Below, piece after piece: positions 1 to 64,000 of a stretch of DNA of 64,000 nucleotides. Each line of letters starts with the position of its first letter. Positions within the stretch are counted from its first letter, which is position 1. The stretch spans positions 310,001-374,000 of the forward strand of contig JAPPED010000003.1 in NCBI GenBank assembly GCA_028824295.1, in the 5' to 3' direction. Source of the DNA: Rhodospirillales bacterium. GTDB lineage: Bacteria > Pseudomonadota > Alphaproteobacteria > TMED109. Made by a program: the position numbers and the translations under genes. The notes under the pieces are model-generated. The model did not search any database. It had not been told where the DNA came from and saw only the letters and a list, made by a program, of their open reading frames with translations.

Positions 1-72
1 GACGTGGGCGACTGCCTGCACCCCACCAAATTGCATGATGAGGCCCTGGGTCTCCAGGACCGTTTCAGGCAT
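1..72 (-). CDS. ABC transporter ATP-binding protein (LivG/UrtD type), N-terminal fragment
   Basis: The reading frame starts at an ATG at 72-70 and runs off the window edge, so only 24 residues are visible. They read as the opening beta strand of a branched-chain amino acid/urea type ATPase (the 'L.T.GL...FGGV.A' pattern before Walker A). The start overlaps the end of the upstream permease gene by 8 bases, which implies translational coupling. Position in the operon (binding protein, two permeases, then this gene) supports an ATPase. Walker motifs are outside the window, so the family call rests on the short N-terminus and on context. Confidence 0.75.
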   Translation of the reverse strand, partial: MPETVLETQGLIMQFGGVQAVAHV

Positions 73-1108
73 CGCCTGACGCCAGGGAGGACCGCGGCCC
101 GCGCCGTCGCCGGTACCGGCTCCGGGGACGCCTGCGCGTGACTAGGCGCCAAGCGTTCGCCAAAACGGGAGCGATCCCTCCCGGAAGAAAGAGCACGAAG
201 AGGACCAGGATGGCGCCGGACACGACGGAATTGTGTAAGAGGTCCTGCTGTCCCAGGAGGAACTTTAGATAGGAGAGACCGGCCGCGCCCAGCACCGGCC
301 CGATGCGGGTGCCCAGGCCGCCGACGATGCACCAGATGATGATGTCCGCCGACTGGCTGAGGGAAAACAGGCGCGGGGTGACGATTTCCGCCCAGTTCGC
401 AAACAGTGCGCCGGCCAGGCCGGCGATGGCGGCGCCTGCGGCGAACATGACAGTCTTGCGGGCCGGCACGTCGTAGCCCATCAGGGCAGCCCGCGTCTCG
501 TTTTCGCGAATGCCGACGGCAATGCGCCCGAACGACGACCGGAGCACCGCGCTCACGAGCAGGTACGCCAGCAGCAGGCAGACCGCGCTGAAGTAGTAGA
601 AGGACTCGCCCCAGACGTAGGCACTCGGGTCTCCGGGGACGTTCAGGGTCTGGAACCCCGGAATACCGTTGAACCCGCCGAGCCGCGCATTCCCGATGAC
701 GTACTCCGAACCGGCGGTGGCGTTCATGAACCGGTGGAGGATCAGCGTGACGACGAGGGTGATGACGCCGAGGTAGACGTCGGTCAGCCGGCCGTAGAAC
801 AGCATGGCCCCGAGCACCGCGGCGAAGCCCGCCGGAACCGCCACCGCGAGGAGCATCGGCACCGTGCTCTCGCCGAAGTTGATCGCGGCAATGGCGTAGG
901 TGTAGGCGCCAAGACCGAAGAAGGCGGCCTGGCCGAAACAGAGGATGCCCCCGAACCCCCAGACCAGTCCCAGGCTGAGACCGAGCATCCCGTAGATGAT
1001 GAGAACGGTCAGCGTGTAGGTGCTGACCAACATGGGCAGGACACCGACGGCGCAGGCGGCCACCACCAGCGTGCCGGTGAGTTCGCGGCCCCACCCGGCG
1101 TCCCTCAC
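65..1108 (-). CDS. Branched-chain amino acid/urea-type ABC transporter permease (LivM/UrtC family)
   Basis: This 347-residue inner-membrane permease forms the translocation channel with the LivH-type partner encoded just upstream. About eight to nine hydrophobic segments are visible, with the LivM-type motif 'FGQAAFFGLGAYTYA' near residues 57-71 and the cytoplasmic coupling loop 'GIRENETRAALMGYD' around residue 200, where the ATPases dock. The last 25 residues are an unusual arginine-rich tail. The start ATG overlaps the previous stop by 4 bases (ATGA, 1105-1108). The substrate cannot be told from the permease. The operon's binding proteins point to amides, urea or short acyl-amide compounds rather than leucine, but this is inference. 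Confidence 0.9.
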   Translation of the reverse strand: MRDAGWGRELTGTLVVAACAVGVLPMLVSTYTLTVLIIYGMLGLSLGLVWGFGGILCFGQAAFFGLGAYTYAIAAINFGESTVPMLLAVAVPAGFAAVLGAMLFYGRLTDVYLGVITLVVTLILHRFMNATAGSEYVIGNARLGGFNGIPGFQTLNVPGDPSAYVWGESFYYFSAVCLLLAYLLVSAVLRSSFGRIAVGIRENETRAALMGYDVPARKTVMFAAGAAIAGLAGALFANWAEIVTPRLFSLSQSADIIIWCIVGGLGTRIGPVLGAAGLSYLKFLLGQQDLLHNSVVSGAILVLFVLFLPGGIAPVLANAWRLVTRRRPRSRYRRRRGPRSSLASGDA

Positions 1109-1971
1109 AGCGATTCCCTGAACAGCCGGTCGGTGATGCCCCGGGGCAGGAGCCGGAGGAGGATGACGGCCGCCACCAGGAGCGCCACTTCGCCGACGAC
1201 CGGCGAAACCGCGAAGCTGAAGATCTGGTTGATCAGCCCGAAGACGCCGGCGCTGCTGGCCAGACCCGCGATCAGCGCGGGCCCGCCAGCGATGACCGTA
1301 ATGAACGCCTTCGCGATGTAGGCGCCGCCGGACGTGGGGACCAGCCCGACGAGCGGGGCGAGGACGGCACCGGCCAGCCCTGACAGCGCGGACCCGCAGG
1401 CGAACGTCAGCATGTAGATGCGGTCGGGGTTATAGCCGAGTGACGCAGCCATGTCCGAATGCTGCATCGTCCCGCGGGCGATGAGACCCGACCGGGTCGA
1501 TCTGAGCACGGCCAGCATGAGGAGAAGGAGGACCGCGGCCACCAGGACGATGAAGAAGTTGTACCCGTTGACTTGATAGTCCCCGAGCGCGAAGCCGGGA
1601 ATGGGGGTCGATATGCCGGTCGTCGTGTTGCCGAACAGCATCGTCACGATACCGATGAACAGCAGGCTCAGCCCCCAGGTGGCGAGCATCGTGTCGATGA
1701 GGCGTCCGTAGAGGTGCCGGATCACCAGGCGCTCGACGGCGAGGCCCAGCACGCCGACGACCGCCGGCGCCAGGACGAGCATGGCAAGAAAGACGTTCAC
1801 GCCGAGATCGACGGCGGTAATCGTGGCATATCCCCCGAGCATCATGAACTCGCCGTGCGCGAGGTTGATGACCCGCATCATGCCGAAGATCACGGCCAGG
1901 CCGGCGCTGATCAGGACCAGCGCGCCGATCGCGTACAGCACTTCGACAACGATGACCAGAACGAGATCCAT
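1105..1971 (-). CDS. Branched-chain amino acid/urea-type ABC transporter permease (LivH/UrtB family)
   Basis: A 288-residue polytopic inner-membrane protein, the usual length for LivH. The family signature 'NLAHGEFMMLGGY' lies at about residues 36-48, and the coupling loop ('RGTMQHSDMAASLGYN') near residues 166-181. It pairs with the LivM-type permease encoded next (4-base overlap), and its gene lies 79 bases downstream of the substrate-binding-protein gene. It lacks the long extracytoplasmic N-terminal domain found in true UrtB, so LivH or a generic HAAT-family permease is the safer name. Confidence 0.9.
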   Translation of the reverse strand: MDLVLVIVVEVLYAIGALVLISAGLAVIFGMMRVINLAHGEFMMLGGYATITAVDLGVNVFLAMLVLAPAVVGVLGLAVERLVIRHLYGRLIDTMLATWGLSLLFIGIVTMLFGNTTTGISTPIPGFALGDYQVNGYNFFIVLVAAVLLLLMLAVLRSTRSGLIARGTMQHSDMAASLGYNPDRIYMLTFACGSALSGLAGAVLAPLVGLVPTSGGAYIAKAFITVIAGGPALIAGLASSAGVFGLINQIFSFAVSPVVGEVALLVAAVILLRLLPRGITDRLFRESL

Positions 1972-2050
1972 GTCAGTGGCGCGGGGTCGTCGGGGTCAGA
2001 GCTGCGGGGGCGGCGTGGTCGGCCACGTTGACGCCCCCGCGTCGCCGGGC

Positions 2051-3274
2051 TCAGATCTCGATTTCGTACTGCTGGTTGTCGTCCGGATTGACCTCCAGGT
2101 CGCACACCGCCTGGGTGTCGATGGGCTGGCGTTGCGGCAAGGTGTCGATCACCGTCATGCCCTGGTTCTCAATCTCCATCAGATGGACATCGAGGACGGC
2201 GTGGTGGGTCTTCGCGTCGACCGTCACCATGCCGCCCGGACCCTGGATGGAAATCCCGGTCTCAAGCGCCGTGACGACCGCATCACGATCGAGTGAGCCG
2301 GCTTCCCGCACGGCCGCTGCCCACGTCAGCACGCCCTGGTAGTTCGATACCGCGATTTCGTGAATGGCTGTGTCGTCGCCGTAGGCCGCCGCCCATTTGC
2401 GCTTGAATTCCGCGTTCTCGGGTGTGTCAAGCTCCTGGCTGTAGTTGTATGCAACCATGATCCCGTTGCCCTCTTCCGCGGTCAGTACCTTGTGTTCGTT
2501 GCCCACGCCCAGGGTCGTGGACGCTAGGGGGATCCGGGCCTTCATGCCGGCCGCGGCCCATTGCCGGAAGAACGACAGGTGGGCGCCGCCGACCAGGGGC
2601 GCGATGACCAGGTCCGGGGCTGTCGACTGGATCTTCGCGATCGTCGATCCGAAGTCCGAGACGTCGAGCGGAAAGAAATCGACCGAGACGGTTTCACCGC
2701 CGTTGTCGCCCACGTACTTCTGGATCCACTTCGCCGTGATCTGGCCGTAGTTGTAGTCGGCCGCGAGGATGTAGATCGTACGGGCTCCCACCTTGTTCAT
2801 GGCGTAGGGCACGAGCGCCTCGACCTGCTGGGCCGGAGTGACGCCGTTGATGAAGATGTTGCGATCGCAGACCCCGCCCTCGTACAGCACGTTGTAGAAG
2901 TACAGCGTCCCGCTCCTGCGCAGGATTTGGCGAATCGCTTCGCGTGAGGCCGACAGGATGCCGCCATGGACGACGTCGACCCGGTCCTCGCGGGTGAGCT
3001 GCTGCGCATATTGGGAATACAGCGCCATGTCGGACTGGGTGTCGTAGGCGACCACTTCGATGGGCCGCCCCAGCAGTCCGCCGGCGTTGTTGATGTCGTC
3101 CACGGCGAGTCGCATCGCCATGTCCATCGGCTTGCCGTAGGCGTCGAAGATGCCGGAGGTGTCGAGGATGGATCCGAGCTTGATGGATTCGGCTGCGGCC
3201 GCCGGGTACCCCAGAAGGGCGACACCGGTCAGTGCGGCGCTGCCACCGAGAAAATGGCGACGGTTGATGGACAT
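2051..3274 (-). CDS. ABC transporter periplasmic substrate-binding protein (type I, UrtA/AmiC-like), Tat-exported
   Basis: A 407-residue periplasmic binding protein that delivers ligand to the permeases encoded downstream. The start at 3274 is chosen because 'aggagg' lies just upstream and the N-terminus from there is a good Tat signal: 'NRRHFLGG' at residues 4-11, a hydrophobic stretch, and AAA-type cleavage near residue 27. The mature part follows the type I fold ('IKLGSILDTSGIFDAYG', 'AVDDINNAGGLLGRPIE') and has the 'YNVLYEGG' motif characteristic of urea/amide-binding members (UrtA, AmiC, FmdD) rather than leucine-binding LivJ. The exact ligand is unknown; amide or urea-like is inference. 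An in-frame upstream ATG exists at 3313, but it lacks a ribosome site and would bury the signal. Confidence 0.85.
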   Translation of the reverse strand: MSINRRHFLGGSAALTGVALLGYPAAAAESIKLGSILDTSGIFDAYGKPMDMAMRLAVDDINNAGGLLGRPIEVVAYDTQSDMALYSQYAQQLTREDRVDVVHGGILSASREAIRQILRRSGTLYFYNVLYEGGVCDRNIFINGVTPAQQVEALVPYAMNKVGARTIYILAADYNYGQITAKWIQKYVGDNGGETVSVDFFPLDVSDFGSTIAKIQSTAPDLVIAPLVGGAHLSFFRQWAAAGMKARIPLASTTLGVGNEHKVLTAEEGNGIMVAYNYSQELDTPENAEFKRKWAAAYGDDTAIHEIAVSNYQGVLTWAAAVREAGSLDRDAVVTALETGISIQGPGGMVTVDAKTHHAVLDVHLMEIENQGMTVIDTLPQRQPIDTQAVCDLEVNPDDNQQYEIEI

Positions 3275-3335
3275 ACGGAAATCCTCCTGTCGGAGCCCGC
3301 TCGGGCCCGTCATGGGTTGCTGGCAGGCACGGTTG

Positions 3336-4931
3336 TCATGCCTTGCCCTTGTCCTTGGTCTTGATTCGATTGGCGTAGTCGGCGGTGCGGCCGGCCAGGT
3401 TGGGATCGAAGTCGAGGCCGATTTCCGCCCCCATCTGCTTCATCGCCGGCAGCCGGACGGCCATGCCGAGGATCTGTTCCATCGCGGCTCCGAAGGCGTC
3501 TTCGGCCGCGCCTGAACTTCCCGTCGCCGGGCCGGGCCCGCCGATCTGATTGATCCGGATGGATTCGATCTTCTCGACCGGCTTCATCATCTGCGCCATG
3601 ATTTCGGGGAGGCGATCGAGCTTGCGTTCCTCGAGGCGCATGCGGATCACGGAGTCACTCAACAGGTTCTCCGCCTGGTTCAGCGCCGTGCGTCCCTCGG
3701 CCTCCGCCTCCATGCGGGCCTTTTCGGCCGATGCGGCGCTTGCGGTCGCGGAGGCCTCGGCCTTGGCCTTGGCGAGCACCGTGTCGACGTCGGTCTGTAC
3801 CCGCGCGTTTTCACGGGCGAGATCCTGTTCCTGGCGCATCCACGCGATTTCTCCCTCGCGCTCGGCGGCGGCCCGCTCCTTTTGCGCTTGGACGTTCTCG
3901 GACGCCAGGACCAGTTGGGCCCGCGCTTCTTCCTCGGCGGCCTTGGCGACCGACTCTTCGGCCCGCTTCCGGGAAAGTTCGATCTCGTTCGTGAGCTTCG
4001 CCTCCTCGAGCGCGAGGAGCGCGCGCATCTCGGCCTTCCGGAGTTCTTCGTCGCTCGTGACCTGGGCGGCCTTCGCCTTCTGCTCCCCATCGATGCGCAC
4101 GGTCTCCGAGGCCAGCGCGGCAGCAGCCCGCGCCTGCTCGGAGCGCGAGCGGGCATCGGCTTCGAGTTTGTCCAGGTGCTCTTGCTGGGAGATCTCAGCC
4201 TCGCGCTCGGCGCGCTTGAGCTCGATTTCGCGCTGATGCTGGGCCAGCCGGCTCTCCCGGACCGCGATCTCCGTGGCGGTCTCGATCTCGACCCGCGCCT
4301 TGCGCTGTGCAGCGACGAGCTCGGCAAGGCGCCGGCGGCCCTGCGCGTTGAAGGCGTTCGATTCATCGAGCTGGGCCAGATTGGTCTGGTCGACCGACAC
4401 TAGGGCCGCGGCAATAAGGCTTAGCCCGAGCTTTGCTGCCTGCTCTCCGGCTTCGGTCGCGACGTCCTGCGTGAACGCGCCCCGGTTCAGGTGGATGTCC
4501 TCCATCGTCCGCTGGGCAGCGGCGTTCTGGATGGCGTTGACCAAAGCCCCTTTGAGCAGCTCGTGGACCGCGCCGCCGTTGCGCGAGATGCGGTTGCCGA
4601 GCGCCTGGGCGGCGGTCGACACCCCGTCGCGAGACGGTTCGACCCGCAACTCGAATTCCATTCCGACATCTGCCCGCAGCTGGTCGCGGCACAGGACCGC
4701 TTCGCTGCCCGATTGCGTGGCGGAAATCGAGATCGCCGCCATGGAGACGCGCTGCAGGCGATGCACGATCGGCAGGGCCAGGCAGCCGCCGTCGAGGACG
4801 ACTTTGCGTCCGCCGAGGCCGGTTCGCACCAACGCGGTCTCCAGCGTGGCCTTCGCGTAGTAACGCTGGAGGAACCAGATTCCGCCGGCCAGGGCCAGCA
4901 GCATGCCGGCAACGGTGTAAAGCCAAACCAC
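3336..4931 (-). CDS. Flotillin-like SPFH/band-7 membrane protein
   Basis: A 531-residue protein with one N-terminal transmembrane helix (about residues 3-22), an SPFH domain (about 25-190) and a long alanine/glutamate-rich coiled coil (about 195-410) typical of flotillins (FloA/YqiK/FloT). Flotillins oligomerise and organise membrane microdomains. The gene lies between the AmiC-like sensor and the binding-protein gene in the same orientation, 61 bases before the latter, so it probably belongs to the transport operon. A 19-bp motif shared with the marR intergenic region lies about 85 bases upstream of its start. Flotillin next to an amide/urea-type transporter is unusual. Its role (scaffolding the permease, or stress protection) is not shown by sequence. 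Confidence 0.85.
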   Translation of the reverse strand: MVWLYTVAGMLLALAGGIWFLQRYYAKATLETALVRTGLGGRKVVLDGGCLALPIVHRLQRVSMAAISISATQSGSEAVLCRDQLRADVGMEFELRVEPSRDGVSTAAQALGNRISRNGGAVHELLKGALVNAIQNAAAQRTMEDIHLNRGAFTQDVATEAGEQAAKLGLSLIAAALVSVDQTNLAQLDESNAFNAQGRRRLAELVAAQRKARVEIETATEIAVRESRLAQHQREIELKRAEREAEISQQEHLDKLEADARSRSEQARAAAALASETVRIDGEQKAKAAQVTSDEELRKAEMRALLALEEAKLTNEIELSRKRAEESVAKAAEEEARAQLVLASENVQAQKERAAAEREGEIAWMRQEQDLARENARVQTDVDTVLAKAKAEASATASAASAEKARMEAEAEGRTALNQAENLLSDSVIRMRLEERKLDRLPEIMAQMMKPVEKIESIRINQIGGPGPATGSSGAAEDAFGAAMEQILGMAVRLPAMKQMGAEIGLDFDPNLAGRTADYANRIKTKDKGKA

Positions 4932-5014
4932 GGGTGTTTCCTGTCGTCTCCCGTCTAGCGGCCGAGGGCCGGCCGATGCGGCCGGCTAGCCCGAGCGACA
5001 GGGTAGCCGAATCA

Positions 5015-5033
5015 ATTTCCAATTCAAGTAATT
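5015..5033. promoter_or_regulatory. Candidate MarR operator, copy 1 (upstream of flotillin/transport operon)
   Basis: ATTTCCAATTCAAGTAATT lies about 85 bases upstream of the flotillin start. It matches the sequence at 6232-6250 at 16 of 19 positions in the same orientation and is AT-rich against the surrounding GC-rich DNA. The core TTCAAG/TTGGAA elements give it partial dyad symmetry. Binding by the MarR protein encoded at 6277 is inferred from the second copy beside that gene. Confidence 0.55.
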
Positions 5034-5042
5034 TATGCTATC

Positions 5043-6209
5043 TTATTGCCTGGTAAGATTCTTTACGATCTCGAACTCCATTCCTGTTACGCGTGCCAGA
5101 TAGGCCGGGAGCGGGCGTGGATCGGTGGTGCCCCGGGCCATCCGGCGCGCGCTGCGATAGTGGCCGCGGGCAGCAAAGTCGGCAGCGCGGGATCTCCAGT
5201 CGTCGCCATGTGTATCGACAAGGGCGGCCAGGCAGTGGATACCCTCGTACGTGGACTGGCCCAGCGTGTTCAGGACCGGTGCATGATCGCCGTGGATCGA
5301 GTGGTACTTCTCCCGGAACGACGCATTGGCCTCTGTCCGCAGCGATCCGAAATAGGCGGCCGAAGCATAGAAACGGTTGAGAGACTTCGGCCCGCTGGCG
5401 AGCAGCACGTTTTCCTCCACCGCGCAGGAGAAGCGGACGGTGCTCCGATGCAGGTCCGCTTCCCCGAAGGCCCGATTGAACATCACCGCGTCCTGGCCGA
5501 TCAGAGAGACCAGGACCGCATCCGCGCGGCAGCGACGGATTTCATCCACGAACGGTCCCATGTCCGAGACGCCGAACGGCAAGTAGCGCTCGTAGACGAG
5601 GGGGGTGGAGCAGTCACGCAGAATCTGCTTGGCAAAGGTATGCGAAGCACGTGGCCACACGTAGTCGTTACCGATCATGGCCCAGCGGCGGAACCTGTAC
5701 GTCGAGTGAAGGTGGCCGATCGCGGGGCCCAGCTGCAGCGCCGGGGTTTCGCCGATGGCGACCACCCCGGGCGTCCTTTCGCCACCCTCGTAGAGGGGGG
5801 TATAGATGAACGGAACCCTCTGCCTGACGACTTTGCTCAGGCGTTGCCTGACAGCACTGATGTGCATGCCCACGATCGCATCGATCGCCTGTGCCGCAAG
5901 CAGATCGCATACGAGCGAATCGACCGGGACCGCGGCTTCCTCGGCCGCATCCACCAGCAGCAACTGGACCTGACGGCCGTCGATCCCGTCACGACGGTTC
6001 AGTTCCTTGACCGCTACCTGTGCACTGGCGATGCAGGACGGTGACCAGATCCCGGCGGCGCCGCAGAGCGGCACGAGCAGCGCTATGCGGTAGTAGGAGC
6101 CGGGCAACGGTGACAGCGAATCGAATTCGCGTCCATACTCCAGTGGCAGACTGGCCGGATCACACCGGCCAGCGGCAAAATCCTGACCGCTGGAACAGCG
6201 TTGCTGCAT
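5043..6209 (-). CDS. AmiC-like amide/urea-sensing periplasmic-binding-fold protein without signal peptide
   Basis: A 388-residue protein of the type I periplasmic-binding fold, clearly related to the operon's exported binding protein (shared 'YTPLYEGG' and 'IGNDYVWP' type motifs). The chosen start at 6209 gives an N-terminus with no convincing signal or Tat sequence, so it is probably cytoplasmic, like Pseudomonas AmiC, the amide sensor that restrains AmiR. An upstream in-frame start at 6287 would overlap the divergent marR gene and the operator. No AmiR-type RNA-binding partner is present. The adjacent regulator is a MarR protein, which suggests a different output. Ligand unknown. Confidence 0.75.
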   Translation of the reverse strand: MQQRCSSGQDFAAGRCDPASLPLEYGREFDSLSPLPGSYYRIALLVPLCGAAGIWSPSCIASAQVAVKELNRRDGIDGRQVQLLLVDAAEEAAVPVDSLVCDLLAAQAIDAIVGMHISAVRQRLSKVVRQRVPFIYTPLYEGGERTPGVVAIGETPALQLGPAIGHLHSTYRFRRWAMIGNDYVWPRASHTFAKQILRDCSTPLVYERYLPFGVSDMGPFVDEIRRCRADAVLVSLIGQDAVMFNRAFGEADLHRSTVRFSCAVEENVLLASGPKSLNRFYASAAYFGSLRTEANASFREKYHSIHGDHAPVLNTLGQSTYEGIHCLAALVDTHGDDWRSRAADFAARGHYRSARRMARGTTDPRPLPAYLARVTGMEFEIVKNLTRQ

Positions 6210-6231
6210 GCGGCAAGTACAGTTGAAAGTG

Positions 6232-6250
6232 ATTTCCAAGTCAACTATTT
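6232..6250. promoter_or_regulatory. Candidate MarR operator, copy 2 (AmiC-like/marR divergent promoter)
   Basis: ATTTCCAAGTCAACTATTT sits in the 67-base gap between the divergent AmiC-like gene and marR. It matches 5015-5033 at 16 of 19 positions. It lies next to an inverted repeat, GTTGA (6222-6226) and TCAAC (6241-6245). This placement fits autoregulation of marR together with control of the sensor gene. Confidence 0.55.
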
Positions 6251-6276
6251 CTTGCGCGATAACTGTGGGTATCTCC

Positions 6277-6768
6277 ATGAGCGACACACCGAGGCCGCTG
6301 ACTGGCTACCTTTCGTACGTACTGGCCGCGGCTCATCGTGAGGTGCGTATTTCGCTATCGCACCGGCTGAAGGCTTACGGGATCCAGATCGAGGCGTGGC
6401 GGATTATGGCGACGCTGGCGTCACATCCAGCGGCAACCATGAGTGAGCTTGCCGACCTGGTATTGATGAACCCCCCGGCCCTGACCAAGCTTGTCGATCG
6501 CATGGTCTCAAGCGGTCTGGTACATCGCCAGATCTCAAGGCAAGACCAGCGTCAGGTCAACCTGATTCTGACGGATCTCGGAAAAAAGCGGATGTCCCAG
6601 ATTCGGGCGGAAGTGCAGTCCGAGGACGACGAGATACTTGCGGCGATTGGATCAGAGAACGTCGAATTGTTTGTGGACATGCTCCAGAGGATTTCTCCGC
6701 GCTCAGCTCGGCTTTCGCAGAGGCCACTGCCTCGGCAACTGCACAAGGTTGACCGTACGGATCTCTAG
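6277..6768 (+). CDS. MarR-family transcriptional regulator
   Basis: A 163-residue winged-helix dimer protein. The helix-turn-helix ('MSELADLVLMNPPALTKLVD') and the wing ('RQISRQDQRQVNLILTD') are both clear at about residues 55-105. The ATG at 6277 is preferred over the upstream in-frame ATG at 6208, which would consume the divergent promoter and operator. MarR proteins usually repress neighbouring operons until a small ligand binds. The repeated 19-bp motif in front of both this gene and the flotillin/transport operon suggests it controls the amide-type transport set. Confidence 0.88.
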   Translation: MSDTPRPLTGYLSYVLAAAHREVRISLSHRLKAYGIQIEAWRIMATLASHPAATMSELADLVLMNPPALTKLVDRMVSSGLVHRQISRQDQRQVNLILTDLGKKRMSQIRAEVQSEDDEILAAIGSENVELFVDMLQRISPRSARLSQRPLPRQLHKVDRTDL

Positions 6769-6930
6769 TTGAGCTCTTGTGGTGCCTGTTCGAAGAGTTG
6801 CATGCAGTTCCGGTGATGGGCCACAAGCGTGTCGGTCGGGAAGACGCGCTGAGCATTGTGTTCCGTCTTGGCGCCTACCATACCGGGACCTGATCCGCAC
6901 GAACGGTGTTCCTTGTGCCGTGTTGGCGCT

Positions 6931-7914
6931 TCAACGCAGCCAGGTGAGACAACCGGCGGTCTCCAGCACCTGATTGAGATCGGCGTTGTCGTCGAGGCGG
7001 GCGTACCGTTCGCGAAGTACGCGGAGCGAGCGGGCGTGGTAGCGCTGCGGCTTCTGGGCCCAGCGGTCGCCGGCGAGGTCAACCTCGAATTCCTCGGCTT
7101 CCTCAGCAATGGCCCGGGCATTGGCGTCGGACCAGGGGAGAAAGCGGCCTCCGACCTCTTCCGCGAGCAGCGGCATCAGGGTCGGCGCCAGCGCGGACCA
7201 TGTCTCGAACGGTCCATGCGCATTCGGATCCTGCATCTCCCGGCACCACGCGAGCGTCCGCGGCGGGATCAATCCGCTGCCGGCGGGATCGGTCGACATC
7301 TGCCAGACCTGGGCGGCGATGCCGAAATCGGCGAAGGCGGGCCGTGCGCCGAACAGGTATTTCCGGCCGTCCAGGTGGGCCTCCAGCAGCTCAAGCATCC
7401 GGGCCAGCGATTTCTCGATGATCGGTGCCGTCTGCGGTGACGAACCCACGAACCAGACGCGGGGGACCATGCGTTCGCGCACGGCCCGGGCCCGCTCGGC
7501 CACGGCATCGTCGCCGGCGCCGGGAAGCATGGACCGGGCGATCCGATCGGCCGCCGACAGCTGGTCCGCCTCGTCGCGCCAGCGATAGTGGAACATGGGC
7601 TTGTTGCCCCATTCGTCCCCGTATTCCTCGAGGAGCGCGGAGAGGAAGGCAAGCACGGGGTCATTGGGCTGGATGGCGGGCTCGGCGAACGCCGCCTCGA
7701 GCCGCTCGATGATAGGGGTCGAATCCTGGAGGGCGTCGCCCTCGGGGGTGATGACCAGCGGCACGAGCGGCAGCCGGGCATGGGCGTCGAATTCAGCTTG
7801 GGTGTCGGGCGTTCGCGTCAGCCACTCGTGGGCGATCCCCTTGTAACGAAAATAGGCCCGGACCTTCACGGAGTACGGCGAGAGTTCCGAACCGAAGATG
7901 CGATAGGTTGCCAC
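6931..7914 (-). CDS. Glutathione S-transferase-like protein
   Basis: A 327-residue protein with an N-terminal thioredoxin-fold GST domain ('YRIFGSELSPYSVKVRAYF', then 'LPLVPLVITPEGDALQDSTPIIERLE' with the cis-proline and the Ser-Thr glutathione-contact motif) and an all-alpha C-terminal domain ('KYLFGARPAFADFGIAAQVWQM'). It is longer than the usual 200-230 residues, with about 80 extra residues at the C-terminal end. The GTG at 7914 is chosen because the GST fold begins there and GGAG precedes it. The ORF extends to 7971, but the extra residues do not resemble the family. Substrate unknown. Confidence 0.8.
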   Translation of the reverse strand: MATYRIFGSELSPYSVKVRAYFRYKGIAHEWLTRTPDTQAEFDAHARLPLVPLVITPEGDALQDSTPIIERLEAAFAEPAIQPNDPVLAFLSALLEEYGDEWGNKPMFHYRWRDEADQLSAADRIARSMLPGAGDDAVAERARAVRERMVPRVWFVGSSPQTAPIIEKSLARMLELLEAHLDGRKYLFGARPAFADFGIAAQVWQMSTDPAGSGLIPPRTLAWCREMQDPNAHGPFETWSALAPTLMPLLAEEVGGRFLPWSDANARAIAEEAEEFEVDLAGDRWAQKPQRYHARSLRVLRERYARLDDNADLNQVLETAGCLTWLR

Positions 7915-8277
7915 GAGCGGTCTCCAAACTGCGAAGTGCCGACCTTGCCAGCGACCGTCGGTCGATGGCAAGGCGCGTGGGCACGCTGGGCGGATGCCAC
8001 GTCACGAAGGAACGTCGTCACGGACGACGGGTACTCCGATTGATCCATGGGGTGCTAAGTGGTGGCGCAGGAGAAACTGCCCGGTTTCGATCCCTGATGC
8101 GGGCATGCCGAGCATGGAGTCCGCTGGCTGCCTTCAGCTGCCGGGTGTCCCGTGCGTCTCGAAGAATCGCAGCACCTTTTTGCGAGAAAGCGCTCCAAGG
8201 GGTGTTGTGGGAGACTGTGTCGACCTGCCGGCGATGCGCCCGGCGGGAAGACGGAGGATGGCGAGAAGGAGACCGCG
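7915..8277. other. Intergenic region between divergent GST and deacetylase genes
   Basis: This 363-base gap separates two divergently transcribed genes. I see no convincing coding frame, RNA gene or strong hairpin. It should contain both promoters, but no clear -35/-10 pair stands out in the GC-rich sequence. The only defined element is the ribosome site 'gaaggag' just before 8278. Confidence 0.5.
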
Positions 8278-9204
8278 ATGACGACCTTGCTTTTTCACCA
8301 TGAGAGCTCGGCCAGGCATGACACCGGTCCCGGCCATCCCGAGCGCCCGGCACGGTATCGCGCGGTGATGGAGGCATTGTCCGTCGACGCGTTTGCAGAC
8401 CTCGTTCGGCGTGAGGCCCCTGAGGCCGAACGTGAGCAGGTCGCGCGTGCCCATAGCGCACGCTACGTCGAGGCATTGCTGGACGCGGTGCCCGAGACGG
8501 GCCTCGTCCGGGTGGATGCCGATACCGTGATGTCCCCCGATTCGGGCGAGGCGGCGCTCCGCGCGGCAGGTGCGATGGTGGCTGCAGTGACGGCGGTGAT
8601 GGGGAGCGAGGCAACCAACGCCTTTTGCGCAGTCCGGCCGCCTGGGCACCACGCCGAACCCGAGCGCAGCATGGGGTTCTGCCTGTTCAACAATGTCGCG
8701 GTGGGCGCGCTGCACGCGCGCGAGGTGCTCGGGGCGGAGCGGGTGGCCGTGGTCGACTTTGACGTCCACCACGGCAACGGGACCCAGGCGAGATTCGAGT
8801 CCGACCCGTCGCTGTTCTTCGCCTCGACCCATGAGTTTCCCCTGTATCCCGGGACGGGACGCGCGGACGAGCGGGGCGTCGGCAACATCGTCAATGTCCC
8901 GCTGGAGCCGGGGTCGGGTTCGACGGAGTTCCGTGCGGGAATGGAAGGGGCAGTGCTGCCGCAGCTGCGGGCGTATGAGCCCGACATCATCCTGGTGTCT
9001 GCGGGCTTCGATGCCCATGTGCGCGACCCACTCGCAACGCTCCGGCTGGAGGATGACGACTTCGCGTGGGTGACGGAGCGGCTCTGCGAGGTTGCCGACG
9101 AGGTGTGCGGCGGCCGTCTGGCCGCAACGCTTGAAGGCGGCTATGACCTCGGGGCGCTCGCGTCGAGCGTCGCGGAGCACGTTCGCGTGTTGATGTCGGC
9201 CTGA
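8278..9204 (+). CDS. Histone deacetylase family (class II HDAC/acetylpolyamine amidohydrolase-like) protein
   Basis: A 308-residue zinc-dependent amidohydrolase. The tandem catalytic histidines are in 'RPPGHHAEP' (His124-His125), the zinc ligands in 'VDFDVHHGNG' (Asp162, His164) and 'SAGFDAH' (Asp245), and the transition-state tyrosine in 'LEGGYD' (Tyr289). All key residues are intact, so it should be active. Bacterial members deacetylate acetylpolyamines, acetoin-related or unknown acyl-amides. The start ATG at 8278 has a 'gaaggag' ribosome site 8 bases upstream; longer in-frame starts add non-family residues. It appears to be monocistronic. Confidence 0.92.
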   Translation: MTTLLFHHESSARHDTGPGHPERPARYRAVMEALSVDAFADLVRREAPEAEREQVARAHSARYVEALLDAVPETGLVRVDADTVMSPDSGEAALRAAGAMVAAVTAVMGSEATNAFCAVRPPGHHAEPERSMGFCLFNNVAVGALHAREVLGAERVAVVDFDVHHGNGTQARFESDPSLFFASTHEFPLYPGTGRADERGVGNIVNVPLEPGSGSTEFRAGMEGAVLPQLRAYEPDIILVSAGFDAHVRDPLATLRLEDDDFAWVTERLCEVADEVCGGRLAATLEGGYDLGALASSVAEHVRVLMSA

Positions 9205-9526
9205 TACCGAGGTGGTGCGGGCCTGACCTTGTGGTGCGATCGACGTCGGGTGGGGGATGGGCGAAGTTGGCGGACGCGCTGCTAGGTAGGTCAACGCGGG
9301 CCGGTATGGCGGCCCGTCGCCCCGCTCGCCGTACGGTTCGCGCTCCACGCGGTCGTGAGTGATCTCCTGGTCGCGGTCGACGGACCGGCCGGACTGCCGC
9401 CCGGATTTACGTGACCACCTACGGCTGGCGGTCTTGCAAGGTGGGCGCGGTCGTTTGAGCTGGGCCACGCCGCGGCCATGGCGAGACCTATGATTGACTG
9501 GCACAGCGGGCAGGGCAGGGCGAGAT
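9205..9526. other. Intergenic region, no gene seen
   Basis: A 322-base gap between two plus-strand genes. A minus-strand frame here (about 9291-9542) is arginine-rich with no family features, and I take it as chance coding in GC-rich DNA. No terminator with a T-tract follows the deacetylase gene. Confidence 0.4.
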
Positions 9527-10471
9527 ATGGGTGCGCGGCCACTGATCATCGACTGTGATCCCGGCCAGGACGATGCCATCGCCCTGTTGATGGCGATCGC
9601 GTCGGCCGAGGAATTCGACCTGCAGGGCATTACGGCGGTTGCCGGCAACGTGCCCCTGGTGAAGACCGAGGTCAACGCGCGGCAGATAAGGGATCTGGCC
9701 GGACGGCCCGAGCTGCCGGTGTATGCCGGCTGCCCGCGGCCCATGGTGCGCATGCCCGTGACCGCCGAAGCCGTGCACGGCCCGAGCGGGATCGATGGTG
9801 CCGATCTGCCCGAACCGAGCCGCCCGGCGGAAGAGACGCACGCCGTGGACTTCCTGGTGCAGACTCTTGCCGAGGCGCCCCGTCCTGTGACCTTGGCCAC
9901 GCTCGGGCCGCTCACCAATGTCGCGCTCGCGATCATCAAGAACCCGTCGATCCTCGACAACGTGGCCGAGATCGTGGCCATGGGCGGCTCGATTGGGCTG
10001 GGCAATGTCACTGCGGCGGCCGAGTTCAATATCTATGCAGATCCGCACGCGGCCCATGTCGTCTTCGAGGCTGGCGTGCCGCTCACGATGGTGGGGCTGG
10101 ATGTCACCCGTCAGGCGATAGCGACACCGGCGCGCATCGAGGCGATCCGCTCACTAGGGACCGCGCCCGCTGCCGCTGTGTGCGGCATGCTCGAGTACTA
10201 CGGTGCGCGAACCACGGCTGCCTACCGCCACGGCCCGCCGCTCCATGATCCGTGCGTGATCGCGTATCTCCTGAAGCCTAAGCTGTTCGAAGGGCGGGAC
10301 ATGCACGTTGCGATCGAGCTTATTGGCGAGCACGCCCAGGGGCGGACGGTGTGCGACGTGCACGGGCGGAGCGGTGCTCCCAACGCTCGGGTCATCGAGC
10401 ACGTGGATGCCGACGGTTTCTTCGGCCTACTGACCAAACGCCTGGCGCGACTTCCGGTGTCGACGTCCTAA
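9527..10471 (+). CDS. Inosine-uridine preferring nucleoside hydrolase
   Basis: A 314-residue enzyme that cleaves the N-glycosidic bond of ribonucleosides to base and ribose. The calcium-binding signature 'DCDPGQDDAIAL' is at residues 9-20, 'MGGSIGLGNVTAAAEFNIYADP' carries the conserved Asn/Glu ribose contacts, and 'LHDPCVIAYLL' supplies the late catalytic Asp of the family (IunH/RihA/RihB). Length is normal. The ATG at 9527 is chosen because the first beta strand starts right after it. It may act in nucleoside salvage. The neighbours do not form an obvious pathway with it. Confidence 0.93.
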   Translation: MGARPLIIDCDPGQDDAIALLMAIASAEEFDLQGITAVAGNVPLVKTEVNARQIRDLAGRPELPVYAGCPRPMVRMPVTAEAVHGPSGIDGADLPEPSRPAEETHAVDFLVQTLAEAPRPVTLATLGPLTNVALAIIKNPSILDNVAEIVAMGGSIGLGNVTAAAEFNIYADPHAAHVVFEAGVPLTMVGLDVTRQAIATPARIEAIRSLGTAPAAAVCGMLEYYGARTTAAYRHGPPLHDPCVIAYLLKPKLFEGRDMHVAIELIGEHAQGRTVCDVHGRSGAPNARVIEHVDADGFFGLLTKRLARLPVSTS

Positions 10472-10828
10472 CCCTGCAGGCCCCCGGACGGTCAACCGAG
10501 CGGAATGGAGTCGCATGGAATTGGGTGCGCGACGCCGCGGGTTGTCGCCAGCATTGGGTAGATTGCGCCTACCGCTCTCAGTCGAGTCGTTCGGCTGGGT
10601 GCACCCTTCGGCTGGCGTTACTCCGGTCAACCCGCACTTGGGCCTGTCGCCGACAGGGAGCAGGGGTCGCCGAACTATGTCAAGCGATCGCCATTCACGC
10701 TGATCGCATTAGGGTGGTTCGGAACTCCGCTGGGCTGAAAGGTTTCGGCGGAAATCAGTATCCGCAACGAGTCCAATGCAGAGGACGTGGAACTAACATC
10801 CAGCTTCTTTGCGGCAGGGGGCTTCACG
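10472..10828. other. Intergenic region upstream of SDR gene
   Basis: A 357-base gap with no supportable gene. Short frames here lack family features. The region holds the SDR promoter, but no strong consensus element is visible. Confidence 0.4.
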
Positions 10829-11671
10829 GTGAACGACAATCTTCAGGCAGATCTCGGATTGGAAGGAAAGGTCGCCATCGTCGCGGGTGGCGGCGCGGCG
10901 GGCGACGGCATCGGCAATGGTCGCGCGGCAGCCATTCTCCTTGCGCGTGCGGGCGCCAAGGTGTTCGTTGTCGACCGGTCGCTCGAACTCGCCGAGGGCA
11001 CGGTTCGGATGATCGAGTCGGAGGGCGGCGTCGCGGTTGCCTACGAGGCCGACCTTACCGACGAGGACCAGTGTGCGGCGATGGTGGAAGCCGCTGTCGC
11101 TCAATTCGGACGGCTTGACGTTCTCGACAACAACATCGGTATCGCGAGCCTGAGCGCAGTGACCGAGGAGACGCAGAGCCAGTGGGAACGGGTGATGCGG
11201 GTCAATGTCGAGGCGATGTTCCTCAACGCCAAGCATGCTATCCCGGCGATGATCGAGAGCGGCGACGGCGGCGCGATCGTGAACATCTCCTCGATCGCTG
11301 CGTTGCGACCGCGTGGCATGTCCGCCTACTCCACGTCAAAGGCTGCGGTCATTGGCTTGACCCGCGCGATGGCGATCGACCACGCCGGTGACGGGATTCG
11401 CGTCAACTGCATCGCTCCAGGAGTGGTCTACACGCCGATGGTTTACGCGGATGGCATGTCGGAGGAGGCGCGCGAGCAGCGTCGGAAGTATTCGCTCCTC
11501 GGCATCGAGGGTACCGGCTGGGATATTGGCCGCGCAGTTGTCTTTCTCGCGTCGGGATGGGCGCGCTACATCACCGGCCAGACGCTCGTGGTTGACGGGG
11601 GCGGCACGCTCGGCGGGCCGCCGCGTTATAGCGGCACCGAGGCGGCTCAGGTGAGCGGCTATCACCAGTAG
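10829..11671 (+). CDS. Short-chain dehydrogenase/reductase (classical SDR)
   Basis: A 280-residue NAD(P)-dependent oxidoreductase. The cofactor loop is a variant with an insertion, 'GGGAAGDGIGNGRAAA' (about residues 20-35), in place of TGxxxGIG. The NNAG motif appears as 'DNNIGI', and the catalytic Ser-Tyr-Lys are in 'NISSIAALRPRGMSAYSTSKA'. 'DGGGTLGGPP' near the end is typical of the class. I prefer the GTG at 10829, behind 'cagggggc', because the family fold starts soon after. An ATG at 10787 would add 14 residues. Substrate unknown. Confidence 0.88.
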   Translation: MNDNLQADLGLEGKVAIVAGGGAAGDGIGNGRAAAILLARAGAKVFVVDRSLELAEGTVRMIESEGGVAVAYEADLTDEDQCAAMVEAAVAQFGRLDVLDNNIGIASLSAVTEETQSQWERVMRVNVEAMFLNAKHAIPAMIESGDGGAIVNISSIAALRPRGMSAYSTSKAAVIGLTRAMAIDHAGDGIRVNCIAPGVVYTPMVYADGMSEEAREQRRKYSLLGIEGTGWDIGRAVVFLASGWARYITGQTLVVDGGGTLGGPPRYSGTEAAQVSGYHQ

Positions 11672-11755
11672 TAGTTGGCGGCAAACGCTTTCCGGGCCCT
11701 TTACGCAGATGGGATCACCACAATTCTGCCTGCCCTTGAACGATTGAACGCAAAC

Positions 11756-11785
11756 TTGATTGTATCGGCGAAATGTCAGAATACT
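11756..11785 (+). promoter_or_regulatory. Candidate sigma-70 promoter of the GHKL ATPase operon
   Basis: TTGATT (11756-11761) and AATACT (11780-11785) are separated by 18 bases in an AT-rich stretch about 75 bases before the TTG start at 11860. Each box differs from consensus at one or two positions. This is the best-looking promoter in the 188-base gap, but no experiment or conservation supports it here. Confidence 0.35.
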
Positions 11786-11859
11786 ATTGAGGTGTATCCA
11801 GACAGCATGTCGCCACTGGCTATGCTTTAGGCCAATATGCAGCCACTTGGAGAGATAAC

Positions 11860-13047
11860 TTGAGCGGAGCACGTACCATCAACATCTTTCGAGGCGATGG
11901 TATGCGCGAATACGAGCAACATATGTGCGACTTTCGCCGGGGAGAGGTAGCACTGAGACTTCCTAGGGAAATTACTCACGGAGGTGCCCTTGGTCGGTCG
12001 GTATCCTTTGCCCAACTAATTGCTACATGGGCTGCTCATTCGTCGGAAAGATATGCGCGTACAACCCTCTTGCCTGACGATCATGACAGTCATGAACGAT
12101 TTGTTTCGCGTTTGCATGGATTGGCGGCCGCATACTACGCAAATCGTCTTCTTGCAGCTGACGGAGCGACGATCCTTAGGCGAACACTGCTTCAAGCGGC
12201 TATTCCGCGAATTCACGCTATGAATAAGCGCCAATTTGCACAGACGGCCAAGGGCCCGACGGCCGAACTTGTATTTGTCATTGGTGCCCGCAATGAATTT
12301 CACTCTGCAGCATATCGGGAAAAGCCAACACTGGCACAACTGATGGACTCCGAACAACATGGTAACTTAATTGTTTCTGCAAACGAAATGAACGCCCTGA
12401 TTAGCAATATTCTGGTCAAACTGAAGGTACCATCGTTAGATCTTGATCGGCTGTCGCCGTTGCTAGGGCGTGAAACGGTTTCGCTAGGGGATTTACTTCA
12501 CGAAACATTTCGGAATACAGCCGAACACGCGTACTTGGACCTTGACGACCGAATTCCGAAGGAGGGTCTTCGTTGCATTCTCATCGCGATTCGCAATATG
12601 CAGCCAGGGCAAATACAAGCCAACGCCATTGTTTCCGCCGAACATCAGCACCTCAGTCGCTACGTGAGGCGCCTCAGCAGACGCGCGTCCGTCGCTCGTC
12701 GAAGTTTGGTTTGCTTGTTCGAACTCTCGGTTTTCGATACAGGGCCGGGTTTCGCCGGCACCATGGAGTTGCAGTCGGATGCCAGCGATATAGATCGCGT
12801 AGCGCATTGTTTCCGAGATTACGTTTCCAAGAAGCCTGGCCCCAATTCTGGCTTGGGACTAGGACGAGTACTTAAATCTGTTCATTCGCTCGATGGTTAT
12901 TTGCGCGTGCGAACTTCTACCGCTGAAGTGTTCTTCTCCGCGGCCACTCCAATGCCGTCAGATACAGGACCCGTGCCGAGCGTTGTCGGCGGACTACCCA
13001 AGGTGGTTGGAACAGCAATCACCATTGGCATTCCGCTCGAACTGTAG
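11860..13047 (+). CDS. GHKL-fold (histidine-kinase/Hsp90-type) ATPase, first gene of a candidate defence operon
   Basis: A 395-residue protein. Its C-terminal half is a GHKL ATPase: N-box 'HETFRNTAEHA' (214-224), G1 'DTGPGF' (293-298) and G2 'NSGLGLG' (329-335). No HisKA dimerisation helix with a phospho-acceptor histidine and no transmembrane segment is seen, so it is probably a soluble ATP-driven switch, not a sensor kinase. The N-terminal 180 residues are unrecognised. The TTG start at 11860 is supported by 'ggagag' 5 bases upstream. The stop overlaps the next gene by one base (TAGTG), which indicates coupling. Base composition is visibly lower in GC than the flanks. A role in defence is inference from the adjoining type I restriction locus. 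Confidence 0.75.
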   Translation: MSGARTINIFRGDGMREYEQHMCDFRRGEVALRLPREITHGGALGRSVSFAQLIATWAAHSSERYARTTLLPDDHDSHERFVSRLHGLAAAYYANRLLAADGATILRRTLLQAAIPRIHAMNKRQFAQTAKGPTAELVFVIGARNEFHSAAYREKPTLAQLMDSEQHGNLIVSANEMNALISNILVKLKVPSLDLDRLSPLLGRETVSLGDLLHETFRNTAEHAYLDLDDRIPKEGLRCILIAIRNMQPGQIQANAIVSAEHQHLSRYVRRLSRRASVARRSLVCLFELSVFDTGPGFAGTMELQSDASDIDRVAHCFRDYVSKKPGPNSGLGLGRVLKSVHSLDGYLRVRTSTAEVFFSAATPMPSDTGPVPSVVGGLPKVVGTAITIGIPLEL

Positions 13048-15260
13048 TGCTGCCGAAAATGTACTCCTTCCTCCTGGTCATGCCAATCGATGAGGTCACG
13101 ACGACCCTCGAGGTCGTTTATCCGAGTCATGAAGCAAGCAACGAGCATCTGGAGCACGGGCTAAAGCAGCTAGCTGAAAGCTACAACCGCAGGAGCCCGC
13201 CCAGCCGTCTAATTGTCATATGTCCGTCCGGTATTGAGCAGCGGATACGGGATATTTATGTGGCCAACGCGCAGGTGTTCAATCCTCGCTTGATATCCAC
13301 CTCCCATGTTACTGTGGCCCCATTTGACCAGTGTGGCCAGTTCATTTCGGATGGCCTCGTCCATTTGAAGGCGACGGACACTCATTGGCACATTGACGAC
13401 AATTTCCTTGTGCGATTGGCCAATAGCGGTATCGAACAAATCTTTGACAATAACAAGACCATTCTTCATGCGCCACACGGCTACGTCTTCCGTAAGCCGT
13501 CGGGTCGCGAGGAAGACATTTTCGTTCGTGCTGGCAACATGCTGCGAACGCCCGACTGCCTAGCAGTATTCAACCATTTGTTGCTCCGCAGATTGCCACG
13601 CGGCTGCAGTCAGTTGTTCATCGACAGCTTCACGATATTGTCTTTTGCCATCGGCCTACAATCGATAGTTAGTTACTTCCGTCACATACACCCGTGCCTT
13701 CCAGCTCTTGCTATCCATAATACCCACTCGTATGAAATCAGTTCTGAATTTAGGATTCCTAATCAAGCGAACTACCTTGTCCTTATTTCTGCATCCACAT
13801 CAGGGAAATATGCCCGAAAGCTCGTGGAAGAGAACCAGGCGGAGCTAGACCGGATCATCCATCTAGTTGGGGTGGGATCCGCTAATAGCGATTTCCGGAA
13901 GTCATGCATCTATTTTAGGGAGCGGGAGAGACCACGATATACAACCGGAACTGGGAACCGCCAGAGTGGCATCATTGAGATCGACACGGAGGAGTTCCTC
14001 ATCGCGCAAGGTCCGCCACGTCCGGTCCGAATTAGTCACAGACATGTTAATCGGAAAGTTGCAGATGAATTTCAACAGCATTATTACAAAAAAGCATTGC
14101 TGTTCCACGAACCCGGCCCCCACTTGAGCTATGCACCATTTACTATTTCTGGGGAAAATGCCAAGAGCCCTTCGTCACCAATCGGGGAGTGGGTGCGTCG
14201 CCAGCTAGTCCATCAACTTCCGGCCTCGGCCCGTACCATTTTGCACATGAATGACAATAGTTCTCAATTGGTCGCAAAGTGGATCAACAAGGCCATCGGC
14301 GGACGTCGCAAGGTCATAAGCTTGAATGAACTCCGGGCAGATGGTTTAGATCCCGGTGGTCATGACGGTTCATTTGTCGTCATAGCCCATCAAGACCCCA
14401 GGTTCGATGCTCTGGGCGAAGCAGCAATCGCGCTCAGGCAGGCGGGACAGGCACACCGTCATTACGTCCTTTGCTACGCGTTCCCATCTTCAAGAGCGAA
14501 CTACGATCGTCTCAAAGCTGATTTACGCCTGCAGACCCGAGGGGGCCAATACGGCTGGTCGGAATTCTTGGTGCTTCCTGTCGGCTCTCCGAATCTGCAC
14601 GAAGCGCTCGCTGCCCATCGCAATCTCTACACTGACGAGGCAGTTGAGCCGCATCGAGCTGCGCTCGGCGACAATCTCACTGAAGCACTGACAACGCTCC
14701 GAGCGGCGCGTAGGATAGGCTGCGATGAACTCTTTCTACCGCGTGTTAATGGTGATCCCCTGAAGCTCCGCCATGGCTCTGTCTTTTTCGACGGACTAAA
14801 CCCTTCTTGCCTCACGCAGATCACCGTTTATGCCATGGTGTCAGCCGCGCTACAGAAAGCCAGGGAGCCTGCACTTTCTCCTAGGCAAACTTCTCTGCCG
14901 TCCGAACTAAGATTCGACGACAACCCTTTCGTCCGTTCAATTCTTGATCCAAGCATGTTTGCTCGCTTTAGCGACGGCATACTCCGATCATCGCTGCTCC
15001 GAGCGGCACGGCAGTCCGAACTAGATTACTCCGCCAGCGATAGTCTCAGCCGCCAGTTCATGACTATCTGCGAATCGGTCTTGGACAATCATGAAAACCC
15101 CGCTGGCGATGCTGCACTCGAATTTGTCTATGCACTTGCTACCAACAAGGTATTGCTTCGTAGAGCAGACCACCTAATCCTATGCGAGAAAATCGCTTCT
15201 GTCGAAGTACTTGATGCATTGTATAGCATAGTTCAAGATCCGGAAAAGCGTATTCTTTAG
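13047..15260 (+). CDS. Large protein of unknown family, partner of the GHKL ATPase (possible phosphoribosyltransferase-like folds)
   Basis: A 737-residue protein I do not recognise. The GTG start shares one base with the stop of the ATPase gene. No signal peptide or transmembrane helix is visible. Two stretches, about residues 150-240 ('FVRAGNMLRT', 'QLFIDSFTILSFAIGLQS') and about 395-500 ('TILHMNDNSSQLVAKWI', 'GSFVVIAHQDPRFDALGEA'), alternate beta strands and helices in a way that recalls phosphoribosyltransferase folds without a clean PRPP loop; this is a weak inference. The C-terminal 200 residues look helical. The TAG stop is followed in frame by about 110 codons encoding a hydrophobic segment and tail (see findings). 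The tight coupling shows the two proteins work together. Confidence 0.7.
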   Translation: MLPKMYSFLLVMPIDEVTTTLEVVYPSHEASNEHLEHGLKQLAESYNRRSPPSRLIVICPSGIEQRIRDIYVANAQVFNPRLISTSHVTVAPFDQCGQFISDGLVHLKATDTHWHIDDNFLVRLANSGIEQIFDNNKTILHAPHGYVFRKPSGREEDIFVRAGNMLRTPDCLAVFNHLLLRRLPRGCSQLFIDSFTILSFAIGLQSIVSYFRHIHPCLPALAIHNTHSYEISSEFRIPNQANYLVLISASTSGKYARKLVEENQAELDRIIHLVGVGSANSDFRKSCIYFRERERPRYTTGTGNRQSGIIEIDTEEFLIAQGPPRPVRISHRHVNRKVADEFQQHYYKKALLFHEPGPHLSYAPFTISGENAKSPSSPIGEWVRRQLVHQLPASARTILHMNDNSSQLVAKWINKAIGGRRKVISLNELRADGLDPGGHDGSFVVIAHQDPRFDALGEAAIALRQAGQAHRHYVLCYAFPSSRANYDRLKADLRLQTRGGQYGWSEFLVLPVGSPNLHEALAAHRNLYTDEAVEPHRAALGDNLTEALTTLRAARRIGCDELFLPRVNGDPLKLRHGSVFFDGLNPSCLTQITVYAMVSAALQKAREPALSPRQTSLPSELRFDDNPFVRSILDPSMFARFSDGILRSSLLRAARQSELDYSASDSLSRQFMTICESVLDNHENPAGDAALEFVYALATNKVLLRRADHLILCEKIASVEVLDALYSIVQDPEKRIL

Positions 15261-15590
15261 CGGCAGAACTACTATTCGACTGCTACTGTCATTGCCACGG
15301 TTGCTGTCATCTTTGCACTGATGGCTGGAAAGGTACACGCCGACCAGCCGGACACGCTGGAGGCGGATGTCGCTATTGCCAGTGGGGTATTTGAGCGCAA
15401 GCCAGCCATTCGGGACATTTTCCGCTGGGCGGATGAGCGAGCGCGTGCAGCCGTGGGTAATTCAGACGCTGTACGTGCCCAAGTGAACAAGCACAGCAGG
15501 GAACTGGAGACTTGCCATGTCAATGCCAAAGCCAAGGTTGAAAAACGACCCAACTACTCATCGACTACCAATACAGTCTTGTCACGGTAA
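15261..15590 (+). other. Open frame after the 737-residue gene encoding a possible membrane-anchored tail
   Basis: Directly after the TAG at 15258-15260 and in the same frame lies an open stretch of 109 codons. It begins with a strongly hydrophobic segment ('YYSTATVIATVAVIFALMAG') followed by a charged helical region. The only ATG in the first 80 codons is at 15321, inside the hydrophobic segment, with no ribosome site. It could be the C-terminal tail of the upstream protein cut off by a nonsense codon or reached by readthrough, or a separate protein using a non-standard start. It overlaps the next gene by 74 bases. Confidence 0.4.
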
Positions 15591-15759
15591 GAAAAAGGTC
15601 GGGCCGCTTCCCTATTTAGACGAAGCGGAAATAATCGGGGAATTGCGGACCAAGTTCATTCGGGAACGGGTTGAACAAGAACGAGACGCATTGACAGAAG
15701 AGGTGTTGCGGCACATTCAGCGTATATTGAACGGTAGGGATGAAGGCCCGGTGATATGA
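15517..15759 (+). CDS. Small helical protein of unknown function, third gene of GHKL operon
   Basis: An 80-residue protein. The ATG at 15517 has a good 'ggaga' ribosome site 7 bases upstream. The C-terminal half ('DEAEIIGELRTKFIRERVEQ') is charged and probably one long helix. Its stop overlaps the next start as ATGA (15756-15759). No family recognised. The overlap chain with both neighbours argues that it is a real operon member. Confidence 0.55.
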   Translation: MSMPKPRLKNDPTTHRLPIQSCHGKKKVGPLPYLDEAEIIGELRTKFIRERVEQERDALTEEVLRHIQRILNGRDEGPVI

Positions 15760-15971
15760 CAACCATGGAGAATGACGTGAGTCAATTCCACATCGATCTC
15801 TCAATCACATGCCTGAAATGCAATCGTGTGACCGTCATCGACGTGTCAGAGCCGGTCGGAGACGCTTCCACTGTCACGTGCAAGACATGTGGGACATGTT
15901 TCGGTCGCTTTCCTGCCTTCAGGAAGATGGTTATTGACGGAGTCAGCGAAATGCTTGGCGGCATTGGCTAG
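15756..15971 (+). CDS. Small zinc-ribbon protein, fourth gene of GHKL operon
   Basis: A 71-residue protein with two paired cysteines, 'CLKC' (about 19-22) and 'CKTC' (about 42-45) with a further 'C' at 48. This is the pattern of a treble-clef or zinc-ribbon nucleic-acid or protein binding module. It overlaps the upstream gene by 4 bases and ends the operon. The role is unknown. Small zinc ribbons in defence operons often recognise nucleic acid, but that is only analogy. Confidence 0.6.
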   Translation: MTTMENDVSQFHIDLSITCLKCNRVTVIDVSEPVGDASTVTCKTCGTCFGRFPAFRKMVIDGVSEMLGGIG

Positions 15972-16464
15972 ATTGTCCGTGTCATCGAATATACTCAATT
16001 TCTGGATGTTCACCATAGTCCCTATTATTTCAAGTTGACATCGGCCCCTGTCAAGTGAACCCAGCGGCGTAAGCAAGTAACAATTTCGTGAATTCGCTGC
16101 CGGTGGCGTGGTCATTATCGCATATAAGCCTCCGCCCCCGCGGCCGCATGGGCTTCGTCGCGACATTAGCCACAGATTTGCCTCCGTCGTGCCGGCGATT
16201 TTGCATCGCCGAAATCGGAATCCGTATACACTTTGATAACAGCCGGTTAGCGAATGCGTTACTTAAGAGAGTCCCAATTCTTTACCGCCGCAATGGTGCA
16301 ATTGGTTGAGGCCTTGGAAGTACGAGAGGGCACCAACCGTTCAGTCAGTGAGCAGTTTGGGGTGAACTCGAACTCGGTGAACAGGCCTGATAGACCGGAC
16401 AAAAGTCCAAGTATCGCCGTAAGTCAGCTGAACCGTATTCGTGGTGCCAACAAGTGTGTCCAGC
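15972..16464. other. Convergent intergenic region between GHKL operon and hsdR
   Basis: A 493-base gap between the ends of two convergent transcription units. I see no supportable gene; a 93-codon plus-strand frame at 16254 lacks codon or family support. A perfect 7-bp hairpin (CGGCGAT/ATCGCCG) lies at 16193-16211 without a T-run and could act as a weak bidirectional terminator. Confidence 0.4.
16193..16211. terminator. Candidate hairpin between convergent operons
   Basis: CGGCGAT (16193-16199), loop TTTGC, ATCGCCG (16205-16211): a perfect 7-bp stem with a 5-base loop. No T-tract follows on either strand, so an intrinsic terminator is only possible. Its position between two convergent operons is suggestive. 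Confidence 0.3.
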
Positions 16465-19400
16465 TTACACTGCAACAGCCGTTATCCGCACAGCCTCTAA
16501 CGCCTCCATTAACTCGTCTAGTTCTGCGGAGTTGAACAAACCGTCCGGCCCATGAGGTGCAATATCAGTGAATGGAGATTCATAAAGTCGGTCAGGGGCA
16601 ACCGCACCATGTTCTGTCAGGTGGTCAACCACGAGGTTCACGAACTCGATTTGATTGGCTGAAGGTGACTTTCCTGCAAGGAAAGTCTGCATGGCTTCTT
16701 TGGCGGCGTGGCGATCCATTCCCACTAGGGACCGCACGAGCAGTCCAAGTCCCTGGGATCTATTGGCTGCGCGCTGAATCGTGTCAGCCGTGCCGAGGCC
16801 GCTCGCAATGAACATCCGCTCCAACTCGCCGATGTCAGTCGTAGTGAGCGGTCTGTTCTTCCTCAGTTTTGCGATGGCGACGTGGTCGACATGTTCGCGC
16901 AGAAATGCACGAGCCTTAGCCGCGAACTTCGCTTGATCCGTTCCTGAGGCGAAGCTAGGCAGGTCAACGTGGATTTCGTCTCCCATGAGGTCCTCAAAAT
17001 CCGTGTAGATCGGTTTGCGTTGATGTTTGTCGATGAACTGAACAAGGTTCCGAATTCGACGACGCATGACTTCCAGGATTGGGACACTAACGTTCTGCCA
17101 CCACTCGTCCGTCTGAACGTCCAGGATGAGTGAGATTTGCTCTTGCACCACCGGGACGGCGGATTTTTCCTCGAGTAGTCCGGCAATCTGCTTCATCCGA
17201 TCACTGAGCCGAGCAAAGCTGGGCTCGTGCCGTAGCAGGCTGAGCTGCAGGCTTAGGACGAGCAGGTCGAACCGCTTGGCTTCTTCTTTCTCTGGGTCCA
17301 ACTCTGAAGGCAGGCCGGCCACTTTGTGTGAGAGTTCTGTCAGGGCCTCTCTCGGCAATGACATCCATGATTCAGGTTTGGCGTATTTCTCGATGAACCG
17401 GCGCCGTGGGCGTACCACGAAGTTGTCTACATTCATCGCAGCGACTTCGCGCTGCAAGAGATCGGCGAGAGACCACCGAACCGCGTCGTTCGTTTCTGGA
17501 TCGGAGTGGGTGGGCTCAGACTCGTCGAGCCTACCCGGTTTGGTTTCCCCGCCCTGATGGTCCAGCGTGGCAATCAACTCGAGCCGGGCGTTGAACAGGC
17601 GCTTACCAAGCGATTCGTTGCCGGATCCCTCCGTGGCCGGAATATTCTGGCTGAAATATTCGAGGTTCTGGCAGTAGTCGAAGATATAGAACATGTCCTT
17701 GTCTTTGCCGGGGCCGAACAAACCGGGACAAAGCCGCGTACCACGCCCCACCATCTGCCAGAACTTGGTCTTCGAGCGCACCAGCTTGAAGAAAACCAAG
17801 TTCACAACCTCGGGGATGTCGATGCCGGTGTCGAGCATGTCCACTGAGATCGCGAGGTGTGGGTTCTGCTCCTTGTTCGAGAAGCTGTCGATCAGGCTCT
17901 GCGTGTATTCCGTCTTGAAGGTGATGACGCGGGCGAACTCGCCCTTGTAGGTTGGATAGTTGGCGTTGAAACGCTCGGCGATGAACTCCGCATGGGCTTG
18001 GTTTTTGGCGAAGAGGATTGTCTTGCCAAGACGATCGCCGCCGGCGACGGCGAGCCCACGGGTCATGAGGTGCGCCAGCACCTTGTCCACGGTGTTCTTG
18101 TTAAACAGCCACTTGTTGACCGCCTCGGCTTCGACTCGGTCAGGCACCGCGCCGTCGTCGTCCCATTCCAGCGCGTCCCACTGGTCCTTTTCCTCTTCCG
18201 ATAGCTCGTGGTAGGTGATGCCCTCGCGCTGAAACCTGAGCGGTACCGAGACGGCCTTGGGCGGCACGAGGAAGCCGTCGCGCACCGCCTCCTCTAGGGA
18301 GTAGGCGTCGGTCGGCACTCCGTTCTCTAGGTCGAACAGGCTGTAGGTGTTTCGGTCCACCTCGTCCTTGGGCGTCGCCGTAAGCCCGACCAGTAGGGAG
18401 TCAAAATGGTCGAAGATGGCGCGATACTTCTGGAACACGGAGCGATGCGCCTCGTCGATGACCACCAAGTCGAAGTGGCCCACCCCGAAGCGACGCTGGC
18501 CGTCGCGAGCCTCATCTATCAGCCCCATCATGGTCGGATAGGTCGAAATGTAGACGCGTCCCTCGGCGTTCCTCTCGGTGACCAGGTTGACGGGCGAGGC
18601 GTCGGGCAAGTGACGTTTGAAGGCATTGACCGCCTGATTCACCAGCGCCACCCGGTCGGCGAGAAAGAGCACCCGCTTGGCCCAGTTGCTTCGCATCAGC
18701 AGGTCGGAAAGTGCGATCACCGTACGCGTCTTGCCAGAGCCCGTCGCCATCACGAGCAGTGCCTTGCGGTCGTAGTCGCGCTCGAACGCCTCAGCGATAC
18801 GCCGAATGGCGCGGGTCTGGTAGTGGCGCTCGACGATCTCCGAACTGATTGGAGCCACCGCCAGCGTGCGGCGTGTCTTCCGGCGCTGGGTAAGCAACTC
18901 CAACTCTGCCTTCTTGTAGAAACCCTGAACTCGGCGCGGCGGGTAGCGGGTGTCGTCCCACATCCAGTGGTCGTAACCGTTCGAGTAAAAGATAACCGGC
19001 CGTTGCCCAAACTCGTGCTCCAGGCAATCGGCGTAGAGTTTGGCCTGTTGCTGCCCGACGCGGGCGTCGCGCCGCGTTCGCTTGGCCTCAACTAGACCGA
19101 GCGGCTTGCCATCGTCGCCCCAGAGCACATAGTCCACGTAGCCCTTGCCCTCGGCATTGGGCATCCCGCTGACCCCGAACTCCCGGTCGTGGTCTTGATC
19201 CAATGGCCAGCCGGCTTCCTTCAGCAGCAGGTCTATGAAATAGTCGCGGGTTTCGGCCTCGGAGTAGTCGTGCGTGTCCGGTTGCGTTGCAGCCTCTTTC
19301 TTAGCCTTGGCTACCTCCTCTCTCAAGCGCTGGAGTTCTTCATCGAGCACGCCCTTGTCCGCAAGCAGAGTTGTGAGTTTCTCGTCGTGCTCCCGGAGGC

Positions 19401-19878
19401 CTTCCGCAAGCGTGCGTAGTTGCCCTGCCGTCTGCTGTTTGGTGGTCGCGGGCCGGGGCAGTGCCGCAGGATCGAAGGCAAGTCCAGGCTCTGGGCGCCC
19501 GGCGCGGGCGTACGTTCGTGCAAACCAATAGGTTACGTGGAAGAGTTCGCGCAGCGCCGTCAGCGCATCCGCTTCCGGAATAGCGCGGTGGCCGTGCACC
19601 GCGCGGTTGCCGAGCGTGTTGAGAACCCGGGCCTTGCTGAATACCGCCTCGCCTGCGGCCTTCTTGAAGCTCGGCTCGTGAATCAGCGCCGAGAGTTTGT
19701 CCTGATAGGGCAATCGGAGGGTCGCGTCGTGCTTGTATGCCCAGTTCACCGCCAGTTCCAGCGTGCGCCGGGCGTAGAAGCAGGCCGTGCGGGTATCCCC
19801 ATGCACTGACGCCTCAGATCTCGCAGCGGAGTCGAACACTGCTGGCCATTCGCGCTGGAGGAAGGTGAACTGGCTCAC
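16465..19878 (-). CDS. hsdR: Type I restriction enzyme, endonuclease/translocase subunit HsdR
   Basis: A 1137-residue restriction subunit. Residues 1-125 resemble the DUF4145-type helical domain found at the N-terminus of EcoEI-like HsdR, followed by a coiled coil (about 150-200). The nuclease site is Asp249 with 'EAK' at 264-266. The superfamily 2 helicase motor has 'ATGSGKT' (378-384), 'DEAH' (475-478), 'GLTATP' (about 499-504) and motif VI '[11 protein letters not shown]'. All are intact, so restriction should be functional. It is the last gene of the hsdM-hsdS-unknown-hsdR operon and overlaps the unknown gene by 4 bases (ATGA at 19875-19878). Confidence 0.96.
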
Positions 19879-20852
19879 ATCCTCCCTCCTAAGACGCGAT
19901 CCATCAATTTCCCGACGAACCCGCGCTCCTGCCGGTTTCCCCCGGAGATTCCGCCATCGTATATCGGCAAGGCCGGAACCGCAGGAGCGCCTGTTCTGTT
20001 CATCGTACTACCGGCGTAGATCGCGTCCGCACTCAACCGGCGTTCGAGATAGGGCGTGAAGCCCGTGAGCAGAATCGACATAGCCACCATGTCACGCATC
20101 TCGATCGCACGTAGTGCTCCCTTCGCGCGGCTGCCGTGTCGGATACCAGGATAGTCAGAGGCGAAGCCGTAGAGCTTCTTGAGGGCCTCTTTAATTGTCG
20201 CGTGCGGCCACGAGTTGAGTTGTTCACACATGTCGCCCAGCGTGTTCTTTGTTACACCCGGATCGAGTGCACCAATCGCTTCCAACAACATGAACTGCTT
20301 GCCGATGCACGTCTTGATCCGACCGTCCGTGCACCCGAAGCGAAGGTCTCTTAACGCGTCCTCATATTCCCTCATCAACTGGTCGAGGTGTAGGTCTTGA
20401 CCGGCGAGCGCGCGGAGATCACTAACCAAGCTCGCGAATAGGCCGGGCAGGGTCGGACAAAGTACGCAGGGTCGGCGTAGGTCGTAGCGGAGATTAAACT
20501 TGCCGATGAAATCGGCGAGCAGGTTGAAATAGCGATTGGTCAACTGGTCGCCACCCAACTCTTCGAGCGCGTCGTGCGCCGCCTCGAAGAATTCGGCGAG
20601 CGCGGGCTCATCGCCAAGATCGTTCGCCGTGATCGCCTCGAATGCTTCGCGGCTTTGTATAGGACTGTCGATTATGTCGGCGAGATCCTCGACCGAGGGA
20701 CGCGGAGACAAAGCGGGCACAAGGGCGCGGTACAGCTCGCAGAAGATGTCTTCTGGAAGACCTTCGTTATCCTCGTCCAGGGGCTGATCGATGAGCGGCA
20801 GCCAGATTTCGCGCCACGTCTCCGCCCATACGCCAATGAGATCGCCCCGCAC
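19875..20852 (-). CDS. Type I RM-associated protein of unknown function (Abi C-terminal-like)
   Basis: A 325-residue predicted cytoplasmic protein between hsdS (2-base gap) and hsdR (4-base overlap), so it is translated as part of the RM operon. The C-terminal region '[20 protein letters not shown]' followed by '[21 protein letters not shown]' (about 230-280) resembles the helical C-terminal domain of abortive-infection proteins (Abi_C/HEPN-like). The N-terminal 200 residues are helical and acidic with a few cysteines (near 130). No classical HEPN Rx4-6H is obvious. It could be an accessory effector or a regulator of restriction. Function unknown. Confidence 0.7.
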
Positions 20853-20854
20853 CG

Positions 20855-22015
20855 CTAAAGATTTCCTCTGAAAGCATGCTGCTGAAGAGAGGCAAGAAGA
20901 TCTTCGAGACCATCAAGCGCTCTCCGAAATGGGACGGTCAACCTCTCAATCTCCGAAACGCGATCTGCGTACTCTCGCTGCTTTGCTTCAGGAGGGACGG
21001 GTACGACAACACTGCGCACCAGCCCGATATTTAGGTTCTTAACTGTAGCTCCGGGTGCCCGCCGCGAAAATTCCGTGTAGAGCGCCCGTGAGCCAAGAAG
21101 ACTGTAGTAGTAGTCGGGAATTACATTCGACTTGCGAGGAGAAAGCACTAGCCATCCATCATGAATACAGCCCGAAGTCCGCATGATGTACGGCCTGCCA
21201 AAGCTCATCGAGTTGGTGAGAAGGAAGTCGCCGGGATTGACTCTGCGCGACCGCTTTGCCCCCTCCGGTTTGATCTTTCTCTTGGTCGCTGTGATGTACT
21301 TTGCGTTCTCTGGGGCATCGCCGATCATGATCCAGTTCACCCCGTCTCGACTCTCAGTAATGTAATCGTCGATCGGGCGGGGCGATCCACCGCGGGAGAT
21401 TTCAAACAAGTCCTCAAGTGCGCTTGTCGGCCATCGCTTCGGATTCGTGGCGGGGTCACCGAACATGTTGAGAAAGAATGATTTGGTAAGGGTATCGAGT
21501 CGGTTAAGGGCAGCTCTGCGGTTGGCCCGCATCGCGTTCGCTTTGTCCAGGATCTCCGCAATCCGCCGCTGCTCAGGGAGGGGAGGGAGGGGGATCTGGA
21601 TCTTGAACACCTCGGCAGGTCTGGCTCTGAGTAGCGACCCCCCAACGCCCGAAACTGTTCGCATAAAAGCGGAGTGAAAAGCATCTCCGACCAACACCCA
21701 GCGCAAAAAACTTGGCCAAATGCGCTTGTCTCTGAAAATGATCCATTCGCCCGATGCGATCTGACGATGCCTGCTAACTGGCCCAACAACGCATGCTCGA
21801 CGGATGTGCGGAACAATGCGCGAGATCATCACGTCGTCTGGCTGGACTGCTTTCTTTGAAGAACCAATTTTGGAGCCAGCAACTACTTCAGGAGCGCCGG
21901 CATCGAAAGCGGGGATGCTATAAAGCTCGAACACTTCGTCCTGGTGCTTCTTGGGATCTACAGTAACGCCTTTGCGAAGTGCAATGTCTCCCATTGAAAT
22001 CATGTTCCATTTCAT
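20855..22015 (-). CDS. hsdS: Type I restriction-modification specificity subunit HsdS
   Basis: A 386-residue DNA-recognition subunit with two target-recognition domains (about 1-150 and 195-345). Each is followed by a helical spacer; the central one starts 'PLPPLPEQRRIAEILDKANA', a hallmark of HsdS. The two TRDs differ in sequence, which implies a bipartite asymmetric target. It overlaps hsdM by 4 bases (ATGA, 22012-22015). The ORF is full length, so the complex should be assembled. The target sequence cannot be read from the protein. Confidence 0.94.
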   Translation of the reverse strand: MKWNMISMGDIALRKGVTVDPKKHQDEVFELYSIPAFDAGAPEVVAGSKIGSSKKAVQPDDVMISRIVPHIRRACVVGPVSRHRQIASGEWIIFRDKRIWPSFLRWVLVGDAFHSAFMRTVSGVGGSLLRARPAEVFKIQIPLPPLPEQRRIAEILDKANAMRANRRAALNRLDTLTKSFFLNMFGDPATNPKRWPTSALEDLFEISRGGSPRPIDDYITESRDGVNWIMIGDAPENAKYITATKRKIKPEGAKRSRRVNPGDFLLTNSMSFGRPYIMRTSGCIHDGWLVLSPRKSNVIPDYYYSLLGSRALYTEFSRRAPGATVKNLNIGLVRSVVVPVPPEAKQREYADRVSEIERLTVPFRRALDGLEDLLASLQQHAFRGNL

Positions 22016-23565
22016 CTCAGCATCGCCTTCAACTCCTTCATCCCCAATTGAATGTCCTCCTCGAGTTTGGCCAGCTCCGCGAGGATTTCTTGCGGTGGGC
22101 GGTGCTCAACCTCCTTGTGTTCCACTTCTTTGTACCGGTTGAGCGAGAGGTCGTAGCCTTGCGAAGCAATTTCGGCTTTAGGCACGCAAAAGCTCTGCGC
22201 GGTCCGCGGGCGCTTACGCTCACCTCCCGCGCGGTCTGCCCAGCGTGCAATCACGTCAGGCAGGTTGTTCTTCGCATGATCGGCCGCGCAGAGCGCTGTG
22301 TGCGGCACAGCCCCGAGCTTGTCCTCAGGCAAGAGCGGCGTACGCTTGTCATCGAGACTCCAGCCGTCCGCTGTAACATCATAGAACCAGACGTAGTCGG
22401 TGCCGCCAGAGTTCGTTTTGGTGAAAAATAGGATTGAGGTGGAGACCCCTGCGTAGGGTTTGAACGCGCCGCCCGGTAGCGACACTATGGCGTCAAGTTT
22501 CTGGTCTTCGATCAAGATACTCCGCAACTGCTTGTGTGCCTTACTTGAGCCGAAAAGGACACCATCAGGCACGATCACTGCGGCCCGGCCACCGTGCTTC
22601 AACAGCCGAAGAAAGAGCGCGAGGAAGAGCAGCTCGGTCTTCTTGGTCTTAACGATTTGCAGGAGGTCCTTGGCGGTGTTCTCATAGTCGAGGCTGCCGG
22701 CGAAGGGCGGATTGGCCAGCACTAGCGTGAACCTTTCTTCCTCGCCGGCGTGGTCCTCCGCCAGCGAGTCCCGGTAGCGGATGTCGGGGCTCTCTACGCC
22801 GTGCAGCAGCATGTTCATGCTGCCGATACGCAGCATGGTATTGTCGAAGTCAAAACCGTGGAATAGGTCGTGGTGGAAGTGCTCACGTAGCTTCGCGTCG
22901 TGCAGCAGATTCGGATAGCGGTCGCGCAGGTACTCGCCGGTCGCGACCAGGAAGCCCGCCGTGCCGCAGGCCGGGTCGCAAACGACATCAGCGGGCAGGG
23001 GTGCGGCAAGTTCCACCATCATCCGGATGATGTGACGCGGTGTGCGGAACTGCCCATTCTGTCCGGCGGTGGCAATCGTGCCGAGCATGTACTCGTAGAC
23101 GTCGCCCTTGGTATCGCGCTCCTCCATCGGCACCTTGTCGAGCAGGTCTACAACCTTGGCCAGCAGTGCTGGGGCCGGAATGGTGAACCGCGCGTCCTTC
23201 ATGTGGTGCGCGTATGTCGAGTCGGCGCCGCCGAGCTGGCGAGTCAGGTCGTCGCGAAGAAACGGGAAGACGTGTTCTCCAACAACCATAAACATCTCGG
23301 CAGGGGCGAGGTGCTTGAAGCGCGACCAGCGGAAGTCCTCGTAGGATCGACCATTCGCGTCCTTGCCTTTCGGAAAGACCCGCCGCTCCATCGGTTGTTT
23401 GAGCCGATTGGCCCTGTTTTCTTCCAGAGTGTGCAGGTCGTCGAGCCGGCGAAGGAACAGCAGGTACGTGATCTGTTCCATCACCTCTAACGGGTTCGAG
23501 ATGCCGCCCGACCAGAACGAGTCCCAGATGCGGTCAATTTGGTTCTTGATGTTGCCTGTGATCAT
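22012..23565 (-). CDS. hsdM: Type I restriction-modification methyltransferase subunit HsdM
   Basis: A 517-residue N6-adenine methyltransferase. The N-terminal HsdM domain begins 'NIKNQIDRIWDSFWSGGISN'. SAM motif I is 'DPACGTAG' (197-204) and catalytic motif IV is 'NPPF' (285-288). I choose the start at 23565 because the family begins 'MITGNIK'. The ORF extends to 23691, but the added residues are not family-like. It is the first gene of the RM operon, so methylation protein is made first. All catalytic residues are intact. Confidence 0.95.
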   Translation of the reverse strand: MITGNIKNQIDRIWDSFWSGGISNPLEVMEQITYLLFLRRLDDLHTLEENRANRLKQPMERRVFPKGKDANGRSYEDFRWSRFKHLAPAEMFMVVGEHVFPFLRDDLTRQLGGADSTYAHHMKDARFTIPAPALLAKVVDLLDKVPMEERDTKGDVYEYMLGTIATAGQNGQFRTPRHIIRMMVELAAPLPADVVCDPACGTAGFLVATGEYLRDRYPNLLHDAKLREHFHHDLFHGFDFDNTMLRIGSMNMLLHGVESPDIRYRDSLAEDHAGEEERFTLVLANPPFAGSLDYENTAKDLLQIVKTKKTELLFLALFLRLLKHGGRAAVIVPDGVLFGSSKAHKQLRSILIEDQKLDAIVSLPGGAFKPYAGVSTSILFFTKTNSGGTDYVWFYDVTADGWSLDDKRTPLLPEDKLGAVPHTALCAADHAKNNLPDVIARWADRAGGERKRPRTAQSFCVPKAEIASQGYDLSLNRYKEVEHKEVEHRPPQEILAELAKLEEDIQLGMKELKAMLR

Positions 23566-23939
23566 TTCGAGGACTTTGCGGGTTTGGGTTCGTGGCGCGA
23601 CTGCCGAATACTCTGCGGCAGTATTCAGGTCGATGGTGCTTCGCTGACGGTGAGCCACCACGTGGAGAAAAGCTTCCATATGGCCGCCCAACAGGCATTT
23701 CTCGGCTTCTTGTCATCATCCCAATGCTCCGGTGCCATTGCTCTACTCGATCTGCCCTGAACTAGAGTCGAGGTCCATTGCAGCGCACATGCCTATTCTT
23801 GCGGCCGCCAGAGAATCAGACCGACATGCCGAGTACCGGTGATTCGTTGCGGAGAGGTCCCGCGCCCGTTCAGGAGGGTATGCATAACGCGGACAAAAGC
23901 ACGCAGTGAGTCTACCGTGCCTGGCCACAATGGGTATTT
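23566..23939. other. Upstream region of hsdM, no gene seen
   Basis: A 374-base gap between the divergent hsdM gene and a plus-strand pseudogene. It must carry the hsdMS promoter. I find no strong promoter consensus and no supportable gene. Confidence 0.4.
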
Positions 23940-24895
23940 GCCGCTACCAAAGCTGCCCCACTCTAGGAATCGGCGCCCAGCGCCTCGCCGACAGACCACG
24001 GTGGCGTACGAAGGGCGGTTGGCTGTCAAGCTGTACGCCGCTGGCGAGTTTGTGCCCACGTTCGAGACTTTCGATGCGGTCCCGGAGGGGAAGGCGCACA
24101 TGTTCCACGCGGTGCCGAGCTACTGAACCAACAAGCACCCATCCATCCAGTTCTTCGGTGCCGCGCAGGGTGGCCTGGTCCTGCAGGAGCACAACGTTTG
24201 GCCGTACTACGGTGGTGGCCAGAAGCTCCGGGATGAGCTCTACGGCTAATTCGATCTCAAGGCATTCGTGGCCGGGAACACCGGGACCCAGATGGGAGGC
24301 TGGTTCCAGAAGGAGATCAACTCCCTCTCGGACTTCCAGGACCTCAAGATGCGGATCCCCGGCCTCGGGACGGAAGTTATCAACCGGCTTGGCGGCACGG
24401 CGGCCAACCTGCCCGGCGGCGAGATCATGCCCGCCCTCCAGTCCCCGGTGATCGATGCCACGGAATGGGTCGGCCCCTGGAACGACTTGGCGTTCAGCTT
24501 CTACAGGATCACGAAGAACTACTACGGCCCGGTCTTCCATGAGCCCAGCGCCACCCTCGAGCTCTCGGTGAACAAGGGAGGCCTGGGACGGGCTCGAGAC
24601 CGACCTGCAGACGGCCGTGGAGAATGCCGCCGCGGCCACCAACGTCCGCATGCTTGCGGAATTCCTGCCGCCAACGTCGAATCCCAGCGTGTGCTGGTCG
24701 AGGAGTATGGCGTCCAGATACGCCCGTTTCCGGCGGAGGTCTTCAGGGAGATGCTGCGCCACAGCGATGATGTCGTGCGAGCCACGGCGCAGGAAGACGA
24801 CCCGGCGCGCCGCAACTTCGAGAGTTGGCAGCGTTTCCGGGCCTACGTGTACCCGCAACCCGTACGCGGAACAGGGCTACCTGCAACTCCGGGGC
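23940..24895 (+). pseudogene. Decayed TRAP transporter substrate-binding protein (DctP/TakP family)
   Basis: Translated across frames, this reads as a TRAP-type solute-binding protein close to the alpha-keto-acid binder TakP: 'LGIGAQRLADR', 'AVKLYAAGEFVPTFETFDAV', 'GGWFQKEI', 'LKMRIPGLGTEVINRLGG', 'GEIMPALQSPVIDATEWVGP', 'NYYGPVFHEP', 'VLVEEYGVQIRPFPAEVFRE'. It carries in-frame stops at 24124-24126 and 24247-24249. A frameshift near 23990, a shift near 24585 and a compensating one near 24665 also break it. The signal peptide region is missing. No dctQ or dctM gene is nearby, so it is a stranded, inactive fragment of a lost operon. Confidence 0.85.
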
Positions 24896-25125
24896 TGAAC
24901 GGGAACCGGTGCAACGGCGGCGCATCCGCCGGGTCCGGGAGCCGTTCCGGGTTCCCGGGCGGCGCGCCGGTCGATGGCAGACCCTGATCGGTCGCCGCGA
25001 CCGCGATCAATCTATTGGGTCGGACGATGTCGACCGTGCGAGGACGTCCTGTATCGGGAACGATGCTTACCGCGGCTCCCTGCAGCCCAGGGATCGACGA
25101 TCTCGCCCCCGGTGTCCGCGCCATG

Positions 25126-25144
25126 TGTCAAGATGTTCTTGGCA
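25126..25144. promoter_or_regulatory. Inverted-repeat operator before orphan Phd antitoxin
   Basis: TGTCAA, 7-base spacer, TTGGCA, ending 29 bases before the ATG at 25174. It differs by one base from the perfect palindrome in front of the intact copy (30508-30526). Phd-type antitoxins autorepress through such sites, so the orphan protein could still bind both operators. Confidence 0.55.
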
Positions 25145-25364
25145 TGATGACATCCTCGTGACAGGACTGGCGCATGACCATATTGCATGTTTCCGAATTG
25201 AAGGCGCAGCTCTCCGAGGTGCTTGCGGCAGTCCGCGCTGGTGAGCGGATTGGCATCCTGTACGGAAAATCCAGGGAATCTGTCGCGATGATCGTGCCGT
25301 ATGAGCCCCCGGACCTGCCGGAGCGTGAGGTCGGGTTCCTCGACGGCAAGGTCAGGATTGAATT
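25126..25364 (+). repeat. Dispersed repeat copy A (Phd-type antitoxin with promoter/operator)
   Basis: This 239-base stretch aligns without gaps to 30508-30746 and includes the operator, the 5' leader and most of the antitoxin gene. The operator-to-ATG distance is identical in both copies. Copy A diverges from B just after the codons for 'GKVRIE' and then stops, so the 3' third of the antitoxin and the whole toxin are missing. Confidence 0.85.
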
Positions 25365-25377
25365 GGGAGTTATGTAG
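25174..25377 (+). pseudogene. Truncated Phd/YefM-type antitoxin, orphan copy
   Basis: A 67-residue frame, near-identical over its first 60 residues to the antitoxin at 30556 (shared 'VLAAVRAGERIGILYGKSRE' and 'MIVPYEPPDLPER'). It keeps the N-terminal DNA-binding fold of Phd proteins but ends in a foreign 'LGVM' instead of the C-terminal toxin-neutralising helix. No PIN toxin follows. It may be expressed as a repressor-only fragment or be a simple relic. Confidence 0.75.
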
Positions 25378-25443
25378 CTGACTGCGCAAGGACGTACGGC
25401 TATATTGAGGGTCACCGGCTGAATCGGTATCAGAAGGCTTTTC

Positions 25444-25731
25444 ATGAAGAAGTTCAAGTATCGAGATCATATTTTTGAGGTTTCCGAACCAAAAGATTGC
25501 CGCATTACGGTTGCGGGTTACGGCAAGTCTGCGGAAATTCGTATCGAAGATAAGAGCGGAAAAGTTGTATACACTCCTAATTTCGATGGTAGAGATGGAT
25601 TTTCTTCAAGATCGCTTGAAGCAACTGTGGGCATGGCGGCATATCTGATCGTAGAGTCTCTAGATAAGACTTCTAAAGACGATCTTCGTCGGGAAATGGA
25701 GGCGTTTTACAAGGATTTGCCCGTTGGTTGA
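25444..25731 (+). CDS. Small hypothetical protein, AT-rich gene
   Basis: A 95-residue soluble protein beginning MKKFKYRDHIFEV, rich in lysine and aspartate, with a predicted beta-rich N-terminal half and a helical C-terminus ('LRREMEAFYKDLP'). The gene is clearly lower in GC and uses A/T-ending codons, unlike its neighbours, which suggests recent acquisition. No family recognised. It lies 18 bases before a small membrane-protein gene in the same direction. Confidence 0.6.
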   Translation: MKKFKYRDHIFEVSEPKDCRITVAGYGKSAEIRIEDKSGKVVYTPNFDGRDGFSSRSLEATVGMAAYLIVESLDKTSKDDLRREMEAFYKDLPVG

Positions 25732-25749
25732 TTTCGGTTAGCGTTGAAC

Positions 25750-25956
25750 ATGAATCCGTTTCCTGTTCTGGCGATGGTTGAGCAATTTGGGTTGATTGAC
25801 GGCATTTTCGCTTTTGGGATTATAGCCCTTGGCATTTGGGTGCATCGTCTGAAAATGTCACAGGTGCGTCATGATGAACGGATCAAAGCGTTGCAGGATC
25901 AGATGACAGAAGTCAAGGCGATGCCGGCAGTGCGTCAAGGCAAATCTGACCCCTGA
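25750..25956 (+). CDS. Small single-pass membrane protein of unknown function
   Basis: A 68-residue protein with one transmembrane helix ('GIFAFGIIALGIWVH', about residues 17-31) followed by a charged helix of the coiled-coil type ('QVRHDERIKALQDQM'). The ATG at 25750 is chosen; an in-frame TTG lies 6 bases earlier. It is probably co-transcribed with the AT-rich gene before it. The form recalls small phage or mobile-element membrane proteins, but I cannot assign it. Confidence 0.5.
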   Translation: MNPFPVLAMVEQFGLIDGIFAFGIIALGIWVHRLKMSQVRHDERIKALQDQMTEVKAMPAVRQGKSDP

Positions 25957-25971
25957 TATCTAGCTGAATTT

Positions 25972-26067
25972 TGGCGGAGGGGAAGGGATTCGAACCCTCG
26001 GGACGTGGGGTAGAACGCCCTGCGGTTTTTGAAACCGTTGCCTTCGACTTGACTCAGCCAACCCTCC
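25972..26067 (-). tRNA. Atypical class II tRNA, serine-like body with CAA (Leu) anticodon
   Basis: The minus strand folds as a 96-nt class II tRNA with encoded CCA. The acceptor GGAGGGT pairs with CCCCTCC except at position 7 (T-C). The T arm is GAGGG-TTCGAAT-CCCTT, and the variable arm has a 6-bp stem (GGGCGT/ACGTCC). The discriminator is G73, as in serine tRNAs, where leucine tRNAs have A73. The anticodon loop is TTCAAAA, giving CAA, which would read UUG. The top anticodon-stem pair is A-C. The D loop (GAGTCAAGTCGAA) lacks the conserved GG. It may be a decayed tRNA-Ser, or a non-standard tRNA charged with serine. Confidence 0.75.
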
Positions 26068-26168
26068 TCAGCGGAGGGGTGGCAACATCGTTCCAAACAC
26101 TTTCACTTTGTCCACATTCTGTCTGGAGCATCCGGCCCTACTAAACTCCACGCATCGCCAATCGAACC

Positions 26169-26187
26169 CGTCGCTAAACAAGCGACG
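26169..26187. other. Perfect inverted repeat
   Basis: CGTCGCT (26169-26175), loop AAACA, AGCGACG (26181-26187), in the 222-base gap between the tRNA and the FitA-like gene. It could be the terminator hairpin of the minus-strand antitoxin gene, though no clear T-run follows. Confidence 0.3.
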
Positions 26188-26289
26188 AGTTTACGATGGC
26201 TACCCATTCCGGCCCTGGCCGTGCGCATCGGCACGGCATTCCTCTACTGCGCCCAAGTTCGTCTCAAACAGCCATACGGACCGGGGCGC

Positions 26290-26547
26290 TCACTCCTCCT
26301 CCTCTGGGGAGAATGACAGCGGTTCGTGGCCACGGCGGACCGGAAACGGCAGTTCGACGCCATGCTCCTCCCCAAAATGCCGAGCGAAGGCTTCGGAGGA
26401 CTTCAGACCACGCGCGGTCTTGGCACGCTTCTCGTGGATCAGGCGGCGGACCCTCTCTTCCATCGACATGCCGATCCGGCGTGCTTCGCGTCGGAGCCAG
26501 AACTTGTCGCCGGGACCGATGTCGAAGACGGTCATGCTACTACTCAT
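26290..26547 (-). CDS. FitA-like (VapB-type) antitoxin, solitary
   Basis: An 85-residue protein whose central part 'LRREARRIGMSMEERVRRLI' matches the ribbon-helix-helix of FitA-like plasmid-stability antitoxins. No PIN-domain toxin gene follows in the 222 bases downstream, so it is an orphan. An alternative in-frame ATG lies 12 bases in. The IS21 element is inserted about 55 bases upstream of its start and may have cut off its promoter. Confidence 0.6.
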   Translation of the reverse strand: MSSSMTVFDIGPGDKFWLRREARRIGMSMEERVRRLIHEKRAKTARGLKSSEAFARHFGEEHGVELPFPVRRGHEPLSFSPEEEE

Positions 26548-26598
26548 GCTAGCGGCTCCAATCCGGTCGACATTCTGCTTGCAGCTGATCGAACTCGC

Positions 26599-26603
26599 TG
26601 GTC
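26599..26603. repeat. Target-site duplication, left (TGGTC)
   Basis: TGGTC immediately left of the IS21 element, repeated at 28685-28689. A 5-bp duplication is within the normal range for IS21-family transposition and confirms the element's ends. Confidence 0.8.
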
Positions 26604-26625
26604 TGTAGCCGGCAACCGTAATTTT

Positions 26626-26654
26626 CCCATTCCTGACAACTTAAAACTGCACAC
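26626..26654. repeat. IS21 left terminal inverted repeat
   Basis: A 29-base inner terminal repeat matching the reverse complement of 28634-28662 with one mismatch. It is a probable IstA binding site. Confidence 0.85.
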
Positions 26655-26725
26655 CTGACGGATGGGCGGTCGCGTCGCCACGTTCCACGCTGTTGGCGGA
26701 GCCAACGGGATGGAGCGGGAGGCCG

Positions 26726-27745
26726 ATGCACGGATGGGAGACGAGGATGCTGCTGCGGCATTATCTGGAACGGGGCATGTCGAAGGCGGAGCTGTCGCGG
26801 CGCTTCGGGGTGAGTCGCCGGACGATCTACAGCTGGATAGCGTCCGGCGACCTGGACCGCGATCTGGCGGCTGGCGGGACGCGGTACTCGCCGCGGCCGC
26901 GGCGGGTGCACAAGCTGGACCCGTACAAGGGGATCATCGACGCCCGGCTGACGGAGTTTCCCCGGTTGTCGGTGCAGCGGCTGTTCGACGAGGTGCGCGC
27001 GGCCGGCTATGCGGGGAGCTACGGCCGGGTCCGGGACTACGTCCGCACGGTCCGGCCGCGCGATCCGGTCGAGCCCGCCAACCGCTTCGAGACGCCGCCG
27101 GGCCGGCAGGGCCAGGTGGATTTCGGCAGTTTCACGCTGCCGTGGGGGCGGCGCCACGCGCTGCTGGTGGTGCTCGGCCATTCCCGGATCCTGTGGCTGC
27201 GGTTCTATCCCCGGCCGACGATGGCGGTGCTGATCGACGGGCTCGAGAGTGCGTTCGCCCGCTTCGGCGGCGTGCCGCAGGAGCTGCTGTTCGACCAGAT
27301 GCGCGCGGTCGTGCTCGCGGACGACCGCGCGGGCAGCGGCGGGCTGATGCTGAACGCCGAGTTCCTGCGCTTCGCCGCGCACTGGGGGTTCATGCCGCGC
27401 TCGTGCCGGCCGTACCGGGCCCGCACCAAGGGCAAGGTGGAACGGCCGATCCGCTACCTCAGGGAGAGCTTCTTCTACGGCCGTGCCTTCGCCAACGACG
27501 CCGATCTCAACGCGCAGGCGGCGCGCTGGGTGGACGGCACCGCCAACGTCCGCCGGCACGGCACCACCGGCGAACGTCCCGTCGACCGCTTCGAGCGCGA
27601 CGAGCGCCGCGCGCTCGGCCCGCTGGCGGGCCGGCCCTACCGGCGCCTCGGCGCCACGCAGGCCTCGGCCCCGGCGCTGCGACCGCGCCCCGCCGTGCCG
27701 GTGCAACGGCGTGCGCTGCACGAGTACGCGGCGGCCGTCCAGTGA
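26726..27745 (+). CDS. istA: IS21-family transposase IstA
   Basis: A 339-residue DDE recombinase that pairs and joins the IS ends. A helix-turn-helix is at the N-terminus ('MSKAELSRRFGVSRRTIYSW', about residues 16-35). The rve core has its first Asp in 'GQVDFGSF', the second in 'ELLFDQMRAVVL' and the Glu in 'ARTKGKVERPIRYL'. All are present. I take the ATG at 26726; an in-frame ATG at 26693 is possible. Its stop overlaps the GTG start of istB (GTGA), the usual coupling in IS21. Confidence 0.95.
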   Translation: MHGWETRMLLRHYLERGMSKAELSRRFGVSRRTIYSWIASGDLDRDLAAGGTRYSPRPRRVHKLDPYKGIIDARLTEFPRLSVQRLFDEVRAAGYAGSYGRVRDYVRTVRPRDPVEPANRFETPPGRQGQVDFGSFTLPWGRRHALLVVLGHSRILWLRFYPRPTMAVLIDGLESAFARFGGVPQELLFDQMRAVVLADDRAGSGGLMLNAEFLRFAAHWGFMPRSCRPYRARTKGKVERPIRYLRESFFYGRAFANDADLNAQAARWVDGTANVRRHGTTGERPVDRFERDERRALGPLAGRPYRRLGATQASAPALRPRPAVPVQRRALHEYAAAVQ

Positions 27746-28542
27746 CCGCGGCCGCGATGAGCCGGCGCGACCGTGTGCGGGCGATGCTCGCCGACCTCAA
27801 GATGCCCGGCGCCCTCGAGGCCGTCGACGGCATCCTCGCCCAGGCCGACAACGGCGGCGCCACCGCCAGCGAGGCCATCGAGCAGCTGCTGCAGGCGCAG
27901 ATCGTGCTGCGCAACAACCGCCGCCTGCAGACCGCCATGCGCGCCTCGCGCCTGCCCGCCGTGAAGACCCTGGCCGAGTTCGATTTTGCCTTCCAGCCCA
28001 GCGTCAAGCGCGAGCAGATCGAGAGCCTGCACGAGCTCGGCTTCGTCACACGCGCCGAGAACGTGATCCTGCTCGGCCCGCCCGGCGTCGGCAAGACCCA
28101 CCTCGCGATCAGCCTCGCCATCGCCGCCGCCGAGTCCGGACGGCGCGTCTACTACGGCACCCTCGCCAGCCTGGCGGTCGAGTCGCTCACCGAGGCCAAG
28201 ACCGCCGGCCACCTCGCCCGCCGGCTGAAGGTGCTGACCCATCCCGCCCTGCTCGTCATCGACGAGATCGGCTACCTCCCCGTCAGCCAGGACGGCGCGA
28301 CGCTGTTCTTCCAGCTCATCAACGCACGCCACGAGCGGGCCTCGACCGTGCTGACGTCGAACAAGGGCTTCGAGGAGTGGGGCGCCACCCTCGGCGACGA
28401 GGTCATGGCGGCCGCGCTCATCGACCGCCTCCTGCACCACTGCCACATCGTCAACATCCGCGGCAACAGCTACCGGATGCGCGAACACCAGGACCTGCTG
28501 CGGAGCCGGACCGACAGCCACCGCGAGGAGATCCCGGGATGA
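27742..28542 (+). CDS. istB: IS21-family helper ATPase IstB
   Basis: A 266-residue AAA+ ATPase of the DnaC/IstB group that directs target choice. Walker A 'GPPGVGKTH' and Walker B 'LLVIDEIGYLP' are intact. The GTG start at 27742 overlaps the istA stop. An ATG five codons later is an alternative. Full length for the family. Confidence 0.95.
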   Translation: MTAAAMSRRDRVRAMLADLKMPGALEAVDGILAQADNGGATASEAIEQLLQAQIVLRNNRRLQTAMRASRLPAVKTLAEFDFAFQPSVKREQIESLHELGFVTRAENVILLGPPGVGKTHLAISLAIAAAESGRRVYYGTLASLAVESLTEAKTAGHLARRLKVLTHPALLVIDEIGYLPVSQDGATLFFQLINARHERASTVLTSNKGFEEWGATLGDEVMAAALIDRLLHHCHIVNIRGNSYRMREHQDLLRSRTDSHREEIPG

Positions 28543-28633
28543 GCAGCCCGCGCGCTCTACTCCGTGCCGCGCGCGGGCGCCCCGCCGACCGGCACGCCGA
28601 TACCCCCGTGACCACACCCCCGGCCACCCGAAA

Positions 28634-28662
28634 GTGTGCAGTTTTCAGTTGTCAGGAATGGG
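28634..28662. repeat. IS21 right terminal inverted repeat
   Basis: The partner of 26626-26654. It is followed by a second, partial copy of the same motif (GCAGTTTTCAGTTG at 28663-28676), a multiple-repeat end typical of IS21. Confidence 0.85.
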
Positions 28663-28702
28663 CAGTTTTCAGTTGCCATTGACATGGTCGATCTCGCCCG
28701 AT

Positions 28703-28912
28703 TCATTCCTCTTCCAACGGCGTGCGCTGTTCGAGCCTCACAAGGCGGCGCGCGAGTTCCCGTTCAAGCCGTTTTCGGCGGAACGGCGAGAGCTTGACCC
28801 ATGCGCCGATCTCGGTAGAGGTCCTGCCGCAGCCCAGGCACCACCCCGTCCTCGGGTCGAGACGGCAGACGTCGACGCATGGGGATTGCGCGCGTTTTGC
28901 CCTTCGTGTCAT
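28703..28912 (-). CDS. DUF1289 domain protein (small cysteine-rich)
   Basis: A 69-residue protein with the DUF1289 pattern: 'SPCVDVCRLDPRTGWCLGCG' at residues 10-29 gives CxxxC and CxxC pairs, then 'EIGAW' and a basic helix. Small proteins of this family are common in proteobacteria. The cysteines suggest metal or Fe-S binding, but no function is established. The IS21 insertion lies just beyond its stop codon and leaves the gene intact. Confidence 0.8.
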   Translation of the reverse strand: MTRRAKRAQSPCVDVCRLDPRTGWCLGCGRTSTEIGAWVKLSPFRRKRLERELARRLVRLEQRTPLEEE

Positions 28913-29141
28913 GAAAGAGCCTCGATCGTAGTTCCTCAGTTCGCGCTCATGATGGGGGGCTTGTCAACTGGATAGGCCAATTCGACCGATAAAGCCGGTT
29001 CGCTTCAGACACGCTCGAGCCAGCTGATGCCGGTAGAACAGGCGTCCCACGATCGGGCGGTTCAGTGGGACCCGGCGGAGGCGATGTCCTGGTCGAGGGC
29101 CGGGTCCGGTTCGGGGATGCGGAACGTGAGCAACAGCGCAT

Positions 29142-30068
29142 TCATTCGATCACTCCGTGCTCTTGGAGGAAGCCATGGAACAGGGCGAAGCATTGCTCCG
29201 GTTCTTCGACCTGCAGGAGGTGGGTGGTGTCGGGCACGGTGGCGTATTCGATGCCGTGAAGTTCGCAGAATTCCGCGCAACACCGCGCGGTTGTCGGCGC
29301 CCCGGGCGGCTCCGGGTCTGAACCCACGACCAGCATCGGTCGCGCGGGCGAACCAGTTTCCTGCCAGATGGGCAGCGTTGCGACCTCGGTATACAGATCG
29401 GCCTCGACCGGCCCCGGACAGCAGAGCTCCCAGGCGCCGTCAGCGGGAACGAAGCGCAACGTCGATCGCGCGTTGAGTTCCGCCACCCCGCTCCGCATGC
29501 GCCGGAACCGGTGCAGCGTACGAAACACTTCAGCCAGCTCGGCAGGGTCGGAAAACCGGAACTGGCGAATTCGGGCGGCTTCGCGAAGGATCTCGCCGTC
29601 GGCCAGCAATGGCGCGCGCAACGGGTGGCCCGCAGGCGGCATCACCGGCGGGTCAAACAGCACCAGCGCATCCCAGTGCCAGATGCCTTCGATGACCGCA
29701 AGCAACGCCGCAATCGCCGACATCGAATGGAAGACGCCGACGGTGGTCTTCCCGCCCCACGCTTCGGCGATGGCGTGATGCACCGTCACGTTGTCGCGTG
29801 CGAAGCGGGGATAGTTGTGGGGCTCGGCCGCGTGGAACGAATTGCGCCCGCAGTTTCGGAAGTCGAACAGGGCGAGGTCGAAACGCTCCAGCATGTGCCG
29901 CCAGAACGGGAAGTAGGAATCGCTGGCGAAGCCGTTCCCATGACTCAGTACGACGCGTGGCCCGGACGGGTTGCCGTGCCGGACGACGCGGATAGGCGCG
30001 CCATCGTCCATGGCGAGGTCGAGCGTCGCCTCGGGCGCCGGCAACTCGAAGCCAGATGGCGCGGTCAC
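29142..30068 (-). CDS. Alpha/beta-hydrolase fold protein
   Basis: A 308-residue predicted serine hydrolase. The oxyanion motif 'LSHGNGF', the 'DFRNCGRN' loop, the nucleophile elbow 'VFHSMSA' (Ser within H-S-M-S instead of G-x-S-x-G) and the terminal 'DTTHLLQVEEP' histidine are all visible, so a catalytic triad is likely. The GTG at 30068 is chosen behind 'aaggtg'. The frame stays open to 30125, but those residues are arginine-rich and not family-like. Substrate unknown. Confidence 0.8.
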   Translation of the reverse strand: MTAPSGFELPAPEATLDLAMDDGAPIRVVRHGNPSGPRVVLSHGNGFASDSYFPFWRHMLERFDLALFDFRNCGRNSFHAAEPHNYPRFARDNVTVHHAIAEAWGGKTTVGVFHSMSAIAALLAVIEGIWHWDALVLFDPPVMPPAGHPLRAPLLADGEILREAARIRQFRFSDPAELAEVFRTLHRFRRMRSGVAELNARSTLRFVPADGAWELCCPGPVEADLYTEVATLPIWQETGSPARPMLVVGSDPEPPGAPTTARCCAEFCELHGIEYATVPDTTHLLQVEEPEQCFALFHGFLQEHGVIE

Positions 30069-30507
30069 GCGGTGCACCTTGCGTGGTCCGATGCTGCCGC
30101 GCGGGCGACGCGAAGGTCGTACCAACCCATCACCAGCATGGGACGACTGCAGAGACTGCCAACAGCAGCGCGCCCGAGGTTTCGGAAAGCCTGAACGACG
30201 ACGTCGGTCTCCCCGGGGCAGGAGCTACCGAGGCACGGAATAAGCGGCTGAAGAGGACTTGTATCCATGGCAGACCACGAAGTTTTAACCGTTCAGGGCG
30301 CTTGGTGGCCTGAGCGGGATTGTTCCTCTGTCAGCGGCTCTCGAAGCGGCCGCATCGTTCGACGCCGGGTTCACCCGCTTCGCCAAGGCGTGCCCCCCGA
30401 ACGAACATCTAACGGCACAGGTCGCACGGCTTTCCTACGAGCGGTCCGACCGCGAGTCAACGCAGTGTCATGCGGGACGGATCTCCAGTTGTGGCGGCCA
30501 TGTTATA
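30069..30507. other. Intergenic region between hydrolase and Phd/PIN module
   Basis: A 439-base gap. A short plus-strand stretch around 30335-30470 reads like degraded coding DNA ('ALEAAASFDAGFTRFAKACP'), but I cannot name it and it lacks a start. Otherwise nothing is seen. Confidence 0.3.
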
Positions 30508-30526
30508 TGTCAACGTGTTCTTGACA
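30508..30526. promoter_or_regulatory. Perfect inverted-repeat operator of Phd/PIN module
   Basis: TGTCAA, spacer CGTGTTC, TTGACA: a perfect 6-bp dyad ending 29 bases before the antitoxin ATG. The right arm TTGACA is also an ideal -35 box, so antitoxin binding would block RNA polymerase directly. Confidence 0.65.
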
Positions 30527-30746
30527 TGATGACACGTTTACGGCAAGGTTGGCCCATGATCACATTTCCTGTTGCCGAACTGAAGGCACAGTTCTCCAAG
30601 GTGCTGGCGGCGGTCCGCGCCGGCGAGCGGATTGGCATCCTGTACGGAAAGTCGAGGGAACCCGTGGCGATGATCGTGCCGTATGAGCCTCCGGACCTTC
30701 CGGAGCGAGCAGTCGGGTTCCTCGACGGCAAGGTCAGGATTGAGTT
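30508..30746 (+). repeat. Dispersed repeat copy B (intact Phd/PIN module)
   Basis: Gapless partner of 25126-25364. This copy continues into the full antitoxin and the toxin, so it represents the complete module and copy A the truncated one. Confidence 0.85.
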
Positions 30747-30798
30747 CATGGACGACTTCGACATGACCGAAGAGGAACTGCTCGACCTCGGGAAGTGA
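30556..30798 (+). CDS. Phd/YefM-family type II antitoxin
   Basis: An 80-residue antitoxin. The N-terminal half is the Phd DNA-binding fold ('VAELKAQFSKVLAAVRAGER'), and the acidic C-terminal tail ('MDDFDMTEEELLDLGK') should wrap the toxin. Its stop overlaps the GTG start of the toxin (GTGA, 30795-30798). The perfect palindrome upstream is the expected autoregulatory site. Confidence 0.88.
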   Translation: MITFPVAELKAQFSKVLAAVRAGERIGILYGKSREPVAMIVPYEPPDLPERAVGFLDGKVRIEFMDDFDMTEEELLDLGK

Positions 30799-31196
30799 AC
30801 TACCTGCTTGACACCCATGCGTTGCTTTGGTCGATCGGACAGTCGCACCGCCTGTCACGCGTCGCCCAGAGTCTCATTCGTGACCCGTCCAACGAAGTTC
30901 AGGTCAGTTCGGTATCTCTGTGGGAGATATCCCTGAAGTATGGAATCGGGAAGCTGTTACTCGGATCCATAGCGCCCGACGACATTCCCGCCCACTGCGA
31001 GATCTTGGGGTTCCGGATCATCCAACTCGACCCGGGAGACGCGTCTACGTATCACACGTTGCCCAGGCTGGTAGGACACCGCGATCCCTTCGATCGAATG
31101 CTGGTGCATCAGTGCATCCGCAGGCGAGCGTGCCTGGTCACTTGCGATACCCGTTTGGCTGGCTACGAGCCGCACGGCCTCACCCGAACCTGGTAG
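30795..31196 (+). CDS. PIN-domain toxin (VapC-like RNase)
   Basis: A 133-residue PIN nuclease with the acidic residues in place: 'LLDTHALLW' (Asp6), 'SVSLWEISLK' (Glu), 'HRDPFDRML' (Asp pair) and 'LVTCDTRL' (Asp). VapC-type toxins cleave tRNA or rRNA. The GTG start overlaps the antitoxin stop. Complete and probably active, neutralised by the Phd-type partner. Confidence 0.9.
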   Translation: MNYLLDTHALLWSIGQSHRLSRVAQSLIRDPSNEVQVSSVSLWEISLKYGIGKLLLGSIAPDDIPAHCEILGFRIIQLDPGDASTYHTLPRLVGHRDPFDRMLVHQCIRRRACLVTCDTRLAGYEPHGLTRTW

Positions 31197-31558
31197 TCGT
31201 CATCAGAGTCGGGTCGATTGGCGCATTCTTCCATTGGATCCCTGGCCGTCCTGCAACAACCAGCGTTCGTTCACGACCGGGCAGAACAGCCGCCCCCGAA
31301 CTTCATGCGGATTGCCCGTCACGAATCGACGAATACAGATATAGGGAAGGTCAGGGTGGCGTCATCGTCAGGCACCTGGGGACGTCGGACGCCCGCGGAC
31401 GCGTGAGCCGGGAGCGACCGGTTCAAGGGGCAGGGCTATCGGCCAGCCCGAGCAGGAATGCGAGCGGCCCCGCGGAGCACGGCCGTTCGCCGGCTCATCG
31501 TCGCCGTCAACGCCGACCGCGCGGAGCATCGTTCGTTCGTCCGTTCACGCCGGCCGGT
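31197..31558. other. Intergenic region, no gene seen
   Basis: A 362-base convergent gap between the toxin gene and the FAAL fusion gene. No supportable frame, hairpin with T-tract or repeat was found. Confidence 0.4.
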
Positions 31559-34423
31559 TCAGGTGGGGGGTGAGGGCGTCGATCGAGGGTCCTTCAGCAG
31601 GGTCTCCTCGCCGGCGAGATCCGGCTCCCCGCAACCGGCCAGGATCGCCGCCCGCGCGGCGTCGCGGAGCGCGATCGCGGCGTCGAAGCCATCCTGCTCC
31701 GCGAACTGCGGGGGGCCCACCGTGACCTGCACGTCGCCGGGGCGGGGAAACCACTGGCCGCCGCGCAGGACCGTTCGCGTCCCGTGGAGCGTCACCGGCA
31801 CCACGGGCACCCCGGCGACGGCGGCAGCGGCGAACGCGCCGAGCTTGAAGGCGAGCAGGCCGGGGCGGCGGGTGAGGGTCCCTTCCGGATAGACCGCTAG
31901 CCGGCGGCCCGCCCGCGCGGCCGCGATGACGTCGTCCATGTCGCCCTTGCCGCGGGCGTCGTCGAACCGCTCCACGAACAGCGCGCCGACCCGGCGCAGG
32001 AACGGCCCGGCGATCAGCTGCGATGCCAGCTCCGCCTTGGCGGCAAAGGCGGTCTCGCCGGGCAGGGCCGCGACGAGCACCAGACTGTCGAGATAGCTGC
32101 AGTGATTGGCCACCAGGATGGCGCCGCGGTCCGGGACGGCCTCGCCGCTCACCGTCAACCGCGTGCCGGTGAGCTTCAGCATGGCCCGCGCGGCCGCGTG
32201 GATCACCTTCCAGCGCCAGGTACGCCGGGGCAGCACGATCACTAGCGGCCAGACGGCCAGCGCTATCGCTACCAGCACCGCCCACCAGTAGCTGGCGAAT
32301 GCGCGGCCGAGCGCCAGGCGGCCTGCGGCGCGCAGCCTGCCCGCCGTGCCCGAGAGCCACAGGCCGAGCAGTTGCCGCCACAATGCGGGGGCGGCTTCGT
32401 GGAGACGGCCCTCCAGGTAGCGCGAGCGGGTGGCGGCGCGCCGGAGCTTGCCGCTCGAGGTCTTGAGCACGGCGCGGGGCGGCGCCAGCACGACGTCGTC
32501 CGGCGCGATGCCCGCAACATCCACCGCCGCGGCCTCGATGCTCTGCCGCAGCCGGTCACGGGCCGGCCCGTCCTCCGCGCGGGTTTCGGCGACCACCACC
32601 AGCCGCTCCGCCCGGTCGGGCCCGGCGGCCGCAAAGACCGCGACGCAGCCGCGCCGGATGCCGGGAAGGTCGCCGATGGCGGCTTCCAGCTCGTGCGGAT
32701 GGATGTTGCGGCCGCCGCGGATGATGATGTCCTTGATCCGGCCCGTCAGATAGACCTCGCCGCCGGCGACGTAGGCCAGGTCCCCGGTCTCGAGCCAGTC
32801 CCCGTCGAACAGGTCGCGTGTCGCCTCCGCGTTCTCGTGATAGCCGACGGTCGACGAGGGACCGTTGAACTGCAGCCGCCCTTGGCGGCGCTCGGGCACT
32901 TCGCGGCCGGAATCGTCGACCACCCGGAACTGATGTCCGCCGAGCGGCGAACCGCACGCTACGACCTCAATCGCGTCCTTGTGTTCAGTCGTCACCGGCA
33001 CCGCACGCGACCCCTCGATCAGCTCGGTCCGGTCGATCCGATCGGCGAGCAGCCCCCGGCCGGGCCTGGGAAAGGCCAGTCCCACGCTGCTTTCTGCAAG
33101 GCCGTAGACAGGGGCGAGCGCCCCGGGATCGAAGCCGTGGGGCGCGAAGCGCTCGCAGAACGCCCGGACGGACGCCGCCCGCACCGGCTCTGCCCCGTTG
33201 ACGACCATACGGGCCGAGCTGAGGTCGAGGCCCTCAATCGCGCTGTCGTCGATCCGCCCGACGCACAGGTCGAAGGCGAAGTTGGGCGCGCCGGAAAGCG
33301 TCCCCCGCCGGGCGTGGATCTCCCACAGCCAGCTCTCCGGGCGCGCCAGGAAGATGAGCGGCGACATGATCGAAACGGGCACTGCAAAATGGAGGCTGCC
33401 GAGCCACGCGCCGATCAGGCCCATGTCGTGGTAGAGCGGAAGCCAGCTCACGAACACGTCGCGGTCGGGCTCGACTTCCATGGCCCGGCCCATGGCACGA
33501 ATGTTGGTCAGCAGATTGGCGTGGCTAAGCACCACGCCCTTCGGATCGCCGGTGCTGCCCGAGGTGTACTGAAGAAAGGCGACGTCGGCCGCGTCGCGTG
33601 CCGGGGCGGCTGCCGCTCCGCCGCGCCCAAGGAGGCCCTCGACGGTCTCGACGGACCGAAGGCTCGCGACCTTCGAGCGCAGGAAGGCCGCGAGCACGTG
33701 CGCCTCCGGCACGGTGACCAGTATCTCGGCTCCCGCGTTGGCGAGGATCACGGCCTGCCGGCGCAGGTGATCCGCGAGCTGCGAAGGCCGCGCCGGAGGA
33801 TAGATCGGAACCGGCACGCAGCCGGCGTAGAGGATCCCGAAGAAGGCGTGCAGAAACCCGGCGCAGGTGGGCAGCATCAGCGCGACGCGGGTGCCCGGCG
33901 TCGCTCCCGCATCGAGGATGCCGCCGGAGACGGCGAGGGCCGTCTCGCGGAGCCTTGCGTAGGTGATGGTCTCGAGATGGTCTTCCCGTTCCCTGAGCCA
34001 GGCGTGGACGCGGTCGGGATGCGCGTCGGCGTGCCAGTCGAGCACCTCAGTGAGGGTCGCCGCGGCGCTTGGTATCGCTTCAACGGGACCTTGGGCCGTG
34101 TCCGCCAGGGGAGGCGGGGTTGCGCGTCCGTGTCGCCCGCCGGCCGCTTCCATCGCGCGCCAGAGATCGGCCAGGGTTTCGGCTTCCGCCAGCGTTGATC
34201 CGGGAAGGCGGATCGAGAATGTCTGCTCGATGCGCGCCAGCAGCTCGGTGCGCCCCAGGCTGTCGAAACCTAGATCCTCGCTTAGCCTGCTCTCGAAGGT
34301 AACGCGCGGGGTGTCGCTCGCGGAACGAAGCTCGCGCGACAGCGCCGCGATCAGCTGCAGCAACTGCGCGGCATCGTCGGGGCCGGCCCTGCCGCTACGT
34401 GATTCTGTGCCGCCGTTCTCCAT
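31559..34423 (-). CDS. Fusion of acyl carrier protein, fatty acyl-AMP ligase and PlsC-type acyltransferase
   Basis: A 954-residue three-domain enzyme. Residues about 10-90 form an ACP with the phosphopantetheine serine in 'GFDSLGRTE'. Residues about 115-670 form a fatty acyl-AMP ligase (AMP-binding motif 'YTSGSTGDPKGVVLSH', 'WLPLYHDMGLIG', 'LETGDLAYV'). A membrane-associated linker ('WWAVLVAIALAVWPLVIVLP') precedes a PlsC-type acyltransferase with HX4D in 'NHCSYLD' and 'YPEGTLTRR'. The ligase could adenylate a fatty acid and load it on the built-in ACP for transfer to a lysolipid, much like bacterial Aas proteins but via ACP. No other lipid gene is adjacent. Confidence 0.9.
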   Translation of the reverse strand: MENGGTESRSGRAGPDDAAQLLQLIAALSRELRSASDTPRVTFESRLSEDLGFDSLGRTELLARIEQTFSIRLPGSTLAEAETLADLWRAMEAAGGRHGRATPPPLADTAQGPVEAIPSAAATLTEVLDWHADAHPDRVHAWLREREDHLETITYARLRETALAVSGGILDAGATPGTRVALMLPTCAGFLHAFFGILYAGCVPVPIYPPARPSQLADHLRRQAVILANAGAEILVTVPEAHVLAAFLRSKVASLRSVETVEGLLGRGGAAAAPARDAADVAFLQYTSGSTGDPKGVVLSHANLLTNIRAMGRAMEVEPDRDVFVSWLPLYHDMGLIGAWLGSLHFAVPVSIMSPLIFLARPESWLWEIHARRGTLSGAPNFAFDLCVGRIDDSAIEGLDLSSARMVVNGAEPVRAASVRAFCERFAPHGFDPGALAPVYGLAESSVGLAFPRPGRGLLADRIDRTELIEGSRAVPVTTEHKDAIEVVACGSPLGGHQFRVVDDSGREVPERRQGRLQFNGPSSTVGYHENAEATRDLFDGDWLETGDLAYVAGGEVYLTGRIKDIIIRGGRNIHPHELEAAIGDLPGIRRGCVAVFAAAGPDRAERLVVVAETRAEDGPARDRLRQSIEAAAVDVAGIAPDDVVLAPPRAVLKTSSGKLRRAATRSRYLEGRLHEAAPALWRQLLGLWLSGTAGRLRAAGRLALGRAFASYWWAVLVAIALAVWPLVIVLPRRTWRWKVIHAAARAMLKLTGTRLTVSGEAVPDRGAILVANHCSYLDSLVLVAALPGETAFAAKAELASQLIAGPFLRRVGALFVERFDDARGKGDMDDVIAAARAGRRLAVYPEGTLTRRPGLLAFKLGAFAAAAVAGVPVVPVTLHGTRTVLRGGQWFPRPGDVQVTVGPPQFAEQDGFDAAIALRDAARAAILAGCGEPDLAGEETLLKDPRSTPSPPT

Positions 34424-34475
34424 GGCTAAGCCAATCTCGCATGCCCGGCCTGCCTGTCAACAACCGTTGGAGACG

Positions 34476-34540
34476 CCGAAGACCTGCCCGAAGTCCTCCG
34501 TGTGGACGGGCCCGTCCGGTACGCCGTCAAAGCGCTTGAT
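34476..34540 (-). pseudogene. hipA gene fragment
   Basis: A 65-base stretch nearly identical to 36832-36896 within hipA. Read on the minus strand it encodes 'IKRFDGVPDGPVHTEDFGQV', the HipA kinase motif found in the intact gene as 'IKRFDRTPDGPVHTEDFAQV'. No flanking hipA sequence remains. It is the relic of a second hipA copy or of a recombination event. Confidence 0.75.
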
Positions 34541-34609
34541 TGCGGCCTGCGGGCGGGCGCGGCCCGTCGCGCGTCGTTAACGGCGGCGGGGGACAGAGGA
34601 GCTTGCCGA

Positions 34610-35518
34610 TCATCGGTATTTCACGTCCGTCCAAGGGCCTCCAGGAGGCCAAGAGGCAACCGCTGTGCGGGCCAGCACGGGCTGCAGGAAGGCGCGCAGA
34701 TCATTGATGACCTCGGCGAATGGAGCGGGTGCTACTTCAAAGCGGTCGCGCGCGAGGAAAGCCCGCCACTGGGGTTCTCTCTCAAGGGCAAAACCATCGC
34801 TGAGGCCGACAGGGACTTGACCCGGCAAGGGGGTTTGGCGTCGCTCGAAGGTCCGACGGATGGCCTCCGACAGGCCGTCGCCTTCGAACGCAAATTTCTG
34901 CGCGATCGTCCAGAGGTCGTAGAAATCCTTCATGCGGCTGTTCCCGATACCGAGCCAGACGATCGCTTGAGTCTTCTCGGCGACGACGGTTTCAGGCGGA
35001 TAGGTGTGCAGGATTGGCGCAGGCGCGTCGAGAAGGGCCGGGTATTCAATCTCGATTGCCGCAGGCGTGATCACGTCGCCAAAACCGACATCGATCTGGA
35101 TGGGCAGTTGCGCCCCGGCGATGGTTGCGTCGGTTCTGACGCGCACACCGGGATATTCGCCTTCGCTGCGGATTGGAGCGGCTTCGACGCCGGCAACGTC
35201 GAAGACGACCCCATCGTCAGGTACCTCCACAGAGCAGATGGAGCGGATGGTTGCCGCAACCGTTGAGGGATCGGGATCGCCATGACCCAGCAAGTCGAGG
35301 TCACGGGTCGGTCGGAAGGGATCGTCCTGCCAGATTGCGAAGAGCATCGCGCCCTTCAGGACAAACCGTTCGCGCTGGTCCGAGACGCTGAGTCGGTAGA
35401 GCAATCGCTCGAGCGCGTAGCGGGTGAGGAGAATCTGAAAATCGGTCTGTTCGACGCGGGCGCGCGCGAGCAGTCGGGCGCGCACGGATGCGCCAACATT
35501 GCGAAGCTCACGTGCCAT
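34610..35518 (-). CDS. abiEii: AbiEii/AbiGii-family nucleotidyltransferase toxin
   Basis: A 302-residue type IV toxin of the DNA polymerase-beta nucleotidyltransferase fold: 'FVLKGAMLFAIW' and 'RPTRDLDLLG' (the GS...DxD region), 'IQIDVGFGD' (third Asp) and 'VVAEKTQAIV' (Lys). AbiEii-type toxins (MenT relatives) transfer nucleotides to tRNA ends or similar targets. The start at 35518 gives an 11-base overlap with the abiEi stop, the normal coupling. A start at 35539 is possible. Complete and expected to be active. Confidence 0.9.
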   Translation of the reverse strand: MARELRNVGASVRARLLARARVEQTDFQILLTRYALERLLYRLSVSDQRERFVLKGAMLFAIWQDDPFRPTRDLDLLGHGDPDPSTVAATIRSICSVEVPDDGVVFDVAGVEAAPIRSEGEYPGVRVRTDATIAGAQLPIQIDVGFGDVITPAAIEIEYPALLDAPAPILHTYPPETVVAEKTQAIVWLGIGNSRMKDFYDLWTIAQKFAFEGDGLSEAIRRTFERRQTPLPGQVPVGLSDGFALEREPQWRAFLARDRFEVAPAPFAEVINDLRAFLQPVLARTAVASWPPGGPWTDVKYR

Positions 35519-36131
35519 CGACGACCATCGCTTCGACATAGGGCCGCATCACGGACCAGACACGCGTCGTGCGAGCGAATTCCCAGAGCTGGTCGGATGT
35601 GACGCGGCCGCTGCGGAGACCCTCGCGGAGCCCTTCCAGCGCGATGTCGAGTCCGATCTTGTTGCGATACCGGAAGCAGTCGACGATCGACTTGGCGGGC
35701 TCAAATATAGGGACATCGATACCCTCGATTAGATGTCGTTTCACGCCTCCGTCTAGGGCGTGACCGCTGAACCGCACGAAGCGGACCGGGGGGTATTCGA
35801 GGTTGGGTTTCCATCCGGTGCGGTCGATCGCCATCCACACGGCCGAAGGCATTTGTAGAGTCAGTTCATGAAACTGCAGCGCGGATGTGAGGCAGATCAC
35901 GCCCTTTGGCACGAGAGCGGAGGCTTCCGCAAGGCTGCGCCGGGGATCCGGATTCGCGTTGGCCAGTTGGTATAGGCCTCGGGCCACACGCACGACAGTC
36001 CCGTCCCGAACTAGGCGGGCTACCGTTTCTGCGCCGACCCCAGCGTCGCGTAGATCGGGCATGCGCACTAGCCCCCGGCGACGAAAGTGGCGCAGGGCCG
36101 TGTCGCGCTGCTTGGCCGGCTTATGTGACAT
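35508..36131 (-). CDS. abiEi: AbiEi-family type IV antitoxin / transcriptional autorepressor
   Basis: A 207-residue protein with an N-terminal winged helix ('ALRHFRRRGLVRMPDLRDAG', 'VARGLYQLA') and a C-terminal AbiEi antitoxin domain ('IFEPAKSIVDCFRYRNKIGLD'). AbiEi represses its own promoter and antagonises AbiEii without forming a tight complex. The ATG at 36131 is chosen because the fold begins there; the frame is open to 36170. The upstream region is AT-rich and probably carries its promoter and operator. Confidence 0.88.
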   Translation of the reverse strand: MSHKPAKQRDTALRHFRRRGLVRMPDLRDAGVGAETVARLVRDGTVVRVARGLYQLANANPDPRRSLAEASALVPKGVICLTSALQFHELTLQMPSAVWMAIDRTGWKPNLEYPPVRFVRFSGHALDGGVKRHLIEGIDVPIFEPAKSIVDCFRYRNKIGLDIALEGLREGLRSGRVTSDQLWEFARTTRVWSVMRPYVEAMVVDGT

Positions 36132-36194
36132 AGTCTCATCTTGTTTGATTGATAGAAGAGGATATATCACATTTCTGCCGAGGAATCACGGTTC

Positions 36195-36320
36195 ATGGCA
36201 CAGAAGGCACCGGGAAAGGAGCACCAAAAGGGTCTGACGCTTCTGCAGACCGCGGATATGTTTCGCGACGAGGACACCGCCTACGCATGGCTTGGAGATG
36301 ACACCGTGGTGTTGGCGTCA
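36195..36320 (+). pseudogene. N-terminal remnant of an IS1595-type (ISXO2-like) transposase
   Basis: The frame starts with 'MAQKAPGKEHQKGL' and continues 'LLQTADMFRDEDTAYAWL', which is the characteristic N-terminus of IS1595-group transposases. The zinc ribbon and ISXO2 catalytic domain that should follow are absent, and the sequence degenerates about 100-130 bases in. The remnant lies between abiEi and hipA and suggests insertion-sequence-mediated rearrangement here. Confidence 0.65.
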
Positions 36321-36362
36321 GCGCGAAGGTTGTCCTGCAATCAGTCGCGTTGGGAACTCTTG

Positions 36363-37586
36363 TTATTTCAATCGTAGCTTACGGAGATGGGCGTCAATTC
36401 GGTCCGTTACCTGCCTGCGTTGCGGCAGGTGGTGCTTCTCCTTTTCCCACACTTCATGGAACCGCTCCATCGTCTGTCGAGCAGTCTTGAGCACCGGTGT
36501 CTCAGGCAGACGGGCCTTGGCGGCTAGGTAGGACAGTTCGTCGCTTGTGTAGCCGTCGAAGCGCTTTGTTCTCGCGAACTTGAGTGCCGCGTTCTCGTCC
36601 TCGATATAGGGAATGGTCGAGACAAGATCGTAGGCCGGCGACAGCGCGGGTGTCCGTTTGTCGGGATAGATCAGCGACCAGTTCTTCAGATGCATGTCGG
36701 CGTTGCCGGTCAGCGTGCAGAAGGTCAAACGCCTGATGAATTCTTCCACGTCGGTCTCGCCGGTCTCCACTCCAAGTACGGTTGCAATATTGCGGTAGCT
36801 CGCTGTGTCATATTTCTTCTCGGGGTAAACCCCGAAGACCTGCGCGAAGTCCTCCGTGTGGACGGGCCCGTCCGGTGTGCGGTCAAAACGCTTGATCACA
36901 AGGGCCTGTCCTTTGAGATCGCTGATCCCCTTTGGCAGGTTTCCGATCGCTTCCACATCGATGAGCTGAATTTCGGGCACATCGATGCCGACCTGGCGGG
37001 CCAGGGTAAGGAGCGCATATTCGTTCTCGGGTATGCCCTCGAATCTCACGGACGGAAGTTTGACGATCCATGAGCCACCGACGCCGGATGCCGGTATGGT
37101 CAGGCCCTTGTTGGATTGGTCGGTCTGGATCGCCGAGAATTTCAGCTGCACGCCTGCGAGCGAAAAGCGGAGCGCATTCGCGCGCTTCAGTCTGGTGTCT
37201 TCGGCGCTGTCGTCCATCTGACCGGGTGGCCATTCTTTGCCATCCGCGGGATCGACCGTGATCGCGCCCGAGAGGTCGTGACCCAGGGCCCAGAGCAGGT
37301 GGAACTCGCGCTCCTGCTTCACACCGGCAAGGCCCGCGAGATATGTCCGTAGATGTCCCTCGGGTAGCAGGTTCGAAAAGAAGGGCAACAGGCGTGTCCG
37401 CTTGACCGGAAGTTCGGTAATCAGTTGCCCGTACTGGTCCTTGAACCCTAGTCCAAGAGTCGGTCGGTTCCCGTCGGCGATGTAGTCGGCCGTGAAGCTG
37501 AAGAGTGTGCGGTCGCCGCCGACATGCGCCAGCGTGCCGATCGTTTCGCCATGGAGGTTGACGTTGAGGACTGAGACGTCAGCCAT
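36363..37586 (-). CDS. hipA: HipA-family serine/threonine kinase toxin
   Basis: A 407-residue kinase. The N-terminal subdomain (residues 1-100, 'ADVSVLNVNLHGETIGTL') is followed by the kinase core with the Gly-rich 'LRFSLAGVQLKFSA', the activating loop region 'IKRFDRTPDGPVHTEDFAQV', the catalytic 'NADMHLKNWSLIY' (Asp/Asn) and metal-binding 'SPAYDLVST'. HipA toxins phosphorylate glutamyl-tRNA synthetase. The ATG at 37586 overlaps hipB by 8 bases. All catalytic residues are intact. Confidence 0.93.
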   Translation of the reverse strand: MADVSVLNVNLHGETIGTLAHVGGDRTLFSFTADYIADGNRPTLGLGFKDQYGQLITELPVKRTRLLPFFSNLLPEGHLRTYLAGLAGVKQEREFHLLWALGHDLSGAITVDPADGKEWPPGQMDDSAEDTRLKRANALRFSLAGVQLKFSAIQTDQSNKGLTIPASGVGGSWIVKLPSVRFEGIPENEYALLTLARQVGIDVPEIQLIDVEAIGNLPKGISDLKGQALVIKRFDRTPDGPVHTEDFAQVFGVYPEKKYDTASYRNIATVLGVETGETDVEEFIRRLTFCTLTGNADMHLKNWSLIYPDKRTPALSPAYDLVSTIPYIEDENAALKFARTKRFDGYTSDELSYLAAKARLPETPVLKTARQTMERFHEVWEKEKHHLPQRRQVTDRIDAHLRKLRLK

Positions 37587-38247
37587 CGTCGTTCTCCCTG
37601 TCATCATCAAGGCGATAAGCCGGTCGAGGCGGCGATGGCTGCTCGGATTGGGCGTGCACGAGCCGGTCCCGCAAGTTCTGTACGGTGCTCGCCACTCTTT
37701 GTAGTGACTCCAGGTATTCCGGCGGAATTCCTGCCGTCTCGTCGATTGCCTCCAGCTGCTTTGCGGATCCTTGCCGTGCTTTCGCAAGAACCTTGTACGT
37801 CTGTTGCAGCTTGCCGAACCGCCTGCCTACATCCCGCAGTGCTTCCAGTTCTTTATTGACGTCGCCTAACGTTCTGAGAGCGTGGAGGTTGTCCTGGAGT
37901 TGCTTCAGTTTGCTTAGGCCGGGATAGATGGTGCTGAGGTCCCTGACGGCATCCAGAGTGCGATTGAGTTCCTTGACTGCTGGCGTGGCTGTGGCGGTTG
38001 GTACGGTGGCGCGCACAATGTTGTCCACTGCGGGCACGGCCTTGCGTGGGACCAGCCTGAGGTCAAGGTCGAGCGCGCGCGCCAGTTCAGTCAGGCTCGA
38101 CAGGCGGATGTCGGCTCCGCCACTCTCGATCTTGGAAATATGGCTTTGCGGGACGCCTGTGCGCTTGCTCAAGGCCCTCTGGCTGAGGCCTTTTGTTGCT
38201 CTTGCGCGCTTGAGCGCGACGATAATGTCCTGTGTTGCGTGACGCAT
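37579..38247 (-). CDS. hipB: HipB-like XRE regulator with long C-terminal extension
   Basis: A 222-residue protein. Residues about 10-70 form an XRE helix-turn-helix ('GLSQRALSKRTGVPQSHISK') that should repress the hipBA promoter and hold HipA inactive. The remaining 150 residues are a helical, probably coiled-coil extension ('VKELNRTLDAVRDLSTIYPG') rarely seen in HipB, which is usually 70-110 residues. I take the ATG at 38247; one at 38271 is also possible. The AT-rich upstream DNA has a palindrome at 38323-38340. Confidence 0.85.
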   Translation of the reverse strand: MRHATQDIIVALKRARATKGLSQRALSKRTGVPQSHISKIESGGADIRLSSLTELARALDLDLRLVPRKAVPAVDNIVRATVPTATATPAVKELNRTLDAVRDLSTIYPGLSKLKQLQDNLHALRTLGDVNKELEALRDVGRRFGKLQQTYKVLAKARQGSAKQLEAIDETAGIPPEYLESLQRVASTVQNLRDRLVHAQSEQPSPPRPAYRLDDDRENDDG

Positions 38248-38322
38248 TGATATGTTTTTCCATATCTCCATGTCACAACAATATAATAAAGTATATCATG
38301 ACCAATACTACCGGCTAGCCAT

Positions 38323-38340
38323 GATCTATTTCTATAGATC
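38323..38340. promoter_or_regulatory. Candidate HipB operator palindrome
   Basis: GATCTAT, TTCT, ATAGATC: a perfect 7-bp dyad in an AT-rich segment about 75 bases upstream of hipB and downstream of the abiEi-like gene end. HipB proteins bind such dyads. Only one copy is evident. Confidence 0.45.
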
Positions 38341-38402
38341 ATTATTGAATGATCATCTTCTATTACCTATCAAGTACGGTGCTGGGCAGACGGCAATGCC
38401 AT

Positions 38403-39197
38403 CTACACCCCCTCGAAGTGGTGTTCGAGGACGTCGACGGGGAGAATGACGTTCCAGTGCTTGGCTGTCTTGCCCGCGCCCGGTCTGGCGCCGAGAGCGT
38501 ATCGGGGCTGAGCCGGCATGAGGGTCCCAAGTTCCTCGAGCGCCGCACCCGGGACGCTCAGCCGCCGTTGCTCGCGCTCCAACCAGAAGCCCACGGCGCC
38601 GGCGGCAGTGGCCTTGCCGAGCGCGCGCACGTAGCGGACCAGCGCCAGGGCGTCGATCCGCACCACCAGATGCAGGGAGTTGAAGAGTTCCTCCGCGCCC
38701 CCGGCGAGGTCATAACGGTCGAACACATCAGCGATCGTCCGCTCGATCGTGGTTACGCTGACCTCCTGGCCCAGGCGGTCGACCGCCGTGACGCCTTCCG
38801 GAGGCTCGAAGCCGCGTGGCGGCCTGACGAACCGGCAAGCGAAACCGGCTGCCTCGAACATGCCGGGCACTCCCTCCGCGATGACCTGCACATCATGCCC
38901 CTCTGTGTAGGCGTAACCCTGCAGCTCAAAGGCCGAGTGATAGGCGATCGTGCCGCCATGGCGCAGACGGGAGGCGGCCAGGAAACGGTCGACCGACCAG
39001 GTCGCTGCGTCGGCATGCTTGGGCACCGAGGCGAAGACGCCACGGGCAATGCGCCGGATGTTGCCGGCCTGGAGATGCTGGGCGAGCATCGCTGTGACGA
39101 CCTTGTCATCAGGCCGGCGGCCAACGGCCGCGGCATACTCCGGTCGCCGAAAGACCGCGTTGGCGCTGAAGAATGGCGCGGAGACGAGTCGGGGCAT
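38403..39197 (-). CDS. Orphan AbiEi-like type IV antitoxin/regulator
   Basis: A 264-residue protein of the AbiEi superfamily: an N-terminal winged-helix part ('LQAGNIRRIARGVFASVP'), then 'GGTIAYHSAFELQGYAYT' and the 'TTIERTIADVFDRYDLAGG' motif of the AbiEi C-terminal domain. No nucleotidyltransferase toxin lies next to it; the downstream gene is hipB. It could be a solitary repressor or an antitoxin that lost its toxin. A perfect 9-bp inverted repeat overlaps its probable promoter. Confidence 0.8.
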   Translation of the reverse strand: MPRLVSAPFFSANAVFRRPEYAAAVGRRPDDKVVTAMLAQHLQAGNIRRIARGVFASVPKHADAATWSVDRFLAASRLRHGGTIAYHSAFELQGYAYTEGHDVQVIAEGVPGMFEAAGFACRFVRPPRGFEPPEGVTAVDRLGQEVSVTTIERTIADVFDRYDLAGGAEELFNSLHLVVRIDALALVRYVRALGKATAAGAVGFWLEREQRRLSVPGAALEELGTLMPAQPRYALGARPGAGKTAKHWNVILPVDVLEHHFEGV

Positions 39198-39246
39198 GAC
39201 GGATCGGGATATCCTGCAATAAAATACATTGTAGCCATATATAATC

Positions 39247-39276
39247 TATAGTTTGATGCGTCAATAACAAACTATA
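39247..39276. promoter_or_regulatory. Operator/promoter of the orphan AbiEi-like gene
   Basis: TATAGTTTG (39247-39255) and CAAACTATA (39268-39276) form a perfect 9-bp inverted repeat with a 12-base spacer, 50-80 bases upstream of the AbiEi-like start. On the minus strand TTGACG lies in the spacer and TATATG 17 bases later, a good -35/-10 pair. Binding at the repeat would therefore block transcription. Confidence 0.6.
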
Positions 39277-39467
39277 ATGCGTCGACCATGTTCTCGTCTG
39301 AGCGGGCTTCCACTGCTGCGCTGGACCGTCCACCGCGCAGTGGCTATTCCGCGCGTAGTAGCCGGCACCCTGCGCCGGCGAGGCGGTCTGGCCAATGGAG
39401 GCTACCAACGCAGCAGCCCGGCGACGGTGTGTTGAAGGCGCCCTTGAACCGGCCTAAGGTCGGCAAC

Positions 39468-39671
39468 ATGCAGAAGGACAAGAACACAAATTCCCCGCCA
39501 CCGGACATGCCGGGTCGGCGGAAGGACTGGCGCGATCGGATCAAGGCCGACCTCGCGGCCCAGGTCAAGGCCGGCGGGACCCTCTACGGCATCCGGCCCG
39601 ACGGCACGTGGATTGCCCGGACCAGGGATGGGGACAGGGTCATCAAACGACGAGACCGGAAGTCCGCCTGA
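39468..39671 (+). CDS. Small putative antitoxin paired with zeta-type toxin
   Basis: A 67-residue basic protein. The C-terminal part 'GGTLYGIRPDGTWIARTRDG' looks like a small beta hairpin. It lies 24 bases before the zeta-type kinase gene. A decayed copy of the same pair exists at 57728-58000, so the two genes travel as a unit, which argues for antitoxin function. It does not resemble the three-helix epsilon antitoxin. The start at 39468 is the ATG conserved in both copies. Confidence 0.65.
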   Translation: MQKDKNTNSPPPDMPGRRKDWRDRIKADLAAQVKAGGTLYGIRPDGTWIARTRDGDRVIKRRDRKSA

Positions 39672-39695
39672 ATCGGCTGGTCGGCGCTTTCCACG

Positions 39696-40262
39696 ATGCC
39701 GACGCTCTACGTTGTCGCCGGCCCGAACGGGTGCGGCAAGTCCACCCTGACGCGTACCGTTTGGCGCGGGGAAGTGGAGATCATCGACCCCGATGCGATT
39801 GCGCTTCGCTTGCCCGACGGTCCGGGCCAGGCCGCCCGTGAAGCGGCGCGCCGCCGCCGGGCGGCGCTCCGCGCGGACCGGGCGCATCTGCTGGAAACCA
39901 CCTTGGCCGGTTCCGGTGTCCTCCGCCACATGGACACCGCCCGAATGGCACGGTACCGGATCGAACTGCACTACATGTGTCTGGAGTCGCCCGACCTGGC
40001 GTTGTGCCGCATCCGCAACCGGGTTGCGCTCGGCGGTCACGATGTCCCGGAACCGGACGCGCGAAGGCGGTTCGCCCGGTCGCGGGCCAACCTGCCTGCC
40101 GCAGTCGCGCTGGCCGACGCGGTTCGTCTGTACGACAACACCGACCATGACCGGCCGCACCGCGAAGTTGCGGTCCACGCCGAAGCGAGTTGGTGGACGG
40201 CGAAGCAACTTCCGACCTGGGCGGATGCCGCAATCGCACGGGTGACGACGCTATCCCCGTAA
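39696..40262 (+). CDS. Zeta-toxin-family P-loop kinase
   Basis: A 188-residue P-loop protein with 'VAGPNGCGKSTLTR' at residues 7-20, 'EIIDPDAIA' (substrate-binding Asp) and a basic C-terminal region ('RRRFARSRANLPAAVALAD') typical of the zeta/AAA-type toxins that phosphorylate UDP-N-acetylglucosamine or other small targets. The family is short here compared with streptococcal zeta (about 280). An active kinase is expected. The 67-residue gene upstream is the likely antidote. Confidence 0.85.
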   Translation: MPTLYVVAGPNGCGKSTLTRTVWRGEVEIIDPDAIALRLPDGPGQAAREAARRRRAALRADRAHLLETTLAGSGVLRHMDTARMARYRIELHYMCLESPDLALCRIRNRVALGGHDVPEPDARRRFARSRANLPAAVALADAVRLYDNTDHDRPHREVAVHAEASWWTAKQLPTWADAAIARVTTLSP

Positions 40263-40710
40263 GGGCGGCAGCGAGGGTGTAATACACCCTAGCGAACTCA
40301 GCGACGTCACCGAGCCAGACCTTTCGGGAACAACCGAAGGCTGCAGCGGATCAAATCAAGGTCGTCAGAAGATGTCGGTCTTGATAGTTGCACGGCCCTG
40401 CAGCCGAAGCGGGCCGTAGAGGACGGACTTGCTCTCGAGGGTAATTTCGTGTCCTTAGGAACGTTGCATTTGCAACTTGGCAAACCGATGGCAACCATCC
40501 GGTTTCAGAATATGCACAGCGGACGACGAGGCGCTCAGTTCCCGCGCACGCTTTGAGGACGCCGGGCGGTTTCTCCCACATCGCCAATTCATCACGCGAG
40601 GTTGACGCCGAGCATTTGGAGTGGCGAGCGGCAACCACCTGACGGGCCGGGGCAGTGCCGTGTTTGTGTCCCGGCGCGCCGCGCGAAACCGAGAAGGGAC
40701 CAGCAACGCC
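40263..40710. other. Intergenic region downstream of zeta-type toxin
   Basis: A 448-base gap with no supportable gene. A perfect 7-bp hairpin AGGGTGT-AAT-ACACCCT lies at 40274-40290, 12 bases after the toxin stop. It lacks a T-run, so it could be a processing or terminator hairpin. Confidence 0.4.
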
Positions 40711-41370
40711 ATGAGCAACCTGACACTGGTGATCGGCAACAAGAACTACTCATCCTGGTCGCTCCGGCCCTGGCTTGCCATGCGCCACGCCGGAATCCCC
40801 TTCGACGAGCGGCTGCTGCGGCTGTTCGATGACCACTGGAAGGAGGCCATCACTGCCGTTTCGCCCTCCGGCCGCGTGCCGGTGCTGCTGCACGGCGAGC
40901 GCACGGTTTGGGAAACGCTGGCGATCCTGGAATACGTCAATGAGTTGTTCCCGGACGCCGGGCTCTGGCCCGCCGGCCGCGACGCCCGCGCCCAGGCCCG
41001 TGCGGTCGCGAACGAGATGCACGCGGGCTTCATCGCCCTGCGCACCCACATGCCCATGAACCTGCGCCGTCGTGACCTCAAGGGGAAGGGCCGCGCGCCG
41101 GGAGTCGACGGCGATATCGCGCGGGTCTGCGAGATCTGGCGAGACTGCCGGGCACGATGGGGCGCGGGCGGCGATTTCCTGTTCGGGGCCTTCAGCGCGG
41201 CCGACGCCATGTTTGCGCCGGTGGTGACCAGGCTGGACACCTACGGCATCGATCTCGACGAGACCTGCGATGCCTACAGTCGTGCCGTGCTGAGCCTGCC
41301 GGCCTTCACGGAATGGCGCGAGGCAGCGCTGAAGGAGCCTTGGATCGTGCCCGAGGACGAAATTGACTGA
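40711..41370 (+). CDS. Glutathione S-transferase (YfcF-like)
   Basis: A 219-residue GST with the N-terminal thioredoxin fold ('IGNKNYSSWSLRPWLAMRHAG', whose Ser residues serve as catalytic contacts), the cis-Pro 'SGRVPVLL' and 'ETLAILEYV'. The C-terminal alpha domain has 'FGAFSAADAMFAPVVTRL'. It resembles E. coli YfcF. The ATG at 40711 is chosen at the fold boundary, with 'aaggga' 14-19 bases upstream. Glutathione peroxidase or conjugation activity is likely; substrate unknown. Confidence 0.88.
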   Translation: MSNLTLVIGNKNYSSWSLRPWLAMRHAGIPFDERLLRLFDDHWKEAITAVSPSGRVPVLLHGERTVWETLAILEYVNELFPDAGLWPAGRDARAQARAVANEMHAGFIALRTHMPMNLRRRDLKGKGRAPGVDGDIARVCEIWRDCRARWGAGGDFLFGAFSAADAMFAPVVTRLDTYGIDLDETCDAYSRAVLSLPAFTEWREAALKEPWIVPEDEID

Positions 41371-41634
41371 AGGCCCGTGTAGAGCTCGTTTCGGCCGGAA
41401 CGCATGACGGCGTGCCGATTGACGACGTCACAGCGGGAGCCGGCCGCGGACTTCTGATCGTGCCAGTACTGCGCGGATCACTGACGGTGCAGCGCGTCGC
41501 GGAATGCGGTCCGGTAGTCGGGATGATCTTCGCGCCGATCACATGGTTGTTGCGTGTAGGACCCTGTCCAGCCAGGGCGCCAGGTGATCGATCACTTGGT
41601 GACGCCGATCGGCGTCCAAGCTGCTCGCGGGGCC

Positions 41635-42153
41635 TCAGTCGACGGACATCACGGCATCGGGGTCGTGAATGTGGATGAGCATGATCACCCACTTGCCGTC
41701 CTTCTTCCTGAGGGTGTAGGTGGCGCCGCCGCGCTGATAGACCTGCCCGCGGGAATTCAGGCGTTCGAACGCGGTACTCGCGATTGCGGTGCCTTCGGTG
41801 AGCCGTTTGACGTTGAGCACAACCCAGCGGGAATCCTCGAAACCGCCGTGGAACATGTAGCGCTTCCATTTCTTGATGGTCAGGCGGATGTCCTTCGGCG
41901 TTTCGTAGGCGCGCAGGTCCCCGTTGGGAGCGAGCATGAACAGCGGTGCGTCGTACAGCGGCACGATCTCCCAGGCGTGCCCGTGGTCGAAGGTCTCGAG
42001 GTAGTTCCGCATGAACGTGTCGATCTCGTCATCGCCCGTGGCGCCCTGCACCGGCAGCGCCAACATGACCCACGTTGCCGCGACGGCGACGCGGGAAGCG
42101 AACCTCGCGCCGTGACCTCGTCGCAAGGGTTGCCGAACGGCTTCACCTGACAT
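41635..42153 (-). CDS. Exported SnoaL/DUF4440-like protein
   Basis: A 172-residue protein with an N-terminal signal segment ('RVAVAATWVMLALPVQGATG', about residues 19-38) and a mature domain of cone-like NTF2 fold ('FMRNYLETFDHGHAWEIVPLYDA', 'YTLRKKDGKWVIMLIHIHD'). Such domains bind or transform small ligands in the periplasm. The ATG at 42153 is selected because it leaves a normal signal peptide. No clear operon partner. Function unknown. Confidence 0.7.
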   Translation of the reverse strand: MSGEAVRQPLRRGHGARFASRVAVAATWVMLALPVQGATGDDEIDTFMRNYLETFDHGHAWEIVPLYDAPLFMLAPNGDLRAYETPKDIRLTIKKWKRYMFHGGFEDSRWVVLNVKRLTEGTAIASTAFERLNSRGQVYQRGGATYTLRKKDGKWVIMLIHIHDPDAVMSVD

Positions 42154-42467
42154 GACGCTGCTCCTTGAGGCTCGGTCTCGCAAATCCACCTGCCCGCTTG
42201 CCCAGACGATGTTGCGGTATCGATCGGATCATAGGCAGGTACGGACCGGACACGTATGGAGACACGGATTCGCGTGCGGAGTCCGGGCGGCTTCCACTGG
42301 CACTTCCAATTTCCACGAAGGAAGGCGGGCTATGCGGGAGGTGTGGCGGTCCAGCCGGCAGGCCGACCACTGGCGTGCCCGGTTCCCTGCCGCCCTAGGC
42401 ACCGCCCCGCCCGGCGTGCCGGAGGCGTCAGGCGAGGGCCTCGAGGCGACGTTGGCGGATCCGAGCG
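42154..42467. other. Intergenic region, no gene seen
   Basis: A 314-base gap between two minus-strand genes. No supportable frame or terminator with a T-run was found; it presumably holds the promoter of the SnoaL-like gene. Confidence 0.4.
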
Positions 42468-43498
<1,031 letters not shown>

Positions 43499-43502
<4 letters not shown>

Positions 43503-46500
43503 GTTCTCTCCCTCATTCGATTGGCACGCCACCGGGCACCGAGATCCAGCAGCAGCATGGCGAGTGCAGCCGCGAGCAGCCACTCCCGAACGGGAACGGG
43601 ATGCGGGTACGGCTCCCGTGGCAACTGGAATACATCTGCCGCACGGGCAAGCACCTGTCCCCCGGTCTGCGCCGCAAGGATATGCAGGAACGTGCGGTCG
43701 GGTGGGCGATGGCGGAATTCGTCCGGATAGGAGACCACGGCGCCTGTGATCGTGGAGAGGACGTCGGCGCCGGGATCCGGGTCGCGGAGACCCGGATCGC
43801 GGGTTCGATCATCGTCCGGGACAGATCCGGCTCCAGCTTGATGGTTCATCGAGACGGCGACCAGGTACGCACCGTGACCGGCGGCGGCCACCGTTCCCTG
43901 GTGACGCCCCGGCGCGATCTGGCGGAGTTGCAGAACCCTGCTCTCCCGGTCCGGACGGATTACCTCGGCCTGCACGTCCGCGAAATTGACCGGGCGTCCG
44001 TCTTCGCCGGCGACATCGACCGTGATGTCCACCTGGTCGGTATTGACCTGGGTCCGGACCGCCAGGTCGTCCCGGCGCTCACTCCTTGCCGCCCAGCGAA
44101 CGAGTTGCGCAAACAGCGGCCCGAGTGATTCCCACTCGACCCATTGCGCGCCCCAGCGCGGCTTGATCTCGGATGTGAACACTGCGGTCCTGCCGAGTCC
44201 GAAGCGCCAGGCGGCGAGGACCGGATCCTGCGCCGGACCCTCCAGGAGCACGTCGGCGCCGCGGCGCGCCGTGGTCGCGACATAGCCATCGAGCACCGGT
44301 ACCGCATCGAGCACGTTGCCTCGTGCGACCTCGTGATGGAGCGCCCGCGCCACGGGCCGGAACGATTCCTCGACTAGGCCGCTGCGGGTCGCCAGCTGGG
44401 TCTCCATGGTGAAGATGCGCGGCAGCTTGGATGCATCGCTCGTGAAGTAGAACCGGCCCTGGCCCATCTCGCTGATGCTCTGCAACTGCGGTTTGCCCGT
44501 TTCCGAGCCGATGGTGACGGCGGAGACGGTGATCTTCTTCCTGACCATGCGTCCGAGAAGCTCCGGAAACTTCGAGGAGTACACCTCGCCGTCCGACAGG
44601 ATGATCACGTGGCGGATGACGGCGGGACTGCGGTCGATGGCCCGGTACGCCTTCTGGAGGCCCCACATGAGCTGCGTGCCGCCGCCTCCGGCGCGCATCG
44701 ACGCGATGGCGTCAAGCGTCCTGCGCGGCGCTCCGATGGGGCCAATGGGGACAACCCAGGTCGACTTCATGTCGAAGGCGAGCACCCCGAGCTCGGTGCG
44801 CTGATCCATCACCGAAACCGCGCGTTGCGCGGCCTCGCGGGCGAGCGCGAGGCGGTGATAGTCGTCATCGGCTTGGTTCATGCTCCCGGACCGGTCAATG
44901 AGGAGCACGATGGCGGTGGAGGGTGCATCGAGCTTGCGCCGGGCCACCATCCTGACCGGGAGCGCTTCCTCGACCGGTGTGTCGTAGTACCCGCCCAGAC
45001 CGAAGCTCCGCTCGCCGCCCAGCATCACCAGTCCACCGCCGCGGTCGCGCACGAAATCGCGCAGCGCCCGCATGTGCGCGTCGGTCAGGGCAAGGGACGA
45101 GAGGTTGCTGAGCAGCACCACGTCGAAGCCGGCGAACATCTCCGGTCCGACCCGGCCGGCCGCGGCGGCAGCGGCCGCGAACGCGGCCGGCTCCGCATGC
45201 ACGCTGACATCAATGTTCTGGGTCCTGAGAGCGCGGGCGAGGTACTCGGCCTCGGCCGGCACCGGATCGAACAACAGGGCGCGCAACGCCGGGCGGACGG
45301 CGACAACCCCGGCCGCGTGGTTGTTGCCTGTCTCCGCGTCTTCGGCCGATTCGATTTGCGCCTCGAAAATGCCGAACCCCTCGCGGTCCATCACCTCCCG
45401 GTGGATCAGCGGATTGTCCCCGCGGTGGAGCTGAACTTGGCCCGAACGCACCAGCGTGCCGTCGCGAAACAGTCCGATCCGCGCCATCCCGTCCTGGTTC
45501 GCGCGGACCGTGACCCGGATGTCGAAAGGCTCGCCCTGCCGAACGTCGGCGGGAACGTCGACGCGTTCCACGGAAATCTCTCCGGGGGCTGCCCCCCCGA
45601 TCACCACCGGATGGATCGCGATCCCGCTGCCGTGTGCGCTCTGGACAATGCGGGCCGGGTTGGAAACCGTGTCGTGGCCGTCGGACAGCAGCACCACGCG
45701 GCGATCACCCGTCTCGGGCAGGAGCGTCTGCGCGCGTCGCAGGGCCAGTGCCAGGTCGGTGGCATCGTGCGCGGGACCCGGGGCCGACGCCGAATCCGGC
45801 GCCGGGTCGGGTAGGGGCGCAGCAGGTCCGGCGACGCCGGGGCCGGGCTCGATCACCCTCGTGGTGCCACTGAAACCGATGATCCCGATGGTGTCGTCCG
45901 GACCGGCATGGGCTGCGGCCAGTTCCGCCGCATGGACCGCCGCATCCGCGGCGGGTGCTCCGACGCTCGCCGACTCGTCGACAACGAACACCACGTGGCG
46001 GGCCTCTGTATCCAGCAGCATGCGGGGCTGCCACAGCGCGGCCGCCGCAAGGGCGAGGGTGACGAGGCGAAGGCCGGTTGCCAGGGGCGACACCTGCCGA
46101 CGCCGGCGGTACAGGTACAGGGCTAGTTCGGCACCGCCCGCGGCGAGCGCGATCACGGCGAGGATCAGCCAGAGCGCCTGCTGGTGGGGGTAGGTCGGAG
46201 GCGCGACGTCGGTAGCGGACGGGTCGGACACCGGCTCGGCCCTGCCCGGAGTGATGTTCGACTCGGTTGCGTCGAGAAGGTTGATCGCGATCTGGCCCGG
46301 TGCGCCGCCGGCGGTGTCCTGGCGCGCATGAATGCCGGCGAGGAGCCCGATGTCGGGACGCTCCCCTGGAACCGGCGCTCCCGTCCGATATTGCACTGGC
46401 AGCGAGTCGAGCCGCACGGGATGCAGCCATTCCAGTGCGTTGCCGACGAGGAGGGGAAAGGCGACCCGCACCCGCAGGTCCGACTGCAGGGAGCGAAATC

Positions 46501-47944
46501 CGAGGAACACGGCCCGGACGGCCCCATCGCCCGGCGCCGCGCTCTCGCGGGTGCCGGCGTCGCTTTCGCGCGGCTCAGTGTTCCGGTCGGCCGCGTTCTC
46601 CGCCACCCCGCCATCCCACGCGTACATCAGGAGCGTGTCGCTCGACTCCGCGAGCACGGTGCCGCGGCTTTCCGGCTCCTTCCGCTGCACGGCGAGCGCT
46701 TCCTCGACCAGCAGGTCCGTCAGGTCAACGTCGCGCATCACCGGATGGGCCTGGTCCCAACTGGTGACGGCGGGCCGTTCGACGCGGCCGCTGGCCGCAA
46801 TGGGTGCATCGTCGGGGAGCGCCCCCAGGAGCAGGTACCGCCCCGGCGGCAGGCGTTCGGGCGCGGCGGTATCGATCACCACGACATCGGCCCCGGCGGC
46901 GTGGGCGGCGGCGACGGACGGTGCCCGGTACAGCTGGCCGGCCACGTCCGCCCGCAGCGCTTCCTCCAGGAACAGGTCGCCTTCACCGACCAGCGCGATC
47001 CGTCGCGAGCGCGGCGCCGGCAGCACCGCGTGCACCGCGTCGTCCGCGCCCAGCGCGTCGCCGCCAGCGATGCGGGCGGTGAGCACGCCCGCCGAGTCGT
47101 GCCGGAACGGCAGGACCACGCCTCGTTGCACGCCGGGCGGCAGTGAAAGCCCCTGCTGATGGAGCAGGGCGTCTTCGAACGCAACCTCGAACTCGACGGC
47201 GCGCGCGGCATCATCGAAGTTCGCGATTGTGAGGTAGAGCTGGTAGTCCACCTCGGGCGCGGGGTCCCGGCGAAGCGCAAACTCGGTGATGCCAGCGTTG
47301 GCCGACGACGCGCCAACCAAGTGCCAGACCAAGGGCGTGTCGGGAATCGACTCCGTGGACGGCTCCGCGGCGTCGGTGAAGACGTGGATGCGCGCGGCCG
47401 GTCCGGCGGCGACGAGACGACGGGCGACATCCACGGCATCGGACAGGCGATCCGGCCGGTGGGTCGCAGCGAGGGCGTCGATCCCGTCCCGGAGCCGGTC
47501 GGTGTCCGTGGTGAAGGGGACCACGATCTCCCCCCGGGAGGTCATCAGCATTCCGGACTGGCTCCGGTCGAGCCCGTCGGCGACGTCCCGGGCCATCCGG
47601 CGGGCCGCCTCGAACCGCCCTTCGGGAACGTCGGTCGCCTGCATGCTGGCCGAGGTGTCGACGATCATGACCACCCGGGGCCAGCCAGACTGGGTGGTCG
47701 ACCAGAGCGGGTTGGCGATCGCCAGTGCCGCCGCGACGACGGCGAGGAGCTGCAGCCCGAGGGAGACGCTCGGACGCAACCGGAGCCAGGCCGGCCGTGG
47801 TGAGCCGCGCCGGTCGTCGACCGCCTCCCACAGTGACAGAGTGGTCACCCGGACCTCCCGGCGCTGCACGCGATACATGTGCAGGAGGAGGACCAGCGGA
47901 ACGGCCGCGAGCAGCCAGAGCGCTGCGGGGTTGGCGAGGCTCAT
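43499..47944 (-). CDS. Giant membrane-anchored triple-VWA protein (BatA-type plus GATase-like fusion)
   Basis: A 1481-residue inner-membrane protein that appears to be two normally separate proteins joined. The N-terminal part has a BatA-type double TM start ('PAALWLLAAVPLVLLLHMY') and a VWA domain with the MIDAS 'DTSAS'. After TM helices near residue 600 comes a second VWA ('DESAS'), a glutamine-amidotransferase-like Rossmann region ('GFDVVLLSNLSSLALTD', 'GGGLVMLGGERSFG') and a third VWA with a perfect MIDAS 'DRSGS'. A final TM closes the chain. It overlaps DUF58 and moxR by 4 bases each. It is the likely substrate platform of the MoxR ATPase. Confidence 0.88.
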
Positions 47945-48843
47945 GCGAGGAATCCTGCCGAGCGAAGCTGCTGCAGGAGCTGCACGTCGGGCGTGCCGGT
48001 GCCGGCCAGTCGGACGTACGGTACCTGGAGGCGCCGGCACAGGGCCACCCGCTCGTCGAGGAAACGGGTGAGATTCTGCCCGTACCGCCTGAGGGTCGCG
48101 CGCTCGGCGGTCAGCCTCTTCGCCGTCGCCGGCGAGGGTTCTTCGATGTCGAGGAGCTCCACGTCGCCTTCGATGTCGGGCGAGATCTCGTCGTTGGCGA
48201 GCACCTGCACCACGCGCGCATCCAGCCCGCGGGCAAGCAGGGCCCGAAGACCGGCCTCGATGCGGGTCACCGGCTCGATGAGGTCGGAGATGATGACGGC
48301 CACGCCCGGCGCGAGCGACGAACGCGCGTGTTCGGTCAGGGCGTCGCCGAGCCGGGTGCGCCCGCCCGCCCGGACGGCGCCGAGCCGGTCCAGGAGGGGC
48401 GCCATCCGTCGATGACCGCGACGCGGTGTCATCCGGCGATAACGCGACACGTCATCGCCGAGCAGTCCAACGGAGACGCGTTCGTGGTTGGCGAGCGCGA
48501 CGCAGGCGAGCACGGCCCCGGTGCGCAGACCGTGGTCAAGCTTGGATGGCGTGCCTGCCCCCATGGAGGCACTGGTGTCGACGAGGAGATGCAGGCAGAG
48601 ATCCCGGTGTTCGCGAAAGCGCTTGACGACGAGCCGGTCCAGTCGCCGGTAGACGTTCCAGTCCACGTAGCGCGTGTCGTCCCCCGGCACGTACGGCCGG
48701 ACGTCGACGAACTCCAGGCTTGCGCCGTAGCGCGGGCTGCGTCGCTCGCCTGGAATGCGCCCATCGAAGAGGCGCGCGGAATGCAGCCGCAATCGGGCGA
48801 GCCGGTAGAGGAAGGCCGCGTCAAAGCGCTCCGCGATGTTCAT
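47941..48843 (-). CDS. DUF58 (VWA-like) MoxR-associated protein
   Basis: A 300-residue protein with the DUF58 signature 'FVDVRPYVPGDDTRYVDWNV' and a degenerate VWA fold containing 'DTSASMG'. DUF58 proteins (MxaS/YeaD type) are constant partners of MoxR ATPases. It overlaps its neighbours by 4 bases on both sides (47941-47944 and 48840-48843), a sign of tight coupling. The ATG at 48843 is set by that overlap. Confidence 0.92.
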   Translation of the reverse strand: MNIAERFDAAFLYRLARLRLHSARLFDGRIPGERRSPRYGASLEFVDVRPYVPGDDTRYVDWNVYRRLDRLVVKRFREHRDLCLHLLVDTSASMGAGTPSKLDHGLRTGAVLACVALANHERVSVGLLGDDVSRYRRMTPRRGHRRMAPLLDRLGAVRAGGRTRLGDALTEHARSSLAPGVAVIISDLIEPVTRIEAGLRALLARGLDARVVQVLANDEISPDIEGDVELLDIEEPSPATAKRLTAERATLRRYGQNLTRFLDERVALCRRLQVPYVRLAGTGTPDVQLLQQLRSAGFLA

Positions 48844-50336
48844 CGTCGGGTCTGGATGGCCTGGAAGTACCGCTTGATCCGGGTCCGGGCGTCCAGCGGA
48901 ATCCACTCCTCGTTCAGCGTCTGCTCGGCGCGCCGCGTGAACCGTGCCCGCATGTCCTGCATGGGGCGCCGGGCTTGCCCTCGGGCGGCCTGTCCCGCCG
49001 AATCGGCGAGGAACGACCGATGGGCGCCATCCTGGCGAAGGCCCGCGAGCTCGACTTCCGGTGCCTGTTCGGTGTCGATCCGGTCTGCAATCGAGCCGGG
49101 CGGCAGGATGGCAAAACCGGTGCCGGGTTCGCCGGCGTTTCGTCCGGTTCCTTCCTCGTCTCTCGGGCTGTCATCGTCGATGCCCTCGCCGGGCCCGTGT
49201 TTGGGCCACGGCGGTACGTCGCTCGTCGTGGTGTCGGTTGACTCGGGGAGGCTCGCGAAGCGGTCGCTCGGCGGGGTCAGGCGTTCCTCATCGGGAAAGA
49301 GTGGTATGGCCTCCGGTGGTTCGCTGTCCGAGGGCTCGCGTTGCACCGGCTCGCCTCCCTCCGGCTGGCTGGCCGGGCCGCCCTCCTCGGGGCGTTCCCG
49401 CACGACCTCCAGCGGCGGCGGCCGGGTTGTGTCGCGTTGCCGCGCGCCGCCCCACAGGGATTCCAGCTCGCCGAGGGCCGCGGCGGCCTCGGCCCGCGAG
49501 TAGCGGCGGGCCGACAGTTCGGTGTCGGGCCCGGACACGGTGTCGGCCGGGAGAGGGAGGAGGTTCCCCGGTGCTCCCCCGACCCGCAGGCTCGGCAGGC
49601 GATCGTCGAGATTGCGGAACGGACGGCGCTGGTCGGACAGGCGGAGGGCATGTTCGAGGGTTTCGGGATCGATTTCGATCGGCGAATCCCGAAACGCGAC
49701 GGCAGGCGTGTCCAGAACCGGCTGTCGGGGCGGTCGCCGCAGGGGAGGAATCGGAGCCATTGTCGCGCCAAGCTCCACGGGTCTCGTGTCGGCAACCGGT
49801 TTCGCCTCCGGCGCCGCCTGGACGGAGGCGGGGGAGACGAGGGGAACGGGCGGAAGCCAGACGAGGAGGGCGGAGACGGCGAGGACGGCAAGGGCAGCGT
49901 GTGTCGGCCGCGAGGACGGCGCCAGCGGGACGCCCGCCGGTACCGAGAGCCTGCCGGCGTGGGCGGCGGCGTCGGACAGGAGCGGGCCGGCCAGCGGCAG
50001 ATGGGCGCTGGATTCGAACTCGAGGGCGGCGCTCAGTCGCTCATCCAGTCCGAGGTTACGGTCCAGGGTCCGGGCTGCTTGCCGAAGCGGAACCGGGACG
50101 AGGAAGCCGGCCATTGCCCCGAGCGCGATCGCCGCCACCACCGCGAGCCCGTACTCGGTCCCGTCGATCGGCCACACCGACTTGAGCAGCAACCACGGTA
50201 TGAGGACGACATGGACGGCAAGCGCAGCGAGAACCGTGCCGAAAATACCTCTTGCCAGCCGAAGTCTCAGCACCGCCCGGCGCAGGATCGAGCGGAGGCC
50301 GGCACGCTCCGAGGCATTCACCGTCACCGCTTGCAC
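48840..50336 (-). CDS. DUF4175-like membrane protein with proline-rich periplasmic region
   Basis: A 498-residue protein, first gene of the MoxR operon. Two TM helices lie near residues 30-50 and 65-85, a third near 148-168, then a long proline- and glutamate-rich low-complexity region (about 175-430). The layout and the 'LDRNLGLDERLSAALEFE' motif are those of the large membrane proteins (DUF4175 group) that accompany MoxR-DUF58-VWA sets. The start is uncertain: GTG at 50336 follows 'ggaggc' closely, and GTGs at 50327 or 50321 are alternatives. Confidence 0.75.
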   Translation of the reverse strand: MQAVTVNASERAGLRSILRRAVLRLRLARGIFGTVLAALAVHVVLIPWLLLKSVWPIDGTEYGLAVVAAIALGAMAGFLVPVPLRQAARTLDRNLGLDERLSAALEFESSAHLPLAGPLLSDAAAHAGRLSVPAGVPLAPSSRPTHAALAVLAVSALLVWLPPVPLVSPASVQAAPEAKPVADTRPVELGATMAPIPPLRRPPRQPVLDTPAVAFRDSPIEIDPETLEHALRLSDQRRPFRNLDDRLPSLRVGGAPGNLLPLPADTVSGPDTELSARRYSRAEAAAALGELESLWGGARQRDTTRPPPLEVVRERPEEGGPASQPEGGEPVQREPSDSEPPEAIPLFPDEERLTPPSDRFASLPESTDTTTSDVPPWPKHGPGEGIDDDSPRDEEGTGRNAGEPGTGFAILPPGSIADRIDTEQAPEVELAGLRQDGAHRSFLADSAGQAARGQARRPMQDMRARFTRRAEQTLNEEWIPLDARTRIKRYFQAIQTRR

Positions 50337-50932
50337 CGCCTCCGCGCGATGCCGATCAGAACATCGTCCGCGCGTCGATGCTGCACCGGCGCAGGCCGCG
50401 TCGAGGTAGAGAAGGATGCAAGGCGCTCCGCACGAAGGGCGAACCTTCTCTCGATCCGCCGCCAGCGGACGCCGTCGCTAGCGTGGATCATGCGCACGCC
50501 CGAAGCTCTCGGGCGAGACAACCGGTCTGGCAGATCGAAAGTTGCATGGCGGCTCGGGCGGGGCGGCATCGAGGATTGATCATTCCCGCCCGGCGGTGCA
50601 ATGACAACGTCAAATTTGAGGACCTTCGAGTTCGGGGTTCCATCGCAACGGCCTCCACTTTCACGGTTCACGAATCGGGCAGGAGAAAAACGCATCGACG
50701 TCGCGCCGAGACAGTCGGTCGGAGGGGTACCGACTTCGGGGGGGCCGCGTCCCGAGCCTTGTCCTCTTGGCGTCGTGAACATCAACAAAACCGAAACAAG
50801 CTTGGGTCAGCCGTGGTCCGATACGTCATCAGGAGCTTGGCTGATTGCAGACGGACCGATTCCGTTATGATGGGGCCACGCTACGCATATGCGAGAAGGG
50901 GCCGTCACGTCAGAGGGGGAGATGCGAGACCG
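50337..50932. other. Divergent promoter region, MoxR operon / Rieske-PQQ operon
   Basis: A 596-base gap separating two divergent operons. A possible plus-strand -10 box TATGAT (50866-50871) has TTGCAG 15 bases upstream, a weak promoter for the Rieske gene about 60 bases later. No supportable gene was found. The shared control region suggests joint regulation of the quinoprotein and the MoxR set. Confidence 0.4.
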
Positions 50933-51535
50933 ATGAAGGCATTCAGGCCTGCGAAAAACTTCGGTATCCGTTGGAATCGTCGTCGTGTGGTACAGGGCGT
51001 TCTTGGCCTTGGCATCGCGGTAGGACTGGTTTCCCCCGACGCCTGGATGGCAGGTGCCGATGCGGCGGAGATCGCACGACAACGTCCGCAGGACGGCGAT
51101 CAGCTGACGTTCTTCGGCGGCGACCGCGACGGCGAAGTCATCGCGCCCGCCGATCTCTCCCTGGGAGAGCAGCCCTTTATCGCCTATCCACGTGATCCGT
51201 CTTCCGGCGTGATCCGGGATGGATCACGCCTCAACCAGATCACGTTGCTGCGGGTGGATCCTGCCCGATTTGACGACCGGACCCGACCGGGCACCGTGGA
51301 CGGGATCATTGCCTTTTCGGCCACCTGCACCCACCAGCAGTGTCCGGTGACCGCGTGGGACGTCGAGGCGGAGGCGTTGTTCTGCTTCTGTCATCGGTCC
51401 CGCTTCGACCCGTGGAACGCCGGCAAGGTCGTGAATGGGCCGGCCGTGCGGAAACTTCCCACGCTGCCGTTGCGATTGGAGGGCGAAAACGAGCTCAGGA
51501 TCGCGGGCGGCTTCAGTGGAAGGGTCGGAAATTGA
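50933..51535 (+). CDS. Rieske [2Fe-2S] protein, Tat-exported
   Basis: A 200-residue electron-transfer protein. The N-terminus carries a Tat signal ('NRRRVVQGVLGLGIAVGLVS', residues about 14-33). The Rieske cluster ligands are 'CTH' and 'CFCH' (C-x-H ... C-x-x-H) about 17 residues apart near residues 130-150. It resembles small Rieske subunits of the arsenite-oxidase type more than bc1 Rieske proteins. The gene for a PQQ dehydrogenase follows 115 bases later, so it may be that enzyme's electron acceptor in place of a cytochrome c. Confidence 0.88.
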   Translation: MKAFRPAKNFGIRWNRRRVVQGVLGLGIAVGLVSPDAWMAGADAAEIARQRPQDGDQLTFFGGDRDGEVIAPADLSLGEQPFIAYPRDPSSGVIRDGSRLNQITLLRVDPARFDDRTRPGTVDGIIAFSATCTHQQCPVTAWDVEAEALFCFCHRSRFDPWNAGKVVNGPAVRKLPTLPLRLEGENELRIAGGFSGRVGN

Positions 51536-51650
51536 TGTCGCGACGTGAATGTCGGGTGTGTCTCCGTGGGAAGAGACGCCCGGGCGGTGCTTCGGCACCC
51601 CATTCACCATTCAACCAATCCCACGAAGGACAACCATTGGGGAGATTCAC

Positions 51651-53390
51651 ATGAGGAGCCTATTGACGGGCAAGGTCTTAGCGGCCGCACTTCTCGCCCT
51701 GATGGTGAGCAGCGCGACCAGCGCCGACGCCATCGAGAACTACAACCCGGTCACCGAGGATCGACTGGACAACCCGGAGCCGCACAACTGGCTCCAGGTT
51801 CGGGGCAACCGTGAGGGTTGGGGGTACAGTTCGCTCGACCAGATCAATGCATCGAACGTCGGGTCCCTGCAGCCGGCGTGGCTGTTCTCGACTGGCGTTT
51901 CGGAAGGACACCAGTCTCCGCCGCTGGTCAACGACGGCGTGATGTATGTCACCACGCCGATGAACCAGGTCCTGGCACTCGATGCAGCCACCGGCAAGCG
52001 GCTGTGGCGTTATCAGAGAGAGCTGCCGGAAGACCTCTTCCAGCTGCACCCCACCAACCGCGGACCTGCGCTGCTCGGCGACAGGCTCTACGTGGCGCTC
52101 ACCGACTGCTTCCTGGTCGCGCTTGATGCTCGAACCGGCGAGGTGATCTGGGAGGTCGCCGTCGACGACTACCAGGCGGGCTACTACATGACGCTCGCTC
52201 CGCTCGCTGCCAAGGGCAACATCATGGTGGGCGTGTCGGGCGGCGAATACGGCATCCGCGGTTACGTCGCGGCCTACGATGCGGAGACCGGTGACGAGGC
52301 GTGGCGTACGTACACGGTGCCGGCGCCTGGCGAGCCGGGGAGCGATACCTGGCCCGACGACGACGCCTGGAAGACCGGCGGCGGATCGGTGTGGCTGACG
52401 GGGAATTACGACCCCGAGACCGGGATTTCCTATTGGGGTATCGGCAACGCGGCGCCCTGGATGGGCGACACCCGTGGCGGCATGGACAACCTCTACACCA
52501 CGTCGGTGATGGCATTGAACGTCGAGACCGGGGCGCTCGTGGGACACCACCAGTACCACTGGAACGATTCCTGGGACTGGGATGAGGTCTCGCCTCCGCT
52601 CATCTACGACGTCACCCGAGACGGGGAGACCTTCAAGGCGCTCGTCAACGTGGCCCGCAACGGTCACATCTACCTCCTCAAGCCGACCGCTGAAGGTCCG
52701 ATCGAGTTCGTCGACGCGTGGGACTACGTCTACAGCAACGTGATCACCGGGTTCGATCCCGACACGGGCCGCGTGTCGTATGACGACAACCACTGGCCGG
52801 GCACCGGGAAGGCAGCGCTGTTCTGTCCGTCGCTCTGGGGCGGCAAGGACTGGCCGTATTCGGCCTACAGCCCGGACACAGGCCTGCTCTACATTCCGGC
52901 GAACGAGAACCTCTGCAGCACCCTGGAAGGTGCTGAAGAGAAATACGTGCCGGGCGAGCTGTACATCGGGGTGCCGATCCCGGTGATCCTCGGCGGGTTC
53001 AGCCTCCGTGAGGGGTGGGACCACATTGGGGAAATCCAGGCCTGGAACGTCGACACTGGCGAGGAAGTGTGGAGCAAGAACTTCGATCACCAGAACTGGG
53101 GTCCGATTCTTGCGACCGGCGGCGGTGTGCTGTTCTCCGGCGGTACCAACGACCATATGTTCCGTGCCCATGATGCGGCGACCGGCGAAACGCTGTGGGA
53201 ATACCCGACCAACTCGGGTGTGACCGCTTCGCCGAGCACCTACAGCGTCGATGGCAAGCAGTACGTTGCCGTACAGTCGGGCTGGGGCGTGGACGCCGAG
53301 CGCAAGCAGGACGTCCTGCGCGGTATCATTCCCGGGTATGACGTGCACGTACCGCAGGGTGGCGTGATCTGGGTGTTCGCGCTTCCGTAG
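51651..53390 (+). CDS. PQQ-dependent alcohol dehydrogenase, lanthanide-type active site
   Basis: A 579-residue periplasmic quinoprotein with an N-terminal signal ('VLAAALLALMVSSATSADA') and an eight-bladed propeller with repeated tryptophan-docking motifs ('ALDAATGKRLW', 'ALDARTGEVIW', 'AHDAATGETLW'). Metal and PQQ ligands are 'GGEYGIRG' (Glu), 'GNAAPW' (Asn), 'DSWDWDEV' (catalytic Asp) and 'ARNGHIY' (Arg). The third Asp in DSWDWD occupies the site that is Asp in XoxF/PedH-type lanthanide enzymes and Ala in calcium MxaF, so a lanthanide cofactor is predicted. The vicinal Cys pair of MDH is not seen, and there is no heme motif. 'ggggag' precedes the ATG. Confidence 0.92.
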   Translation: MRSLLTGKVLAAALLALMVSSATSADAIENYNPVTEDRLDNPEPHNWLQVRGNREGWGYSSLDQINASNVGSLQPAWLFSTGVSEGHQSPPLVNDGVMYVTTPMNQVLALDAATGKRLWRYQRELPEDLFQLHPTNRGPALLGDRLYVALTDCFLVALDARTGEVIWEVAVDDYQAGYYMTLAPLAAKGNIMVGVSGGEYGIRGYVAAYDAETGDEAWRTYTVPAPGEPGSDTWPDDDAWKTGGGSVWLTGNYDPETGISYWGIGNAAPWMGDTRGGMDNLYTTSVMALNVETGALVGHHQYHWNDSWDWDEVSPPLIYDVTRDGETFKALVNVARNGHIYLLKPTAEGPIEFVDAWDYVYSNVITGFDPDTGRVSYDDNHWPGTGKAALFCPSLWGGKDWPYSAYSPDTGLLYIPANENLCSTLEGAEEKYVPGELYIGVPIPVILGGFSLREGWDHIGEIQAWNVDTGEEVWSKNFDHQNWGPILATGGGVLFSGGTNDHMFRAHDAATGETLWEYPTNSGVTASPSTYSVDGKQYVAVQSGWGVDAERKQDVLRGIIPGYDVHVPQGGVIWVFALP

Positions 53391-53470
53391 GGCTTGCAGA
53401 TGGCTCTTGGGGCGGCGTTGCGGATGCAAGTGCCGCCCTGAGGCCCAACCCTGAACGCGGGAACTTTTGC

Positions 53471-53505
53471 GACCGGAGTCCGATCACCGGGCTCCGGTCG
53501 TTTTT
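53471..53505 (+). terminator. Intrinsic terminator after PQQ dehydrogenase gene
   Basis: GACCGGAG (53471-53478) pairs perfectly with CTCCGGTC (53492-53499) and is followed by G and five T residues. It ends the Rieske-PQQ operon about 80 bases after the stop. Confidence 0.88.
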
Positions 53506-53643
53506 CTGATGATTGCCCCCGCCTAAGTAGCCGCCGATCGCGAAGAAATCGTTGTCGCCGCGTGATCAGAAGATGCCGAGTTCAGTGGTTTCGAATCCCA
53601 ACTACCAGCCATAACCCCATTCTAATTTGATACTTATGCAAGA

Positions 53644-53661
53644 TGTCTCATGTCTGAGACA
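53644..53661. promoter_or_regulatory. Candidate operator palindrome upstream of KDG kinase
   Basis: TGTCTCA, spacer TGTC, TGAGACA: perfect 7-bp arms about 360 bases before the kinase start. No adjacent regulator gene exists to support the assignment. Confidence 0.35.
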
Positions 53662-54019
53662 GGTGTTATCGGCAGGTCGGTAAACAAGTTGACGCTCACC
53701 TGAACCGCCAGGACGTGATGCGCACCGCCGCGAAGTCCGTTCTTGGGTGATCCATGGGCGGCGGAACGGGCGGGCGGAGAAGGGACTGCGCACCAACCGA
53801 GGCCGTAGGCGGAGATGCGACCGGAAACCGTTGCGTTCGAGTGACCTGCGTGCGGGCCGGCAGAGGTACTCCACGGCAGCGGCTCGTCGATACGATCAAT
53901 TGCTTGATCAAAGATGCTGTAGAACGGACGCAGGACGATGCCGTCCGGCCGGTGTCACACTGCGACAATATCCATACGAAACGCTGGGAACCGAGCATGT
54001 CTGCCATTGCACCGGACTC

Positions 54020-54922
54020 GTGACAGTGGATCTGCTCGCAATCGGCGAAGTCATGGCCGAGATCCGGCAAGATCTGACGGCCGGCTTCCGCGTCGGGTTT
54101 GCAGGCGACACGTTCAACACCGCGGTCTATTGCGCTAGGGAATCCGACCCATCGGCCCGCATCGGCTACTGCACGCGCGTCGGCTGTGATCCCCTTTCCC
54201 ACGCCTTCCTGAGCGCAGCGAAGAATGAGGGGATCGATGTTTCCCAGGTCGGCTTCGATCGCGAACGTAACCTCGGCATTTACACCGTGTCGACCGACAG
54301 CACCGGCGAACGCATCTTTCACTACTGGCGCAGCAACTCCCCGGCGCGCCGACTGTTCGCATCCGCCGAGCCCCTTGCTTCGCTGCCGCCCGCAAGGGTT
54401 GTCTACCTGTCGGCCATCACGCTGGCCATCCTTCGTCCTTTGGCCCGCCGGCGTCTCATCGCGCATTTGCGCGAGTTGCGGGGACGCAGCGCGTGCCATG
54501 TGGCCTTTGATTCGAACTACCGGCCGCGGCTCTGGGAGGATGCCGAGACCGCGCGCCGCTCCGTCCGTGAGATGTGGCAGGTTGCGGACATTGCCCTGCC
54601 TTCCATTGACGACGAGATCGCCTTGTTCGGCGATGCGGACGAAGAGGCCGTAATCGCGCGCTTCGCCGCTTCAGACTGGCGTGCCTGCGCCATCAAGCGA
54701 GGGGTGCTCGGCCCGGTGTCGCCGCGGCTCGCGCGCCGCGCGCATCCCGCATTCGCTCCCGCTCCCGACGTCGTCGATACGACTGCGGCCGGAGACAGTT
54801 TCAACGGCGGTTACCTGGCGGCATTCCTTCGCGGCGAAGATGAAGGGCGATGCCTCTTGGCCGGCCACAAGATCGCTTCCCGGGTGGTTGGCGAGTCGGG
54901 AGCGTTGATTGCGCGCGGTTGA
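54020..54922 (+). CDS. PfkB-family sugar kinase, probable 2-keto-3-deoxygluconate kinase
   Basis: A 300-residue ribokinase-fold enzyme with 'LLAIGEVMAEIR' at the N-terminus, the substrate region 'VGFAGDTFNTAVYCAR', 'IFHYWRSNSPARRLF' (the KDG-kinase-type Tyr/Arg segment) and the anion-hole/catalytic base 'DTTAAGDSFNGGYLAA'. KDG kinase phosphorylates 2-keto-3-deoxygluconate to KDPG, and the KDPG aldolase gene follows 75 bases later, which supports the call. GTG at 54020 or 54026 is the likely start; longer frames are not family-like. Confidence 0.85.
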   Translation: MTVDLLAIGEVMAEIRQDLTAGFRVGFAGDTFNTAVYCARESDPSARIGYCTRVGCDPLSHAFLSAAKNEGIDVSQVGFDRERNLGIYTVSTDSTGERIFHYWRSNSPARRLFASAEPLASLPPARVVYLSAITLAILRPLARRRLIAHLRELRGRSACHVAFDSNYRPRLWEDAETARRSVREMWQVADIALPSIDDEIALFGDADEEAVIARFAASDWRACAIKRGVLGPVSPRLARRAHPAFAPAPDVVDTTAAGDSFNGGYLAAFLRGEDEGRCLLAGHKIASRVVGESGALIARG

Positions 54923-54997
54923 AACGAGCTTCCGGTCCCGGCAGTCAAACACCCGGTCGGAGCCGTCCCGATGCAAGCCCAATTCGGATCAAGAACC

Positions 54998-55645
54998 ATG
55001 ACCGACATTGCGCGGAATGTGTTGGCCCGCCTCGGCGAGGCCGGGGTAGTGCCGGTGGTCGAACTGGAACACTGCGAAGTTGCAGTGCCTCTCGCGAGAG
55101 CGTTGTTGGCGGGCGGTTTGCCAGTTGCCGAAATTACGTTCCGATCGGAAGCGGCGGCGGCTTCGATCCGGATCCTGCGGGAGCAAATTCCAGAGATGCT
55201 GGTGGGAGCTGGGACGGTGCTCAACGTCGAGCAGGTGGAGTTGGCCTATCGCGCAGGTAGCCAGTTTGTCGTCACGCCCGGCTTCAACCCCGCGGTCGTT
55301 GAAGCCTGCATTGAGCTTGATGTGCCAATCCTCCCCGGTATCAACAATCCGACTGGCGTCGAACAGGCCATGGGCTTCGGTCTGGAGGCCGTCAAGTTCT
55401 TTCCTGCCGAGGCCAGCGGCGGCGTGTCGTTCCTGAAAGCGTTGTCCGGCCCATATCCCTCGGTCCGGTTCCTGCCGACCGGCGGCATCGCCTTGAATAA
55501 CCTCCGCGACTATCTCGCACTGCCCAATGTCCTCGCATGCGGTGGGACTTGGATCGTAAGTCCGGCACTCGTGCGGGAGTCCAGGTTCGACGAAATCACA
55601 CGCCTTGCGGACGAAGCGATCGCCCTGGCCGCCCGGAACAGTTGA
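54998..55645 (+). CDS. eda: KDPG/KHG-type aldolase
   Basis: A 215-residue class I aldolase that splits KDPG to pyruvate and glyceraldehyde 3-phosphate. Glu of 'VAEITFRS', 'VGAGTVLN' and the Schiff-base Lys in 'AVKFFPAE' are present, with 'FLPTGGI' as phosphate loop. It follows the KDG kinase gene by 75 bases in the same direction and completes the lower Entner-Doudoroff-type branch. The ATG at 54998 is chosen because the family begins there. The related KDPGal aldolase is an alternative specificity. Confidence 0.93.
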   Translation: MTDIARNVLARLGEAGVVPVVELEHCEVAVPLARALLAGGLPVAEITFRSEAAAASIRILREQIPEMLVGAGTVLNVEQVELAYRAGSQFVVTPGFNPAVVEACIELDVPILPGINNPTGVEQAMGFGLEAVKFFPAEASGGVSFLKALSGPYPSVRFLPTGGIALNNLRDYLALPNVLACGGTWIVSPALVRESRFDEITRLADEAIALAARNS

Positions 55646-56045
55646 AGTGGTCAATCGGCAATGAAGGTTGCTTTCCGGATCGGCACGGTGGACGTGGTCC
55701 TGCTCCATCAGGGGTAGCCCTCGCGGTGCAGCCGGCCGTGCCGGATACTGTGGGCAAAGCAATCTAAGTTACCGTCCTATATGTTCGTATAACGCGCAGA
55801 ATGAGCTAACTTTCGGGAGTTTGCGTGCCTCCGCGTGAAGTGCAGTAAGCATTGCACTATCGACCGACGCCGGCGGGTCATGGCAGAGAACAGTGCACGA
55901 CGCTCTCTAGAGTAACCCCTTTTAGCCTAAGACTTTTGTCGGGCGAGGATCTCCAGGAAATCGCTACTCCGTCACTGCCATTCTAGTTGGGAATACGAGT
56001 CGGCCCTTGCCCTCGATAAACTGTGTTGAATGGCATGTACAACTG
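55646..56045. other. Intergenic region upstream of split HipA pair
   Basis: A 400-base gap with no supportable gene. The last 250 bases become less GC-rich and should hold the promoter of the kinase gene. No hairpin with a T-tract follows eda. Confidence 0.4.
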
Positions 56046-57059
56046 ATGGCTAGACCGCCGCGCAAGCGACGATACACGGCGACACCTAGCCGTGTTGAAG
56101 TGAATGTTCGTGCGATTCCGATCCTTCCGCGATACGGTTGGCGGCTGTACGACTTGGACGAATTCCCTACGGTCGGAACCGTCCCCAAGAATTACCTGGC
56201 GTACGGAAACCCTAACTCGCCGAGCACGCTCGCTTACTTTGCGAAAAAAGGCCGAACGGGGGCTGACGCACGGGAATGCGTAACCGAGGAAATAATATCG
56301 AAGATTGGCGCCATGCTGCCACTGGAGATGGCTAGTTCAAAGCTGGTACGACTCTCAACGAACGATGTCCGCTTTCTTTCCCGTAATTTCGTTGTGCGGG
56401 GCCACTATGAGTTACTCCATGGTATCGAAATAGTGGCACTATACTTCAAGGCGAACCCATCCGAAGTGGAGAAAGCCTTCGACCTAAAAGAAAAAGCAGC
56501 AGAGCAGCGCTTTTACAACATACATGACATTGTGACGATACTGGAGTCGGTATTCCCAGAAGAAAGCGCCGATCTGAAAAAAGGGTTTTTCAAGATGATT
56601 GCATTCGACGCCTTTATTGGGGCACCTGATCGTCATGCTATGAATTGGGGTGTCTTGTCCCCGCTGGAGGCACCTTCAGAGCCTGTCCGTTATTCCCCCA
56701 TTTTCGATACCGCGCGAGGCCTCTTCCGAGAAATTGCGGACGCCGATTTGCTCAAAAAAGAGCGGCAGCAAGGCAGGGAGCGTTTCTTGGAAAGCTACGC
56801 AAACCGTTCACGCCCTATTTTCAGTACAGGCGAGGCGTCGCAGCCGAATCACTTCTCGTTGGTCAAATGGATCGCTACCAACTGCCAAGAACCGGACCGC
56901 GACGCCATGTGCACCGTCTTTGACGCGGTTGACATTCCTGCCATCGAACACATGTTACAGAGGTATTTTCGGCGTATTATCACTCAGGAACGCATTTCAT
57001 TCATAAGGGATCTTCTTTCACTCCGCATAGTCCGTCTTCGTGAGGAGAGTCGCAAATGA
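56046..57059 (+). CDS. HipT-like kinase (HipA-fold lacking N-subdomain 1)
   Basis: A 337-residue HipA-like kinase without the N-terminal subdomain found in full HipA. The N-lobe is reduced ('KNYLAYGNPNSPSTLAYFAK'). The catalytic 'IGAPDRHAMNWGVL' (Asp/Asn) and metal-binding 'SPIFDTARGLFREI' are clear near residues 190-235. The next gene encodes just the missing subdomain, so HipA is split in two, as in HipBST systems. They overlap by 4 bases (ATGA, 57056-57059). The base composition is lower in GC than the flanks. Target unknown; other HipT enzymes act on aminoacyl-tRNA synthetases. Confidence 0.8.
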   Translation: MARPPRKRRYTATPSRVEVNVRAIPILPRYGWRLYDLDEFPTVGTVPKNYLAYGNPNSPSTLAYFAKKGRTGADARECVTEEIISKIGAMLPLEMASSKLVRLSTNDVRFLSRNFVVRGHYELLHGIEIVALYFKANPSEVEKAFDLKEKAAEQRFYNIHDIVTILESVFPEESADLKKGFFKMIAFDAFIGAPDRHAMNWGVLSPLEAPSEPVRYSPIFDTARGLFREIADADLLKKERQQGRERFLESYANRSRPIFSTGEASQPNHFSLVKWIATNCQEPDRDAMCTVFDAVDIPAIEHMLQRYFRRIITQERISFIRDLLSLRIVRLREESRK

Positions 57060-57466
57060 AGAAAAGTGTTTTCGACCTTCTCACCTCAGCAAGGTTTTGG
57101 GGAACGAAGCGGATTCGTGCACCGTCGACAATGCCGACCGAAAGCACCTTGGAAGTTTATCTCCAGTCGGCCGGACAGCCGACGTTGGTAGGTTGTCTCT
57201 CTTGGGAACAGGGAGAGTATGTGTTCCGGTACGAGCCTTCCTATGCGGGGAAGCCGATCTCCGCATTTCCCGAAGTTGGGCAGGAATACCGCTCCCAATA
57301 CCTCTGGCCATTCTTCGCGACTCGCATCCCTCCCCTCGACCGGGAGGACATGCGCAAGGTGATCAGCGATCGAAAGCTTGACGAGGATCAAACCATTGAG
57401 ATTCTCGGATCAATTGCCAGGCTCTCGGCTGCCAATCCCTATGAGTTTAGGCTCGCAGGGGGGTAA
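57056..57466 (+). CDS. HipS-like protein (HipA N-terminal subdomain)
   Basis: A 136-residue protein matching the N-subdomain 1 of HipA: 'TLEVYLQSAGQPTLVGCLSW', 'YVFRYEPSYAGKPISAFPEV' and 'LWPFFATRIPPLDREDM'. In HipBST this small protein (HipS) is the antitoxin of the HipT kinase. Here it follows the kinase gene instead of preceding it, and no HipB repressor is adjacent. The first 30 residues are an unmatched basic extension. Confidence 0.8.
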   Translation: MKKSVFDLLTSARFWGTKRIRAPSTMPTESTLEVYLQSAGQPTLVGCLSWEQGEYVFRYEPSYAGKPISAFPEVGQEYRSQYLWPFFATRIPPLDREDMRKVISDRKLDEDQTIEILGSIARLSAANPYEFRLAGG

Positions 57467-57727
57467 AGGCTGCAGAAAGCTGTCTGGCGCCGAGCCCTCG
57501 AAGCAAGATGGTCAGGCCAAATCAACCGATCTTTGCTCCCGAACGTCAACCTCAGTTCCGCCAGGGCCCGCCTTCATGGAGGGAGATGTCCGGGGCTGCT
57601 GTCGGATCCTTGAGCGAGCCTTCGGCACACTGAAGTACAACGCTCGCTGCGACCGGTGCTGCTCTGCACAACGAGCAAACCGAAACCGTCCCATTGGCGA
57701 AGCGCGGTCGGCCGCACGGTCGACGGT

Positions 57728-58000
57728 ATGCACGAAAACAAGAGCACGGCTTTCTCGCCGCTGGACCTGCTCAGCTCGATGAAGGACTGGGCAACCGGAT
57801 CAAGGCAGAACTCGCGGCCCCGGCAGAGGCCGACGGAACCCTCTACGGCATCCGGCTATACGGCACGTGGGTTGCTCGGACCAGGGACGGCGACAAAGTC
57901 ATCGAGAGACGCAACCGGAGGTACGTCTGAACTGGCTGGACCGCGCTTTCTGGAATGCCGACGCTCTAGCTTGTCGCTGGCCCGTTGCTCGGCGCCCGAG
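57728..58000 (+). pseudogene. Decayed copy of the zeta-toxin module (partner and toxin start)
   Basis: This stretch aligns with 39468-39735. The partner gene begins at the same ATG (57728) but has lost one base near 57788, so the conserved C-terminus ('GTLYGIRLYGTWVARTRDGD') is now in another frame. The toxin start is still recognisable at 57958 as ATG CCG ACG CTC, but the fifth codon is TAG, and the P-loop has gone. Both genes are inactive. Confidence 0.8.
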
Positions 58001-58186
58001 TCTGTTTACATGGTACTGCGGAAAGTCAAAGGGCTAGCGCGCCGAACACTGCTCTGTCGGGAAGCCGGCCAACTTGTTGACGAACTAGGATACTCTGGCC
58101 CGGCCGAGATGCCGTCCGGCAATCCCGCTTCCCAAATTTTCGTTCATGAGCTGAGAGCCTCAGCAATACCGATGGAGTGCCGTTAG

Positions 58187-59287
58187 ATGCCGCTCGAATC
58201 ACTGACCTTCCACAGCGTCGATGTGCGTGCTGTCGTTCTCAAGCTGAATCGCCCTGTAGTCGCCAAGATCGCGACCATTACGGACTGGCCTCTCATCCTG
58301 ATCGACCTGAAGACCGAGGAAGGGGTCGTCGGGCGCGCCTATCTCGAACCCTACATCGTCAAGTCGATGAACTATCTCGTGCCAGCCTTGCGTGACATGG
58401 GGGCGATGCTCAAAGGCAAAAAGCTGGCACCGACTGAAATCTATGAAACCGCGCGAAAATCGCTGCACTTCGTAGGGTACGAAGGCATGACGATGATCGC
58501 TGTCTCTGGCATCGACATGGCAGCTTGGGACGCCCTGGCCAGAGCCGCTGGCTTGCCGTTGTGCACATTGCTCGGCGGCTCGCCCGGACCAGTGCGCGCG
58601 TACAACAGCAATGGGCTCTGGCTCCAGTCGCCTTCCAAAGTCGCTGCCGAGGCGATCGAGATCCGTGACGAAGGACAATTCGATGGCGTGAAACTGCGTC
58701 TTGGCAGGGAAGATCCCAAGGACGACCTCGCCACGATCGATGCGGTTCGTCAGGCGGTTGGCGAAGACATCCATGTGATGATCGATTTCAACCAGGGTCT
58801 GGACATGGCGGAGGCATTGCGCCGGTGCCACATGCTTGACGACCTTGGATTGACCTGGCTGGAAGAGCCGGTTGTCTACGATAATTTCGATGGGTACGCC
58901 CAACTTGCCCGGGAGCTCAAGACGCCGCTGCAGATCGGCGAGAACTTTTATGGACCGCGCGACCTGCATAAGGCGTTGCAGTGCCAGGCCTCCGACTACG
59001 TGATGCCGGACTTTATGCGCATCGGCGGCGTCACCGGATGGATGCGCGCGGCAGCCATCGCCGGTGCGGCCGGAATCCCGATGTCAACGCACCTCTATCC
59101 CGAAGTCGGCGCCCATGTGATGCGGGTGACCGAAACCGCGCATTGGCTGGAGTGGCAGGACTGGGCCGATCCGATCCTGCAAAAGCCCTATGAGATCAAG
59201 GACAGCCATTTGCACATCCCGAATGTGCCTGGGATGGGCCTGGACTGGGACGAGGATGTCGTCGCTGGAAATCTGTACGAAGCCTGA
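58187..59287 (+). CDS. Enolase-superfamily enzyme, mandelate-racemase-like (K to R change)
   Basis: A 366-residue enzyme closely patterned on mandelate racemase. Metal ligands are Asp in 'MIDFNQGLD', Glu in 'WLEEP' and Glu in 'IGENF'. The His-Asp dyad is in 'MSTHLYPE' and 'PDFMRIGG', and Glu in 'TAHWLEW' is kept. The K-x-K motif is altered to K-x-R ('GVKLRLG', near residue 165), removing the (S)-specific base, so simple racemase activity is doubtful. A sugar-acid or hydroxy-acid dehydratase is likelier. Its proximity to KDG kinase and KDPG aldolase would fit production of KDG, which is inference. Confidence 0.87.
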   Translation: MPLESLTFHSVDVRAVVLKLNRPVVAKIATITDWPLILIDLKTEEGVVGRAYLEPYIVKSMNYLVPALRDMGAMLKGKKLAPTEIYETARKSLHFVGYEGMTMIAVSGIDMAAWDALARAAGLPLCTLLGGSPGPVRAYNSNGLWLQSPSKVAAEAIEIRDEGQFDGVKLRLGREDPKDDLATIDAVRQAVGEDIHVMIDFNQGLDMAEALRRCHMLDDLGLTWLEEPVVYDNFDGYAQLARELKTPLQIGENFYGPRDLHKALQCQASDYVMPDFMRIGGVTGWMRAAAIAGAAGIPMSTHLYPEVGAHVMRVTETAHWLEWQDWADPILQKPYEIKDSHLHIPNVPGMGLDWDEDVVAGNLYEA

Positions 59288-59579
59288 CCGCCCCGAAACT
59301 TGTGTCGTTGCGTTGCTTACCGAGTTGACCTGTAGACGCTGACGTCAGTCAGAGCCGATTCAGGCGCGCGACCCGGCAACCTCCTCCACTGCCGCCACGA
59401 TGGCAATCGTTGGCTGCGGCGCGGGAGTGCGCGGGCCTGTTTTGGGTTTGCTGTTCCCGGTCATGCAGTTGGAGTCCCTGTGATCAAGTTCCCCGCAGGT
59501 ATCGTTCAGCGCCGAAGTTCGAGCCGACCCGCGGCTAGGTCGAACACGTCTTGTGCGAAGCAGGTGGATCGCATCGACG

Positions 59580-59933
59580 TCACGCTGCACGGGGTGCTAC
59601 TTCCCGGTCAATCTTTGACCGCACCGTGCGTTCGGCGATGTCTAGGTCGTAACGCGCTTGCAGATTGATCCAGAACTCCGGCGTTGTCCCGAAATAGCGT
59701 GCCAGTCGCAACGCAGTGTCGGTAGTTACAGCGCGGCGTCCAAGGACGATGTCGTTCAGCCGCGGGCGCGAAACCTTGATGTCTCGAGCCAGCCGATAGA
59801 CGCTGAGTTCCATCGGCTTCAGGAACTCATCGCGCAGAATCGCGCCGGGATGCACGGGGGGCAACCGCCGCCCGGAGGCGACATCAGAGAAATCAACCCC
59901 GAGCCGGTCCAATTCTTCTCTGTCGATAATCAT
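59580..59933 (-). CDS. higA: HigA-family antitoxin
   Basis: A 117-residue XRE-type antitoxin: 'PVHPGAILRDEFLKPMELSV' is the HigA opening, followed by a helix-turn-helix ('YRLARDIKVSRPRLNDIVLG') and 'FGTTPEFWINLQARYDLD'. It is complete and likely still represses its promoter. The toxin gene upstream is broken (59948-60170), so this is an antitoxin left without a functional partner. The ATG at 59933 is chosen by family alignment. Confidence 0.9.
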   Translation of the reverse strand: MIIDREELDRLGVDFSDVASGRRLPPVHPGAILRDEFLKPMELSVYRLARDIKVSRPRLNDIVLGRRAVTTDTALRLARYFGTTPEFWINLQARYDLDIAERTVRSKIDREVAPRAA

Positions 59934-59947
59934 GTTTGGTTCAGCTC

Positions 59948-60170
59948 CTAGTGATAGTCGACAATCTCGACCTCCCAGGCGTCGCCACCACGCTAGACGA
60001 AGCAGATACGCCATTGCTCGTTGACGCGAACGCTGATTCTTGCCGGTCGGTCGCCACGAAGGGCTTCCGGCCGGTTGGCAGGCGGGACTCTCAGATCATC
60101 GAGGCGGACGTGTGCTTCAAGCAGAGCATTGCCAAGCTCGGTCGAGGGAGTATTGAGCAGTCAAACGCCT
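59948..60170 (-). pseudogene. HigB-type toxin remnant with nonsense codon
   Basis: On the minus strand this reads as the C-terminal two-thirds of a RelE/HigB toxin: '[20 protein letters not shown]', '[20 protein letters not shown]', then '[10 protein letters not shown]', a TAG at 59993-59995 where the family has Trp, and 'RGGDAWEVEIVDYH'. The N-terminal start region is missing too. The gene is therefore dead, while the downstream higA survives. Confidence 0.85.
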
Positions 60171-60286
60171 AACGCCACGAAGCTCAATTCATTGCTCCCT
60201 TTGCAACCCGCTTTCATCAGGCGACCGCCTGCCGCCCCGGTGACGAAGACCAGGGCGGCAGGCCTGTCACTTGCTACCGGCTGAAC

Positions 60287-60820
60287 CTATTCGTCGATCT
60301 CGCCGGTGAAATAGTTGACGTGGGTGTCGCCCTCGTAAAACCTGAAGAAATAGTCGTCCGATATGTCCTTCCCGGCATAGAAGTCGGCCAGGCCCTGGTT
60401 CCAGTCCGCACCTCCGAGCACGCCGACCTTGCCCGAATCCGGATATTCGGTGATTTCCGGCATGAGGTTGGTCGACAGGCAGAGATAGACCAGGTCGCTG
60501 TCGCCGGTGTTGACCAGCTTGTGGGCTAGGTGCCGGCCGATCGGCAGGGCGGCGTAGTCGCCCGCCGACACCACGATATCGTCGTCGCCGATGGTCAGCG
60601 TGCCGGTCCCTTCGAGGATGAAGAGGGCCTCCTCGTTGCGAATGTGCGAGTGCTTCGGAAAGGCGTATTTTCCGGGTGCGACTCTGAAATGGCTGCAGCC
60701 CAGCTCGACGTTGCCGGTCGAGCTGCCCAGCCCCCTGACGACATGGTGGAACTTGTCGGCGACCGAGATTTCCTTCGGCTCGACGTCGTTGACGTTGATC
60801 ACATGCTTGTGGCGGGCCAT
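60287..60820 (-). CDS. Cupin-domain protein
   Basis: A 177-residue single cupin with the metal motif 'FPKHSHIRNEEALFILEGTG' (His, His, Glu) and the second motif 'GRHLAHKLVNTG' (His). Such proteins bind a divalent metal and act as isomerases, dioxygenases or sensors. A strong 'aggagg' site precedes the ATG at 60820. The C-terminal 60 residues, rich in Asp and aromatic residues, extend past the cupin. Role unknown. Confidence 0.87.
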   Translation of the reverse strand: MARHKHVINVNDVEPKEISVADKFHHVVRGLGSSTGNVELGCSHFRVAPGKYAFPKHSHIRNEEALFILEGTGTLTIGDDDIVVSAGDYAALPIGRHLAHKLVNTGDSDLVYLCLSTNLMPEITEYPDSGKVGVLGGADWNQGLADFYAGKDISDDYFFRFYEGDTHVNYFTGEIDE

Positions 60821-61560
60821 GGCGGGATCCTCCTTCCCTATGGTTTTCCCGGTGTTACAACGGGCCGCTGGGCGACCCCTTGTTCATTGGAGACGTGACG
60901 GGTGCGGCCTGGATGCCCCCGCAATGCGGAGAATCCTGATCCAGGACCCGGAGATGAAGCAACCCGCAAGTTGGAACGCACGCATGGCAGTCATCCAGGC
61001 CGCGACGGCACCTGGCAGGCAGCATTTCGTCCCGTATCAGTGCGGAGCCGGAACGGCGCCGCAGTTTCGCCGCGCGGGCGACCAAAGTGATCGTGTCGGC
61101 GCGGGCGGGCAGCTGCCTTCGTTCGCGAACGGGCTGCTGCTGATGGGCCCACAAACCACTGACGCTGATCACCGCCGCTCCATGCTTGGTGCGGCAGCGA
61201 CGATCCAATTCGCCCCCAATTGCGGTGAAATTCAGAAAATGGTCACTGCCGTGCGACCGCGCGGCGAACGCAAGCAGTGCGCGGGTATCGCCGGTCACGT
61301 CGCCGGCGACGATATGCGCAGTGGGCGCTCCGGGGTTGGACAGTCTCATTTCGCGATCGTGCCCCGAGGGAGAGCGATCCGGAACTGAACGAACCTCCTG
61401 CAGGCTACATCAACAGCCCCAGCGTGTGCAGGTTGTCCGGATCCACGATGGCCGGAAACCCGGTCGGCGCCTGGATGTCGGATCGATTGGCCGAGTGCCG
61501 AATAACCGTAAAGCTTGTCCTGAACCGCAAGCGAGGCATTGCCGCCGTCTGCGGGACCCT
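60821..61560. other. Long intergenic region, no recognisable gene
   Basis: A 740-base gap. Open frames exist on both strands (60591-61388 plus, 60855-61349 minus), but neither shows family motifs or a ribosome site, and they oppose each other. It may be degraded coding DNA. I see no repeat or RNA gene. Confidence 0.4.
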
Positions 61561-62028
61561 TCAGGGATCCTGGTGCCAGTCCGGGTCGTCGCTCGGCGAG
61601 AGCGGCGTGTCGCCTACGAGCAGCCCTTTTCCCGGGACGTGGTTGATTTCGAGACGGATCCCGTCCGGATCTTCAAAGACGAAGTAGTAGTAGCCCGGAG
61701 CCCAGTTGCCCTCGAGCGGCCCCCGGTCGATCTTCGCCCCCATCTCGCGTAATTTCGTTGCCGCCCGATCCACGTCCTCTCGCGATCGGGCCCTCAGGCA
61801 GAGATGGTGCAGCCCGACCCGGTTCGGCACGAAGCGTTCGTCCTCGTACTCCGGTGCGGCGCGCTGGATACCGAGCGCGGTGCGCCCGCCAACGTGATAG
61901 ACGAAGTTGTTGCCCTCATAGACCATTTGCATGCCAAGGAAGGGCAGCAGCTCGCAATAGAACTCCCGTGCTTCGTCGAACCGGCTAACGGTCAGGATCA
62001 CGTGGGCCATGCCGTTGACTTCGATCAT
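61561..62028 (-). CDS. VOC-superfamily (glyoxalase/dioxygenase-like) protein
   Basis: A 155-residue protein with two beta-alpha-beta-beta-beta units. Metal ligands are the His in 'MAHVILTV', the His in 'GLHHLCLRA' and the Glu in 'IRLEINHV'. It is a member of the glyoxalase/fosfomycin-resistance/extradiol dioxygenase group. It overlaps the GST gene upstream by 4 bases (ATGA, 62025-62028), so the two are translated together and may process one substrate via glutathione adducts. Confidence 0.87.
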   Translation of the reverse strand: MIEVNGMAHVILTVSRFDEAREFYCELLPFLGMQMVYEGNNFVYHVGGRTALGIQRAAPEYEDERFVPNRVGLHHLCLRARSREDVDRAATKLREMGAKIDRGPLEGNWAPGYYYFVFEDPDGIRLEINHVPGKGLLVGDTPLSPSDDPDWHQDP

Positions 62029-62726
62029 TGCGTCGCTCCCGGATTCGGATGGGCCGTCAGATGCTTGCGGGCCTCGTCGTCCCAGTTGCCGGTGGGACGC
62101 CCAAACTCCCGGCCGACCTCGTAGCCCCGCCTGAGCCCCGGGCGCTGCTGGAGCGCCTTGTACCAGCGCTTGACGTTGGGAAAGCTGTCGAGGTCTATCT
62201 CCTGCCGCTTGTAGGTGATGACCCAGGGCCAGCAGGCCATGTCGGCGATGGAATAGTCACCGGCAATGAATTCGCGCCCTTTCAGGCGTCGTTCAAGTAC
62301 TCCGTAGAGGCGGAGCATCTCGTTGCTGTACCGCTCTACCGCATAGGGAATCGTCTCCGGCGCGTAGAGGCGGAAGTGTCCCGCTTGGCCCAGCGTCGGC
62401 CCGAGGCCACCCATCTGCCACATGAGCCATTCCATGACCTCCACGCGACCTCGCAGGTCGGACGGCAGGAACCGGCCGGTTTTCTCGGCGAGGTACAGCA
62501 GTATCGCCCCGCTTTCGAACACCGACACAGGCTCGCCGCCGCCCTGCGGGTCGTGGTCGATGATCGCCGGCATACGGTTGTTGGGGCTGATCCTGAGGAA
62601 TTCCGGTTCGAATTGGGCGCCGCGGCCAATGTTGACCGCGACAACGCGATAGTCGATCTCCATCTCCTCGAGCGCGATGGAGATTTTCCAGCCATTCGGT
62701 GTTGGCCAGTAGTAGGCGTCGATCAA
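62025..62726 (-). CDS. YfcG-like glutathione S-transferase/disulfide oxidoreductase
   Basis: A 233-residue GST of the YfcG/Ure2p type: 'YYWPTPNGWKISIALEEM' at the N-terminus (Thr/Asn catalytic loop), 'SPNNRMPAIIDHD' (cis-Pro), 'VFESGAILLYLAEKTG' and the alpha domain 'FIAGDYSIADMACWPWV'. Its members reduce disulfides with two glutathione molecules. It is coupled to the VOC gene and lies 250 bases after the amidase gene on the same strand. Confidence 0.92.
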   Translation of the reverse strand: MIDAYYWPTPNGWKISIALEEMEIDYRVVAVNIGRGAQFEPEFLRISPNNRMPAIIDHDPQGGGEPVSVFESGAILLYLAEKTGRFLPSDLRGRVEVMEWLMWQMGGLGPTLGQAGHFRLYAPETIPYAVERYSNEMLRLYGVLERRLKGREFIAGDYSIADMACWPWVITYKRQEIDLDSFPNVKRWYKALQQRPGLRRGYEVGREFGRPTGNWDDEARKHLTAHPNPGATQ

Positions 62727-62976
62727 GAAACGTGCTCCTGATGAGGTTCATCGATCAGAATTCGAGCTGAGGGGTCGAACCCGATTCGTCTTGCGGCGCG
62801 CCCGCCCATCCTGACAGAGGTCCACCGTGATGCGACGGCAGCCTGCCACACGTGTTGGCAGTTCCCGACATTCGGTCGGCTTGCGTGTGCAAGCGTCTCG
62901 ACTTGCTCGATGGGCGAGTTTCTGCGAGGCAACGCGGTTAGGCTCGCCCGGACGACTGCCGGCATTGTCAGCGTGA

Positions 62977-64000
62977 TCAATAACCGGGCGGTGGAGCGAA
63001 GCGGTGATATCCCTCTTCGATCAGCGCGGCCATGTGCAGGCAGGTGCGATCGTCGTACTGGCGCCCGACGATCTGAATCCCGACCGGTAGGCCGTTCGCC
63101 AGCCCGATCGGTGCCACGGATGAAGGCAGGAAATACCCGCAGGGATAACCGGCCCAGAAGAGCTGATCGACGACCGGCTGGGTTCTGCCGTTGACGGTGA
63201 TCGTTCGGTCGTGGCGCTCGCCCGCCTGGTCGTGCGGGAAGGCCGATGAGGATGCGGCGGGGCAGAGCAGCAGATCGTAGGTCTCAAACCACTCTTCCCA
63301 GCCGGCAATCAGCTTGTATCGGCGTTCGTTCCACCTCAGCCAGTCCCGGTGCAGCATGCCTTGGGCTTCCAGCATCCGGCGGCGGTAGGGAGTCGCTTCC
63401 GCCGGGAGACGGGCCAGGTCTTCGTTGCCTTTCGCGATCACCTCGTCGCCCAAGCGCTTGGACGTCGCCGCTCGCAGCAGCATGGTGTAGGTCTCCATCG
63501 CCTCCGCAGGGGTGAAGGCGGGCTTGGCGTCAAGCTCAACGGTCACCCCTTCACCCTCCAGCCAGCGGGCAAGCGCGGCAATGGCGTCCTGGTAGGCATG
63601 CTCGACCTCCGCCTGCGGATCGCTCAGCATGACCCCGACACGGTAATCCCGGAGACTTTGTTTCCGCGGCTGGGGCAGCGCCAGTTGCCATCCCCGCGCG
63701 GCAGGGCCGTCGGCTCCGGCCAGAAGGCCGAACGCCAGCTCAAGATCCACGGCCGATCGGGCCAGCGGGCCAACGACCGCGATGTCGGTAGGGGCAAGGT
63801 CGCCGGGCAGTGCCTGGCCCCGGCCCGAGATGATCCCCCAGGTCGGCTTGTGACCGAAGACGCCGCAATAGTGCGCCGGGTTGCGGATCGAGGCGCCAAT
63901 GTCGGAACCGGCGTCCAGCCCCGTCATTCCCGTGGCGAGCGCCGCCGCCGATCCGCCGGAAGAACCGCCCGGCGTCCTGGTTAGATCCCAGGGATTGTTG
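62977..64000 (-). CDS. Amidase signature family protein, C-terminal part
   Basis: A partial gene: the C-terminal 341 residues are in the window and the N-terminus with the catalytic lysine lies beyond 64000. The frame runs open across 63927 to the edge. The signature '[14 protein letters not shown]' (cis-serine) and 'GSDIGAS' (nucleophile Ser) are visible. Family length is 450-500. The enzyme hydrolyses amides. It could act on substrates of the amide-type transporter at the other end of the window, but they are 57 kb apart. Confidence 0.92.

Follow-up and report, generated by a model that had tools for sequence, protein, structure and literature searches.

At positions 11860-15260 of the DNA analyzed here, a gene for a GHKL ATPase (A) is followed immediately by a gene for a 737-residue protein (B), next to a type I restriction-modification (RM) locus. 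This raises the question of whether the two genes form a defence system and whether that system is new. We examined them within the whole stretch of 64,000 nucleotides (the window) and at 80 AB loci collected by homology alone. On our estimate (probability roughly 0.8), AB is a candidate anti-phage defence system of two genes that belongs to the PDC-M65 family, was acquired horizontally and is often situated inside or beside restriction systems.

The conserved gene pair and its family

Gene A (11860-13047, forward strand) encodes 395 amino acids and starts with TTG, with GGAGAG 5 bases upstream. Gene B (13047-15260, forward strand) overlaps it by one base (TAGTG) and may start at the GTG at 13047 or the ATG at 13059. 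The initial annotation placed both genes in a tightly coupled four-gene operon with two short ORFs of 80 and 71 amino acids (15517-15759 and 15756-15971, forward strand), the latter carrying a CxxC..CxxC zinc-ribbon-like motif. The TAGTG overlap and the ATGA overlap between the short ORFs are real, but the four-gene unit is rejected. A gap of 256 bases separates B from the third ORF, and the short ORFs have no relatives at homologous loci, in 60 related genomes or in viral contigs. More precisely, no homologous locus, not even the four closest (B identity 47-52%), has a relative of P0003-P0005, and relatives of P0004 and P0005 were absent from the 60 genomes. Given the gap and the absence from all homologous loci, the short ORFs are judged to lie outside the system. 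Among the 80 loci, B follows directly after A in nearly every case in which the contig extends far enough. AB is a real, strictly conserved pair, and the conserved unit is two genes.

As had been noted, the GC content of the AB stretch (51-54%) is below that upstream (64-69%). The values at third codon positions agree (GC3 of 0.49 for A and 0.55 for B, compared with 0.78 for a flanking SDR gene) and were counted in favour of a horizontally acquired defence module.

The proposal that the system is undescribed does not hold. Protein A matches the model PDC-M65A of PADLOC-DB 2.0 (PDLC04764; E 7e-15, residues 201-358) and protein B matches PDC-M65B (PDLC04765; E 6.3e-56), in the same order and as an adjacent pair. 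On these model matches, AB is a member of PDC-M65, an unvalidated PADLOC-DB 2.0 candidate, and was thus already described as a candidate. The window clade is divergent, with a long stem branch and an altered loop in B, neither of which excludes membership. Our literature search found no paper that names PDC-M65 or reports its function; the PDC-M papers found concern other numbers. A related candidate, PDC-M63, gave no defence when tested (PMC12409345), which was counted against the defence reading.

Predicted domains and conserved residues

Neither window protein matches a Pfam or NCBIfam model at E values up to 1. As far as HMMs can tell, the histidine-bearing dimerization domain and the receiver domain of a classical two-component system are thus not recognized in either protein. 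Likewise, profiles of A, of B and of the two phosphoribosyltransferase (PRTase)-like regions of B gave no significant match in a sequence search of the PDB. Features of the proteins were instead derived from homologue alignments, profile comparisons and AlphaFold2 models of high confidence (pLDDT 92.6 for A, 90.3 for B).

Protein A is predicted to comprise an N-terminal alpha/beta domain (residues ~1-130) and a GHKL domain (~131-395). Its N, G1 and G2 boxes (E215..N219, D293xG295xG297, G331xG333L) are intact, as the initial annotation stated: N219, D293, G295, G297, G331 and G333 are invariant in 67 homologues and E215 is present in 62. These boxes are placed on a Bergerat fold, and the predicted structure resembles SpoIIAB and histidine kinases (Z 10). 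In profile comparisons, A matched STAS-like/GHKL proteins over nearly its full length (probability 94-97%, E 1e-7 to 7e-10; reversed control 0.3%). The match to HATPase_c_3 was weaker (18-23%, both from small comparison sets), and on this comparison a MORC/Hsp90-type assignment is not supported. A STAS assignment for the N-terminal domain alone is also unsupported (E 0.24 to the STAS profile, 0.04 to the STAS-like/GHKL family). To judge from its sequence and modelled fold, A is a GHKL protein in which the ATP-site motifs are complete and whose relatives are STAS-like/GHKL kinase-like proteins.

Protein B appears to contain four domains: an N-terminal domain (1-116), a probable degenerate PRTase-like domain (117-330), a domain of PRTase fold (335-598) and a helical C-terminal domain (~600-735). 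Two PRTase-like regions had been proposed from the sequence. For residues 335-598, the proposal is supported by the predicted structure (Z about 12); for 117-330, the likeness is one of motif and topology only and the fold search gave no such result. Support was not obtained for the N-terminal domain as a third repeat, nor was the similarity of the B regions to Escherichia coli PyrE significant beyond a 17-residue motif match. The PRPP-motif region reads LISASTSG and VVVAA..xxG in 73 homologues and has no acidic pair of the kind found in catalytic PRTases; a role as a catalytic PRTase was rejected on this ground. Conserved polar residues include D193, S228, S248 and the STSG loop. The C-terminal domain is highly conserved, with invariant R640, D643, R652 and E692. 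The window copy of B departs from the family at 6 of 35 near-invariant positions. The prediction for B is thus a protein of several domains, one of them a PRTase fold without the acidic pair.

Chromosomal site and association with restriction systems

The convergent type I RM locus reported beside AB is real (16465-23691, reverse strand). Identified with Pfam and PADLOC, it consists of hsdM (22012-23691), hsdS (20855-22015) and hsdR (16465-19878), and of a gene for 325 amino acids between hsdS and hsdR (19875-20852) that had gone unmentioned. AB and this locus are not in the same operon and are not co-transcribed here. Both are located in a variable cargo region (11666-23962). Up to about 11665, congeners align to the window at 82-84%; beyond that point they diverge. 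The next stretch shared with a congener begins at 23963 (aligned to 24938 in genome G001). At the same chromosomal site, congeners carry type III RM with AbiU, DRT or PDC-S18. The site is a defence hotspot at the genus level.

The pair is spread over bacteria of several phyla, with a patchy distribution (~1% of class genomes). A type I RM locus is present at 16 of the 80 AB loci and is contiguous and co-directional with AB in 14 of these; in two (L031, L075), AB is situated between hsdS and hsdR. This linkage is recurrent on the tree and far above the background density of hsdM (~0.14 per Mb, under an assumed mean genome of 2.5 Mb). In addition, one copy lies inside a DISARM system (L076), another adjoins Qat, and a few further loci have DISARM or type IIG genes, the remaining loci being scored in part. 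AB is combined with several RM types and layouts, and no RM gene was recognized in the flanks at the majority of the 80 loci. Many loci have ordinary neighbours. An origin from phages was considered and rejected (50,697 phage records were searched without a match; 3 viral contigs).

Possible roles and relationship to known systems

The recurrence of AB inside or beside restriction systems makes it very probably a virus-defence module. A defence role had initially been proposed from context, and the type I RM embedding, the DISARM copy, the Qat neighbour and the genus hotspot now support it independently. Counted against it were the many loci whose flanks show no RM gene, the convergent rather than operonic arrangement in the window and the deviations of the window copy of B. 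How the module might work can be stated tentatively: A possibly responds to damage, as an ATP switch or a kinase, and activates B beside restriction. The damage that A would sense (single strands or ends) would arise when a phage infects the cell or when its DNA is restricted. Through ATP-driven dimerization or serine phosphorylation, A would then turn on the resting B, which in its active form would act either on a ligand of nucleotide type or on some target in the cell and halt growth, as a second line behind restriction. We consider it rather doubtful that AB embodies a new mechanism, in which damage activates a STAS-like/GHKL kinase or ATP switch and this in turn phosphorylates or remodels a pseudo-PRTase effector. 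Restriction systems would then have an integral backup that fires when restriction makes DNA ends or fails, and its biochemical output would be unlike that of known effectors.

Other roles would account for parts of the evidence. The pair could modulate restriction, for example against modified DNA or anti-restriction proteins, with A clamping DNA or the RM complex in an ATP-driven manner and B serving as a structural adaptor; the copies inside hsd operons and DISARM agree with this, as does the apparently non-catalytic nature of B. However, the variety of RM partners speaks against such an accessory, and the many copies without flanking restriction genes must act without them; on balance this role also seems somewhat unlikely. 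It is unlikely, too, that B is a toxin which A, alone or together with the RM complex, keeps inactive and which is freed when a phage inhibits restriction, in the manner proposed for PrrC with EcoprrI. The tight overlap of the genes, the recurrent type I RM linkage and the precedent of PrrC, silenced by its linked type I RM enzyme EcoprrI (PMC2610378), are in line with a guard of this kind, but no known toxin domain was detected in B by Pfam, PADLOC or fold search, and many AB copies stand without RM.

We regard as improbable a regulatory pair outside defence, with A acting as an anti-sigma-like kinase and B sensing nucleotides to regulate housekeeping or stress genes. The SpoIIAB/histidine-kinase-like fold of A, PurR among the fold matches of B, the position of AB beside thyX at three loci and the ordinary neighbours elsewhere would suit such a pair. 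The excess of type I RM linkage over the hsdM background was counted against it, as were the DISARM-embedded copy, the genus hotspot, the patchy distribution and the finding that no known DNA-binding domain was recognized in A or B.

Under the defence reading, a nameless pair of HMMs from a defence database becomes a defined two-protein module with assigned domains, conserved residues as targets for mutation and a testable connection with restriction. Should the switch model be true, it would reveal the wiring between restriction enzymes and a backup response, and the known sensors or effectors of defence would gain a degenerate phosphoribosyltransferase.

Several described systems share features with AB. 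ParaMORC/MORC, GHKL-Shedu (VcSduA, PMC12137116) and HEF_HK/Response_reg_2 pairs (PMC8011034) likewise involve GHKL ATPases whose genes are associated with RM or other defence loci, but the HATPase_c_3 similarity of A is weak and no nuclease or receiver domain was recognized in A or B. PrrC resembles AB in being an accessory that travels with a type I RM locus (PMC2610378), but it combines an anticodon nuclease with an ABC-type ATPase, and no such domain was found in A or B. The PRTase effector of type III retrons (PMC12548924), compared by description, is another phosphoribosyltransferase-like protein in a defence system, whereas no reverse transcriptase or ncRNA lies beside AB. CapK and VapK are kinases activated by single-stranded DNA that often adjoin RM systems (PMC13373217). 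AB was not filed with them: the adjacent STAS-domain substrate is missing, and the partner is instead a PRTase-type multidomain protein. Since no STAS or DUF4325 domain was detected in B, the analogy lacks its usual partner. Nevertheless, A matches, over nearly its full length, STAS-like/GHKL proteins other than CapK and VapK but of the CapK-CapS and VapK-VapS-VapC architecture, and about 20% of each family, theirs (PMC13373217) and AB, is found beside restriction systems.

A conserved two-gene unit in a catalogued candidate family

The genes for the GHKL ATPase (A, 395 aa, 11860-13047) and its 737-aa partner (B, 13047-15260) lie on the plus strand and overlap by one base, with A beginning at a TTG codon preceded by GGAGAG. 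We place the probability that this AB pair is a two-gene defence module at about 0.8. Relatives of B were gathered by homology without use of genetic context, yielding 11 plasmids, three other genomes among 385 searched in the class, and 80 loci from a genome collection. They span Pseudomonadota, Bacteroidota, Campylobacterota, Acidobacteria, Planctomycetota, and Myxococcota. A is found immediately 5' of B in nearly all loci with a sufficiently long contig, and the junction is mostly a small overlap or a gap of a few bases; in a Spirosoma plasmid copy, one extra gene separates the two.

Only the overlapping pair is conserved from the four-gene operon proposed in the initial annotation. The two short plus-strand ORFs that completed it (P0004 and P0005, 80 and 71 aa; 15517-15759 and 15756-15971) overlap each other and start after a 256-base gap 3' of B, and the first is also overlapped, in another reading frame, by a further ORF (15321-15590). 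No relatives of the short ORFs P0003-P0005 were found at homologous loci, including four in which B is 47-52% identical, and P0004 and P0005 have none in 60 related genomes. These ORFs were thus ruled out as system parts and, on sequence grounds, fall outside the AB system.

The pair had also been put forward as an undescribed system. However, A matches the PADLOC-DB 2.0 model PDC-M65A (E 7e-15) and B matches PDC-M65B (E 6e-56); by these model matches, AB is therefore a newly found member of a known candidate family. Later papers trace PDC models to a guilt-by-embedding approach and call them unpublished or unvalidated candidates (PMC11811056, PMC12988326). We found no mention of PDC-M65 in the literature; a test of PDC-M63AB, which belongs to the same candidate series, showed no defence (PMC12409345). 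The finding is real, interesting, and already catalogued as a candidate, while its mechanism is still a proposal. New here are the limits of the system at two genes, the relation of A to STAS-like/GHKL proteins, the pseudo-phosphoribosyltransferase reading of B, the measured embedding in restriction-modification (RM) loci, and the evidence that AB lies at a hotspot in the window.

Restriction genes and a variable cargo site

Type I RM genes occur in the flanks of 16/80 AB loci, as counted by our reading of locus maps with weak single hits excluded. At 14 of these, AB and the hsd genes are contiguous and co-directional, and their order varies: AB follows hsdR (L016, L021, L026, L067, L074, L082) or hsdS (L042, L088), precedes hsdM (L025, L078, L083) or hsdR (L071), or lies between hsdS and hsdR (L031, L075). 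With 67 hsdM matches across 190 class genomes, the background is about 0.14 per Mb; this assumes a mean genome of 2.5 Mb and draws on one class, so for other phyla the ratio holds only approximately. About 0.2 matches would be expected in 1.2 Mb of flank versus about 14 observed (Poisson probability 6e-11 even at 1 per Mb). Because the RM label requires at least 10 changes on the B tree for 14 labelled rows, the association is judged recurrent from the phylogeny. When the two genes closest to AB on either side are scanned with PADLOC and Pfam, type I RM families also rank top.

Other defence genes lie around or near AB elsewhere. A Myxococcales copy sits in a DISARM locus between DrmMI and DrmA, three others are near DrmMI- or type IIG-like enzymes, and two plasmid copies are respectively followed by Qat genes and close to TIR genes. 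Two RM operons with AB carry further insertions: AbiEii between hsdM and hsdS (L016, 2995-3966) and a HEC-05-like gene between hsdS and hsdR (L021, 3186-4937). In L009 (Rhizobium plasmid), L053 (Bosea), and L072 (Mesorhizobium), AB lies beside a co-directional thyX (FAD-dependent thymidylate synthase), with 63-79% identity across these three, and in L009 a dGTPase gene also adjoins B. These neighbours suggest a tie to nucleotide metabolism.

In the window, AB is convergent with an RM locus on the minus strand (16465-23691). The GC content at AB is 51-54% versus 64-69% upstream, bearing out the drop first reported. GC3 is 0.49 for A and 0.55 for B, compared with 0.59-0.75 for the RM genes and 0.78 for an SDR gene in the flank; AB and the RM genes therefore probably have separate histories. 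The left flank is common to four congeners at 82-84% identity to ~11,665 and diverges beyond, and a search of six congeners found B in none. In G002 this site is occupied by type III RM genes together with an HKD-Snf2 helicase and AbiU, in G001 by a DRT (RT_UG6, accompanied by nitrilase and DnaG-like genes), and in G006 by a PDC-S18 gene; G005 has ~2.7 kb, in which the one gene scanned gave no PADLOC match. By sequence comparison, the site after the SDR gene (L108-L111 in congeners) is a genus-level defence hotspot, with AB and type I RM as this genome's version of the cargo.

Two further observations come from the window. A 325-aa gene between hsdS and hsdR (19875-20852, minus strand) has no Pfam match and matches PDC-S32 weakly at its C-terminus (E 1.9e-8); it is a second embedded candidate in the island. 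A plus-strand ORF (26662-28542), in a stretch of 62-74% GC, matches PADLOC 'DrmD' over residues 395-610 (E 1.3e-50); the model may be misnamed, or the ORF read on the wrong strand.

Predicted folds and proposed mechanism

Both proteins were modelled with AlphaFold2 (pLDDT 92.6 for A, 90.3 for B). Of the two phosphoribosyltransferase (PRTase)-like regions initially proposed in B, residues 335-598 adopt the fold in the predicted structure (XPRT Z 12.4, APRT ~12, PurR 11.7). Residues 117-330 are a probable first domain: their element order is that of OPRTase, they have a local SGR..F motif in common with E. coli PyrE, and they align colinearly, if weakly, with the second domain. Across 73 homologues, both would-be PRPP loops (LISASTSG, VVVAA..xxG) lack the acidic pair, and PRTase catalysis is therefore unlikely; the window's own clade has an altered second loop without the glycine present in 68/73. 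Invariant polar residues of the first region (D193, S228, S248; S252 in 71/73) suggest that a phosphate or nucleotide pocket is retained. The C-terminal helical domain carries the family's strongest motif, R[FY]NDG[IV]IQA..LRA....EL.Y, with R640, D643, R652, and E692 invariant.

The C-terminal part of A is a GHKL domain that best matches SpoIIAB in structure (Z 10.3, rmsd 3.4, 139 residues). Histidine-kinase catalytic domains score within 1 Z unit and topoisomerase VI-B ranks first in Foldseek (~125 columns). Profile comparison appears to tell the GHKL branches apart: A matches with a probability of 94-97% against the STAS-like/GHKL family (E 1e-7 to 7e-10), 14-17% against RsbW-type HATPase_c_2, 18-23% against HATPase_c_3, and 0.3% against a reversed control. 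The N-terminal domain is colinear in the full-length alignment and not significant alone. Two family members lie directly 5' of small DUF4325 (STAS-like) proteins. Separately, ~420-455-aa proteins at L112, L113, and L118 (genomes G110, G112) combine an N-terminal STAS-like region, GHKL, and C-terminal DUF4325 in one chain, and are possibly kinase-substrate fusions.

The AB pairing, ATP-site motifs, predicted folds, missing PRTase acids, and context are directly supported; the specific wiring is tentative. A would be an ATP-driven switch, possibly a serine kinase, that responds to DNA damage, and B an effector or sensor under its regulation. Restriction itself may generate this signal, which would account for the recurrent embedding of AB in RM loci. 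Alternatively, AB could be an accessory of restriction, or B a toxin guarded by A and the RM system, by analogy with PrrC; the pair might also be a regulator without a defence role.

A can be compared with CapK and VapK, kinases of STAS-like/GHKL architecture that phosphorylate STAS partners (PMC13373217). CapK responds to ssDNA, which activates it, and nearly 20% of capK+capS loci are flanked by an RM operon on one side and an immune operon on the other (PMC13373217). It is speculative that W57 of A, conserved in 55/67 homologues, is the counterpart of their DNA-stacking aromatic. The published architecture of CapK and VapK is the same as that of the STAS-like/GHKL matches of A, a likeness by architecture rather than by direct sequence comparison.
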